IMG/VR virus record: IMGVR_UViG_3300035204_001919
Location: 1-43,839 of that record
Direction: 5' to 3' (one strand)
Length of the DNA stretch: 43,839 nucleotides
Origin: a virus
How positions within the stretch are numbered: the first letter of the stretch is position 1; each line of letters begins with the position of its first letter. The notes beneath the pieces are model-generated. The model searched no databases and was not told where the DNA came from. It worked only from the letters and a program-made list of their open reading frames with translations. This document shows positions 1 through 43,839 of this stretch, in pieces. The position numbers were made by a program, and so were the translations under genes.

Positions 1-120
1 GTCGGCGTAGATGCCGCAACGACCGTAGCCGTCGGCGTAGATGCCGCAACGACCGTAGCCGTCGGCGTAGATGCCGCAACGACCGTAGCCGTCGGCGTAG
101 ATGCCGCAACGACCGTAGCC
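1..120 (-). repeat. Four identical tandem copies of a 30-bp coding repeat
   Basis: Positions 1-30, 31-60, 61-90 and 91-120 are identical at the DNA level. A diverged fifth unit lies at 121-150. Read on the minus strand, each unit encodes the ten residues [10 protein letters not shown], a flexible Thr/Pro/Ala linker in the adhesin. The array continues past the window edge, so the copy number is unknown. Perfect identity implies recent expansion or gene conversion, and possibly length variation. Confidence 0.95.
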
Positions 121-3095
121 GTCGGTGTAGGCACCACTGTAGCTGTTGGAGTAGAAACTTTCGGTAGAATACAAATTGAATCCCCTGCTGTAATATTAGT
201 AAAAGCAGGTTCAACCCTCATCCATTTGGTACAATAGTTACATCCATCTAGACAGTCATTATTAAGGCACTGAGGGTCATCATGAACTTCTGTAATAATA
301 AACTCTTGATCCCCTTGGGAAGAAATAATAATAACATCGTTAGCGTGATAGGTTCCCTTGGGGCAATTATCTATCCAGATAGTTTTATTGTTTGCAGCTG
401 AATCGGGAGAACTATGGCTAGCGTAACATCCACATCTAGGCTCTGGACAATCTAAATGTAATAATAATTTAGTATACGTATCGTTAGTAAGAAATGGAAC
501 AGGTATCGATGAAACTACATCAAAGGCTTGATTATATCTTGCGACCCCTTTGGAAACTCTTATTTCATTTATAAATCCGTCAAAAAAACTACCATCACTT
601 CCAGCCACATACTCTTGCTTGCCAATAAATAATGGGCGAGCGCTATTGTAAACGTGATTAGTTTTGGTCCATTGAGTAGCTAAATCCCCATTAAGATAAA
701 GCTGCATTCCATTAGTTCCAGTGTGATGCCTCACTACAGCTACATGATGCCATTGATTAAGAGCGAGTATAGTAGAACTAGTTATACCGCTTGTATTGTC
801 ATTAGTTAACCTGTAGACGCTTATGGTCCCCAATTTATCATAAGTGATTTCAAAATCTGCATTACCATCATTACTCCAAGAGCCCTTTGACAGGAGCATG
901 GTATAGCTCCCCGAAGGGGAAGATAATGGCTTAAACCAAAACTCAATAGTAAACGGACTATTTCCAAAATCAAAATCATTATGATCAGGAATTTCTAAGC
1001 AACTATCTATTCCATTAAAATAAGCGCTCCCATTGAAATCTAAGTCGTGCTCTTCGTCTGGGCGAGCATCAACATCCCCCTTTACGGTGACTTTATGATC
1101 CGAATTACTTGCGTCACGGAATCCGCGCATTGGTATTAATAGTATCGTATTGGTATCTTTAACGTGTTCCCCTTCAACCTCTCCTGTTGAGGAGTTGTTC
1201 GTAATTTTTACTTCATTTATATGGCCCTTGAGAGAATATTTTTTACGAGTCTCTGTAGTTTGATAATTCTCTCTTCCATTTCCTATAGCGACTCCAATCG
1301 ATGAACTCCAATAAAGCGAAGCTGAATTATTGAATGTGAATTGCTGTGTCCCGTCCACATACAAAGTCCAATCATTACCGCTTCTTGTAAAGACTACGTG
1401 ATGCCAATCAAGAGAAAGGGTGTTAGACCTTTTGGTTGAATCGGTCCCACCATGAGCGATGTTAGAGGGCGAGACTCCATCAGAACTTGCATATAAATAA
1501 ATCTTACTATCATACCACCATAACGAACATACGTGAGGAGGGTTCGTGACTTGAGCATGAACATCCATTAAGCCGACCAAAAGTCCCCAATCAGGAGAAC
1601 CAGAGTCTTCAGGATTAAACCAGAACTTAATAGTAAAGTCATTAGTCCCAAAATTCCAATCATTACTTGGATCGACGACTAAAGCGTCTTCATATCCATC
1701 AAAATACGCGCTGCCACCAAACCAAAATTCATTCCAGTTAGCAAAATCTTGATATTCTGCCCCATCTAAATATGGATTTTTATACTTTTTAACTTTATGC
1801 TTTTTGTCGCTGATATCATCGTACCATTTGCAATTTTCTTCAGGAAGTTCTCCGGAAGCGAACACGACCACGGACACTGTCTTAGCGTCTGCAGCTGTAG
1901 TTTGATTCTCCCAGACATTAACTGTGGCAGAATCTTTTGAATACATGTTGGCGACTACATGTTTATCTATAGACGATGCTCCCTTGCCGGGCTCTTCTGG
2001 ATGAGCGGTTGCGAGTACCGCTGCATTAGTAGATAATGGGGTTTCAAAATTTACCCTATACTGACCCACGCCGAGGTCAGTGACGCTAGATACATTATAA
2101 GCTTCTCTTATTATTGAAGAGCTTCCATCAAAATTAACCCACGCTTTCGCCGAGCTTGCACAGCCCGTTAAGGAATCGCAATTAAAATTAGAGCCCCCTA
2201 TACCAGCACCTCCGCTGATATAGAGGGTTTGTTCGTCACCAGTAATTGCAATATTGGGGCCAGCGGCTATTGTTTTGAATTTGAGATCAGTTCCAACAGT
2301 TCCGCTGTAAAGGCCTGAGCCAACCCCTATATTGCTAGCCCCAGTAATGGCTTCTCCACTTAAGAGCATCCCTACTCCTTCATGAGTGGGACGATCGAGG
2401 TCGCCGTAGGTATTACCAGTGCCTAAATAGTTTTCTGCATATAAATCTCCCCTTATTATTGCTCCACCACTTACATCTAATTTGTCAATGGGATTGTCGT
2501 TTCCTACTCCTAATTTTTCACTTTGTTTATCATAGAAAACGTTTCCAGCAGCAACAATGCCATTGTCGTTATAAAACATTTGTTTGTTATTACCGACTGC
2601 AATTAAGTTTCCGTGGGGGCCAGTTGGGCCAATTGCTCCAGTAGCCCCCATGCTTCCCGTAAGATTTATGATCCATTGATTGCTTGAATAGGAACCTCCC
2701 CTAAACAAAACATTAAAAGTTAATGAAGTTCCAGAATAAGAAACAACAATTCCATGTAGATAATGTATGTTGAATGGTATGTTAGAGTCTGAACTATATA
2801 CTCTTATCAATGACCCAGCCGTATAACCCAAATTTGAATCAGCTACCGTAACAGTTATAGCCTGCCCAATATCAGTGCTAGCGTGACTAAGGTCTAAAAA
2901 ATTCGAAGAAGTCGTCGCATATTTTATGAGTGGACCGGTGGGTCCCGTAGCCCCCATGCCCCCTACAGGCCCAGTAGGCCCCGTAGGCCCACTAGCTCCA
3001 CCTCCGGGGCCAGTTGGCCCTATAGGCCCAGTACTACCCTCGGGCCCCGACGGACCAGTAGCACCTAAAATGTTGCCTAAGTATAAAGTTTTCAC
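1..3095 (-). CDS. Giant tail fibre/adhesin with collagen-like stalk and two LamG domains (3' end outside window)
   Basis: Open without a stop from a GTG at 3095 to the window edge (about 1031 codons), so the C-terminus is missing. Residues about 11-57 are Gly-Pro-Thr-type collagen-like triplets, with a second short block near 145-160. A fibre segment (NVFYDK...KLDVSGG) follows, which resembles the fibre at 5311-6444. Two LamG/concanavalin-like domains lie at about 450-632 and 678-865; each has the FTI(K/E)FWF and WHHV signatures typical of that fold. A Cys-rich segment (about 870-960) leads into a Thr/Pro/Val/Ala repeat at the edge. The GTG directly abuts the TAG of the preceding gene, so translation is probably coupled. 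LamG folds usually bind glycans or proteins, so a receptor-binding fibre is the best reading. The domain order is seen; the function is inferred. Confidence 0.85.
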
Positions 3096-3401
3096 CTATC
3101 TTCTAGTAGAAAATCCAGTCCTTTTTCTTCTTAGAAAAGGGATTTTTTTTCTTACCTTCTCCCACAGTTTTTTTAAGCTAAATTTCTCCCTATGCGAATT
3201 TTCCACGGATAAATTTGACTCATTATTATTGTTTCTTTTTAAATATATTTCAAAGTCTTCCTTTTCATAGTTATTATCGACGATGAATTCTGCGGTCTCT
3301 CGAGCTTTTGAGATGAGGATAGTGATAGATGTTGCTAAGCTTATATTATTTATAATAAAATTAGCGACTTTTTCTACTTCTTTCTCTCTGTCGGAACTCA
3401 T
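3096..3401 (-). CDS. Small charged hypothetical protein upstream of the adhesin
   Basis: 101 residues. The first half is acidic to neutral and probably helical. The tail is strongly basic, ending in KKIPFLRRKRTGFSTRR. There is no signal peptide or membrane span, and I do not recognise the family. A GAGG Shine-Dalgarno lies six bases before the ATG. Its TAG immediately precedes the GTG of the giant adhesin, so the two are one operon downstream of the terminator at 3442-3471. Position suggests a fibre accessory or chaperone, but nothing in the residues proves it. Confidence 0.7.
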   Translation of the reverse strand: MSSDREKEVEKVANFIINNISLATSITILISKARETAEFIVDNNYEKEDFEIYLKRNNNNESNLSVENSHREKFSLKKLWEKVRKKIPFLRRKRTGFSTRR

Positions 3402-3441
3402 TTGACCTCATTTATTATATAAGAAAATAAGTCAAAATTAC

Positions 3442-3471
3442 AAAAAAACCCGCCCTTAAAATAAGAGCGGG
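3442..3471 (-). terminator. Rho-independent terminator after the 570-residue fibre gene
   Basis: Read on the minus strand, ACCCGCTCTT and AAGGGCGGGT form a ten-base-pair stem (with G-U pairing) followed by seven T. It lies 26 bases beyond the stop of the fibre gene and before the adhesin operon, which therefore needs its own promoter. An AT-rich TATAATAA sequence lies between the terminator and the next gene. Confidence 0.9.
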
Positions 3472-3496
3472 TGATGAAATAATATATATTTTTTTA

Positions 3497-5209
3497 TTAA
3501 ATAGCAGATACCATAGCTTTAAGTCTATAATATGCATTTGGAAGTTCATTCGAAAATACCACATCTACTCCAGAAGTATCTACTCCAGTAACCATTACGG
3601 CCACTAGATCGTTATTTCCGGGGAACGTATTCTCTAATGAAACAACCACATTTGGGGTAGCATCAAATAAGTAACTTCCCGCTGTAAGGCCTAATGCTTC
3701 ACCGAAGTCGACTCTAGCGGTATCCGCCACAGCTAATTGCTTGCTGAAAACTCTGCTATCGTGAAGAGTATGAATCTTTGTCTCTGATCCATCAATCCCT
3801 GCCATCCAACCCGTAACCGGATCCCATACCATAGAAGCACTTGGCCCGAGTGAAGATCCAACCGCGCCTTGACTACCACGTTTGATATGAAAACCACCCT
3901 TTTCAGGAGCGATGGCGTGAGTAATATCATTATTAAGAACGATTACATTATCTCCGATGTTGACTTCGTTTTGAGTAACGGAGACTGTAGACCCCTTTAC
4001 ATTTAAGTTACCAGCGATGGTGATCGTCGCATTTGCGTCATCAAATGTCACGTCATCTTTAAACGTTTTATGTCCTTCGATATCTTGTGCGCCCGCTGTA
4101 CGAACGACAGTGCTATCTACAGAAATGAAATTCGAAACGGAACCATCAAAGTCCGTGGAAGATCCTCCGGCCGTGACGATGCTGAGACCACCACCACCGG
4201 GAGCATTTAACGCGTTTACTGTAGAATTAGCAGGACCACCCTTACTGTTAGACCCCGCATAATTGACCCCCAACTCGGTATTAGTAATTACTCCGTCGGC
4301 GACGCCCACTCTACCATTTGTATCAAACTCCAAAGTGGGATCAAGGTCTAAATCAAGTACAATTGTTCCCCCTAGAGCTAAAGAAGAGATATCTGAATTA
4401 ATACCGCTTCTAGCATTTACTGTTACAGAACTATTAGCCAACTTAGCATTTGTAATGCCTCCTCCGAGCATGTTATTAGAAATACCTCCAGCCTTTACAT
4501 TGAGATTTCCACCGGCAAATTCAATAGAGACATTATCAACTTCTCCAGTTTGGATATAATCATTTACTAACTTGTTATCGGTAATTCCTCCGGCGAGGTG
4601 AGTATTAGTTACTCCGCCCGCCTTGATTTGAAGATCTGAATTTGCAGCGTCCCACTCTAGTCCACCTAGAGCATCTATCTCAGAAGTCTTTATATAATCT
4701 TCCGCCAACTGAGCATCTGTAACACCATTGGCAATTCTATCTACAGGAATAGACGCTAACTGAAATCTGGTTGGCAAGTAACCAGTTGCATCTACAAGAT
4801 TGAATTTAGGAGTCCAGTCATTTCCGCCAAGAGGAACTGTAACGTCTGCGCCAAAACTAATTGAATTATTTGCAAGCTTACTATTACTAATAGATCCCGC
4901 TAACATAGAATCCGTTACCTGACTTGCTCCAATATAGATGTCATCAGTACCTACTGTTAAACCGGCGCCTGCTGTGACATGAACTTCTAGATCGTTTTGA
5001 AGAGTTAAATTAGAAGTATAAGCGTTATTAGTATATCCGAGTAAGCCAGATCCAGCGATAATACTCCTCTGCGAAGGAGCGGCTTGTACCCCTTGGGCCA
5101 ATTGAGTGCCATATCCGTCATTGTCATGGTCATAAAAAAGACCTTCTGCACTTCCCGTCAGAAGGCGACCGCCCACTCTTAATTGATCAACATTAAATAC
5201 TCTCGCCAT
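3497..5209 (-). CDS. Tail fibre protein with repeated ITNxKL-type motifs
   Basis: 570 residues. The N-terminus (MARVFNVDQLRVGG) looks like an attachment segment. Residues about 95-320 hold imperfect repeats of the type (V/I)(T/S)(D/N)xxLAxGxI(T/S)NxKLAN, common in trimeric beta-helical phage fibres. The last ~80 residues form a distinct beta-rich tip beginning near ADTARVDFGEALG. A good AGGAG site lies ten bases before the ATG, and a GTGTAGTT promoter-like motif lies further upstream. A terminator follows the gene. The fibre assignment rests on repeats and neighbours; receptor specificity is unknown. Confidence 0.8.
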   Translation of the reverse strand: MARVFNVDQLRVGGRLLTGSAEGLFYDHDNDGYGTQLAQGVQAAPSQRSIIAGSGLLGYTNNAYTSNLTLQNDLEVHVTAGAGLTVGTDDIYIGASQVTDSMLAGSISNSKLANNSISFGADVTVPLGGNDWTPKFNLVDATGYLPTRFQLASIPVDRIANGVTDAQLAEDYIKTSEIDALGGLEWDAANSDLQIKAGGVTNTHLAGGITDNKLVNDYIQTGEVDNVSIEFAGGNLNVKAGGISNNMLGGGITNAKLANSSVTVNARSGINSDISSLALGGTIVLDLDLDPTLEFDTNGRVGVADGVITNTELGVNYAGSNSKGGPANSTVNALNAPGGGGLSIVTAGGSSTDFDGSVSNFISVDSTVVRTAGAQDIEGHKTFKDDVTFDDANATITIAGNLNVKGSTVSVTQNEVNIGDNVIVLNNDITHAIAPEKGGFHIKRGSQGAVGSSLGPSASMVWDPVTGWMAGIDGSETKIHTLHDSRVFSKQLAVADTARVDFGEALGLTAGSYLFDATPNVVVSLENTFPGNNDLVAVMVTGVDTSGVDVVFSNELPNAYYRLKAMVSAI

Positions 5210-5232
5210 TGTAAATTTTCTCCTGTACTTTT

Positions 5233-5240
5233 AACTACAC
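5233..5240 (-). promoter_or_regulatory. GTGTA-type candidate phage promoter
   Basis: GTGTAGTT on the minus strand, 23 bases before the 570-residue fibre ATG, with AT-rich ATAATATGAT upstream. It is one of at least nine minus-strand copies that head structural or late-type operons. Confidence 0.45.
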
Positions 5241-5310
5241 ATCATATTATCGTCACTAGAACTCCAAAAGTAACATTTATTTATTTATTTTTTAAAATAA
5301 GTATTAAAAA

Positions 5311-6444
5311 TTATTCAGAAATGGAATGATAATAATTCTCCCCCGTTTTAGGGGCTGCAAAGCATTGAATCTCAAAGGCTTTGTCCTCTGAGTTAGCTGA
5401 AGGCTGCAAAACTGGCGAACTGAAAAATACATCACATCCGCTAGATTTGATATTTTCGATCATATAGAAGTACATTTCTTCGCTATCTGGCGGGGCAATT
5501 AACGTACATACCACTTTTGGTATATATCCCAAATCTTGACCGAAATACATGAATACATTAGTTGCCCCGTCAGGAATTCTTTTAGAAGCAAAAGCTCCAC
5601 CACTTTTTATTGCATTATATTCCAATGTGCCATCCGGAATATCGACATCTCTTATGACAGAATCTTGAACCGTTATTCCGGAAATAATAGTAGAATTTCC
5701 TACTTTTTCTACTTTAAATAATTCCTTCGGCGTATCGTAAATATCTTTAAGAAAAACGATAGAATTATCTTCGACAGAAAGCTTAGATTGCTGTGCGGGA
5801 AATATTATGCTATCTCCAGCTAAATATAAATCTTTAAATGGCGCTGTAGACGACCCTAAATCAAACTTGTTCGCCTCCGCCGGTTTGAGGCTGCCGCTTA
5901 CAATAATATCCCCGTCAACCCTAAGGTTTCCATTCTTAATGTGAAGTTTTTCTTCTGGCTGAGAATGTCCAATTCCAATATAATATTCATTATTTGATGC
6001 ATTTTCAGAGAAGGTTATACTCTTCGAAACAGGATCAATATTGATTAATGTTGCGCTCTCATCTTTTACTAAGAATGAAGCAGCGTTCCCTCCTTCGGCA
6101 TCCCCAGAAAGAATGAATTGCCCCTTGTTGATTACAAGTGCTCCGCCACTTATCGTAATCTTATCGGAAGCCTTATCATAAAAAACATTATCTGCCCCAG
6201 CAGTACTACCCCCGTCGTTGTACTGAATACTCCCCGGAATTCCAAAAGCGGCTGTATCCTGTCCGGCTGGACCCTGTATACCCGGCAACTGCATACCAAT
6301 GGTCATCCCGTCTTGAGCAGTGACAGTAGTGCTTTGTCCAGAAAGCAAAACTGATACGTCTCCGCCAGTGAGCGGTTTTACACTAGTAGCATGTTGGCCA
6401 GATAGAACAACATCTACGTTGATTCCTGTAGGTGAATAAGGCAT
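5311..6444 (-). CDS. Tail fibre/spike-like protein
   Basis: 377 residues. The N-terminal ~70 residues have two similar (V/S)VLLSGQ-type segments followed by a short collagen-like GIQGPAG. A fibre segment (GSIQYNDGG...NVFYDKASDKITISGG) is also found in the giant adhesin. A long beta-rich shaft follows, then a C-terminal domain (about 290-370) with GYIPKVV and CDVFFSSP, probably a tip. It starts one base beyond the stop of the BppU-like gene, so the two are co-translated. Fibre or baseplate spike is a family-style inference, not a motif proof. Confidence 0.75.
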   Translation of the reverse strand: MPYSPTGINVDVVLSGQHATSVKPLTGGDVSVLLSGQSTTVTAQDGMTIGMQLPGIQGPAGQDTAAFGIPGSIQYNDGGSTAGADNVFYDKASDKITISGGALVINKGQFILSGDAEGGNAASFLVKDESATLINIDPVSKSITFSENASNNEYYIGIGHSQPEEKLHIKNGNLRVDGDIIVSGSLKPAEANKFDLGSSTAPFKDLYLAGDSIIFPAQQSKLSVEDNSIVFLKDIYDTPKELFKVEKVGNSTIISGITVQDSVIRDVDIPDGTLEYNAIKSGGAFASKRIPDGATNVFMYFGQDLGYIPKVVCTLIAPPDSEEMYFYMIENIKSSGCDVFFSSPVLQPSANSEDKAFEIQCFAAPKTGENYYHSISE

Positions 6445-6445
6445 T

Positions 6446-6799
6446 CTAAAGGGTCATGTCAGTAACTTCTGGGTGAATGTTTACTCTACCATCAAGTAGC
6501 TTAGCTACATATCCGGTATTGTTGTACATTTCTATATCATAAACTCCTACCGTTACTGGTAAGGTAGCTGTATCTGCCGCGGAGATACTTATTCTAATTT
6601 TTCCATTTGCCGAATCAATGACGACAGGGGAAAGAGATAATAGATAAGTAGAATCAGAATATTTAGATTTTATAACTCCACGGAGATTATACCCAAGAAG
6701 GTTTACCGCAGTATTATCTTCATTTTTTGCAGTTAAATCTGCAATGAAAGAAGACCCTCTTACAATGTCTAAGTTATAATTTACAAGCATAATATCCAT
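6446..6799 (-). CDS. Baseplate upper protein-like (BppU N-terminal-like) domain protein
   Basis: 117 residues. The pattern fits the small beta-sandwich found at the N-terminus of BppU-like baseplate proteins: VRGSSFIADLTAKNEDN near the start, then LRGVIKSKYSDS and VGVYDIEMYN. That family links fibres to the baseplate. The gene is immediately followed by the 377-residue fibre. The start could be ATG 6799 or ATG 6790. A GTGTAATA motif lies only four bases before the first ATG, so the transcript may be leaderless. No Shine-Dalgarno is seen. Confidence 0.65.
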   Translation of the reverse strand: MDIMLVNYNLDIVRGSSFIADLTAKNEDNTAVNLLGYNLRGVIKSKYSDSTYLLSLSPVVIDSANGKIRISISAADTATLPVTVGVYDIEMYNNTGYVAKLLDGRVNIHPEVTDMTL

Positions 6800-6803
6800 T
6801 GGA

Positions 6804-6811
6804 TATTACAC
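6804..6811 (-). promoter_or_regulatory. GTGTAATA candidate phage promoter
   Basis: Minus-strand GTGTAATA four bases before the BppU-like ATG. There is no ribosome-binding site between motif and start, as expected for a leaderless message starting ATGGATATTATG. Confidence 0.45.
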
Positions 6812-6841
6812 TAAATAAGAAAGTTTTTGAAGAGTTTAGAT

Positions 6842-7198
6842 CTATTGTAAAAGTCTTCTTACTTCTTCTTCGTCAACATTTTTCGTAGTCCAAGTGTGAT
6901 TCGTTGGCTTTTGATAAGAAGATACGTGTTTTTTGAATTCTCTTACTAATCTAGCTTGAAGTTCAACCCTATTATCAATAGGTAAAAGTCCTAGTCTCTG
7001 AGCGTGAGCTTGCAAATCAGACTTATTCATACCATTAATATCGCTCTCATACGATTCTAGGTCGAGGGTCTTATATTTCCCCAACCCATCATCACCCCAC
7101 ACTTGTTCCAAGGTGGTTGGTTCAACAGTCTCCTGCATCCCATGAGTTTGATTTAATTCTGTTACCTTTTTCTTACTTGCTCTCTTTTTTCTTGGCAT
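6842..7198 (-). CDS. SAP-like domain virion-region protein
   Basis: 118 residues. A very basic N-terminus (PRKKRASKKK) is followed by an acidic middle. Residues about 57-95 fit the helix-hairpin-helix SAP pattern (NKSDLQAHAQRLGL...VELQARLVREF), which in other proteins binds DNA. The start is supported by AAGGA upstream of the ATG. It lies directly downstream of the group I intron core, so its mRNA may be joined to upstream sequence by splicing. The role in the particle is unknown. Confidence 0.65.
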   Translation of the reverse strand: MPRKKRASKKKVTELNQTHGMQETVEPTTLEQVWGDDGLGKYKTLDLESYESDINGMNKSDLQAHAQRLGLLPIDNRVELQARLVREFKKHVSSYQKPTNHTWTTKNVDEEEVRRLLQ

Positions 7199-7249
7199 AA
7201 CCTTATTCCTTATAATTGGATCTTAGCCGATACTGTGTTCAGTTTACTG

Positions 7250-7510
7250 GGTTCGAGACGGCATAGCCCCAAATTAGTACGCTGCACCGACACAGTAATC
7301 CAATACTGTTATCGCCGCTTTTTTAATTACGGCATCTATATGTCGCCATATAGTTCGGACTATATCTTCGCTAATAAGCGTTGGGCGCTCGTGGGCGGGT
7401 TATTGTCGGGTCTCACCGCCTAGTCTCTACACCTTCCAGAGTATCAGTACCCCCTCTGGCTTGGCTCGGTATTGTCTCATAGAGAGTTCCACCGAATTCA
7501 CCCAATATGG
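7250..7510 (-). ncRNA. Group I intron (td-like) catalytic core
   Basis: The 371 bases between the flanking genes hold a group I ribozyme on the minus strand. Diagnostic segments in order: GAATTCGGTGGAACTCTCT (near 7482-7500), GAGACAATACCGAGCCAAGC (within 7458-7478), GGTGTAGAGACTA (7421-7433, P7 5' strand) and GAAGATATAGTCCG (7356-7369, P7 3' strand). A P9 hairpin at 7336-7353 has seven base pairs and a GCGA tetraloop. TCGGT/ACCGA and CTCT/GAGA pairings match the layout of the phage T4 td intron. Further small hairpins follow to about 7280. No homing endonuclease gene is present. Exact splice sites are not identified; the ends given are approximate. Confidence 0.85.
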
Positions 7511-7569
7511 CCAAATTTTCTTATATTATATATACATCTAATAAACCTAAAAGTCAACCTTAATATTGA

Positions 7570-9057
7570 CTATAATTCATAACTGTATGCTCCACTAATT
7601 CCTCCTGTAGAAGTCCATTGATCCTCTTCGCACTTATGTACGCACCAGTCTCTAACAGCAATGAAGCTGCCCATACCAGCTGTTCCAGAGGAATAATAAT
7701 AAAGGGGCAACTGTTCCACTTCAACAGGTATTTTAATTTTAATTCCAGAACCCGGTATATAATTTGCACTATCCAGAGAACTAGTAGAAGTGGGATCAAC
7801 GATATTAATTCCCTGACCCATTCCTTGATGATTTCTACATTGATAATATAAAGTGCTTGGTGCATCCATAGGAACCCTAAATACAGTCATCGCGTCAGAA
7901 GTATTCACGCCATCCCCTTCTAAATATCCCTTCATCGCTTGTACTTCACAGAATATACCGCTACCCTTGTCTCCTCCACTTGAATCTGTGCCGATATATA
8001 AGGGGTGTCCACTATTTGATACGTCGGACTGATCGAACCTATACTCTGATCCCCTCTTCATGGTTAGAATTGGCTTATGAACCCCGTCTAGATAAAAAGC
8101 TGTACCGTAATTAGGGCTACCCGTAGTTGCAACCTGATATGTAACAGTTTCATGCTCTATAAATCCTTGGTTACCAGAGATATACTCTGTTCCAGATCTA
8201 TAGACATTTCCTAAAATATCGAACCATTCAGAATGAGTACCGTCCCTGACAGTACTGAGCCTAAAGTCATATGGTAAATATTCCCCACTGAACCCATCGA
8301 TAGAATTGCCACTTTCTTTAGGCCAAGGATCAACGAATCTAAATACATATTCTGTACCAGAAGCATTAAGCACCCCTAGCGCTGCTTCGTCTCCATTTAA
8401 GGCGAATTCGAAAGACGGAGTTTCTCCTGCTCCAGTGGGAGGCAGAGAGACATTTATAACCTTGGGAGAACAACTTACGTCACTCGGGGGAGAGTAGTAT
8501 ACATTGTTTGCCTCATATTTCGTGTCTAACTGTAAGCCTCCAGCTGCAGCAGGTACAGTTCCAACGTTATGCTTGGATCTAACCTGTATTTCAAAATTCT
8601 CAAATACTATAAAAGGATGAGGCTGTTCAGCTACCCCGAAATCGTCATAAGTTATTGTCTTGTGATCTTTTACATGAGTTTTCCAGTAGGTCGCATAATA
8701 AGACTGGTAAGCTGCATTAAACTTTACATCCTGTTCGTACCGTTTCTTTCCAGCGGTATCTGTTGAAACAAAACCAAATGGATAGTTATTCTTTACATCT
8801 TCAAAAAGAGCAAGAGCTTGTGTATCATTGAAGGATTCTTCTCCTCTGCCTCCATAGTAACGATAACCATATTGTCCGTATTTTTCGGTGCGTTCTGATT
8901 CATCTGTAAATCCGATTCTTTCAATAGTTTTTAATTCAACTGGTTTTAGATAAAATCTTGGAGTATCATCTGTTGCAAGATTATGAGAATCTTTATTAAA
9001 ATATAAATGACATACGAACTTAACCGCTCTATTTATTTTGTTTGTTTTAAAGCTCAT
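7570..9057 (-). CDS. Virion protein with plastocyanin-like (cupredoxin) domain
   Basis: 495 residues. The N-terminal ~300 residues are beta-rich and unrecognised. Residues about 325-420 look like a cupredoxin: LTMKRGSEYRFDQSD, then SGHPLYIGT with H351, then YYQCRNHQGMG with C407, H410 and M413. These four are in the positions of a type-1 copper site. Related domains occur in marine phage structural proteins. Translation starts in a TAATG overlap with the preceding gene, behind GGAGGAGG. The TAG lies just before the group I intron, so splicing could alter the C-terminus. Copper binding is inferred. Confidence 0.7.
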   Translation of the reverse strand: MSFKTNKINRAVKFVCHLYFNKDSHNLATDDTPRFYLKPVELKTIERIGFTDESERTEKYGQYGYRYYGGRGEESFNDTQALALFEDVKNNYPFGFVSTDTAGKKRYEQDVKFNAAYQSYYATYWKTHVKDHKTITYDDFGVAEQPHPFIVFENFEIQVRSKHNVGTVPAAAGGLQLDTKYEANNVYYSPPSDVSCSPKVINVSLPPTGAGETPSFEFALNGDEAALGVLNASGTEYVFRFVDPWPKESGNSIDGFSGEYLPYDFRLSTVRDGTHSEWFDILGNVYRSGTEYISGNQGFIEHETVTYQVATTGSPNYGTAFYLDGVHKPILTMKRGSEYRFDQSDVSNSGHPLYIGTDSSGGDKGSGIFCEVQAMKGYLEGDGVNTSDAMTVFRVPMDAPSTLYYQCRNHQGMGQGINIVDPTSTSSLDSANYIPGSGIKIKIPVEVEQLPLYYYSSGTAGMGSFIAVRDWCVHKCEEDQWTSTGGISGAYSYEL

Positions 9058-10649
9058 TAATATCCTCCTCCTGCACCAAGCTCTTCATCTGTAAAGGTGT
9101 AATTCGCCCATGGGTCACTCATTGGATTTGTATTGGGAGACTCTTCTGCCTCATATCCCTCAAGCCCAGTGCCGTAATATACTATATCAGCTTCCTTATC
9201 GGCTGCGGCTGATCCATAATTATAATTAGTAAAGTAAGTGGAGCCTCCGTGCGCTTTTGATGCTCCATCATAATACATGGGAGAGTCCCAAGGATTAGCT
9301 ACAGTACCCTGCATGGCTCCAAGCTTTTCATTATTTTTAAAGTCTACGTCATCATATATATTTTGTGCAACTCTTTCGAGCATCCTATCAAATCTCTTTT
9401 TAACATTGTTTGTTGATTTGCAGCCTTTATATACTAAGTAATCGTTTAATTTTTTATGCGCAGCTTTCTCCGCCCCCTTGATAGCGTTTCTTACAGAATA
9501 CTCATAATTTTTACTTATTGCTGTTCCTGAAAAGTCTGCGCCAAAATCTATTTCGAGATGTTTAGTTCCATTGTCTACAATTGAAATTGCTCCATCCCAA
9601 CCAGCATACTTAGGATTAAATGACCAGCATTCTATCCTGACGTATCCTCCCGAAGGAACGATCCCATCCCATTTTCCGCTTAGTGGTACTTTATTTTGAG
9701 TTTGTTTCCAATAGTAATTAGCCAAAGCTGTATGTTGAACTTCCGCGCTATAAGTTTCAAGAGTAGTCGTACTGTTTAAATCCGTATACTCATAGTCATG
9801 ATCGTTACCTAAATATTCCCCAGATTTAATCGTTATGAATTTAGAGCTTAGACCAAATACATTATCTCCATTTGTGACCCCTAATCTTCTATCTTTAAAA
9901 GTATCCCAGCCTTCTGAATATACAGTTCCAGTTGGCATAGTTCCACTGGAGTCATAAAAACCGGTCCAACAATAATGATCTAAACCTGCGTCATATTCAA
10001 TAATTTCATGAGGAGACACATATACTATAGTTTCTTTACCGGGAATTTTTCTAGTAACCAATTGTCCACTAGGGCCTGATACTTCTGCGTTTTCAAAGTT
10101 TCCAGTTTTTACAACGATGACATCATTTATCATTTCAATGTCTCTGGTGACTTTCAATTTAACCGGATAATTATAGGGTCCGAATTGATTTGTTTCGATA
10201 TATGGATTTGCCCAATTTTGACCCAGAGCTTGTGTAGTGAAGTGAAAAACCCTTTTATCTGCGATCAATTGCTTAACGGTTTTCTTAACTCGTTTTGGTA
10301 GGTGTTTAAACCTATCCATATCTTCTATGATAAATTTTCTTACAGTTCCTTCTAAAATAGCAAAAGCATGTTTTATTCTAAATGTTTTTTTAGCTGTAGT
10401 CTTATATACTTTATCTACATTATTTGGAAAAAACTGGATCTCTGTATTATCGTCTAATTTCTCCCCAAAATAGAAAGTCTTATTCTTATATTTTTCAAAG
10501 AAAAGATCATTGCTAGTTGTATCTACGAAAGAAATAGCTTCAATACTGCCATCGTCAAAGACCTTGACTGGGGGAGCTCCATCTGGAGAAATGAGCTTAA
10601 ATTTCCTTTGATCTTCCGGTTTAGACCCTATGTTATATTTTGTAGCCAT
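9057..10649 (-). CDS. Large hypothetical virion protein
   Basis: 530 residues. No family is recognised. The N-terminal half is Lys-rich; residues about 380-445 are helical (KNYEYSVRNAIKGAEKAAHKK); the tail is acidic and Gly-rich, ending EELGAGGGY. It follows the capsid gene and its terminator, is headed by a GTGTAAAT motif 25 bases before the ATG, and overlaps the next gene by one base. This suggests a co-expressed pair of tail or neck components. Function is unknown. Confidence 0.6.
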   Translation of the reverse strand: MATKYNIGSKPEDQRKFKLISPDGAPPVKVFDDGSIEAISFVDTTSNDLFFEKYKNKTFYFGEKLDDNTEIQFFPNNVDKVYKTTAKKTFRIKHAFAILEGTVRKFIIEDMDRFKHLPKRVKKTVKQLIADKRVFHFTTQALGQNWANPYIETNQFGPYNYPVKLKVTRDIEMINDVIVVKTGNFENAEVSGPSGQLVTRKIPGKETIVYVSPHEIIEYDAGLDHYCWTGFYDSSGTMPTGTVYSEGWDTFKDRRLGVTNGDNVFGLSSKFITIKSGEYLGNDHDYEYTDLNSTTTLETYSAEVQHTALANYYWKQTQNKVPLSGKWDGIVPSGGYVRIECWSFNPKYAGWDGAISIVDNGTKHLEIDFGADFSGTAISKNYEYSVRNAIKGAEKAAHKKLNDYLVYKGCKSTNNVKKRFDRMLERVAQNIYDDVDFKNNEKLGAMQGTVANPWDSPMYYDGASKAHGGSTYFTNYNYGSAAADKEADIVYYGTGLEGYEAEESPNTNPMSDPWANYTFTDEELGAGGGY

Positions 10650-10674
10650 TTTGAAGACTCTACGCTTAATTCTA

Positions 10675-10682
10675 ATTTACAC
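10675..10682 (-). promoter_or_regulatory. GTGTAAAT candidate phage promoter
   Basis: Minus-strand GTGTAAAT preceded by TATAATATT, 25 bases before the ATG of the 530-residue gene and just after the capsid terminator. A new transcript must start somewhere in this gap. Confidence 0.5.
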
Positions 10683-10712
10683 AATATTATAGCCTTAGTA
10701 TAAGTAAAAAAC

Positions 10713-10742
10713 AAAAAAAAACTCAGGGGCGAACCCCTGAGT
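10713..10742 (-). terminator. Strong terminator after the major capsid gene
   Basis: Minus strand: ACTCAGGGG, loop TTCG, CCCCTGAGT, then at least eight T. Stem and T-run are perfect. It lies about 30 bases after the capsid stop and ends the head-gene transcript. Confidence 0.95.
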
Positions 10743-10770
10743 TGTGGTTAAGATGTTTTATCTTAGAATG

Positions 10771-11889
10771 TTAGGACTTGACAGTAAGTCCGGCAATTGC
10801 TCTGGAATCGATGCATACTCTGCCCTCTTCCAAGAATCCCCAGAATCCCACCTTGTCAGCACGAACATTGAACTGGTCGTCAGACATTACGGAGAAGGTT
10901 CCTCCGCTATCATGCTGGCGAGCAACCGGGCGAATAAACGCGCCTCTGCTGCCGTCAACGCCGATAAGGATCTGATGGCCAACGTCAGTAAATGCTGCGC
11001 TTCCGCCGATCAAGTTCTTACCAGATGCGAATGTCGTAAACAACTTGTTATATTTCTGTCCGTGACCAAGCTCCAACAGATCGTGAATTCTCACGCCGTA
11101 AAGCTCAGACATGCCAGCCGAGCGGAAGATGCCTTCGCGCAGGTTATCGGGAAGAGGGACCGAAGTCGAGCCAATCTCGTTAACTGCGTTATAAGCGAAT
11201 CCTCTGATGTCTTCTTTGATCTCAGGGCTGACGAACATATCAGTCAATCCGTAAGAATCAACCGTAGGTGTTCCACCTGCCCAAGAAGCGCCCAAGCGTC
11301 TCATTAAGGTCATAAGTCTGCTCATGTCAGCGACATTGAGACTCTTACCAGAGTTGAGGGAGCCAGTATTGATAACGTGCGAACCAGCAAGTGGTGCGCC
11401 CGAACCAGTAGTGGTGGCTTCGGCGAGAGCACGAAGGATTACCGCCCACGCATTTCTCTCTTGCTTAAGCAGAACCTCTTGCGCCATGCGCTCGAGAGCT
11501 TTGCTTACAATATCAAGACGAGACTTGCGAGCATACTTTTTCATCCAGCTAACAGCGCTGTCGATGCGGTATGTGGAGATTTTCATCTCTTTCACACCTT
11601 CGACTTGCGCGGTCGGCATGCCACCAGCCATTGACTGGGACCACACCGAAATGTAGCCTTCATTCTCATTGTAATATAAATCTAACGGATACGAAGGGGA
11701 ATCATCCTCATCGAACTCGGAGTCGTTAAAGATCATACCTGAAGTGGAAGCCTGAGCGATAACCTTCTCGATTACCGGCCCCAAGAAAGCGGCGAACGCT
11801 TCTGAAGCTTCAGCAGCAACAACTTGATCTTTAGAACCGAGAGCTCTGATTAATTCAACTTGTTCCGGAGTATTTTTTAATTTTAACAT
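10771..11889 (-). CDS. Major capsid protein (HK97-type fold likely)
   Basis: 372 residues. The pattern is that of tailed-phage capsid proteins: a helical N-terminus, a long helix with many Arg/Lys (SWMKKYARKSRLDIVSKALERMAQEVL, about 115-140), a central SPEIKEDIRGFAYN segment and C-terminal beta strands ending in FWGFLEEGRVCIDSRA. It lies downstream of the protease/scaffold and decoration-like genes and just before a strong terminator, as in most head operons. Its codons are visibly more GC-rich than those of its neighbours, consistent with high expression. An AGGAG site precedes the ATG. The exact fold needs structure prediction. Confidence 0.85.
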   Translation of the reverse strand: MLKLKNTPEQVELIRALGSKDQVVAAEASEAFAAFLGPVIEKVIAQASTSGMIFNDSEFDEDDSPSYPLDLYYNENEGYISVWSQSMAGGMPTAQVEGVKEMKISTYRIDSAVSWMKKYARKSRLDIVSKALERMAQEVLLKQERNAWAVILRALAEATTTGSGAPLAGSHVINTGSLNSGKSLNVADMSRLMTLMRRLGASWAGGTPTVDSYGLTDMFVSPEIKEDIRGFAYNAVNEIGSTSVPLPDNLREGIFRSAGMSELYGVRIHDLLELGHGQKYNKLFTTFASGKNLIGGSAAFTDVGHQILIGVDGSRGAFIRPVARQHDSGGTFSVMSDDQFNVRADKVGFWGFLEEGRVCIDSRAIAGLTVKS

Positions 11890-11917
11890 AATATTTTTTC
11901 TCCTAATTTCTAATTGA

Positions 11918-12514
11918 TTAGAGTTCTAGTTTAAGCAGAACGTCTCCGGCGTTAGCGCTACCTGCGGCAGCGACTCCACCCAAAAGTTCTCCGATTCTGT
12001 GCATGTCAGTCGGTACATTAGAGCCCCAAGCAGAAGGTCCAACGAGAATGCCACCGTCATCGGTAGAATATACGTCTTTTCCTGCAGCAGCTAAACTGTC
12101 CGCGTCCACGATCCCGTTTACAAGTACGAGACCCCTAGTTAAAACGGGAACTGCTTGTCCGCTCAACGCGACTTCCATCTCGTGAGCTTTCAGCGGGTGC
12201 CAAATAAGCTTTTCGCCGTTTTCGTCGTATTCCTTCACATCATAAAGCAACATACCCAACGGTGCAATTGAATCACCAGAGTTGGTTAATGTAACGCGAG
12301 CATCTACACTCCAACGATCAGAGATCGTGTGATTGTAGCTGTTGTTGATGGAGGTAGTCGAGAGATCATCAGCCAGATCTAACCCTTTATTCGCTACTAA
12401 ACGGACCATTTGACCTCTTTCAACATAGTTGGTAAGGTCTACTACTCCGTCGTAGGCAAAAAGGTTGATGACGTCATTCTCATGTAATTGTCTGAATGGT
12501 CTTAGTTTTGCCAT
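11918..12514 (-). CDS. Head structural protein, possible capsid decoration/vertex protein
   Basis: 198 residues, beta-rich, Gly/Ala-rich C-terminus, no Cys, no membrane segment. It sits between the scaffold and the capsid gene and shares their AGGAGAAAAAA ribosome-binding layout and GC-rich codon use. In many phages this slot holds a decoration protein. The assignment is positional; I do not recognise conserved residues. Confidence 0.55.
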   Translation of the reverse strand: MAKLRPFRQLHENDVINLFAYDGVVDLTNYVERGQMVRLVANKGLDLADDLSTTSINNSYNHTISDRWSVDARVTLTNSGDSIAPLGMLLYDVKEYDENGEKLIWHPLKAHEMEVALSGQAVPVLTRGLVLVNGIVDADSLAAAGKDVYSTDDGGILVGPSAWGSNVPTDMHRIGELLGGVAAAGSANAGDVLLKLEL

Positions 12515-12539
12515 AATTTTTTTCTCCTTAGTTTAATTT

Positions 12540-13202
12540 TTATCTTTTGTTTGAGATTTCGAATTGATCCAGACCAAAGGCAGCGCGATATTTCTCATAA
12601 AGAGAAGCCTCGGTTGCTTCCGAACTGGATGGAATGTCCTCAGAATCTTCCTGAACGTTGTCCAGTACATCTTCTGCGGTTTCTTTATCGTTAGCTTCAG
12701 CTTCTACGGCTTCTTCAGTCTGCTTTTCAGCTTTCTGAGCTTCCGCTTCTTCCTTAGCTTTCTCCTCAGCGATTACCTCTTTATTCTTGGCGCGCAATAA
12801 AACGGCCATTTTCTCGCGGTAATCGGAGAAACCTTGTTCGTCGAGATCCTTGATGTCAGAAGCGATAACTTTACGATCTTCATCGTTCAGTTCGTACTCT
12901 TCGTCCATGGCGGACATTCGATTGTTAAATTGTTCTTGAGCCTCTCGTTCCTCGTCTGCTTGTTTTAGCGTATTTAACTCGGACTTAACCGATTCAAACT
13001 CATCAGACATCTTTGATTGATCTGCTTCTAATGCTTCAGATTTAGTCTTAAGCTCATTAATAGCTTCGTCCTTCTCCGTTAGCTGTACAGAATAATCGTC
13101 TGAAGCCTTTTTGAGTTCTTCCTCGATAAAGTCAGAAATCGCTGAAGCAGATAAGGTCTTCAGAGTCTCCTCATTGATATCAGATAGTTTTTCGATTTTC
13201 AT
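12540..13202 (-). CDS. Nested scaffold product from an internal start
   Basis: In frame inside the protease-scaffold gene, ATG at 13202 (residue 285) is preceded by AAAAAAGGATAAGAAGCTT, a plausible AAGGA ribosome-binding site ten bases upstream. It would give a 220-residue protein containing only the coiled-coil scaffold. The layout parallels phage lambda C/Nu3, where a separate scaffold is made from within the protease gene. Predicted from sequence only. Confidence 0.45.
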   Translation of the reverse strand: MKIEKLSDINEETLKTLSASAISDFIEEELKKASDDYSVQLTEKDEAINELKTKSEALEADQSKMSDEFESVKSELNTLKQADEEREAQEQFNNRMSAMDEEYELNDEDRKVIASDIKDLDEQGFSDYREKMAVLLRAKNKEVIAEEKAKEEAEAQKAEKQTEEAVEAEANDKETAEDVLDNVQEDSEDIPSSSEATEASLYEKYRAAFGLDQFEISNKR

Positions 13203-14054
13203 AAGCTTCTTATCCTTTTTTACATTTATTTCTTGACTTTGAGAACTATTTTTTTGTTTCCCGTCCTCTTCTGGATTTATATTAGTATTATTTTCAATTT
13301 CTGCAAGAATAACTGATTTTTTTGTAGCAACTCCTTCGACTTCAGCCGCTGGGTTTTCAGTGAGTCCTATGCCCAAGGGGACAACCCCTCCGACCACATA
13401 ACGGTAGACTGCTCTGCCGTCATCTAACACTCCTTCTCCCCCATTAGACCTTAAATGGTCTTCTAGAGATTCTACTTTATTTTTATCATTTATGATCTCG
13501 GCATTTTCTAGATTTTTATCTGATCCGTCAATAACAGCCAGATTATACTCTGAAAAACCGAGTTCCCAACTCGCAGAAATTAATAGGTAATTTTCACTGG
13601 TAGGATCGCTGGCATCCTCAATTAGGTCTGCCAAGTCGCTATTTACGACTTTCCATATTACCCCGCCCAATGTTACATTAAATGGGCCTTTTAAATCTTT
13701 TACTTGTTCTTCCGTCAAGGGCCTGTCGGTTCCAAACTCGCTATAACCAGCGTTAAGAATAGTCCCTATAACCCTATCTCTATTGTGTTCAATGTTAATT
13801 GGCTTATTGATGAAGGACTGAGCAATACTAATTGCAGTTTCCCCAGAAATTACATCGCCATTCTTATTAACCCGATTAGCTACAAACGCATTAAATGCTA
13901 CAGGCAGCAAGTCTACATTAGCGTCCGTATCAATGTCTGGCACAAAATCACCTACTTTTTCAAGCGAGGCTAATGCCAAATACTTATCTTTTTCTTCAGA
14001 TACTAAAGGTTTAATACTTGAACTAAAAATTGTTGTATACATATGTTCTTTCAT
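12540..14054 (-). CDS. Prohead protease-scaffold fusion
   Basis: 504 residues. The N-terminal ~230 residues look like a phage prohead serine protease: INIEHNRDRVIG (H90) and YLLISASWELGFSEY (S160 or S162) resemble the His and Ser motifs of that family. From about 285 on the protein is acidic, Glu/Lys/Ala-rich coiled coil ending in a short tail (YEKYRAAFGLDQFEISNKR), typical of scaffolds. A GAGGAGG site lies before the ATG, which touches the stop of the preceding gene. The gene precedes decoration and capsid genes. The protease motifs are suggestive rather than certain; the scaffold half is more secure. Confidence 0.7.
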   Translation of the reverse strand: MKEHMYTTIFSSSIKPLVSEEKDKYLALASLEKVGDFVPDIDTDANVDLLPVAFNAFVANRVNKNGDVISGETAISIAQSFINKPINIEHNRDRVIGTILNAGYSEFGTDRPLTEEQVKDLKGPFNVTLGGVIWKVVNSDLADLIEDASDPTSENYLLISASWELGFSEYNLAVIDGSDKNLENAEIINDKNKVESLEDHLRSNGGEGVLDDGRAVYRYVVGGVVPLGIGLTENPAAEVEGVATKKSVILAEIENNTNINPEEDGKQKNSSQSQEINVKKDKKLMKIEKLSDINEETLKTLSASAISDFIEEELKKASDDYSVQLTEKDEAINELKTKSEALEADQSKMSDEFESVKSELNTLKQADEEREAQEQFNNRMSAMDEEYELNDEDRKVIASDIKDLDEQGFSDYREKMAVLLRAKNKEVIAEEKAKEEAEAQKAEKQTEEAVEAEANDKETAEDVLDNVQEDSEDIPSSSEATEASLYEKYRAAFGLDQFEISNKR

Positions 14055-14369
14055 TTATACCTCCTCAATGCTGTAATGAACCATGATAGTATGTGTTGTG
14101 CCTCCGGAAGAATCCACTGTTAGGCCTTTGTTCTCCGCAAGGGCTAGTGGGGCAACAAATCCGGTATGACCCTCTGTTACCTTGAGGATAAGATTACTGC
14201 TGTTATAGTCGCCCTCTCTAATGAATTCGGAACCGCCTTCAACTACGATGTCCCAAATTAAAATCTGTTTTCCTGCGCCCGGAGCATCAATGAAAGTTGA
14301 AGTAAGTACTCCCGCATTTGCAAACTTACGTAATTTAGGTCTTCTATATCCCGTGTGTCTATAATTCAT
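14055..14369 (-). CDS. Small head-region beta protein
   Basis: 104 residues, predicted beta-rich, basic start (NYRHTGYRRPKLRKF) and acidic end. No family recognised. Its TAA is followed directly by the ATG of the protease-scaffold gene, and it lies a few bases after the 168-residue gene, so the three form a translation-coupled head block. A connector, stopper or minor capsid role is possible by position only. Confidence 0.55.
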   Translation of the reverse strand: MNYRHTGYRRPKLRKFANAGVLTSTFIDAPGAGKQILIWDIVVEGGSEFIREGDYNSSNLILKVTEGHTGFVAPLALAENKGLTVDSSGGTTHTIMVHYSIEEV

Positions 14370-14371
14370 TT

Positions 14372-14878
14372 TTAGTAGTCCAGTTCGATTTTTGTATATT
14401 TTTCTAAATATAGTTCTTGTGTGTTTTTAAAATTATAATTTAATCCATACTTTTTGATGTCTTCTCTAGTTTGATCAAAATCTTCTTGAATAGGGCACCA
14501 AGATGCACCAATATCTATGAATTTATTAATATTAATTCTCTCAGACTTGCCTCTTCTATTGTCTCCGCTCTTCATTCTCAAGAACATATTAACTTTGGCC
14601 ATGGCCCAATCTCCACATGTCTTTTCTGGGAATTGCTCTTGCCAGTTCTGGCTATCATAAAATATATTAGCACCATTGAGGTACACCTCTCTAAGCTGGT
14701 CGACGTTCACTCTTGATGGTTGATTCTGCTCGTTATATCCTTTTACTTTATCCTTAAGAGCTTCGAGCACGCTTCCTGAAAAACGGATAACCTCTTGATC
14801 GTTATCGACGGAGGGTCCTTCTGCCTTCCCCTCTTCGGGGAAAGATTGTCCAGATATTTCAAATTCAAGATCTTGCAT
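14372..14878 (-). CDS. Hypothetical protein at the head of the capsid operon
   Basis: 168 residues, acidic N-terminus, then helical segments (VIRFSGSVLEALKDKVKGY; DQLREVYLNGANIFYD) and a C-terminal ASWCPIQEDFDQTREDIKKYG. Not recognised. A GTGTAGTA motif 27 bases upstream suggests it is the first gene of the head transcript. A head-completion role is possible by position. Confidence 0.55.
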   Translation of the reverse strand: MQDLEFEISGQSFPEEGKAEGPSVDNDQEVIRFSGSVLEALKDKVKGYNEQNQPSRVNVDQLREVYLNGANIFYDSQNWQEQFPEKTCGDWAMAKVNMFLRMKSGDNRRGKSERININKFIDIGASWCPIQEDFDQTREDIKKYGLNYNFKNTQELYLEKYTKIELDY

Positions 14879-14905
14879 GTCGTAAGTAAATTATTCCTCT
14901 TTATA

Positions 14906-14913
14906 TACTACAC
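14906..14913 (-). promoter_or_regulatory. GTGTAGTA candidate phage promoter for the head operon
   Basis: Minus-strand GGTGTAGTATATAAAG with AT-rich flanks, 27 bases before the ATG at 14878. The next five genes have short gaps and no terminator until after the capsid gene. Confidence 0.45.
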
Positions 14914-14939
14914 CATTTTACATAAAAAAAAGAAAAAAC

Positions 14940-15473
14940 TTAATCTTTTATTTTTAAAAGAAAGATCATATCTATTACTGTATCTTCACCATGAAATTCC
15001 TTTGCGTTATCTAGTGGATATACGACCCAATGATATTCTCTACTAAAATACTTCCCATGTACTAATATTATAGCTACATCTGTTTTGGGGTCAAGATTAT
15101 TTATATCTTTAACCCGAATTAATTCAACATTATACTTCTCGCAAATATACTTAATCTCACTGGGCCAAGTGATACAAATCGCATCTCTATGAAAAAAGGC
15201 TAGAGCTTCTTTGCAGGCCATACCCTTCCCCTGAATCAGTTGACTTATTTCTTTTCTATCAAAAGGTTTTATGAAGCAGTAGATTACTCCATCGTGTGGT
15301 TTTGACCAAAATGAATTAAGAGCTTTCTCCAAAGCTTTTGGCCCGCATGAATAAAAATGTTCTTCATAGAACCCCTCTGGGTTTTTTTCGTGCCCATTAA
15401 ACGTGCCGCATCCAATTGGAAGTATGGCAATTGCCGCGGCTATAAAACGGGCTAACCACTTTAGCTTTCCCAT
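14940..15473 (-). CDS. C39-like cysteine peptidase with N-terminal export signal
   Basis: 177 residues. Residues 1-22 (basic start, Ala/Ile-rich stretch, then LPIGC) look like a signal peptide or poor lipobox with C22. After it, YSCGPKALEKAL (C43) matches the nucleophile motif of papain-fold C39-type peptidases, and HWVVYPLD (H148, D155) supplies the expected His and Asp. The protein would act in the periplasm or at the outer surface. Roles such as lysis, superinfection exclusion or processing of a surface protein fit, but none is shown. A GTGTAATA motif sits exactly six bases before the ATG. Confidence 0.6.
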   Translation of the reverse strand: MGKLKWLARFIAAAIAILPIGCGTFNGHEKNPEGFYEEHFYSCGPKALEKALNSFWSKPHDGVIYCFIKPFDRKEISQLIQGKGMACKEALAFFHRDAICITWPSEIKYICEKYNVELIRVKDINNLDPKTDVAIILVHGKYFSREYHWVVYPLDNAKEFHGEDTVIDMIFLLKIKD

Positions 15474-15479
15474 GTAATT

Positions 15480-15487
15480 TATTACAC
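15480..15487 (-). promoter_or_regulatory. GTGTAATA candidate phage promoter
   Basis: Minus-strand GGTGTAATA followed by six bases and the ATG of the C39-like gene, so the message may be leaderless or nearly so. Confidence 0.45.
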
Positions 15488-15494
15488 CTTATTA

Positions 15495-16289
15495 TCATGT
15501 ATCTAAAAATTGTTCGTATTCAGTCCCTTTTAATGTATCGCATGCTTCATCAAAATTTGAGATAACATCTTTCATCTTTTTCGATTCTTGCTTGAGCGTT
15601 GAGGGCTTTAATTCGCAATCGCCTTCTACGCCAAGAAAGGAGAGAATTCTTTTACCTTCGCTTTGTGGGTCTTTGATTACATCTTCATAATAGACTCTTA
15701 ATACTTTTTCTCTTATGCAGAATCTCTTTTTGAAATTGAGCTCATGTTTCTCTTGGAACCATTTCGTATATCCGAAAAACCTCTTAGCATTAAACTCTAC
15801 TTTAAAATCATTTTGTTTTAATTCTTCCTGACTATACATTTGCCACTTACAAGTCTTATTTGCTTTTAGTTGAGATACAAAAACATGTAAAGCGTTTCTT
15901 CTCTTAAGATAAATGAATCTTTTTATAGTATTATCTTTTTGAAGACGGTCCCATAAATCATTATGTTTATACCCGGGCTCCTCTTCGCCCGCAGAGTCTT
16001 TCTTCACTCTAGTTTGATAAGCTTGAATCATTAAGCCGTTATATTCTCTATAAACCTTATTCAATAGCTGCCTAGTGTTTAGCCCATAATACCTTCCGAG
16101 CGCTGAAGGTTTCATTTTTGGATGCCTCGCCTTATTCCTTGAACCTTCTCCTGCTTCATTTAAATGCATCTCTATAAGTACTTCTGGAGAAATAGAGACT
16201 TGCTCGTGAGAGTTAAGAAGTCCCCTCAGATAATGCGATCCATTTCTAGGCATAGAAACCAAGACAAACTTCTCAATGTCATTAGTCAT
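15495..16289 (-). CDS. Sulfotransferase
   Basis: 264 residues. The N-terminal VLVSMPRNGSHYLRGLLNSH (residues 9-28) is the PAPS 5'-phosphosulfate-binding loop of sulfotransferases. The C-terminal RVYYEDVIKDPQSEGKRILS fits the conserved region near the 3'-phosphate site and the following helix. The enzyme would move sulfate from PAPS to a hydroxyl, most likely of a sugar given its neighbour. It overlaps the glycosyltransferase at 16282-17397 by eight bases, so the two enzymes are made together. Length is normal for the family. Substrate unknown. Confidence 0.85.
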   Translation of the reverse strand: MTNDIEKFVLVSMPRNGSHYLRGLLNSHEQVSISPEVLIEMHLNEAGEGSRNKARHPKMKPSALGRYYGLNTRQLLNKVYREYNGLMIQAYQTRVKKDSAGEEEPGYKHNDLWDRLQKDNTIKRFIYLKRRNALHVFVSQLKANKTCKWQMYSQEELKQNDFKVEFNAKRFFGYTKWFQEKHELNFKKRFCIREKVLRVYYEDVIKDPQSEGKRILSFLGVEGDCELKPSTLKQESKKMKDVISNFDEACDTLKGTEYEQFLDT

Positions 16290-17397
16290 CTAACCCCCTT
16301 CGAAACCTAATGAGCTTCCTTATCGCTAATTTAACCTCTTCATCTATATGCCTATCAAGAAGAGAGTCATAACTTATATCCTTGTTTCGATCATGAGAAA
16401 TAGATATGGGAGTATAGTCCTTAGGATCAAAGGTAATATGTAGAGTTACAAGATTACTTTCATCACGACTCAAAGCTACTTCGTGATTCTTTTTAAATTC
16501 CAATCTAGAAGTCGCGTCCTTGGTTATGAAGTATCTTTCCATCTTCTTTTCGAAGTTTTCGTTTTTCCAAGCAAACAATCCATTCTCTTGTCTTTCTAGA
16601 TCAATATCCGGATCAAAACCCTTTATACATTCATACCTTGTTACGTATTGCCTGTTCGCATATTCTGAATGATAAATATGATCTACTACGACTGGTAAGT
16701 AAGATACCCTACCCCGTACTTCTTCCCAACACTTATGATGATATTCTTCTATTTTTTTTAAAAGTGGTGGACAATTTTTTGCTATGACCTTTTCAGTTAG
16801 CCAATTTAAAAATGGACTATCAGGAGGAGTAATGCTGCAGGCAAAGATAATAGTATCATTTCCCCCAGCTATATCGTAATCAAAAAATTTTATTTTATCT
16901 AACACCTCTCTCTTAGCTGCCCAAGCTAATCCTACATGAATATTTTTTTGTTGAAAAAGGTCAGGGGATTCTGTATACACCTTAACAGCGGTTTCTCTTA
17001 CATGGTCGACATCTCCGTTATTAGTTAAAAATCTATATATATTACCAATCTGTATAACATTAAATCTATCTAATAATTTATTAGCCTCCATGGCCCAATT
17101 ATTGTTATGTATAACTATATCTGCATCTAACCAAGCGACATTCGTGACATCATCAGGAAGACGTTTTAAAGCATAATTAAACATAGCCTCTTTATGCCAG
17201 AGGACGCTATCAGATTTTAATCTAAAAGTTTTTTCGCTTGAAGGAAGCTGGAAATCATCATTTTTAAAAGCTAATTCTACAGTATACAAATCCACCCCTT
17301 GATTTCTAAGGCTTTCAGCGAATCTATCGTACGCAAATTTTACCAGCTTACTCTTAGAGTAATTAAAGTACGTGGTAATTACTGCCAACTTATTCAT
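16282..17397 (-). CDS. GT-A-type glycosyltransferase
   Basis: 371 residues. It begins with the beta strand of a GT-A fold (KLAVITTYFNYS) and has VAWLDADIVIH with a D-x-D metal/nucleotide-sugar motif at 91-93. GGNDTIIFA near the middle resembles an acceptor-side acidic motif of such enzymes. It overlaps the sulfotransferase, suggesting transfer of a sugar that is then sulfated. An extended -10 element (TGCTATAAT) sits eight bases before the ATG. Donor and acceptor are unknown. Confidence 0.75.
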   Translation of the reverse strand: MNKLAVITTYFNYSKSKLVKFAYDRFAESLRNQGVDLYTVELAFKNDDFQLPSSEKTFRLKSDSVLWHKEAMFNYALKRLPDDVTNVAWLDADIVIHNNNWAMEANKLLDRFNVIQIGNIYRFLTNNGDVDHVRETAVKVYTESPDLFQQKNIHVGLAWAAKREVLDKIKFFDYDIAGGNDTIIFACSITPPDSPFLNWLTEKVIAKNCPPLLKKIEEYHHKCWEEVRGRVSYLPVVVDHIYHSEYANRQYVTRYECIKGFDPDIDLERQENGLFAWKNENFEKKMERYFITKDATSRLEFKKNHEVALSRDESNLVTLHITFDPKDYTPISISHDRNKDISYDSLLDRHIDEEVKLAIRKLIRFRRGLDD

Positions 17398-17405
17398 TTC
17401 TTTAT

Positions 17406-17414
17406 ATTATAGCA
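17406..17414 (-). promoter_or_regulatory. Extended -10 promoter for the glycosyltransferase-sulfotransferase pair
   Basis: TGCTATAAT on the minus strand, eight bases before ATG 17397. It overlaps the stop codon of the preceding gene. No clear -35. Confidence 0.45.
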
Positions 17415-17661
17415 TATTAGTGATCAATGCTACAACAAAACCTAAACTAATTCCCAGTGCGCTTGATAAAGCAATTATAATATAATCTCTTACATCTAAT
17501 CTAGTAGACGCGCACGCTTTTTTTCTCGCGGGGGTTTTTGTCTTCATAGAGGGGGTCTTGTATCTGTATATCCACCAGTTTCCGTTTTTATCTTCCACTG
17601 CCCAATCGGTTTTTGTTCCCATCCACCAATGGCCATCTTTGTCCACTTTAGTAAGTCTCAT
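17407..17661 (-). CDS. Small membrane protein, partner of the spanin-like gene
   Basis: 84 residues from the ATG at 17661, which has GGAAG upstream; a TTG further up is less likely. The N-terminal half repeats a WW-containing beta pattern (GHWWMGTKTDWAVEDKNGNWWIY). The middle is basic, and the last ~25 residues form one membrane span (YIIIALSSALGISLGFVVALIT). It overlaps the end of the 150-residue gene by 14 bases. The overlap recalls spanin or holin pairs in lysis cassettes, but there is no lipobox. Confidence 0.55.
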   Translation of the reverse strand: MRLTKVDKDGHWWMGTKTDWAVEDKNGNWWIYRYKTPSMKTKTPARKKACASTRLDVRDYIIIALSSALGISLGFVVALITNML

Positions 17662-18100
17662 GCGAAATAGCTTCCGATTGAGCAAGTGTATCCTGATCGA
17701 CAGGAGGAACTACTCCGGGCTTTGGTGGCCAATGCTTTATAGCTTTTAAATATTGAATAAGCTGATTAAGAATGGCGCTTTGTTCGTCTATCGTTATAGA
17801 TTGTTTTTCGATAGCTTTTCCTTGGGCGTGTATTACTTCTCCCTGAAAGTCAGAAAATTCCCCCTGATCTTTGATAACATTATTAGCCTTATTTAATTTA
17901 GTATTATAATGCATCTGCATAAGAATTTTTTCTTTTTCAGATTTGAGTAGGGCGTTTCCCCAAGACTCGTTATTCCATAAAGAAAAAAGCATAAACCCTA
18001 TCATTAAAACAAGCGACAGACAAACGTGGCTGTGATACTTTAGAACTTTACCCCAAAACACAGCCCACGCTTCCGAGAGAAAACTTAAAATCTTTTTCAT
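17648..18100 (-). CDS. Inner-membrane coiled-coil protein, spanin-like
   Basis: 150 residues. The ATG at 18100 is chosen because GGAGG lies five bases upstream; an ATG four codons earlier lacks this. One membrane span (CLSLVLMIGFMLFSLW, about 27-42) is followed by about 80 residues of heptad-like Gln/Lys/Glu helix and a Pro-rich tail. This is the topology of an i-spanin (Rz-like): inner-membrane anchor plus periplasmic coiled coil. The next gene overlaps its end. No endolysin is seen nearby, so lysis function is an inference. Confidence 0.55.
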   Translation of the reverse strand: MKKILSFLSEAWAVFWGKVLKYHSHVCLSLVLMIGFMLFSLWNNESWGNALLKSEKEKILMQMHYNTKLNKANNVIKDQGEFSDFQGEVIHAQGKAIEKQSITIDEQSAILNQLIQYLKAIKHWPPKPGVVPPVDQDTLAQSEAISHETY

Positions 18101-18116
18101 AGAAACCTCCAAACTT

Positions 18117-18124
18117 AATTACAC
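18117..18124 (-). promoter_or_regulatory. GTGTAATT candidate phage promoter (minus arm)
   Basis: Minus-strand GGGGTGTAATTAAG, 16 bases before the spanin-like ATG and before its GGAGG site. It forms a divergent pair with the plus-strand copy at 18137-18144. Confidence 0.5.
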
Positions 18125-18136
18125 CCCATTAATGCA

Positions 18137-18144
18137 GTGTAATC
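18137..18144 (+). promoter_or_regulatory. GTGTAATC candidate phage promoter (plus arm)
   Basis: Plus-strand GTGTAATC, 14 bases before the ATG at 18159. Its presence argues against the upstream ATG at 18132 as the real start. Confidence 0.4.
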
Positions 18145-18158
18145 AACTAAGTAGAAAA

Positions 18159-18341
18159 ATGCAACAATATATGTCCAAAACTGACCTAGAAAGACTCCAC
18201 CTAAAAAAGTGGAAAGAATATAAGAATTTAAAAGAAAACGGAGACGAGTATTCAAAATTATTTGCTCAACACGCAATGTTAACAATTAAATCCTTGGAAT
18301 CAGATATTAAAGATCATTTTTCCAAGAAAAAGGTATCTTAA
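18159..18341 (+). CDS. Small helical basic protein (plus-strand island)
   Basis: 60 residues from ATG 18159 (an upstream ATG at 18132 and a later one at 18171 are alternatives). Rich in Lys, Glu and Leu, likely all-helical (LHLKKWKEYKNLKENGDEYSKL). Not recognised. It is transcribed against its neighbours with the following 104-residue gene, as a two-gene plus-strand island ending convergently with the tail-tube gene. Confidence 0.55.
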   Translation: MQQYMSKTDLERLHLKKWKEYKNLKENGDEYSKLFAQHAMLTIKSLESDIKDHFSKKKVS

Positions 18342-18346
18342 TATAA

Positions 18347-18661
18347 GTGATAGAAGACGAATTAAAAGAGAAAGTTTTGTATCAGGTTTCAATAGCGAAA
18401 GCCCATGGCGTGGATTTTAATGTTGAGAAAAGGCAAGACGATATAATTATGATTGGTAATCCAGAGACTAAAAAAGTAGCCGTGATGGGATCTACCGAAG
18501 TCAACGGAACAGAAGTCTTAGTGGCTTATTTGGTGAATGTACAAAAATGGAATTGGGCCGACGACGAAGGGTTTTCTAAAGAAGAAATTCTTAAACATTT
18601 TGCTAAAGAGATTTTTACATGGATTTCAGTAGACGATGTAGCTAAAGAATTAATGAGTTAA
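18347..18661 (+). CDS. Hypothetical acidic protein (plus-strand island)
   Basis: 104 residues from a GTG five bases after the stop of the preceding gene. Mixed alpha/beta, with NPETKKVAVMGSTEVNGTEVLVAYLV in the middle and an acidic helical C-terminus. Not recognised. It ends three bases from the oppositely oriented tail-tube gene, with no room for a conventional terminator. Confidence 0.55.
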   Translation: MIEDELKEKVLYQVSIAKAHGVDFNVEKRQDDIIMIGNPETKKVAVMGSTEVNGTEVLVAYLVNVQKWNWADDEGFSKEEILKHFAKEIFTWISVDDVAKELMS

Positions 18662-18663
18662 AA

Positions 18664-20205
18664 TTATATCGTGCCAGAAACTCCGATATCTAAACCGTCA
18701 AAAGAAAAATTTAAATCGCTCGTTTTGGAATCACCAATACCCTCAGAATAAGAAACGCTATTAAATACAGCCTTCTTAATATCCCAAATTGAAAGAATTT
18801 GATTGTTATCGTCTTTAAATGTAGCGTTAATATTATACCTTGCGTCCTCATACATGAACGAGCTAAGATCACCAACCGTCTTATCATCGCATTTCATTTG
18901 AAAACTCGCTTCTCCCTCTATAGGATACTTGATTCTTCGATCGTCAGGGATTTTGTGCCCCAATAAATTAACGGGCTCTCTGTCTACTGAAAGAGATAAA
19001 TTAAATGAATTTATTTTATCATTTTCTAAATTTAATACCCCTGACGCTAAAGATGAGTCTGTGGTTATCTGGACTGTAGCCTGAGAAGGTAGAAGCATTT
19101 CTCTTACTTCTGTTACTACAATATCTTTAATTAAAAAGCTATCGGCGGCTGACGCCGCAAATTGATTCGTGGGAGGACCGGATGAATATGCAGCTAAAGG
19201 GTAAAAATAAAGATAAACAGAATTAGCGACAACCTCAATATCAAAATCTACCCACGTCCCCAAGCTTACAGAAGTATAGCTTGAATATGTGTCATGCCAC
19301 GGCTGCAGGTATGATATCGCGCCGGGTCCCACATATATCATCATCCCGTGGTAATTACCCCCTCCAGTACCAATATAAAATTTGCCTGTTATTCTATATT
19401 TTTTTCCTATCTCAAGCAGGGCAGAGCTATATCCGTCATGCGAAGCGCTATTAGTACTTCCGTTAACCTTAAGCGCGTCGGTTACGCTCCCTGCTGTTTG
19501 ACCGTACGAAAGATTGTCGTCTCTCGCTCCCCAGCCATCAAGACCAGCACTAAAATCTGAAGTATAAACATAACTCTCATCATGCCCCAGAGGAATATTA
19601 ACAGATTTATTGCTTAGGACATTTCTGTTCTTCTTATTGAGAATGGGGATGTTTGCTGGCTGAGAAGTCGTAGCGCTTTCTGAAAGTTGAATGAATCCAG
19701 CATTTTCTCCCACATAAGATACCTTAGAAACGGGAAAGCTTCCGACATTTAATTCGTAAGAATAACTTTGCAGATAACAATCGGTATAATAAGTTACGCT
19801 TTCTAATTGTGCATAATCAGTATTACTATTATAATCTATTCCTTCATCTGCGGTAATTAAATAAAAATTTTTTCGATAATGATCTGAATCAGTTCTATCT
19901 AACGCGTCCCCCAAAAAAGTCCCGTTTTCGTCAGACACATTAAAACCTAATAGGCTTTCGTTATTAAATGATGACGAATAATAATTTAAATTTAAACCAA
20001 CTGATAGTTTTCCGTCATTTTTATAGCTTGCAACAGATTTCTTTCCTAATGATAAAGTAACATTTCTGTCTACAGTAAAATCATAATCTATAGACTGTAT
20101 CCTAGTGAAATTGGGGGATTGTATATCGTTAGCGTAGGTAACCCCATTTTGAAATGCGGGCCCTGTAAGTACTCCCTCATTTGCATAGATTATCCTATTT
20201 CTCAT
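18664..20205 (-). CDS. Tail tube-like protein with inserted carbohydrate-binding-like domain
   Basis: 513 residues. The first ~205 and last ~140 residues look like one phage tail-tube-type beta fold split in two: RIQSIDYDFTVDRNVTLSLG near the start, and LNLENDKINSFNLSLSVDREPVNLLG with PIEGEASFQMKC near the end. Between them, about 210-370, lies a separate beta-sandwich (FSAGLDGWGARDDN...LLEIGKKYRITGKFYIGTGGG...SFLIKDIVVTEV) with the layout of a CBM4/9-like galactose-binding domain. It overlaps the portal gene by 11 bases. If correct, every tube subunit would display a glycan-binding domain. Confidence 0.65.
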   Translation of the reverse strand: MRNRIIYANEGVLTGPAFQNGVTYANDIQSPNFTRIQSIDYDFTVDRNVTLSLGKKSVASYKNDGKLSVGLNLNYYSSSFNNESLLGFNVSDENGTFLGDALDRTDSDHYRKNFYLITADEGIDYNSNTDYAQLESVTYYTDCYLQSYSYELNVGSFPVSKVSYVGENAGFIQLSESATTSQPANIPILNKKNRNVLSNKSVNIPLGHDESYVYTSDFSAGLDGWGARDDNLSYGQTAGSVTDALKVNGSTNSASHDGYSSALLEIGKKYRITGKFYIGTGGGNYHGMMIYVGPGAISYLQPWHDTYSSYTSVSLGTWVDFDIEVVANSVYLYFYPLAAYSSGPPTNQFAASAADSFLIKDIVVTEVREMLLPSQATVQITTDSSLASGVLNLENDKINSFNLSLSVDREPVNLLGHKIPDDRRIKYPIEGEASFQMKCDDKTVGDLSSFMYEDARYNINATFKDDNNQILSIWDIKKAVFNSVSYSEGIGDSKTSDLNFSFDGLDIGVSGTI

Positions 20206-22288
20206 CGTTAGCCTTGCTTAGGTATAGAACACTAGCTAGATATTCATCAACCTGATGTTCGTAAGCAATCTCTAAAATTTCTTTTACTCTCTCTGGATTT
20301 TTATCTGTGGGATCTTTGAGATATTGCCTTATCTTCCTTACTCCCCAATCTTTTGGATCTTCATTAGCGACAATAGCTTTAGTGATTTCGCCTGCTATAC
20401 CTTCCTGATGTTCGCTGAGCTTTTTAAGTTTATGCTCTTTCATAAGTTGAGCTTCTACTTTATTTTGAAGCTTTTGAATCTTTAAAAAGCTATCTGAAAC
20501 TTTAGAAATTAAGAAAGCCTTACCCTGCCCCACGGGAGTGACCTTCTTTGTAGTCTGCGGAGAGGACGATCCTCCCGGTCTACCAGATTGACCTTGAGGC
20601 TTTGCTCCAGATTTTTGCGGAGCCGAACCCCCGGGCTTTGAATTCTGTTGGGCTTGCTTTTTCTCATCAGATTTCATTTTTTCCTTATTCATCTTCTCTT
20701 GAGATTTAAGGTTTTCATTCTGAAGTTCCATTTGCCCCTCGTGAGTCTTATCTACCAATTGTTTTTGAGTCTCTGGACCACCGAGAAGCGGCTCATACAG
20801 ACCCTTATCTTTGAGCTTCTTAAATTCTTGTTGAGATTCTTGAGACTCCTCTGAGTTGGGCAGTCTACCTGTATCTAGGGCCACTAGCCCTTCTTCTGGA
20901 GTTAGGACGCCTACCTCAACAAGTCTCGCGTATATACGTTGTAAATTAACATCTGAATTTAGAGTTATCTCGTCGAAATAAGCGGTAGGATAATTCTTGA
21001 ACCCAAGGTCTTTGGCTACCCTTTTAATTTCTGGCTGTAAAAATTCATTTAGAAACGCTTGTCTAGCTTGCCTTAGTCTACCTAAAAAAACTTGAATCTT
21101 AAGATTTTGATTAGCATATCTTTCGCCTCCCATACCTCCGCCACCAAATAACATATTATTTAACCCTAGCGCGATATCTTGATCAACCACTTCATATTTT
21201 TTAGGATCGAGAAGGTCGCCCACTTTCGGTAAAACAAAGTCGGCTTTAGTTGTATAATCTGCGATTAAAACTCTTCCCACAGATTCATTTTGAAAAAGAG
21301 CCTGCATTGCTTCTAAATTCTTTTGGTTAATTCCTCCCTTGTCTGGTTCAGCGCCCATCGTTACCAAAAGGATCGCTTGCTGCATGGTTCTAGCTACAGC
21401 CATATCCATCTTTTTAAGTTCTGATTTCCAATTAAGATCATCTAAGACTGTGTACCCCATAGGTACAGCTAATGGTTCGTAATCTTGACGTTTATAGAAG
21501 ATAGCGGATAGTCTGTTATTATCCAAAGGAAACTTAACATGTGTCTGAGATTTATTTTTAATGAGCTCTTTAGTCTCAGAGTCCAAATGATTAAGAACTT
21601 CTTCATCCTCTTTAGTCCTAGGATTTCTAAGTCTTTCTAATTCATATCCAGTTAGAGTTTTATAATATACCCCCGAAGAAAAAGTTATATTTCCGGCTTT
21701 TTGAATATCTGCAGGATTGAGTACAGTATATCTAGCCGGAACTTTACTACCCTTTTGACCGAAGGTTTGTGTTATTTTCTTAATATCCGAAGGCGCAACT
21801 GTTGCGTCAAATCTATATAAGAATACATTACCTGATCTATAATATTCTCTAAAGAATTTATCTTGTAAATCCCACAAATTAATCTTATTGAATAAAGCCT
21901 CGAAAAACCCCCTAGACTTTAAACTACCTTCTCTTAAGAAAATATTAGTGCAAGAAAATTCTGTCATTAAATCAATAGTATGTCTAAATACTCCGAAATT
22001 GTAATAAGCCTTCTGACAGAGCATTACAGCGTCTTTAACGTCCATGTCGGACGTCTTACTCCCATACCCGACTTGACTATAATTAAACGGAACTATACCC
22101 TTTTCGATGTTGATAAATCTATCGCTTCTTTCTAAACCGCTACTAACATTTCTTCTTGATTTTGTAGAAGCAGAAGAAGTGTGGACCATTAAAGGGTTCG
22201 CCTGCTCATCAGGTGTCTTTTTTGCCACTGTTTTCTTGGGCGTTTTAGCTGGTTTAACTGCTTTGGCTTGTTTTAATGGTTTTTTCAT
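20195..22288 (-). CDS. Portal protein
   Basis: 697 residues. It starts with a basic Lys/Pro/Ala-rich stretch (about 1-45), then a portal-like body: GVFRHTIDLMTEF, the REYYRSGNVFLYRFDATV segment, VLNPADIQKAG, and a helical region with KVGDLLDPKKYEVVDQDI and GGERYANQNLKIQVFLGRLRQARQAFL. The C-terminal ~200 residues are Gln/Lys-rich and low-complexity. It lies directly downstream of the terminase gene and is coupled to the tail-tube gene. AAGGA precedes the ATG and a GTGTAAAT motif lies 13 bases upstream. It forms the head vertex through which DNA is packaged. Confidence 0.85.
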   Translation of the reverse strand: MKKPLKQAKAVKPAKTPKKTVAKKTPDEQANPLMVHTSSASTKSRRNVSSGLERSDRFINIEKGIVPFNYSQVGYGSKTSDMDVKDAVMLCQKAYYNFGVFRHTIDLMTEFSCTNIFLREGSLKSRGFFEALFNKINLWDLQDKFFREYYRSGNVFLYRFDATVAPSDIKKITQTFGQKGSKVPARYTVLNPADIQKAGNITFSSGVYYKTLTGYELERLRNPRTKEDEEVLNHLDSETKELIKNKSQTHVKFPLDNNRLSAIFYKRQDYEPLAVPMGYTVLDDLNWKSELKKMDMAVARTMQQAILLVTMGAEPDKGGINQKNLEAMQALFQNESVGRVLIADYTTKADFVLPKVGDLLDPKKYEVVDQDIALGLNNMLFGGGGMGGERYANQNLKIQVFLGRLRQARQAFLNEFLQPEIKRVAKDLGFKNYPTAYFDEITLNSDVNLQRIYARLVEVGVLTPEEGLVALDTGRLPNSEESQESQQEFKKLKDKGLYEPLLGGPETQKQLVDKTHEGQMELQNENLKSQEKMNKEKMKSDEKKQAQQNSKPGGSAPQKSGAKPQGQSGRPGGSSSPQTTKKVTPVGQGKAFLISKVSDSFLKIQKLQNKVEAQLMKEHKLKKLSEHQEGIAGEITKAIVANEDPKDWGVRKIRQYLKDPTDKNPERVKEILEIAYEHQVDEYLASVLYLSKANDEK

Positions 22289-22301
22289 TCCTTTGAAATA
22301 A

Positions 22302-22309
22302 ATTTACAC
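22302..22309 (-). promoter_or_regulatory. GTGTAAAT candidate phage promoter for portal/tail tube
   Basis: Minus-strand TTGTGTAAATTTATTT, 13 bases before the portal ATG in the 46-base gap after the terminase gene. Confidence 0.5.
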
Positions 22310-22334
22310 AATTTTTAGACTTTTTGCAAGTTTT

Positions 22335-24164
22335 TTATCCTATCATTCTCGGAGAGAAGCCAATATTAGCCTCAACGGATACTTCTTGCATATCAAAATA
22401 GCATTTTGTTGCCCAAGTAGCAAGCATTAATGTAGTATAATTATCTCTTCTAGCTCTATGCTGAGAGCCATCCTTCTTTAAATGTAACGGTAAATCAAAG
22501 GTTTGTGTTCCTCTAGCTGTGCTCTTTACTTCAATTAATGCACACTGTTTTTTGACTTGATAAATTAACGAATCCTGAGTTTCAATAAAGTCTAAGGCAG
22601 AAGACTCGTTAACATGCTTTAGATTAACCTTTTGATTAGCATATCTATCAAATACAGAAGAGTTAGCAGATACCCTTGATCCAAACCAGATTCGTTTCCA
22701 ATCTATACTCGCTTGTAAATGTTCGTTAGCTCTCCTAATAAAATCCGAAGTAAATACCTGTTTAAAACAAATCTTACCTTCTTGTTTATTATATTCTCTT
22801 TTAGATTTTTTTAGCATTAGATCGTAATCTAAGCCCTCTGCATCGCTTTCGAAATCGAGCCACTTAAGATCAATCTTAGAAGATTTAAATAATTGATTTT
22901 CATTGCAACTATCTATGAATTGATAGCCTGCATTATCGATAATGATCATCTCAACATCGAAGTTAGTTAATATATGATGCATATATTGTATATGGTCTTT
23001 TAGGTTGCCTCCTGCTACTGCGTAATTATGGACAAGTATGCTGTGTTTTTTTTCTTCATCTAATTCCATTACCGCTATAGCGAAAAAGTCAGAAGTAGGA
23101 CTATTACTAAAACTTGGGTCAATCGCTACAATATATTTCTTACCCTTATCGCCCACTATTTTGGTTGTAGGCGTTTCGCCATCGGGTATAGTGCATTCGT
23201 GCATTTTTTTTGCACTAAAATAAGAATCGCTCCCGTCCGTAAATTGAGCACAATATTCCCTTTGAAAACTTGAATGACTCTGTCCACCTTGTTGAGCTTC
23301 GTCGATAATAGTCGTATCGATCATATGATTAGGCAAAGCCTCATAGCCCATTTGAGATATAAAATAAGAAGCATCTTCTTCTACTTTTTCATCATAGATA
23401 TTCTCCATCCATTCTCTATAAGTTTTATATAAATTTTCAAACGTATAGCTTGCAGAAGATAAAGCAATCATCTTAGAGTTGTTCTTAAATTCTGTTCTAT
23501 GCTCTTCCTTCATTGAACCTTCGGCTATCAGCTTATCTTCTATCTCTCTAATCTCCAATCTCTCTTTCATGTCTTGAGGCGCAACCAAAAAAGGCATAAG
23601 CACGCTTTTAATTATATCTTCTGGAAGCAAAAGATATTCGTCAAGAACTAGAATATTAGCGCGAAAACCACGAATTTTTTCGCCATTAAGAGGTATAGCT
23701 GTGATAGTTCCGTTGTTAATTTGCCATTCAAATTGATCATTCCTTTTCACTTTTGCGCCAAATGCTTGAGCTAATAGTTCAGCGCCCTCTGACTCAACGA
23801 TCTTCTCTAAGTTGTTAAAGATAAACCTTGCGGTTCTGAATGTCGGACCCGCTACGAGTATTTTAGTGCCGGGATTAAAAACGCATTGCAAAAAACAAAA
23901 AACTGAAGCTATAAAAGTCTTACCACAACCACGACCCCACACACACATAGAAAAGTTTCGATTCATTAACCCTTTAAGGGTAATCTCTTGAAAAGGAGCG
24001 AGTTTAATTCCTGATATTAATTCAGTTGTTAAACCGAGGTTCGCATTAAGAAATTTAGCTAAAGATATTTTAGCTTCTTTATCTTCAAGCTCACCTTTTA
24101 GAGCTCTAAACTGATCGTTTACATCTCCTAAGTCTGTTTCATATTTTTCAGGACAGTGCCACAT
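22335..24164 (-). CDS. terL: Terminase large subunit
   Basis: 609 residues. ATPase half: Walker A GRGCGKT (77-83), motif VAGPTFRTAR, Walker B ILVLDE (171-176) and SSASYTFENLY after it. Nuclease half: YIVAIDPSFSNSPTSD with the first acidic residue, MIIIDNAGYQF with the second, and a third acidic residue probably near SALDFIE. This is the packaging motor that pumps DNA into the prohead and cuts it. Length fits T4-like large terminases. It follows the fucosyltransferase-like gene with a one-base gap. Confidence 0.93.
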   Translation of the reverse strand: MWHCPEKYETDLGDVNDQFRALKGELEDKEAKISLAKFLNANLGLTTELISGIKLAPFQEITLKGLMNRNFSMCVWGRGCGKTFIASVFCFLQCVFNPGTKILVAGPTFRTARFIFNNLEKIVESEGAELLAQAFGAKVKRNDQFEWQINNGTITAIPLNGEKIRGFRANILVLDEYLLLPEDIIKSVLMPFLVAPQDMKERLEIREIEDKLIAEGSMKEEHRTEFKNNSKMIALSSASYTFENLYKTYREWMENIYDEKVEEDASYFISQMGYEALPNHMIDTTIIDEAQQGGQSHSSFQREYCAQFTDGSDSYFSAKKMHECTIPDGETPTTKIVGDKGKKYIVAIDPSFSNSPTSDFFAIAVMELDEEKKHSILVHNYAVAGGNLKDHIQYMHHILTNFDVEMIIIDNAGYQFIDSCNENQLFKSSKIDLKWLDFESDAEGLDYDLMLKKSKREYNKQEGKICFKQVFTSDFIRRANEHLQASIDWKRIWFGSRVSANSSVFDRYANQKVNLKHVNESSALDFIETQDSLIYQVKKQCALIEVKSTARGTQTFDLPLHLKKDGSQHRARRDNYTTLMLATWATKCYFDMQEVSVEANIGFSPRMIG

Positions 24165-24165
24165 A

Positions 24166-25089
24166 CTATTCTCTAGATAACTTTACTATTTCTTTCTGTA
24201 CTCCTCCTAGGCGAGCAGCAAACCCCCCGAAACTTGACCCTTCGGAAATATATAATTTTTTACATTCACTGAGTAAGAATAAGTCTACAACAGCGTCTTC
24301 CATATCTGTCATTCTGAAATGCTGATACTCTTGACGACTCTTGTTAACATTTTTATGTTCTTCTCTGTATCTTATTCTCATCGTTTCTCTCAACTTCGAC
24401 CAACTTAATCTACCTTCGTCTCTCCATACCTTCGGATAAGTTACCACATTTTCCATATTAGAGAATTGCTTTGTAGTCTCTGAATTATCTATAGAAAGAA
24501 AAGCTGCTTCTGAGTTTTTTATTATTTTTTTAAAATCCCTATTATTATTTTCCCTTACTTTGTCTAACTTATCCAATGACCAGTTTCTGTGTTTCATTTG
24601 CCACTCATAATGGTCGTCATTATCCCTTATTTGGCAGCCTATTCTTTCGGACAACTTATATTTATCTTTAAATGCCCATATCTTTTTTCTTATCATTTCT
24701 TTTGGGACAAATTGCTCCCTAATCGTCTCACAGTAAAGCTGATAAAACGATGGTCGGTCTAATTTAAATCTATAATGTTCTTGTAATTTGTCTAAAACCA
24801 CACTCGGGCAATCGATGCTATTTAAAACTAAACTAGAATAATATATTTCATCAAGTCCCCAGCACCATTTATTCGTAGGCCCAGCACGGAAAGATATCTC
24901 AGGTTGCCATTTGTTAGGTTGACTCACGAACATCTCTTCGAATTCCGCTGGACAAGATTCGTTAGGCAGCCATATTAATTGTGTTCTATCTAAGTCTAAA
25001 TATTTGGCGATAGTTAAACAGGCACCGAACGCTCTCAATCTATTACATAACCCCCCAGTGCTAGCTATAAATGTCATTCGATCTTTCAT
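24166..25089 (-). CDS. Fucosyltransferase-like (NodZ/O-FucT-type) glycosyltransferase
   Basis: 307 residues. The N-terminus (STGGLCNRLRAFGACLTIAKYL) matches the GGLxNRLRA signature of alpha-1,6- and O-fucosyltransferase-like GT-B enzymes. The C-terminal DAVVDLFLLSECKKLYISEGSSFGGFAARLGG is the matching donor-site region with the SSF motif. CQIRDNDDHYEW may be the central Arg/Asp motif. It overlaps the nuclease gene at an ATGA junction and abuts terL. GDP-fucose or a related donor is plausible but unproven. Confidence 0.75.
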   Translation of the reverse strand: MKDRMTFIASTGGLCNRLRAFGACLTIAKYLDLDRTQLIWLPNESCPAEFEEMFVSQPNKWQPEISFRAGPTNKWCWGLDEIYYSSLVLNSIDCPSVVLDKLQEHYRFKLDRPSFYQLYCETIREQFVPKEMIRKKIWAFKDKYKLSERIGCQIRDNDDHYEWQMKHRNWSLDKLDKVRENNNRDFKKIIKNSEAAFLSIDNSETTKQFSNMENVVTYPKVWRDEGRLSWSKLRETMRIRYREEHKNVNKSRQEYQHFRMTDMEDAVVDLFLLSECKKLYISEGSSFGGFAARLGGVQKEIVKLSRE

Positions 25090-26018
25090 AAAATCTTTTT
25101 ATCATAAGCTAATTGTAAATCTGCTTTTTCATGAGCACATCCACTAGTGAATATTCTTTCCACTACTCTCGTCGCCTCTTTTCTTCCGTCAACAAATAGA
25201 AATTGTACATTAGGATATCTCTGAGTAATTCTCCTAACTCTATGAAATATGAATTCTGGGGTAGCTTTTATTTTTTTGGATATGTGTGGAAGAAATTTAA
25301 ATCCCATTGCGTTTTGAAATTTCTCTTCTACTAAAACGACCAGATAAGCCTCAGCCTCTTGTGATCTTTTGATTTCATTTATGAACCTTTCGTATCCACC
25401 GCTTAAAGTTCCTATAAAATCAGATAAGGACTTTCTTTCTATGTAGCAATTACAAGTTGCGATCTTGCTTGTGAATGCGTAATCACCGAATTTCAAAGTT
25501 CTAGTTTCTACAGGTCTTTGAAACTTTAAGGGGCGCTGTTCCCTTGTATCAATTATGATTTTATATTCCGGCTTTGTATATTCATGTCCAGTAACTATGT
25601 CTGTAATAGCTTGATATTTATTTTTATACCCTAACTTCGTACAAAATTTATAATAGTTTCCAAATAACTTCTCATAAAATTGAATAGGCGGACTGAGTAT
25701 ACTTCTTAACTCTACTTGGGTCGGTGAATATATTAATTCTTTTTTTTCTTTTCGTGCGGTTAAAAGATTCTTACAGTATTCTTCGGCTTCTTGCTTGGGG
25801 ATAGAATTAAGCCACTTCTTCATGGTTACTTTGCTATTAAAGTCGTCAGATAAATATTGTTCTTTGTTTTTGAATTTAATCAAATCTCCAGTCAGTAAAT
25901 CATGCCGAGGAAAGCATCGTTGATAATAATCTACAAGAAGCATGTCGTGAGAACGAATGTGTTTGTGTAATTCCTTCTCCGTTTCGAACTCCTTATTGCA
26001 TACTGCACATTTAACCAT
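25086..26018 (-). CDS. C2H2 zinc-finger ERCC4-type nuclease
   Basis: 310 residues. Residues 4-24 form a textbook C2H2 finger: C4, C7, F11, L17, H20, H24. Residues about 150-285 are an ERCC4 (XPF/Mus81-type) nuclease domain: IIIDTREQRPL, KFGDYAF, then IERKSLSDFIGTL with the ERKxxxD catalytic motif, and YERFINEIKR. Between them a helical region (about 100-140) is unrecognised. Such nucleases cut branched or flap DNA. It overlaps its upstream gene by eight bases and lies two genes from terL, so packaging-related trimming, recombination or endonuclease roles are all possible. Confidence 0.85.
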   Translation of the reverse strand: MVKCAVCNKEFETEKELHKHIRSHDMLLVDYYQRCFPRHDLLTGDLIKFKNKEQYLSDDFNSKVTMKKWLNSIPKQEAEEYCKNLLTARKEKKELIYSPTQVELRSILSPPIQFYEKLFGNYYKFCTKLGYKNKYQAITDIVTGHEYTKPEYKIIIDTREQRPLKFQRPVETRTLKFGDYAFTSKIATCNCYIERKSLSDFIGTLSGGYERFINEIKRSQEAEAYLVVLVEEKFQNAMGFKFLPHISKKIKATPEFIFHRVRRITQRYPNVQFLFVDGRKEATRVVERIFTSGCAHEKADLQLAYDKKIL

Positions 26019-27108
26019 TTAAAACTTCGTCCTCCGATATACCCATTATTCTTGCTTTTAATTCGTCAATACTAGATAAATTTTGCACCTCGTCTTTAAT
26101 AGCTTTCTTTCTATTTTCGGCAAGCTTTATCATCTTTTGTCTACTCTCTTCACTTTTCCACATTTGTACTAGATTAAGGATGCTGGCATTTTCTTTGATT
26201 TGCTTTTTTAATCTATCACTCCTTTTCTCTTTTAAGCTTTCTAATAATTTTTGCTGTCGATTAACGCATTGATTATATTCTGTTTGAGCATCGCTAATAG
26301 CTTGAACCAAACTCATAGACATTCTCCTGCCCTCTGTGTCGTCCGCATTGAGGTCTAGCAACCTATTCATTCGCCTAATTCTTCTTTGGATGTTGGAGGC
26401 AATAACTACCTCTGCGGAGAGAACTATGTATTGGTCAACCTCTTCCTGTGTTAAGTCTCCCTTGTCGCTTGTATACCTCACAAAAGAACTTTCAAATAGA
26501 TTTCTATCTGATTGCGTATCGTAGTTGTTAATTTGATGATTGAATCTATAGGTCGACAGATATCTAATAAGAGCGTTTATACAGACCTTCTCATGTCCAG
26601 TTATTTTCTTTTTGTCTATACCATTTAATACATATTTATTGATTGTCGTTATAGCTGAGGCAAACGTCTTAGGAGGCAAATATTGATTTAGAGTATTTTC
26701 TAGTTCTCCGTCATCTCGTGGTATAGGCTCTAAGGTTTTTAGGTATTCCTCTAGTAAGATGGCTTTTTTATGAAAGTTCGTTATTGTGGAATCGTCCTCT
26801 AATATTCTCGCCATATCCACAGCGCTCATAAATTCTCTATTATTATTAGCGAATTCCTTATCTTCTTCTGAGAGTGACGCTTTTACTGCTTCATAATCGT
26901 GAGAACTTTTTGCTTTTTTTCCTTCCTCAGCTAAGATTTTTTTTACAGCCCTGCCATACACGCTTCTTCCATCTCTTTGCTTTGAGGAGGCGTCTGGATG
27001 ATATTTATTACAATAAAGTTCTGTTAACTTTTTAATCTCAGAGGTTCCCTCATAAAAAGCTTCCAGTATATATTGCTTTTGCTCATCGTTAGGATTCAAT
27101 TCATCCAT
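26011..27108 (-). CDS. Helical DNA-transaction protein, possible small terminase
   Basis: 365 residues. The N-terminal ~60 residues (NDEQKQYILEAFYEG...LTELYCNKYHPDAS...GRAVKKILAEEG) could be a helix-turn-helix. The remainder is almost all helical, with a long Gln/Lys/Arg-rich coiled coil at about 265-345. A helix-turn-helix plus coiled coil upstream of terL is the usual arrangement of small terminase subunits, but the protein is longer than most. It overlaps the nuclease gene. Assignment is positional. Confidence 0.45.
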   Translation of the reverse strand: MDELNPNDEQKQYILEAFYEGTSEIKKLTELYCNKYHPDASSKQRDGRSVYGRAVKKILAEEGKKAKSSHDYEAVKASLSEEDKEFANNNREFMSAVDMARILEDDSTITNFHKKAILLEEYLKTLEPIPRDDGELENTLNQYLPPKTFASAITTINKYVLNGIDKKKITGHEKVCINALIRYLSTYRFNHQINNYDTQSDRNLFESSFVRYTSDKGDLTQEEVDQYIVLSAEVVIASNIQRRIRRMNRLLDLNADDTEGRRMSMSLVQAISDAQTEYNQCVNRQQKLLESLKEKRSDRLKKQIKENASILNLVQMWKSEESRQKMIKLAENRKKAIKDEVQNLSSIDELKARIMGISEDEVLNG

Positions 27109-27111
27109 GAC

Positions 27112-27834
27112 TTAGAATATATCAATTTCGTGATTTTCTAAGCTTTTTTTTACTTTTTGAATGATCCTTTTCTTTACATTTTTAATTTGTTTATAGCCCG
27201 GCGACCTGTTTTTTTCTGATGTTTTGTACCCCATTAGTTTGGCCGCTTCCAATTCGGTTTTGTGTTCTATATACAGAAATTTATATATTGACCATTCATT
27301 AGGTTTCAAAATGACTTTCATTTTAGCATGCAATTTCTCTGCAGCTAACTCTATGTCTGGATAGTCCCTTTGGAATATGCTCTTAATTTCATTAGCATGA
27401 TTTTCTAATGGAAGAGGCATTTTCGTATCATAAGCGCTTTTTTTATTTTTTAACCAATTCTTATATAAAGGGCATTCTGCACTTTGTTTATTATAAATAC
27501 TACAGCCTATATCTCCATCTGACGCAGCGCATCTAGAGCAGGGTTTAACGAAGTTTGTATAATTGTTGCGTATTAAATTTTTTATCTGATTAGATATTAT
27601 AGTTCTTACCCAAGGGGCCAATTTTTTAGATGGGTCATATAGGTGCCACTTTCTATATATATGTATTCTTAATATTTGAGATACATCTTCGAAATCCATC
27701 CACGCTAAAGCAGTAAGTCCCCATTTAGGTCTTTTCTTAGCGATCTCTATGTCTATTTCTTTTAGACAGTCTTCGAATTTCGGTCTTTTTACTTTTTTTG
27801 AAGATTGTTTCTTAGGCTTTTTTTTATTTGTCAT
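27112..27834 (-). CDS. Sigma factor-like transcription regulator with Cys cluster
   Basis: 240 residues. After a Lys-rich start, residues about 22-92 resemble sigma70 region 2: MDFEDVSQILRIHIYRKW, then DPSKKLAPWVRTIISNQIKNLIRN. Residues about 160-230 resemble region 4, with a helix-turn-helix (KTELEAAKLMGYKTSE). Between them C99, C102, C111 and C121 form a possible zinc site not usual in sigma factors. T4 gp55 is a known small phage sigma that directs late transcription; a like role here would explain the repeated GTGTAAAT motif. Function inferred. Confidence 0.7.
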   Translation of the reverse strand: MTNKKKPKKQSSKKVKRPKFEDCLKEIDIEIAKKRPKWGLTALAWMDFEDVSQILRIHIYRKWHLYDPSKKLAPWVRTIISNQIKNLIRNNYTNFVKPCSRCAASDGDIGCSIYNKQSAECPLYKNWLKNKKSAYDTKMPLPLENHANEIKSIFQRDYPDIELAAEKLHAKMKVILKPNEWSIYKFLYIEHKTELEAAKLMGYKTSEKNRSPGYKQIKNVKKRIIQKVKKSLENHEIDIF

Positions 27835-27842
27835 TCATTTGA

Positions 27843-28268
27843 CTATTTAGGTTTCCTCTTCCTTGTTCGCTTTTTTGAGGGCTTACCTTGTTCCTTTTTT
27901 GTGCTTTTGAATCCCGCTTCTTTTTTAAATTGAGCTAATGATTCTTTATTGCTAATATTCGGCGCTTCTCGTTTCTCCAGAGGCGCTAATCCCCCTACTT
28001 CGTCATAATTAACTTGACTCATTTCGCCAAAGGTTTCTACGTTTGGCGTCATTAACTCTATATCCAAACTCTGTTGAGATAAATCATCCTTGGACCAATT
28101 GATATGTTCACCGTCGTCATCATTTTCTAACTCTGTCTCTTTATGAAACTCTGATATGGAGCCTCTTGCTTTTTCTGTTAGAGGTGTTCCGCAATTAGAG
28201 CAAAAGCTAGGCTTTACTGCACCATAAGAAATCGCACCGCCACAAGAAAAACAATACATTTTATTCAT
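27843..28268 (-). CDS. Zinc-ribbon protein
   Basis: 141 residues from ATG 28268. The longer reading frame from 28325 would run through the promoter and is rejected. A double zinc-ribbon lies at the very start (YCFSCGGAI and SFCSNCGTPL), followed by an acidic middle and a highly basic tail (KKRTRKRKPK). It is the first gene of the run to the sigma-like and nuclease genes. A nucleic-acid-binding or transcription role is plausible. The start has the -10/6 nt/ATG pattern and a second ATG three codons on. Confidence 0.65.
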   Translation of the reverse strand: MNKMYCFSCGGAISYGAVKPSFCSNCGTPLTEKARGSISEFHKETELENDDDGEHINWSKDDLSQQSLDIELMTPNVETFGEMSQVNYDEVGGLAPLEKREAPNISNKESLAQFKKEAGFKSTKKEQGKPSKKRTRKRKPK

Positions 28269-28274
28269 GTGTCT

Positions 28275-28304
28275 ATTATAATATAGAAACAGGCATTTAG
28301 CCAA
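28275..28304 (-). promoter_or_regulatory. Sigma70-like promoter, -10 six bases from ATG
   Basis: TTGGCT (28299-28304), 18-base spacer, TATAAT (28275-28280), then AGACAC and the ATG at 28268. It is divergent from the plus-strand gene at 28344. Confidence 0.6.
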
Positions 28305-28325
28305 AAAAATAAAAAGGTTTTTCAT

Positions 28326-28333
28326 GTGTAAAT
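28326..28333 (+). promoter_or_regulatory. GTGTAAAT candidate phage promoter (plus strand)
   Basis: Plus-strand GTGTAAAT, ten bases before the ATG at 28344. TATATTACGC lies between the motif and the ATG. It is the plus arm of a divergent promoter region. Confidence 0.4.
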
Positions 28334-28343
28334 TATATTACGC

Positions 28344-28568
28344 ATGAGACTTTCAAAGAAAATGAAAGATTTGATGAATAAATTAGACCTTATTGGTAAG
28401 AAGTCTTTACCATTATGTAAACATGAGAATACTAAAATATCTAACTCAGCTATAGAAATTAATCAATTAGCACAAGAAATATATAAGGAGCTAGATAGAA
28501 TGGAACATAATTTTAGACATGAAGAACAAGGGGTTAACACAGACGAGCCTATAGTGAGGTTTCTTTAG
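28344..28568 (+). CDS. Small helical hypothetical protein (plus-strand island)
   Basis: 74 residues, Lys-rich at the start and acidic at the end, predicted helical. No motif recognised. It is divergent from the zinc-ribbon gene and 35 bases upstream of a glycosyltransferase-like gene on the same strand. Confidence 0.55.
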   Translation: MRLSKKMKDLMNKLDLIGKKSLPLCKHENTKISNSAIEINQLAQEIYKELDRMEHNFRHEEQGVNTDEPIVRFL

Positions 28569-28603
28569 GTGGCTTGCCCTTTTAAGTGTATAATAAGGCC
28601 GAG

Positions 28604-29590
28604 ATGCCTTTAGAAAAAAAAGTAGATAATTCTTTTATATATTGCAACGAGCCCTGCTATATTGGTTGTGACTTTCATGGAAATCTTCATACATTGATAA
28701 GGCTTTTAACGAAAATAATTAAAGAAAACAACCTAAGTGTTAATTTTAACCTAGTCACCCATGTCGATTCGGACATCGAAATTTGGCGGTTCAAGCAACG
28801 AGGCGGTCCGCAGCATGCGCTAGAACATGCTTTTCCAAACGATAATAAAGTTTTAAATTTTTTTCTTCAGGTAGAACATAATCTTGTTTTAGAAGGAGGG
28901 GAGGGCTCGGGCGTTCTCGTTGACGCAAAGAGAGGGTCGATAGATTCCATGAGTGACGACAGCAAGTACTTTGTTAGAATAGTGCACGGAGAAATATACG
29001 AAAAGTTCGATGGCATTATAGAATACAGCGTGCCTAACATAGAGAACATGAGGCTGAGCGGTTACTATGCTAACACTTTAGACAAGACGGTATACGTACC
29101 GCCATTACAATTCGAATATAACGCTGGATTAATGGCCGAGAAGAGCATTGACATTGCGACTTCTTTTTTATCCGTCACACCCAGAAGAGCCTCATTGTTA
29201 GATGATTTTAAAAAAAATAATTTTAATTATTCAAATCTTCATGCATTTCATCCAGAGGAGTTAAGAGAGGCTTTGGATAACACCAAGATATTAGTGAATA
29301 TTCGTCAGTCAGATTTCCACCACACCTTTGAAGAATTTAGAGTATTACCTGCCCTGCAGAGAGGGGTGGTCGTAATTAGCGAAGACGTACCGTTGCGAGA
29401 GTCGATTCCATATCATGAATATATAGTATGGACTAGTCAATACGGTATCATAGACGCTGTTAAACGTGTAAGCGAGAATTATCAGTCTCATTTCCACAGC
29501 ATACACGGTCAGTCTTCGCATATACAAAATGCCCTTGTGGATATGGAAGCAAAGGCCTATAGAGATTTAGAGGCATTATGTCTCAAGTGA
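28604..29590 (+). CDS. Glycosyltransferase-like protein (GT-B/CgeB-like C-terminus)
   Basis: 328 residues from ATG 28604; a GTG at 28586 lies inside the likely -10 (GTGTATAAT) and is rejected. The C-terminal half has the GT-B donor-site pattern: TKILVNIRQSDFHHTFEEFRVLPALQRGVVVISEDVP, similar to CgeB-like and related glycosyltransferases. The N-terminus (CYIGCDFHGNLHTLIRLL) would be the first Rossmann strand-loop-helix. It is on the plus strand against most neighbours and overlaps the end of the 72-residue gene tail to tail. Confidence 0.65.
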   Translation: MPLEKKVDNSFIYCNEPCYIGCDFHGNLHTLIRLLTKIIKENNLSVNFNLVTHVDSDIEIWRFKQRGGPQHALEHAFPNDNKVLNFFLQVEHNLVLEGGEGSGVLVDAKRGSIDSMSDDSKYFVRIVHGEIYEKFDGIIEYSVPNIENMRLSGYYANTLDKTVYVPPLQFEYNAGLMAEKSIDIATSFLSVTPRRASLLDDFKKNNFNYSNLHAFHPEELREALDNTKILVNIRQSDFHHTFEEFRVLPALQRGVVVISEDVPLRESIPYHEYIVWTSQYGIIDAVKRVSENYQSHFHSIHGQSSHIQNALVDMEAKAYRDLEALCLK

Positions 29591-29794
29591 GGTTTCTCTA
29601 AGTTTGGCTGCCCAATTATAATGAGAATCTTGAAGTGGATTGGGATAATCTTTATTCTTTACTCTAGACATCCATTGTCTTTTCCCGCAATCACTGAATC
29701 CATTTAGAAATTGTATTAGCTCTTGTTGGGCTTTATAATCCGACAGAACGACACTCTCTTCGTCTCCGTCAGAATAGTGAAACTCTATTTTCAT
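29576..29794 (-). CDS. Small hypothetical protein
   Basis: 72 residues, acidic start (KIEFHYSDGDEESVVLSDYK), then helical with WMSRVKNKDY. No family recognised. It starts at an ATGA overlap with the Cys-rich gene and converges on the glycosyltransferase gene. Confidence 0.5.
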   Translation of the reverse strand: MKIEFHYSDGDEESVVLSDYKAQQELIQFLNGFSDCGKRQWMSRVKNKDYPNPLQDSHYNWAAKLRETSLET

Positions 29795-29967
29795 TTACAT
29801 TTGCAGCCGCCTTTTTTGCAACATTTTTTCTCATGGCAATCACACTTGCATTTATCTAAGTTGCAAAGCCCAACCTTACAAAACCAATGACGAATCTTTT
29901 TGCCGAGCCAACCGTGATTGGGATCTTTCTTGACGAATTTGCCTGCTCCTGAACTCCACGTCCCCAT
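29791..29967 (-). CDS. Cys-rich 58-residue protein
   Basis: ATG at 29967 is preceded by AAGGAG, eight bases upstream. The product starts MGTWSSGAGKFVKKDPNHGW and ends in a dense Cys/Lys tail: CNLDKCKCDCHEKKCCKKGG then CKCK. Eleven Cys in 58 residues suggests metal binding, metallothionein- or zinc-cluster-like, or a disulfide-rich peptide if exported; there is no signal peptide. Coupled to the 72-residue gene by ATGA. Not recognised. Confidence 0.7.
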   Translation of the reverse strand: MGTWSSGAGKFVKKDPNHGWLGKKIRHWFCKVGLCNLDKCKCDCHEKKCCKKGGCKCK

Positions 29968-29969
29968 GA

Positions 29970-30335
29970 TTATTTCTCCTTAAGGGATTCCCAGAGATCA
30001 GAATAATTCCCTTTGCTGTTCTTTACTAGCTTGCCGCTTTTGTCTCTATGCTCGCCCTTCTTACAGGCGCGTTTCTTCATTTTCTTTTTGGGAACTCCGT
30101 CTTTTCGACGTTGCACATTTTTCCCGGGATAATCTTTTGCGTATCCTTTTTTCTTCGTGGAAGCTTCTTCTACAGGAACACATTTTCCATCTCTTTCTTC
30201 ATAACCTTCTTTACAATTTGGAGGATAGCCAGCCTTATCATTGGCATCTAATGAATGAGAGCCGCATACGCAAGGTAAGTGGTTACAGTTAGGGCAAACG
30301 CCTTGAGTAAGATCAATTTCTATTATTTCTCTCAT
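29970..30335 (-). CDS. Cys-containing basic hypothetical protein
   Basis: 121 residues from ATG 30335; a GTG 15 bases upstream falls in the promoter-like GTGTATTATAAT. The N-terminus has CPNCNHLPCVCG, a likely metal site, and a second segment NCKEGYEERDGKCV. The C-terminal half is very Lys/Arg-rich. The gene ends two bases before the Cys-rich 58-residue gene. A DNA-binding or virion-internal protein is possible. Not recognised. Confidence 0.55.
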   Translation of the reverse strand: MREIIEIDLTQGVCPNCNHLPCVCGSHSLDANDKAGYPPNCKEGYEERDGKCVPVEEASTKKKGYAKDYPGKNVQRRKDGVPKKKMKKRACKKGEHRDKSGKLVKNSKGNYSDLWESLKEK

Positions 30336-30356
30336 TTTATTATAATACACTTTTTT

Positions 30357-30770
30357 TTACAATTCTTCTATTCTTTTTGCTTTGTCATCTATAACTAGAT
30401 CGCAAGCAGGCTTAATATATTTACCCTTTGAACCTGTTGAAAGGTCGTGGAATTTACATCCCCAAGACTCTAATTGTGACCAAGTGAATTCATAATAGCA
30501 TTTACCGAGTGATATAGACTTTTGTGAACCACCTCTAGCTGTCCAGTAGACAACGTACCACCCTTCGTCATATAATTTATTTATTTTAGCTATGTTTTCA
30601 TTATTAGGCTCAGCCAAATTATATTGCCTTTTTCCGGGATAAAAACAGATCGTTTCATCTATATCAACCAACACTACTTGGCGATCATCGGATGATAATT
30701 TTTTAGATTCATGAAAGTCCATGTCTTCTGCTAACTTTCTATATTGTGAATGTTCTGGATGTTCGCTCAT
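30357..30770 (-). CDS. HAD-superfamily phosphatase
   Basis: 137 residues. VVLVDIDETICFYPG is HAD motif I (DxDxT, acidic nucleophile). VVYWTARGG is motif II, and CDLVIDDKAKR supplies the motif IV acids. Small, without a large cap. Related small HAD proteins occur beside capsule and sugar genes, and a sugar module lies upstream. It overlaps the end of the ClpP-like gene by four bases. Substrate unknown. Confidence 0.8.
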   Translation of the reverse strand: MSEHPEHSQYRKLAEDMDFHESKKLSSDDRQVVLVDIDETICFYPGKRQYNLAEPNNENIAKINKLYDEGWYVVYWTARGGSQKSISLGKCYYEFTWSQLESWGCKFHDLSTGSKGKYIKPACDLVIDDKAKRIEEL

Positions 30771-31531
30771 TTTTTATTTCCAATATGCTCCGGCATAATT
30801 CCTCTAATCTCATCTATAAGCTCTAGCTCTAAACATTCGTCTGCTGAAATCCACCAGTCTTTTCTTTCCCAATTTCTTTTAATCTTCTGTTTAGTTAATT
30901 TAGACCTAGAAGTAAAAACATCAAGAATCCTTTCTTCAATTCTTTGTACGAATTTTACTTCATCTTCTATTTCGAAAGTCTTTCCGTAAGCACCAAAGGC
31001 TGCACGGTGAATCATCATCCAACTTTGATGCCCAATCCATCTTATGTCTCCAGCCATCAAGAGAATCCCCGCCATTGACGCGGCCATACCAAGAGAGCCA
31101 GTTGTAATCTTATGACCTTTGCTCCTCAGTTCTTGTATGAAATCGAACAATTCAAATCCATCAATAATACTACCGCCGGGAGAAGAAAAGACAATCTCCA
31201 TATCGCATTCGGGATCGAGCCGACTCCATTCGGTGAGTTTTTTCATACAACTCTTTACAGACCCATGGGAGATTTCTCCATCATATCTATAGAGATGATT
31301 TTCTTCATCAACGGACCGCTCTTTCTGAAATTTCCTATGGACATTAAAATAACTAATCTCTGCTTCTTTTAATTCTAATTCAGCCTTTCTAAGCTCCGCC
31401 TCCATCTTCGCAGTTTCGACTCGTATTTTATCGGTCTCTGCTTGTTTTTGATCAAGGTCAGCTTGAATTTCTGCCTCACTTCGGTTGCGGTCTGGTAGTT
31501 TTTCTAGATTGTTACTTTCTTCTTCGCTCAT
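30767..31531 (-). CDS. clpP: ClpP-like serine protease with coiled-coil N-terminus
   Basis: 254 residues. Residues about 15-70 are a long charged coiled coil absent from cellular ClpP. The ClpP fold follows: FSSPGGSIIDGFELFD, GMAASMAG with catalytic S152, WMMIHRAAFG with H175, and an Asp in RKDWWISADECLELELIDEI. Phage ClpP-like proteins may process heads or act with host Clp ATPases. A TAGGAG site lies upstream of the ATG. It lies downstream of phoH and is far from the capsid genes, which have their own candidate protease. Confidence 0.88.
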   Translation of the reverse strand: MSEEESNNLEKLPDRNRSEAEIQADLDQKQAETDKIRVETAKMEAELRKAELELKEAEISYFNVHRKFQKERSVDEENHLYRYDGEISHGSVKSCMKKLTEWSRLDPECDMEIVFSSPGGSIIDGFELFDFIQELRSKGHKITTGSLGMAASMAGILLMAGDIRWIGHQSWMMIHRAAFGAYGKTFEIEDEVKFVQRIEERILDVFTSRSKLTKQKIKRNWERKDWWISADECLELELIDEIRGIMPEHIGNKK

Positions 31532-31553
31532 TATAAGAATCTCCTATATTATA

Positions 31554-32333
31554 TTAACCCTCATTGTTAAGTTTTTGAATTATAAATTTAACTAATTCTG
31601 ATCTCATTATGTCTTCTTCGGTGAATTTAAATGTATAAATACCCATTGCGGCACTCTCTTCATCAGAAAAAGTTTTATATAAATATCTAAAACCCCCTTG
31701 AGAAGATTCCGTTCTTAAGTCAGTTTGCATGGGGTCAGCCAGAACAAAACACCTACTGCCTTGACCCATTCTAGTCAATACTGTAGTAATCTCCTTAAGT
31801 GATGAATTTTGTGCTTCATCTAGAATTATACATTTTCCTGTCCAGTTCATACCTCTAGCGAAGTTCACTGGAAACATAGACACCCTGCCCTGTTCTTCTA
31901 GTTTTTCAGGCTTTGTTTCTAATAGTAATTCGTCTAACTTATCAAGGAAAGGTAAATTATAAAATCTTAATTTTTCATTTGCGTCTCCGGGTAAGAACCC
32001 GAGGCTTCTATCAGAACTCTCCACCGCAGATCTAAGATACATAATATCACTAATACATTTCATGTTTAGAAGTTGCAATCCGCAGTATGTAGCTAAAAGA
32101 GTTTTACTGGTACCAGCTGGACCATCGACAAAGACTATCTTAGTGTTATAGTCTAAAGCTACCCTAAAAAATTCTTTTTGTTTATCGGTCCAAGGAAATT
32201 GGTTTAGCTTTATTTGTCTTTTAATAGGGTTTTCGACTATGAATTTATTTGGTTTTTCGCTTAGGTCATCGGCGAATTCTCTATCACCTCTTATTTTGAC
32301 CTTACCCGTGGATCTAGTTTTCTTGGCAGGCAT
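31554..32333 (-). CDS. phoH: PhoH-like ATPase
   Basis: 259 residues. Walker A GPAGTSKT (71-78), Walker B-type CIILDEAQNSS, and the trailing TRMGQGSRCFVLADPMQTD are typical of PhoH. The first ~35 residues are a basic extension. PhoH-like NTPases are widespread in marine phages; their role is uncertain, with RNA metabolism or phosphate stress proposed. A GTGTAAAT motif lies seven bases before the ATG, so the message would have almost no leader. Confidence 0.9.
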   Translation of the reverse strand: MPAKKTRSTGKVKIRGDREFADDLSEKPNKFIVENPIKRQIKLNQFPWTDKQKEFFRVALDYNTKIVFVDGPAGTSKTLLATYCGLQLLNMKCISDIMYLRSAVESSDRSLGFLPGDANEKLRFYNLPFLDKLDELLLETKPEKLEEQGRVSMFPVNFARGMNWTGKCIILDEAQNSSLKEITTVLTRMGQGSRCFVLADPMQTDLRTESSQGGFRYLYKTFSDEESAAMGIYTFKFTEEDIMRSELVKFIIQKLNNEG

Positions 32334-32340
32334 TAAAGGT

Positions 32341-32348
32341 ATTTACAC
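32341..32348 (-). promoter_or_regulatory. GTGTAAAT candidate phage promoter for phoH
   Basis: Minus-strand TTATAATGGTGTAAATACC, seven bases before the phoH ATG. TATAAT just upstream could be an overlapping host-type element. Confidence 0.5.
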
Positions 32349-32357
32349 CATTATAAT

Positions 32358-32882
32358 CTAATAATTGAAAAATTTCAACACGCACTCATTAATTTTAGAG
32401 GTTACATAAACACATGGAACTCCCTGTTTTTCATAATAATCAACTAATTTATAATTATCCTCATAGATACAAATCTTACCATACTTCTTCTTTAAAGAAT
32501 TAATTTTTTTTATTTTACTTTCTACTGCTCCGCTACCTAACCCAATAAACTCTATGGATTCGTCAAATCTTTTTCTTATATGAGGCTCCACTCTTTGTTT
32601 TCTTGCAGTAAGAATTAATTTATTTTTTCGAGCATTAAAGATGTCTAGCACAGGATTAATAGGATAAGCAAGTTCCCAATTTATAGAATCAAATTCAAAG
32701 AAGCTACTATCATTAATAATTTCATCGGACCCCGGAATATAAGAGTGAAATTCTTCGGGAGTTATTCTAATCCCAGTTTTACCGTTTACGTTAAGGCTGC
32801 CTCTAGGGCTCCAAACGACGACACTCTCAGATGTTCTGTAGAGAGTATAATCAAAATCAAAGATATGTAAATGATCATCCAC
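32358..32882 (-). CDS. HAD-superfamily phosphatase paired with cytidylyltransferase
   Basis: 174 residues from a GTG at 32882, which overlaps the stop of the preceding gene; a longer frame from 32951 would overlap it by 77 bases and is unlikely. HIFDFDYTLYRT is HAD motif I, LILTARK motif II, and ICIYEDN the motif IV region. It may remove a phosphate from a sugar or polyol intermediate of the neighbouring pathway; a nucleic-acid repair role is also possible for this HAD type. Confidence 0.75.
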   Translation of the reverse strand: MDDHLHIFDFDYTLYRTSESVVVWSPRGSLNVNGKTGIRITPEEFHSYIPGSDEIINDSSFFEFDSINWELAYPINPVLDIFNARKNKLILTARKQRVEPHIRKRFDESIEFIGLGSGAVESKIKKINSLKKKYGKICIYEDNYKLVDYYEKQGVPCVYVTSKINECVLKFFNY

Positions 32883-33297
32883 GTATTCTAGCTTTAATTT
32901 CTGTTGTAGATATACCCTTGGTATAGGGAATGTAAGCGAGTACGATGTCATTTTCGTCTAACCAATCTTGCGTAAAATCCATTTGTGAATAATAGTCTTT
33001 ATGAGCCCAATCATCACCTATAGCTAAAATCTGAGGCTTAATTAATCTAATGCTAGGCTTACTATCTGTTCCGCCGATATTAGGTATTACTTTATCTACA
33101 TATGGACATGACATTAGACTCTTTTCTCTTTCGGAGAAGGTCATTATAGGAGGACTCCCTTTGAAGTCATTTATAAATTCATCAGTGTTTAAGGATACTA
33201 CGACTTTATCGCTCATCATTTGACATTTATGTAAAAAATTTACATGGCCATAATGGAAAAGGTCGAAAGTCCCTCCGGTATATAATATCTTATTCAT
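32875..33297 (-). CDS. Cytidylyltransferase (glycerol-3-phosphate/TagD-like)
   Basis: 140 residues from ATG 33297. GTFDLFHYGHVNFLHKC holds the HxGH nucleotidyltransferase motif, and KGISTTEIKARI is the second conserved motif (ISTTxI). Length matches TagD-type enzymes, which make CDP-glycerol; related ones make CDP-ribitol or activated heptoses. With the HAD partner and glycosyltransferases, it could activate a polyol phosphate for a surface polymer or for virion decoration. Confidence 0.85.
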   Translation of the reverse strand: MNKILYTGGTFDLFHYGHVNFLHKCQMMSDKVVVSLNTDEFINDFKGSPPIMTFSEREKSLMSCPYVDKVIPNIGGTDSKPSIRLIKPQILAIGDDWAHKDYYSQMDFTQDWLDENDIVLAYIPYTKGISTTEIKARIRG

Positions 33298-33298
33298 G

Positions 33299-34114
33299 TT
33301 ATCCAAATCTACCTTTTTCTGCTTCGAGCATGGACGTTGAGTCCCAGCATCCTCGAAATTTAGTAAAATATTTAGTTTTATGTATTAAGTTAAGCCTTCC
33401 ACATAATGCGTGACCATAACTATGTGAAAACTTCACTTCAGCATCTCGAACATGCTTGCCTAACTCAGAAAATGCATATCTACATACAAGACTGCAGTCA
33501 CCCTTATTAAACCAACCCTTAGAAAGAAGGTTGGCGAGTTTCCCCTCTGACCCGCATGATGCGCTTTTACTCTGAATGTCATAGTGAAAATCGTATTCCT
33601 TTATCCTCGCTGAGGATATTTTATACATATGACACAGTCCTTGCCAATCGAGAAATAGCTCCTCATCATTATTAAAAACCATACTCCAAAACTGTTCGCT
33701 TTCTATTTGCGTGCTACATTGCAGAAGTAGTCCAAATTTATGATTATCAGTGAGAAGGCGGTCTCTCATAAATGCCCAGCCCCCTAATTCATACCCTCCT
33801 CTTTTATTATAAAGTACCTCTATTCCTGTTTCTGAGGATAGCTTTAAAAAAGCCACGCCTTCTTCTCCGGCCACTTGTATAAACTCTGCATCATTTTCTG
33901 AGCTATTTATAATAAATGCCAGATCTGTATATTTATTCATTTCCTCAACACATTGAGGAATCTCTAAAAGTTTTTTAAGAAAATTTGAAAGAAAACAAAT
34001 ATGAACCGCGGTACCTAAGACTACCGTTAAGTTATCCAAGGGATTAGCAAAAGGGGGAGGGGCGGAGAAAGTCGCAGCGATCCCCTCAGCGTTCTTTTCT
34101 ATAGGCGTGTCCAC
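33299..34114 (-). CDS. Putative glycosyltransferase-like protein of the sugar module
   Basis: 271 residues from a GTG at 34114. LTVVLGTAVHICFLSN near the start and LYNKRGGYELGGWAFMRDRLL in the middle recall the N-x-G-(Y/R)-(D/E)-x-G motif of rhamnan synthesis F-like glycosyltransferases. The match is weak. The C-terminal half is Cys- and His-rich. It sits between RmlB and the cytidylyltransferase. A GTGTAAAT motif is exactly six bases before the GTG, suggesting a leaderless message. Confidence 0.45.
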   Translation of the reverse strand: MDTPIEKNAEGIAATFSAPPPFANPLDNLTVVLGTAVHICFLSNFLKKLLEIPQCVEEMNKYTDLAFIINSSENDAEFIQVAGEEGVAFLKLSSETGIEVLYNKRGGYELGGWAFMRDRLLTDNHKFGLLLQCSTQIESEQFWSMVFNNDEELFLDWQGLCHMYKISSARIKEYDFHYDIQSKSASCGSEGKLANLLSKGWFNKGDCSLVCRYAFSELGKHVRDAEVKFSHSYGHALCGRLNLIHKTKYFTKFRGCWDSTSMLEAEKGRFG

Positions 34115-34120
34115 ACCTAC

Positions 34121-34128
34121 ATTTACAC
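34121..34128 (-). promoter_or_regulatory. GTGTAAAT candidate phage promoter
   Basis: Minus-strand TTTGGTGTAAATG, six bases before the GTG at 34114. It would allow the cytidylyltransferase block to be expressed apart from the rml genes. Confidence 0.45.
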
Positions 34129-34145
34129 CAAAAAAAGATTATTAT

Positions 34146-35129
34146 CTAAACAAAAGATTGGAATTCAGTATCATATAAATCCTTATAATGATTAACTGTT
34201 TTAGATAGTCCCTTCTCGAAAGTATGCTTAGGCTTCCATTTAAGTTCTTTTTTAATTTTTGAATTATCTATTGCATATCTAAAGTCGTGACCCAATCGAT
34301 CTTCTACGAATTCTATGCATACTTCAGGATCAACCTTTAGCAACTTACAAATAGCGTGAATAAGATGTATATTACTCTTTTCTGCATTAGCTCCTATGTT
34401 ATAGGTTTCGCCTATAGTCCCCTTATTTAAAATTGTCCATAAAGCAGAGCAATGATCATCTACATAAATCCAATCCCTTATGTTCTGACCTTTGCCGTAA
34501 AGAGGGATTTTCTTTCTTTTCAAAATAGAATTGATAATGACGGGGATGAATTTTTCTGTATGCTGATAAGGCCCATAATTATTAGAACAATTAGAGATAG
34601 TTACTGGAAGTCCGAACGTATGGTAATACGAGCGTACAATATGGTCAGAAGCTGCTTTAGACGCCGCATACGGGTTCCTCGGGTCATATGGAGTACTCTC
34701 TGAGAACTTGCTTGACTTGTCTTCTAGGGACCCAAACACTTCATCTGTGGAAATATGATGAAATCTCTTTATGTTGTATTTTCTTCCAGCTTCTAATAAG
34801 TTGAAGGTACCGACTATATTAGTATCTATAAATTTTCTCGGACCTGTAATAGAATTATCTACATGAGACTCTGCAGCAAAATGCATGACATGGTCAATCC
34901 CATACTTATCGAATACGCCTTCTACATATCTTTGGTCAACTAAATCTACATTTACAAATTTAATCTTATGGTGATCGTCGACGTCATCTTTAATGTTTTC
35001 GTAATTAGCGGCATAAGTAAGACTATCTAAAACGACAATCTTCTTAGCCGAAGGTCTTCTTTTAAAAATTATATGCTTTAAGAAGTTAGACCCAATAAAC
35101 CCACATCCACCTGTTACCAATAAGTTCAT
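34146..35129 (-). CDS. rmlB: dTDP-glucose 4,6-dehydratase (RmlB-like)
   Basis: 327 residues. Extended SDR signatures: TGGCGFIGSNFLKH for NAD binding, STDEVFGSLE with the Thr/Asp/Glu catalytic set, YAASKAASDH with the Tyr-x3-Lys pair, and DWIYVDDHCSAL. It converts dTDP-glucose to dTDP-4-keto-6-deoxyglucose. RmlD-like and RmlA-like genes lie immediately upstream in the operon. GTGTATAAT lies just upstream of the start. Confidence 0.92.
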   Translation of the reverse strand: MNLLVTGGCGFIGSNFLKHIIFKRRPSAKKIVVLDSLTYAANYENIKDDVDDHHKIKFVNVDLVDQRYVEGVFDKYGIDHVMHFAAESHVDNSITGPRKFIDTNIVGTFNLLEAGRKYNIKRFHHISTDEVFGSLEDKSSKFSESTPYDPRNPYAASKAASDHIVRSYYHTFGLPVTISNCSNNYGPYQHTEKFIPVIINSILKRKKIPLYGKGQNIRDWIYVDDHCSALWTILNKGTIGETYNIGANAEKSNIHLIHAICKLLKVDPEVCIEFVEDRLGHDFRYAIDNSKIKKELKWKPKHTFEKGLSKTVNHYKDLYDTEFQSFV

Positions 35130-35140
35130 TTGTACCTATA

Positions 35141-36013
35141 TTATACACTTTTAGTCCAATTTTTGAGAGAATCTATTATGGCTTCTTCGGCCGTCCTAAT
35201 TTTCACTCCTGCGTCTAAAAGCTTTTGATTATCTAGAATGCAATTAGATCTTCTGGCTTTCGCTGCTGTTTCGTAAAAATGATTTTCATCATCAAAGAAT
35301 AAAGGGGAAAAATCCTTAAATTTCTCTTTTATAAGATCAGCGACCTGTTTCGTAGTGACACTACCCGTATTAACCACATTATAAGTGCCGTATGGAGCTT
35401 TAGCGTCGAACACTAGATCTATACAACTCTTAGCAAAGTCTTCTCTATGAGAAATAGAATTTGTTGCATTGAGTAATTTTTCATAATTCATTAGTTTAGA
35501 TAGATAATTCCTAGGGCTATCGTACTTATCAAAAGGAATTCGTAAACGCCAGATATAATAATTACCACCTACTTCTTCGATACATCTCTCTCCTTCGACT
35601 TTGGTTCCGCTATAGTAGCTACAATTTCCGAGGTCGAATGTCAAATTCGGCGCATCTTCTTCAGAAAATCCTCGGCCACCATTTTTTCCGTCATAAATAC
35701 ATCCAGATGATACGTGACCCCAAGGTAAACCTGTGCGTTGACACGCTTTGGCTACGATCGTCGGTAAGGTTACGTTTCCCTTCCATGTTTCTTCCTTGTC
35801 GTTTTCGCATGCATCGACATTGGGTTTGCCTGTGTATCCTGCACAGTTAATCAAAAAATTAGGTTTAGTCTCTTTAATTAATTCGGTAAGAATGTCTAAA
35901 TTATAATAATCTACCTCAGACCTAGATAAAGGAAGTAAACCGACATCCTTATTCCTTAATTCATTAACGAACTGCGCTCCTACATATCCTGTAGAACCTA
36001 AAATAATAACCAT
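35141..36013 (-). CDS. RmlD-like dTDP-4-keto-sugar reductase
   Basis: 290 residues. GSTGYVGAQFVNEL is the NAD(P) motif, YSGTKVEGER the catalytic Tyr-x3-Lys, and NCAGYTGKPNVDACENDKE is typical of RmlD-like reductases. Between RmlA and RmlB it would reduce the 4-keto sugar. Because no RmlC epimerase is present here, the product may be dTDP-6-deoxytalose, dTDP-fucose or rhamnose made with host RmlC. A weak AGAGG site lies upstream. Confidence 0.82.
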   Translation of the reverse strand: MVIILGSTGYVGAQFVNELRNKDVGLLPLSRSEVDYYNLDILTELIKETKPNFLINCAGYTGKPNVDACENDKEETWKGNVTLPTIVAKACQRTGLPWGHVSSGCIYDGKNGGRGFSEEDAPNLTFDLGNCSYYSGTKVEGERCIEEVGGNYYIWRLRIPFDKYDSPRNYLSKLMNYEKLLNATNSISHREDFAKSCIDLVFDAKAPYGTYNVVNTGSVTTKQVADLIKEKFKDFSPLFFDDENHFYETAAKARRSNCILDNQKLLDAGVKIRTAEEAIIDSLKNWTKSV

Positions 36014-36022
36014 AAATATAGT

Positions 36023-36889
36023 TTACCTCTTTTTGGCCAATAAATCTAGCAAATAATTCTTATATTCACTATCAGGGGTATTAGAAACAATTTGAGAAAA
36101 ATCATCTTTAGAAATAAGATTATTCATTAAAGCAGCTTCCTCAGGACATCCTACCTTTATACCTTGTCTGTGCTCAATAGCTTGTATGAACGCCGCAGAG
36201 TCATGCAGCGCCGTTGACGTACCAGCGTCTAACCAAGCACAACCTCTATTAATTTTAACAACTTTTAATTCTTCTTTATCTTTATAAGCACTAATAACAT
36301 CAGTAATCTCTAGTTCGCCACGAGCAGAGGGTTTTAGCGCCTTTGAAATATCTGAGACCTGCTTGTCGAAAAGATAGAACCCCGGAATAGCAAGATCACT
36401 TTTAGGTTCTTTAGGCTTTTCTTCTAAAGAAATAACTCTATTTCTACTATCAAGCTCCACTACCCCATATCTTGTAGGGTCACTAACTTTATATCCAAAT
36501 ATGGTACCACCTTTTTCGAACTGTTTAATTGCTCTAGTAAAAACTTTACAACCATAAAAAATATTATCGCCGAGTATGAGCGCTACATTAGAATTCCTAA
36601 TGAAATTTCTGGCTATAATGAAGGCTTCTGAGATACCTCGAGGCTTTGATTGTATTTTATATGTAATTTTTGCACCAAAACGGGTACCTTTTCCTAAAAG
36701 TTGGCGAAATTCAGCAATATAGTTCTCAGAAGTAATAATACAAATCTCATTAATGCCATTTTCAAGCAAAGTAGTAAGAGGATAATATATCATTGGCTTA
36801 TCATAAACAGGCAAAAGCTGTTTATTTAGATATGTAGAACAAGGATACAGCCTTGAACCCATACCTCCTGCTAAAATTATACCTTTCAT
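36023..36889 (-). CDS. rmlA: Glucose-1-phosphate thymidylyltransferase (RmlA-like)
   Basis: 288 residues. KGIILAGGMGSRLYPCSTYL and NKQLLPVYDKPMIYYPL are the nucleotide-binding signature; ALILGDNIFYG and EEKPKEPKSDLAIPGFYLFD are the sugar and metal motifs. It makes dTDP-glucose from glucose-1-phosphate and dTTP, the first step of the module. Normal length. The ATG lies one base after the stop of the preceding glycosyltransferase gene. Confidence 0.94.
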   Translation of the reverse strand: MKGIILAGGMGSRLYPCSTYLNKQLLPVYDKPMIYYPLTTLLENGINEICIITSENYIAEFRQLLGKGTRFGAKITYKIQSKPRGISEAFIIARNFIRNSNVALILGDNIFYGCKVFTRAIKQFEKGGTIFGYKVSDPTRYGVVELDSRNRVISLEEKPKEPKSDLAIPGFYLFDKQVSDISKALKPSARGELEITDVISAYKDKEELKVVKINRGCAWLDAGTSTALHDSAAFIQAIEHRQGIKVGCPEEAALMNNLISKDDFSQIVSNTPDSEYKNYLLDLLAKKR

Positions 36890-36890
36890 A

Positions 36891-37574
36891 CTATTCAGGA
36901 GTAATAATTGTATCTAATTTAGTTTGACAAAAATAATCTAACCCCTCCATCTGTTCATCTACTAATTCTCCATACCTATCTCCCACAAATCTTCTTTCAA
37001 CATCAGTAAATGGAATAATTTTTTCCGCCAAACCCTTCTTAGAAAGCTCATGATGGCCACAAGAAGAGAACTCTTTAAAGCTTTCAAACTGATCCTTACA
37101 AATTACCTGCACACAAGACTCAGGAAAGTAGTATTTAGGGGCCCAGAATGCCGTCCAGCCGCTTTTTAGGTCCTCTATGTGGTCAAATACCCTCTTAGAA
37201 ATTAAAAAGGCGTCAGACTCAATATGGACGATTTTTTCAAAGCCATATTCTTCAGCTATATTTAGAGCCGCGCAGAAACTTCTCCACCATCCTTCGTTAT
37301 TTGCAGAGTTATGACTCCAGTTTAAACCCTTCCTTTCATAGAATGTATATAAATTAATTTTACTTAAAGAATGTAGGTTGCCCAATTGGTCTTCATGAAA
37401 TGATGTAACTCTTTCATCTGTAAGAAAATCTAAATTAGAACAATCATCAATTAACATCAAGTGTTTATCATCAGAAAAAGGGTGATCATTATAATAATCA
37501 ATCCATTTCTGGTATCTTTTTTGATATTGCTCCTCTGTATCGAAGTATGATGTACAAAAAATAAGAGTCTTCAT
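36891..37574 (-). CDS. Putative GT-A glycosyltransferase
   Basis: 227 residues. TLIFCTSYFDTEEQYQKR at the N-terminus, LMLIDDCSN, and VHIESDAFLISKRVFD with an acidic ExD-type motif fit a small GT-A-like fold. The start overlaps the stop of the 49-residue gene (ATGA) and its end touches rmlA, so it is co-expressed with dTDP-sugar synthesis. It probably uses the product of that pathway or prepares its acceptor. Moderate certainty. Confidence 0.6.
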   Translation of the reverse strand: MKTLIFCTSYFDTEEQYQKRYQKWIDYYNDHPFSDDKHLMLIDDCSNLDFLTDERVTSFHEDQLGNLHSLSKINLYTFYERKGLNWSHNSANNEGWWRSFCAALNIAEEYGFEKIVHIESDAFLISKRVFDHIEDLKSGWTAFWAPKYYFPESCVQVICKDQFESFKEFSSCGHHELSKKGLAEKIIPFTDVERRFVGDRYGELVDEQMEGLDYFCQTKLDTIITPE

Positions 37575-37720
37575 TGTTTTTTTAAATTTTTTTTAATTTT
37601 TTTATTCTTTTTTTTCTTACGACGCAACCACCAAGGCAATCTTTCACCAAAAATTGCATCAAAGTTATCTTCGTACACTTTTCTATTAACCGGTCTTGGT
37701 TTATCTCCTTTTCCCGCCAT
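37571..37720 (-). CDS. Small conserved-looking MAGKGDKPRP protein
   Basis: 49 residues from ATG 37720; longer readings pass through promoter-like AT-rich sequence. It begins MAGKGDKPRPVNRKVYEDNF, a pattern I recognise from short phage/bacterial proteins of unknown function (GDKPRP...Y..N...IF), and ends in a very Lys-rich tail. First gene of the sugar operon. Function unknown; nucleic-acid binding is possible from the charge. Confidence 0.7.
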   Translation of the reverse strand: MAGKGDKPRPVNRKVYEDNFDAIFGERLPWWLRRKKKKNKKIKKNLKKQ

Positions 37721-37755
37721 AATAATACAGGGTATATTATAGTATATATCCCCAT

Positions 37756-38085
37756 ATGAAATCAAGTAAAATTATAAGCACCATTATTCCCATAAAAGAG
37801 GAATTAAATACTCTAAAAAAGATCAAAAAAGAGTATACCCCCGATTTCATATACATGTTCGCAAAAAATGAGTGGAGATTCACCGCTAACGACGGAGAAT
37901 ACAATGTAGCTATTAAAATTTCCAGCGGCTTTGTCGTTATCGCTGTCCACGAAACGGAATATGAGTTTTTTACTAAGGATGGGACTTTAATCGGCTTCGT
38001 TGATAAGGGTATTGAATTAAATACACAAGAAGTCATGGCCTTCTTTGGGTGGGATGATATAGAAGATGTTTGTGCATGTGAATAG
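37756..38085 (+). CDS. Hypothetical protein (plus-strand island)
   Basis: 109 residues, mixed alpha/beta, with beta-rich WRFTANDGEYNVAIKISSGFVVIAVHETEY and an acidic C-terminus with a CACE end. Soluble, globular composition supports the plus strand over the overlapping minus-strand frame. It is divergent from the 49-residue gene; TATATTATAG and TATACT-like elements lie in the 35-base gap. Not recognised. Confidence 0.55.
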   Translation: MKSSKIISTIIPIKEELNTLKKIKKEYTPDFIYMFAKNEWRFTANDGEYNVAIKISSGFVVIAVHETEYEFFTKDGTLIGFVDKGIELNTQEVMAFFGWDDIEDVCACE

Positions 38086-38205
38086 ATCATATGTCAAACG
38101 AAGTATTTTCGCCGGGGAGAATGATATTAACCCCACCCCACCGTATTACGCGCGCTCGAGTTCCAAAGATTTCAAAAACATGGGGGAGGACCCCGGGGGT
38201 ACCGT

Positions 38206-38223
38206 ACCCCTCCCCGTAGGGGT
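38206..38223 (-). terminator. GC-rich hairpin after the 29-residue membrane peptide gene
   Basis: Minus strand ACCCCT ACGGGG AGGGGT, directly after the TAA, followed by a second palindrome (GGGGTAC/GTACCCC, 38196-38210). No T-run, so it may act as an RNA-stabilising or Rho-dependent end. The rest of 38087-38205 shows no gene I can support. Confidence 0.55.
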
Positions 38224-38313
38224 TTAGAGTGTGATGGTCACCCCGAAGCCATAGCTCTTGGCTACGACATAGAGAACAACAGCGAACACAGTACCGAGTA
38301 GGAAGTTTTTCAT
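38224..38313 (-). CDS. 29-residue single-span membrane peptide
   Basis: ATG AAA AAC at 38313 gives MKNFLLGTVFAVVLYVVAKS plus a nine-residue polar/beta tail, then TAA. The composition is that of a one-span membrane peptide. It follows the 122-residue gene by 21 bases and is followed at once by a hairpin. Small membrane peptides are common in phage early regions. No clear ribosome-binding site. Confidence 0.5.
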   Translation of the reverse strand: MKNFLLGTVFAVVLYVVAKSYGFGVTITL

Positions 38314-38334
38314 AATACAATAATAGTTAATAGA

Positions 38335-38703
38335 TTAATCTCTGCAACGAATGTCATTACCATAGCTATCTTCATAATAGCCTTGCACGTTCCAATACGT
38401 ATCATAGTTCTTCACTTTGAACGTTTCGTGAGTGATTGATAAGTCTTTATGACTAGGAGCTTTGTTGCTTGCGGTGTAGGCTCGCAAGTCCTCTAGGTAG
38501 TCTTGCACCTCATCATCTGATGCGTATAGTACATCATCAAATGATACTAGGTCGCCATAGCCTTGGCCGTCATAGGCCTCTAGCCATACGCCTTGGCAGG
38601 ATACGATGTTAACCAAGCGGCAAGGTTGCCCAGTGTTGGCGTTGGTGTAGATAGCTCCCAATAGGAGGTTAGTTGCTTTAGTGTTTTCTTTCATAATCTT
38701 CAT
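38335..38703 (-). CDS. Acidic hypothetical early protein
   Basis: 122 residues from ATG 38703 (a second ATG three codons on). The longer frame from 38745 translates the promoter repeat and is rejected. Rich in Asp, Tyr and Gly (EAYDGQGYGDLVSFDDVLYA; YWNVQGYYEDSYGNDI). No motif recognised. The acid-rich surface is common in phage anti-host or DNA-mimic proteins but is not proof. No Shine-Dalgarno; the -10 is six bases upstream. Confidence 0.6.
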   Translation of the reverse strand: MKIMKENTKATNLLLGAIYTNANTGQPCRLVNIVSCQGVWLEAYDGQGYGDLVSFDDVLYASDDEVQDYLEDLRAYTASNKAPSHKDLSITHETFKVKNYDTYWNVQGYYEDSYGNDIRCRD

Positions 38704-38709
38704 GCGTAC

Positions 38710-38746
38710 ATTATAACATGGGGGGTGAGACATCCGTAGTCCCACC
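38710..38746 (-). promoter_or_regulatory. Inverted-repeat/extended -10 promoter (type B)
   Basis: A 23-bp inverted repeat (38724-38746; arms GGTGGGAC and GTCTCACC) followed by CCCCATGT and TATAAT (38710-38715) within TGTTATAAT, then GTACGC and ATG. There is no good -35, as expected if a protein bound to the repeat activates or blocks the site. Confidence 0.7.
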
Positions 38747-38967
38747 TACCATCTTGTGTAAAAATTGTTTGCGTCAGGATGTACATGCCCCCAATCGCTT
38801 TTAGCTACATAGGCTTGCTTGTAGTAGGATGATGACCATCCAATGCTCCACACAATCTCTCTTAAGCCACTCTTGTTGGCCTCATCCATAGCTGTGCCAA
38901 GGCTCCAGTAATACTTCTGGTTTAGCATGTACTTGGCTCCTAGTAGTTTCATCATCAGTCTTTTCAT
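38746..38967 (-). CDS. Small hypothetical protein
   Basis: 73 residues with aromatic-rich sequence (EIVWSIGWSSSYYKQAYVAK). Basic start. Its TAG lies right at the edge of the next promoter's inverted repeat. Unlike its neighbours it has a leader of about 40 bases behind a consensus promoter. No motif recognised. Confidence 0.6.
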   Translation of the reverse strand: MKRLMMKLLGAKYMLNQKYYWSLGTAMDEANKSGLREIVWSIGWSSSYYKQAYVAKSDWGHVHPDANNFYTRW

Positions 38968-39014
38968 AATCTTTTTAGTTTAGTTCTTTTGTTTCTCTCA
39001 CTCTCAATACGTAT

Positions 39015-39103
39015 AATATAGCACATTGATGTCAAAAAGTCAAGCGATAATATGAAAAAGTTATTCACAATGAGAATGAATCTCAATAGCGCGGGCCCCC
39101 CGC
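39015..39103 (-). promoter_or_regulatory. DnaA-box promoter module (type A)
   Basis: In transcription order: GC hairpin (39089-39103), palindrome GAGAATGAATCTC (39072-39084), DnaA box TTATTCACA (39061-39069), -35 TTGACT (39038-39043), 17-base spacer, -10 TATATT (39015-39020). It drives the 73-residue gene. Upstream, 39104-39208 has only GC-rich inverted repeats and no gene I can support. Confidence 0.8.
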
Positions 39104-39208
39104 AGGATGCATGCCAACACCCCCTAGGGGGTAGGGGGTGGGGGTATAGGCTAGGGGCTAATACACACGATGATGATGAACGATTGAAACATGTGCCTCA
39201 CCCCTAAC

Positions 39209-39505
39209 CTAAAATACTTTAGCCACTAGCACACCAATAGCTATGCCTATGCTAATGAATATACCAATAGCTACATATGATATGGTAGCACTATGTACCT
39301 CATTCACTACTACGTTAGGCTGTGCCTCATGTGCATCAGGTTTTAAGTCAGTCTTTTGCATTTGCTCTATCCATGATTGTGGTAAATCACCTTCATCAGC
39401 CCATACCCATGAGGATGCTTGTTCACTATACCACCAATAGCCCTCAAATCCATGTTGACTGCCATTGTGTGTGGGTGGATTGTCTATGTCTGTTACGTTC
39501 ATCAT
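39209..39505 (-). CDS. Small C-terminally anchored membrane protein
   Basis: 98 residues from ATG 39505. Acidic, Trp-rich soluble part (GFEGYWWYSEQASSWVWADE) and a C-terminal membrane span (SYVAIGIFISIGIAIGVLVA). Tail-anchored topology. No family recognised. The ATGATGAAC start follows the -10 by seven bases. Confidence 0.6.
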   Translation of the reverse strand: MMNVTDIDNPPTHNGSQHGFEGYWWYSEQASSWVWADEGDLPQSWIEQMQKTDLKPDAHEAQPNVVVNEVHSATISYVAIGIFISIGIAIGVLVAKVF

Positions 39506-39512
39506 CTTAATC

Positions 39513-39541
39513 AGTATACTATATAAACTTATATGTGTCAA
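39513..39541 (-). promoter_or_regulatory. Sigma70 promoter without DnaA box
   Basis: TTGACA (39536-39541), 17 bases, TATACT (39513-39518), seven bases, ATG. A near-consensus host-type promoter. GC-rich inverted repeats lie just upstream (39557-39585). Confidence 0.75.
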
Positions 39542-39579
39542 TAAAAATCGTAGGTGTGGGGGGGTATACCCTAGGGGTA

Positions 39580-39738
39580 CTACCCTAACCATTCAATAGT
39601 ACCAAATACAATACCCAATGATGCTAATAGTATAATACCAAATACTATCATATAGCCAATGAATTCAAACCATAGCTTAATAGGGTTAGTGTCTTTGTTG
39701 TTAGCGATATGTTGTTTAGTCCATTCTTCGTTCATCAT
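39580..39738 (-). CDS. 52-residue membrane protein
   Basis: From ATG 39738: a short charged start (MMNEEWTKQHIANNKD) and one long hydrophobic helix (WFEFIGYMIVFGIILLASLG). One membrane span. Predicted leaderless: the -10 ends six bases before ATGATG. Not recognised. Confidence 0.6.
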   Translation of the reverse strand: MMNEEWTKQHIANNKDTNPIKLWFEFIGYMIVFGIILLASLGIVFGTIEWLG

Positions 39739-39744
39739 GTTAAT

Positions 39745-39853
39745 ACTATACCACAGGATAAGCCATGTGTCAACACCTTTTTTAATAAAAGTTATCCACA
39801 ATGAGACTGTGTCTCAATAAGGCGGGGGGGCCCGCCAGATGAGACTGGGTCTC
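39745..39853 (-). promoter_or_regulatory. DnaA-box promoter module (type A)
   Basis: Two GAGACTnnGTCTC palindromes (39841-39853 and 39803-39815) flank a GGCGGG/CCCGCC hairpin (39821-39836). Then come DnaA box TTATCCACA (39792-39800, perfect consensus), TTGACA (39768-39773), 17 bases and TATAGT (39745-39750). Confidence 0.8.
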
Positions 39854-39935
39854 AGTAGGGGTGGGGTAGGGTAGGGGGTGGGGGTACCCCCCTAGGCAAG
39901 TTCATTTGTGAGTTAACTTCAAGTGTGATTTTCAT
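39852..39935 (-). CDS. Possible 27-residue peptide after the DUF1232 gene
   Basis: ATG at 39935 directly follows the TAA of the preceding gene and has GGAGG five bases upstream. It reads MKITLEVNSQMNLPRGVPPP and ends after a Pro-rich tail within the hairpin region. The ribosome-binding site is strong, but the tail simply translates GC-rich repeat DNA, so it may not be functional. Confidence 0.35.
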   Translation of the reverse strand: MKITLEVNSQMNLPRGVPPPPTLPHPY

Positions 39936-40169
39936 TTAGTCCTCCAATAGTATGGGTGGTTCTCTGTTAAGAATGGGCGGGAGTTCTTCCGTTGGTTCGG
40001 GCGACACATCACCCTTGCGTTTTTTCCAGAGTAAACCAACGGACGTTGCAAATAGCCCCGTAACAAAATCATCAACAAGACCAAAAGGCCCAAGAAGTGC
40101 TTCAGGGATGAAATCAATCGGGCATAAAATATAAATGCCACATAATACAATAGTAATAAGTTGCCACAT
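39936..40169 (-). CDS. DUF1232 (YkvA-like) membrane protein
   Basis: 77 residues. IYILCPIDFIPEALLGPFGLVDDFVTG is the DUF1232 signature (YxxxPxDxIPE...GxxDD). An N-terminal hydrophobic helix and a second weak span are followed by a Pro/Glu-rich cytoplasmic tail. The family's role in bacteria is not known. It is unusual in phages. Part of the transcript from the promoter at 40773-40801. Confidence 0.8.
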   Translation of the reverse strand: MWQLITIVLCGIYILCPIDFIPEALLGPFGLVDDFVTGLFATSVGLLWKKRKGDVSPEPTEELPPILNREPPILLED

Positions 40170-40210
40170 ATGTTTTACTGGACAATGATGTCAATGGCGT
40201 TAATGAGTGG

Positions 40211-40465
40211 TCACCACGTCCATTGTGTGGTGAGCATTTGGTGAGCAACTACAAAGCCGAGCGCGAGAGCCGCACCGCAGCAAGCCGCAATTGCTAATTC
40301 AAGATACCACTTGTGACGCGCATCTTTTTCGTTGAGTTCATAGCGTAGTTTACGCTGCGCTGATTCTGCTAGCTCGCGCTCTTTGCGAGTTAAGCGTGTC
40401 TTGTTAAAAACACCAGCGGCGAGTTTGTTGCTGGGGTCGAGGGTTATGTTTGTTTGTTTCATCAT
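40211..40465 (-). CDS. Small basic membrane protein
   Basis: 84 residues: a soluble Lys/Arg/Glu helix (TRLTRKERELAESAQRKLRY) followed by one membrane span (LELAIAACCGAALALGFVVA) and a short tail. No motif. It lies between a 91-residue gene and the DUF1232 gene in one operon. Confidence 0.6.
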   Translation of the reverse strand: MMKQTNITLDPSNKLAAGVFNKTRLTRKERELAESAQRKLRYELNEKDARHKWYLELAIAACCGAALALGFVVAHQMLTTQWTW

Positions 40466-40490
40466 AATATAAAAAAGGTTTAGTTAATGT

Positions 40491-40766
40491 CTAGAGGGTG
40501 GACTTTACAACACTGTTAGCGATAGGGCCGAGGCTTTGCTCGGTCTTGGCGAACTGTGTCCGCTCTTGAATCTCACCCACAAAGGTGACATCCAAAAAAG
40601 CGTTTTTACCGTTGGAGAGTTTAACGTCTAAAGTGCGACCGTCTGCCATGATGGCTTCGACGATTCCTGTTTGGCCGAATAACTGGCTTTTGGCGAATGT
40701 TACGCGCACCTCGTTGTTGAGTAGAAGTTGCGCCTCTTGTTTGATTGTCATTTTTTCGTTCATCAT
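40491..40766 (-). CDS. Small beta-rich hypothetical protein
   Basis: 91 residues from ATG 40766. VRVTFAKSQLFGQTGIVEAI and GRTLDVKLSNGKNAFLDVTF suggest an SH3/KOW-like small beta barrel, as found in nucleic-acid or ribosome-associated proteins. The match is by pattern only. First gene of a four-gene unit. Predicted leaderless start. Confidence 0.55.
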   Translation of the reverse strand: MMNEKMTIKQEAQLLLNNEVRVTFAKSQLFGQTGIVEAIMADGRTLDVKLSNGKNAFLDVTFVGEIQERTQFAKTEQSLGPIANSVVKSTL

Positions 40767-40772
40767 GTTAAT

Positions 40773-40827
40773 ACTATACCTCAATTATGCTAAAAAGTCA
40801 AGCGGTTTTTTCAAAAAGTTATTCACA
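40773..40827 (-). promoter_or_regulatory. DnaA-box promoter module (type A) overlapping a gene end
   Basis: DnaA box TTATTCACA (40819-40827), TTGACT (40796-40801), 17 bases, TATAGT (40773-40778), six bases, ATG. The box overlaps the last codons and TAA of the 55-residue gene, so coding and regulatory sequence are shared. No hairpin precedes it. Confidence 0.8.
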
Positions 40828-40986
40828 ATCACAGGCAAATTCGGTGCTGATCACGTTGGTGAATATGCGGTTGGCTATACGCATAGCGTGGTCTGTGTCA
40901 CGAGCCTTGACAAATTCGGCGCGTGTCTTGCCAGTCTCCCAGCAAGTTGCAATTGTCACTTTGAAGATACGTTCTTTAATCATCAT
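40819..40986 (-). CDS. 55-residue hypothetical protein
   Basis: From ATG 40986: MMIKERIFKVTIATCWETGK and AMRIANRIFTNVISTEFACD. Alpha/beta, small, soluble. The longer frame from 41166 translates hairpins and the promoter and is rejected. Its final codons form the DnaA box of the next promoter. Confidence 0.6.
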   Translation of the reverse strand: MMIKERIFKVTIATCWETGKTRAEFVKARDTDHAMRIANRIFTNVISTEFACDCE

Positions 40987-40992
40987 GCGTAT

Positions 40993-41029
40993 AGTATAGC
41001 ACAGAGGGTGGGACATCCGCAGTCCCACC
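40993..41029 (-). promoter_or_regulatory. Inverted-repeat/extended -10 promoter (type B)
   Basis: Inverted repeat 41007-41029 (perfect eight-base arms GGTGGGAC / GTCCCACC, seven-base loop), then TGCTATACT with -10 at 40993-40998, six bases, ATGATG. The most symmetrical copy. Confidence 0.75.
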
Positions 41030-41054
41030 AAAAAGAAAATCGAAAAAAGTTTTT

Positions 41055-41087
41055 GAGACTGAGTCGCAATAGCGCGGGGGGCCCCGC
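41055..41087 (-). terminator. GC hairpin plus palindrome plus T-run
   Basis: GCGGGG/CCCCGC hairpin (41074-41087), palindrome GAGACTGAGTCGC (41055-41067), then AAAAACTTTTTT. Same parts as the type A modules but with the DnaA box lost. It ends the unit containing 41111-41678. Confidence 0.6.
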
Positions 41088-41110
41088 AGGGGGGGTGTGT
41101 CAAGTTTTTT

Positions 41111-41428
41111 TTAGTAACCGGGGTAGCCGTCAAAATGACTGCAGCCTTGCCAGTCTTCGTCTTCATCTTCCCAGACGTAACCCGCTGGAGCCATCACCTC
41201 GTTAAGCTCGCTACCGCTAGCCTTGCTGATGATGTAAGGCTTTAACTCTTTTAAGTCAACACTACCCCATTCGTTTTCAAAGCCCATGACAAAACCAAAT
41301 GCAATGCCATCTTTATCAGGTTCTTCCAAATAATACTCCCACATGTTACGGAGAATGATATGCTGTGACACCGCAAAGGGTTCGCTAGTGTCTTCGTTGT
41401 TTGCGTTAATGATGTTTCTTGTCTTCAT
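41111..41428 (-). CDS. Acidic hypothetical protein
   Basis: 105 residues from ATG 41428. Acidic overall and especially at the C-terminus (GYVWEDEDEDWQGCSHFDGY). A middle segment (DGIAFGFVMGFENEWGSVDL) is beta-like. No motif. It starts four bases after the preceding stop. The high negative charge would suit an inhibitor of a nucleic-acid-binding host enzyme, but that is speculation. Confidence 0.6.
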   Translation of the reverse strand: MKTRNIINANNEDTSEPFAVSQHIILRNMWEYYLEEPDKDGIAFGFVMGFENEWGSVDLKELKPYIISKASGSELNEVMAPAGYVWEDEDEDWQGCSHFDGYPGY

Positions 41429-41432
41429 AAAA

Positions 41433-41678
41433 TTATCGCCCCATGCTCTGAAGATTCTTTTCAATCTTCTTAATCTTGTCCGTAGTGTGATTCCAAATTG
41501 CTTTGATATCATTTGTGCGGTAGATCGCAGCACTACCAACACCACCGAAATGTTCGCCGTGAATGCGAACCTCAATATCGTTTACTTCAATCTGTGTCAC
41601 AACGTCAAAGCGTGTGATGTTCTCAGCAATAAATTCTTGCTCTTCTTTCGTTAGTCTTATGTTTTTCATATTCTTCAT
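41433..41678 (-). CDS. Small hypothetical protein
   Basis: 81 residues from ATG 41678; the frame upstream translates the promoter repeat. Charged start (MKNMKNIRLTKEEQEFIAEN), a beta segment (VEVNDIEVRIHGEHFGG-like pattern) and a Lys-rich C-terminus. Not recognised. Predicted leaderless start with a second ATG three codons later. Confidence 0.6.
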   Translation of the reverse strand: MKNMKNIRLTKEEQEFIAENITRFDVVTQIEVNDIEVRIHGEHFGGVGSAAIYRTNDIKAIWNHTTDKIKKIEKNLQSMGR

Positions 41679-41684
41679 GCGTCT

Positions 41685-41721
41685 AGTATACCATACGAGG
41701 TGGGACATCTGTAGTCCTACC
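41685..41721 (-). promoter_or_regulatory. Inverted-repeat/extended -10 promoter (type B)
   Basis: Inverted repeat 41699-41721 containing the TAG of the preceding gene, then TGGTATACT with -10 at 41685-41690, six bases, ATG. One arm carries a single change (GGTAGGAC), which is exactly what creates the upstream stop codon. Confidence 0.7.
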
Positions 41722-41917
41722 ATTCGTTTTCTTCAAATTCTTGTGCCATTGTGGCCGACCATACAAGGTCATCACGACTAGAGAAAATCCTAAGCCAATC
41801 ACCGCCATACTCTGCGGCTTGCTCTAGGGCTGAGTTGTAGCCCTCGCGGGTGTGAGGGTAAGTCTTGAGGAGTTGGCTCCCGTTCCAGAGTGTGTAAGTT
41901 GGTTTTTTCTCGTTCAT
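41717..41917 (-). CDS. Small hypothetical protein
   Basis: 66 residues from ATG 41917. YTLWNGSQLLKTYPHTREGY then EQAAEYGGDWLRIFSSRDDL; the regularly spaced aromatics suggest a small alpha/beta fold. Acidic end. Its stop codon lies inside the next promoter's inverted repeat. Not recognised. Confidence 0.6.
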   Translation of the reverse strand: MNEKKPTYTLWNGSQLLKTYPHTREGYNSALEQAAEYGGDWLRIFSSRDDLVWSATMAQEFEENEW

Positions 41918-41926
41918 CTTGTATAT

Positions 41927-42032
41927 AAGATAACACATTAATGTCAAAAAGTCAAGCGGTTTTTTCAAAAAGTTATTCACAATGAGACTGAGTCGCAATA
42001 GGGCGGGGCCCGCCCAGATGAGACCGAGTCTC
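41927..42032 (-). promoter_or_regulatory. DnaA-box promoter module (type A), fullest copy
   Basis: Order: palindrome GAGACCGAGTCTC (42020-42032), hairpin GGGCGGGGCCCGCCC (42001-42015), palindrome GAGACTGAGTCGC (41984-41996), DnaA box TTATTCACA (41973-41981), TTGACT (41950-41955), 17 bases, TATCTT (41927-41932), nine bases, ATG. Confidence 0.8.
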
Positions 42033-42092
42033 AATAGGCTTTTTTCTGTTGCCACGCTTAACGCGCCGAGTCTGAGTCAGTAGCGGAGTAGG

Positions 42093-42293
42093 TTACTCGC
42101 TCACGCCAAAGATGCCATCTTGGCAGCATTGGCATAGAGCAGAGATGCCGTATTCCTTGCGCGAAAGCTCGTCGCGGAATTCTAAATCGAATTCCCCGCA
42201 CTTGACGCATTGACCTGCGGCTTTTGCCATGCTAGGGCTACGACCGAACAGGCGCATCGCCATGTCTTCTTTCGCGTTAGTTAACGTATCCAT
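42093..42293 (-). CDS. Small zinc-binding protein
   Basis: 66 residues with CVKCGEFDLEF and ALCQCCQDGIF, giving two CxxC pairs spaced for one zinc. The N-terminal helix contains Met/Arg/Lys. Small zinc proteins of this kind often bind nucleic acid or protein. It follows the hairpin at 42310-42333, so it may rely on read-through or an unseen promoter. Confidence 0.65.
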   Translation of the reverse strand: MDTLTNAKEDMAMRLFGRSPSMAKAAGQCVKCGEFDLEFRDELSRKEYGISALCQCCQDGIFGVSE

Positions 42294-42309
42294 GATATGT
42301 GTTTTAACG

Positions 42310-42333
42310 GTGTGACCTCCGAGGTCGTCACAC
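42310..42333 (-). terminator. Hairpin between the 69- and 66-residue genes
   Basis: GTGTGA ... CCT CGG AGG ... TCACAC forms a two-part stem just after the TAA of the upstream gene. No T-run, so it may instead be an operator or RNA-stability element. Confidence 0.45.
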
Positions 42334-42339
42334 TAACCC

Positions 42340-42549
42340 TTACTTGCAAGTTCCATCCTCAAACCATTTGTTTAAATCTTTGCAATGCTGCGCCCACTCT
42401 TTAGCTGTTAACAAAGGCCCATGCTCTGCCTCGACAGCACCCCAACGGTCACGCTCCTCTTGCCCACGCTCCCACTCCTCATGCTCAAGCTGGGCCTCGA
42501 TGTCTGGGGTGATTGCTTCTTCGATTGTTGGCATCATGTCGTTCATCAT
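42340..42549 (-). CDS. Acidic helical small protein
   Basis: 69 residues from ATG 42549 (ATGATGAAC). Glu/Trp-rich helix (AQLEHEEWERGQEERDRWGA) and an acidic, Lys-containing end. Strong negative net charge. No motif. Preceded by a near-consensus promoter and predicted to be leaderless. Confidence 0.6.
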   Translation of the reverse strand: MMNDMMPTIEEAITPDIEAQLEHEEWERGQEERDRWGAVEAEHGPLLTAKEWAQHCKDLNKWFEDGTCK

Positions 42550-42555
42550 GGGAAT

Positions 42556-42640
42556 AATATACTCCATTTTTGGCATTAAGTCAACCCCAAAAGTGAAAAA
42601 AGTTATTCACAACCTCGCGGGGGCCGTCAGGCCCCCCGCG
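42556..42640 (-). promoter_or_regulatory. DnaA-box promoter module (type A) with terminator hairpin
   Basis: Hairpin CGCGGGGG.../...CCCCCGCG (42616-42640), DnaA box TTATTCACA (42603-42611), T-run, TTGACT (42579-42584), 17 bases, TATATT (42556-42561), six bases, ATGATG. The GAGACT palindrome is absent here. Confidence 0.8.
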
Positions 42641-42717
42641 CGACCTAGGCACAAAAATAGACGCGCCGAGGTGAAAGAAACAAAGCCCCCGACGCGTCTT
42701 TTGTTTGCGCGTAAAAC

Positions 42718-42939
42718 TTAAAGTTTAGGCGTAAGGTCGCGCACCATACTCTCTTGAGTATAAACGTCTACCTCTTTGTTGCTTGCTTTTCGCAAGTTCT
42801 GAACACGCGCATCTGATACGCGGTCGGTATGTCGTTTAGTTAGCACACGCGCACTGTTAACCGCTCCCAATACGCGTGTGACTTGTCCTTCGCTCGTGTC
42901 AAAATAGAGCGAACCATTCCTAATGTTTTTTGCTTTCAT
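42718..42939 (-). CDS. Small basic hypothetical protein
   Basis: 73 residues, beta-rich N-terminus (NGSLYFDTSEGQVTRVLGAV) and an Arg/Lys-rich helical middle. Possibly nucleic-acid-binding by charge. AAGGA upstream overlaps the stop region of the lipoprotein gene, so translation is coupled. Not recognised. Confidence 0.55.
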   Translation of the reverse strand: MKAKNIRNGSLYFDTSEGQVTRVLGAVNSARVLTKRHTDRVSDARVQNLRKASNKEVDVYTQESMVRDLTPKL

Positions 42940-42943
42940 AAGA

Positions 42944-43354
42944 TTATGGCTTCCTTGTGCCTAAAACTGTTCTTTCGTACCACATCCATTCGATAGTGTT
43001 TCGTTGCGGAACTTTGCGAATTGTACCAGTGTGGTCAACGTAAAAATCTGGATCACCAAACGAACGCATTTGTGACGGCATAACATTGTGGCGCGTTCTC
43101 ATCCAATCGTTATACTCTTGCGCCGACATGAATCCATTAACAACTTGCTGCCGCATTGTATAGTTTAACGCTTCTTCTTCGCTTAAAATTCTACCGTTAA
43201 CTTTAAGAGGGCCGGGATTTTTCCACAGAGCAAAATCATTTTCAAATTGTTCTGCTGTACGCCAACCATCTTTATCTGATAACATCTCTGTGATGCAACC
43301 CGTGGAGAATACTCCAATAAAGAAGATTAGCAATGTTTCTTTCACTTTAATCAT
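42944..43354 (-). CDS. Phage-encoded lipoprotein
   Basis: 136 residues from ATG 43354, which has AGGA six bases upstream. MIKVKETLLIFFIGVFSTGC is a short basic start, a hydrophobic core and a lipobox ending at C20. The mature part is hydrophilic, with Trp/Met/Arg-rich segments. Surface lipoproteins of phages can block superinfection or act in lysis. No family recognised. Confidence 0.7.
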   Translation of the reverse strand: MIKVKETLLIFFIGVFSTGCITEMLSDKDGWRTAEQFENDFALWKNPGPLKVNGRILSEEEALNYTMRQQVVNGFMSAQEYNDWMRTRHNVMPSQMRSFGDPDFYVDHTGTIRKVPQRNTIEWMWYERTVLGTRKP

Positions 43355-43377
43355 AATAAGTCCTAACCCTACTGGAG

Positions 43378-43635
43378 TCAACCTTTTTTTACCAATCCCT
43401 CCCAATAGCCAAGATTGTCATCTTCTTCATCTCTAAACAATGGCTCGCCATGTTGATTGTAAAGTTCTTTAAAATACGCCCAATGCCCAGCGTGTGTGCC
43501 TTCGTTCGCAGCGTGTTGTAATTGGCTGAATGTAATTGTTGCGTGAGCATAAGAGGGACGCTCCCGCCTATTCTCTTGCTCGATTGCTTGTGACATTCTT
43601 TTTCTTTGCGCTTCGGTTGGTTTGTATTCGTTCAT
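43378..43635 (-). CDS. Hypothetical helical protein
   Basis: 85 residues with an Arg/Glu/Gln-rich start (EAQRKRMSQAIEQENRRERP), a His-rich middle (HAANEGTHAGHWAYFKELY) and an acidic end. Soluble. It follows the 54-residue gene by three bases. Not recognised. Confidence 0.6.
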   Translation of the reverse strand: MNEYKPTEAQRKRMSQAIEQENRRERPSYAHATITFSQLQHAANEGTHAGHWAYFKELYNQHGEPLFRDEEDDNLGYWEGLVKKG

Positions 43636-43638
43636 AAT

Positions 43639-43803
43639 TCAATCCATGTCTTGCCAACTATCGCCATCGTCATAAGAAATTAAATCCAAGTCTGGAATTG
43701 TAATTGCCTCTTGACCAGCATAGTCAAAGCTATGAATGTCGTATTCTTTACCGTCATATAAGGCGGTGCCATTGTCTGTTAGTTCTATATCGTTCATAAT
43801 CAT
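43639..43803 (-). CDS. Very acidic 54-residue protein
   Basis: From ATG 43803 (a second ATG two codons on), MIMNDIELTDNGTALYDGKE to ...DGDSWQDMD. About a quarter of residues are Asp/Glu, with one Lys and no Arg. Such proteins in early phage regions often mimic DNA or bind host enzymes; no homology is recognised. It sits directly behind a type B promoter with the six-base -10 to ATG distance. Confidence 0.65.
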   Translation of the reverse strand: MIMNDIELTDNGTALYDGKEYDIHSFDYAGQEAITIPDLDLISYDDGDSWQDMD

Positions 43804-43809
43804 GTGTCT

Positions 43810-43837
43810 ATAGTATCATAGGGGGTGAGACATCCGC
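43810..43837 (-). promoter_or_regulatory. Inverted-repeat/extended -10 promoter (type B), cut by the window edge
   Basis: TGATACTAT with -10 at 43810-43815, six bases before ATG, and the near arm and loop of the inverted repeat (GGATGTCTCACC on the minus strand). The far arm lies beyond the window. Confidence 0.65.
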
Positions 43838-43839
43838 TG

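Follow-up and report, generated by a model that had tools for sequence, protein, structure and literature searches.

In a lineage of uncultured phages, the first genes of most small-gene, probably early, transcription units carry promoters of the sigma-70 type whose predicted +1 coincides with the A of the ATG, or lies within ~3 nt of it, and we consider leaderless initiation very probably the best explanation. The −10 element ends exactly six bases before the start codon, this spacing is conserved in relatives, Shine-Dalgarno (SD) sequences are absent, and two promoter classes are found before orthologous genes. On the leaderless mRNAs predicted from this arrangement, 70S ribosomes would load directly, without SD. 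Promoter and start codon would form one cassette, in either of two versions: class A, with −35 and −10 elements and often a DnaA-box-like site upstream, and class B, in which a 23-bp inverted repeat would stand in for the −35 above an extended −10. Each cassette, together with the first few codons behind it, may have been exchanged between genes by recombination, and a protein may bind the inverted repeat or the DnaA-box-like site. We call the small-gene region probably early from its position and gene size only.

What kind of phage carries these promoters? The window—the whole stretch of DNA analyzed, 43,839 bases of IMG/VR record IMGVR_UViG_3300035204_001919—has 39% GC and a phage-type TerL, and no tRNA genes were found in it. 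Among uncultured viruses, this TerL has many relatives at 64–79% identity. Its matches in isolate phages were remote only (~20–24% identity), the organisms named include no Thermus phage, and searching isolate phages with TerL, two other conserved proteins, and one early protein gave no close relative. GTDB genomes searched with the class B repeat pattern gave 0 matches at the pattern used, indicating no host, and a TerL profile matched a single contig there, in a Flavobacteriales MAG (67% identity). TTGACA/TATAAT promoters are unlike those of Bacteroidetes; because of this, and because misbinning is possible, we rate the contig match weak and did not adopt Flavobacteriales as the host.

How are the promoters of the window built? 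All lie on the minus strand, at the first gene of most units, and the arrangement is absent from the later genes of each unit. Class B cassettes occupy 38703..38746, 40986..41029, 41678..41721, and, cut by the window end, 43803..43839. The first has an inverted repeat at 38746–38724 (GGTGGGACTACGGATGTCTCACC) and an extended −10 (TGT-TATAAT, 38715–38710), and reads TATAAT-GTACGC-ATG up to an ATG at 38703 that opens a 122-aa ORF with orthologs in 6 contigs. At 40986, a perfect inverted repeat (41029–41007, GGTGGGACTGCGGATGTCCCACC) is followed by TGC-TATACT, the spacer ATACGC, and ATGATG; at 41678, the repeat (41721–41699) is followed by TGG-TATACT, the spacer AGACGC, and ATGAAGAATATG; and at 43803, the right half of the repeat is followed by TGA-TACTAT, the spacer AGACAC, and ATGATTATGAAC. 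TACTAT is the weakest hexamer of the set, a 4/6 match to TATAAT, but the extended −10 is present, and orthologs of this gene in contigs G028 (TACTAT) and G030 (TATAGT) have the same distance and complete class B cassettes.

Class A cassettes with six-base spacers lie at 39738..39800 (box TGTGGATAA, TTGACA from 39773, TATAGT ending at 39745, spacer ATTAAC, then ATGATGAAC), at 40766..40827 (box TGTGAATAA, TTGACT from 40801, TATAGT ending at 40773, spacer ATTAAC, then ATGATGAAC), and at 42549..42612 (box TGTGAATAA, TTGACT from 42584, TATATT ending at 42556, spacer ATTCCC, then ATGATGAACGACATGATG). A class A-type promoter at 39505..39541 (TTGACA-17-TATACT) has the 7-nt spacer GATTAAG before ATGATGAAC. 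The class A cassette at 41917..41981 (TTGACT from 41955, TATCTT ending at 41927) is 9 nt from its ATG (ATATACAAG-ATGAACGAG), for a predicted leader of 3 nt. The exception to the leaderless pattern is a class A promoter at 38967..39043 (TTGACT from 39043, TATATT ending at 39015, ATG at 38967), with a leader of ~41 nt whose start, TATTGAGAGTGAGAGA, recurs in other contigs. Outside the early region, a zinc-ribbon-like gene at 28268..28280 reads TATAAT-AGACAC-ATGAATAAAATG; its homologs share the start residue, at −10 distances of 5–10 nt. An earlier note on this DNA had placed the −10 six bases before the ATG at 38703, 39738, 40766, 40986, 41678, 42549, 43803, and 28268 and seven bases before it at 39505 (TATACT-GATTAAG-ATG), and direct reading bears out every coordinate and distance. 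Its picture of a whole leaderless early region was overstated: seven promoters of the region sit at 6 nt and 39505 at 7, but 41917 sits at 9 nt and 38967 has its long leader, so the region is not uniformly leaderless.

Is the spacing kept across the lineage? Counting as promoter-like any site in contigs of the lineage with an extended −10 or a TTGAC −35, we found an ATG at exactly 6 nt at 71 unique sites vs. ~5 for each other distance; an ORF of 40 codons or more begins at 66 of them. A wider set of 15 contigs held 91 unique promoters with the ATG at 6 nt, 78 of them opening ORFs of at least 40 codons. Four unique 6-nt sites come from G013, a more distant relative with 33% GC; several relatives show no 6-nt peak, and their contigs may not include the region. 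The same spacing in relatives was the check that the earlier note had proposed for its leaderless reading, and we find it across two unrelated promoter classes and before many unrelated proteins; a leaderless or near-leaderless mRNA whose +1 is the A of the ATG thus has good support.

Class B promoters have no −35; their 23-bp inverted repeat, GGTRGGAC-N7-GTCCCACC, lies ~8 nt before the extended −10. Searching with the repeat found near four window genes returned 11 loci on 9 contigs, and at all 11 a −10 comes next, then six bases and the ATG of one of several different proteins. These 9 contigs are of the same phage lineage (TerL 69–79% identity, where TerL is present). When 36 class B matches were defined by the inverted repeat, with no reference to an ATG, the ATG stood at +1 in 28 and an A stood at +1 in 34, including five promoters where AGT (AGTTAA) replaces ATG at +1 and a short leader follows. 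Position +1 is therefore the likely transcription start, and a transcript beginning there would in consequence lack any leader. A held-out IMG/VR scan with a looser repeat pattern yielded 42 new matches, 26 of them with a −10; the ATG was at exactly 6 nt in 18 of these 26, and most of the others had short leaders. We considered the repeat as a terminator and rejected this, because no T-run follows it on the gene strand and it nearly always lies ~8 nt from the −10; a regulator site is the role that we prefer for it.

Class A promoters have the form TTGAC, 17 nt, TATANT. Upstream of the −35, 31 of 66 carry a DnaA-box-like sequence, against ~1 expected, mostly at fixed positions: TGTGNATAA at −26/−27 or −17, about one helical turn apart, and TTATNMACA at −13. 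That DnaA itself binds there is only a guess. The class A pattern in IMG/VR also matches phages that have no −10 or adjoining ATG, and so discriminates less well than the class B repeat.

Where, then, does translation begin? Of the 70 early starts at 6 nt, 14 are preceded by an SD match of at least 4 nt, a share below the 31% of random positions; among late genes the count is 20 of 31. The earlier note had seen no fitting SD, which holds for the mRNA: the GAGGT at 40766 precedes the −10 and hence falls outside a transcript starting at +1. A less likely alternative is that the +1 AUG recruits ribosomes while the protein begins one to three codons later, at another AUG. All nine window genes do have an in-frame ATG within codons 2–4, as the earlier note had said of nearly all of them, and some proteins may start there; in some class A genes the first ATG is gone (ATA-ATG, AAG-ATG), with the start at +4. 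Family-wide, however, such an ATG occurs in just 29 of 78 ORFs, and 32 of the 78 have no further in-frame ATG in codons 2–16, which leaves the +1 ATG as their sole nearby ATG start. Moreover, the first ATG is in frame, and the second has no SD. Ribosome loading by 5′-terminal upstream AUGs is known in Escherichia coli (PMC4965119), but in those mRNAs the main gene has its own SD, behind a leader, and the phage genes here have neither: only 0–9 nt separate the first and second ATGs of the window genes, and no SD or SD-bearing leader was found in that interval.

It is improbable, in our estimation, that the transcripts have short, A/U-rich, SD-less leaders to which an ATG at +1 is incidental. 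Leaders are plain in some cassettes: AGTTAAAGATTAAAGATT-ATG is an example, SD-less leaders of 6–19 nt occur (AGTTAAAGATT...ATG), and 38967 has its own of ~41 nt; an ATG at +1 is therefore not obligatory. Against incidental placement, all 28 ATGs found at +1 among the 36 repeat-defined promoters open ORFs of at least 37 codons, where ~2 ATGs would be expected if the A at +1 alone were fixed, and many genes have no alternative ATG nearby. A shade less probable still is a copy-and-paste history, in which recent duplication of cassettes, without selection on the distance, made the spacing constant. Cassettes are recognizably related within class A and within class B, and since those of one class are related by descent, part of the fixed spacing must be inherited. 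The distance is, however, common to two unrelated classes and to the distant G013 with its different GC content, and 51 different spacer sequences occur among 79 genes at 6 nt, so the length of the spacer has been kept and its sequence has not.

How often would the spacing arise by chance? Counting TATAAT-like hexamers with at least a 5/6 match, in a binomial test at the window's own hexamer frequency, we found one ending exactly 6 nt upstream of 6 of 17 predicted early starts in the window (~0.15 expected, P = 6e-9) and of 1 of 32 late starts. Over annotated starts in the first 50 kb, phage T4 gave 0 of 82 at distance 6, and phiYS40 gave 5 of 59, with 11 at distances 4–9; the test thus picks up a known case and gives nothing on the control. 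Looser hexamers weaken the window peak (22 vs. a mean of 11.7), which might point to a chance effect of AT-rich sequence or to a biased choice of hexamers, but the window probability, the absence of any match to the reversed pattern in 12 contigs, and the held-out replication refute that idea.

Are the cassettes tied to particular genes? Grouped by homology, the first genes fall into 33 families of two or more members. Both promoter classes occur in 10 of the 33, and 25 of the 38 members of these mixed families are at 6 nt. In the FDLDGTLI family, for example, G022, G023, and G006 have class B and G025, G001, and G031 have class A, all at 6 nt. The 91-aa ORF at 40766 has a class A promoter in the window and class B in its orthologs in G022, G023, and G030, and orthologs of the gene at 41917 have class B at 6 nt in three contigs. 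N-terminal residues tend to track the promoter class and not the protein, with MMN[ED] behind class A and MKIK, MMIK, or MIIK behind class B, and the exchanged unit accordingly seems to extend through the start codon into the next few codons. Promoter and start codon seem to move between genes together, as a single unit. On a bolder formulation our judgment is evenly balanced: that the start codon is itself a promoter component, and that cassettes of regulator site, promoter, ATG, and first codons are exchanged between orthologous genes. If so, recombination inside the coding start would plug genes into different regulation, leaderless initiation would free the cassette from any ribosome-binding site, and the inverted repeat would act as one switch and the DnaA-box-like site, at its constant helical phase, as another.

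How does this arrangement compare with known systems? Lambda cI, transcribed from PRM, is a phage gene with its AUG at +1 of a sigma-70 promoter; it is a single gene with a single promoter, whereas here we see a repeated cassette. The earlier note overstated the case in treating cI as the single phage example: most middle and late transcripts of the Thermus phage phiYS40 are reported to be leaderless (PMC3594737). Annotated starts of phiYS40 show the same peak at 6 nt, and a mostly leaderless temporal class of transcripts would be a second likeness; most promoters of the window region fit such a class, with the temporal class taken from position. phiYS40 differs in that its leaderless genes are middle and late (PMC3594737), while here the predicted ones belong to the small-gene, probably early, region and late genes tend to have SD; the available part of its description mentions no repeat-defined, swappable cassettes. 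In Actinobacteria and Deinococcus-Thermus, the standard signature of leaderless genes is a hexamer, TANNNT, starting ~12 nt before the start codon, with no SD (PMC3160421, PMC12340547). The phage genes likewise have a hexamer ~12 nt upstream of the start, an mRNA without SD, and an arrangement conserved in relatives; those TA-led genes are cellular, however, whereas ours belong to a phage lineage, and upstream of them lies either a strong −35 or an inverted repeat. Transcriptome sequencing of Lactococcus cremoris found a bimodal distribution of leaders, under 5 nt or clearly longer with few between (PMC10986495), which the predicted leaders in the phage family resemble; those data describe a host, and ours are phage promoters. 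Genes without leaders are already known, then, and so is a phage, phiYS40, with a largely leaderless transcriptome. A limited literature search found no description of a phage lineage whose small-gene promoters would be leaderless and sit in cassettes marked by a repeat, with the start codon as part of the cassette and with exchange of cassettes between orthologs.

Leaderless initiation is usually viewed as a minor or ancient route. With this route predicted at many separate small-gene promoters, the phage lineage offers natural promoter–start pairs for studying how leaderless mRNAs compete early in infection, and the regulation of a gene would change here while no ribosome-binding site is involved. 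Such genes may be misannotated when starts are called automatically or promoters are searched for.

What accompanies the class A promoters (a TTGAC -35, 17 nt and a TATANT -10) besides their core elements? Upstream of the -35, a DnaA-box-like sequence (TTATNCACA type) was found in 31 of the 66 class A promoters overall, at mostly fixed positions spaced about one helical turn. The window carries such sequences upstream of the -35 at 39738-39800, 40766-40827 and 42549-42612.

Two further sites are candidates for leaderless starts. A partly symmetric TATAAT/TATATT region at 28320-28344 lies between 28325 (-) and 28344 (+), with an ATG 4-6 nt from each side—an arrangement that may represent a bidirectional leaderless promoter. 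For the minus-strand gene, homologs favor 28268, the ATG of the zinc-ribbon-like gene, as the actual start. At 43351-43381 (-), TTGACT-17-TATTAT-GATTAAA-GTG is followed by a lipoprotein-like N-terminus, and this GTG start is possibly leaderless as well.

By eye, GC-rich palindromes with TGAGAC/GTCTCA arms recur between the small genes (39060-39160, 39795-39890, 41040-41095 and 41980-42040) and are possibly insulators or terminators separating units. Adjoining the small-gene region, a position kept in relatives, are rml-type sugar-nucleotide genes (34146-36889, minus strand; NTP transferase, dehydratase and reductase). The record starts inside a 30-bp tandem repeat (1-130), which probably caused the assembly to stop.

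Structured RNAs were also found. A Group I intron (7336-7553, minus strand; Rfam RF00028, full-length model, 72.2 bits) lies just downstream of a baseplate/tail-fibre-connector-like ORF (7570-9057). In two relatives the phage carries its own tmRNA gene, each specifying a long tag peptide (loci L134:10910-11327 and L119:3996-4400), and relative G031 has a manA RNA motif (L129:5249-5427, minus strand).

Among late genes of the window, 8 of 35 have GTGTA[AT] within 45 nt upstream (e.g., 15487, 22309, 32348, 34128 and 35148, all minus strand), where ~0.5 would be expected; it is a possible late-promoter motif. G031 encodes a sigma-70-like protein with regions 2 and 4 (L124:9730-10353, minus strand), which may be a phage sigma factor.
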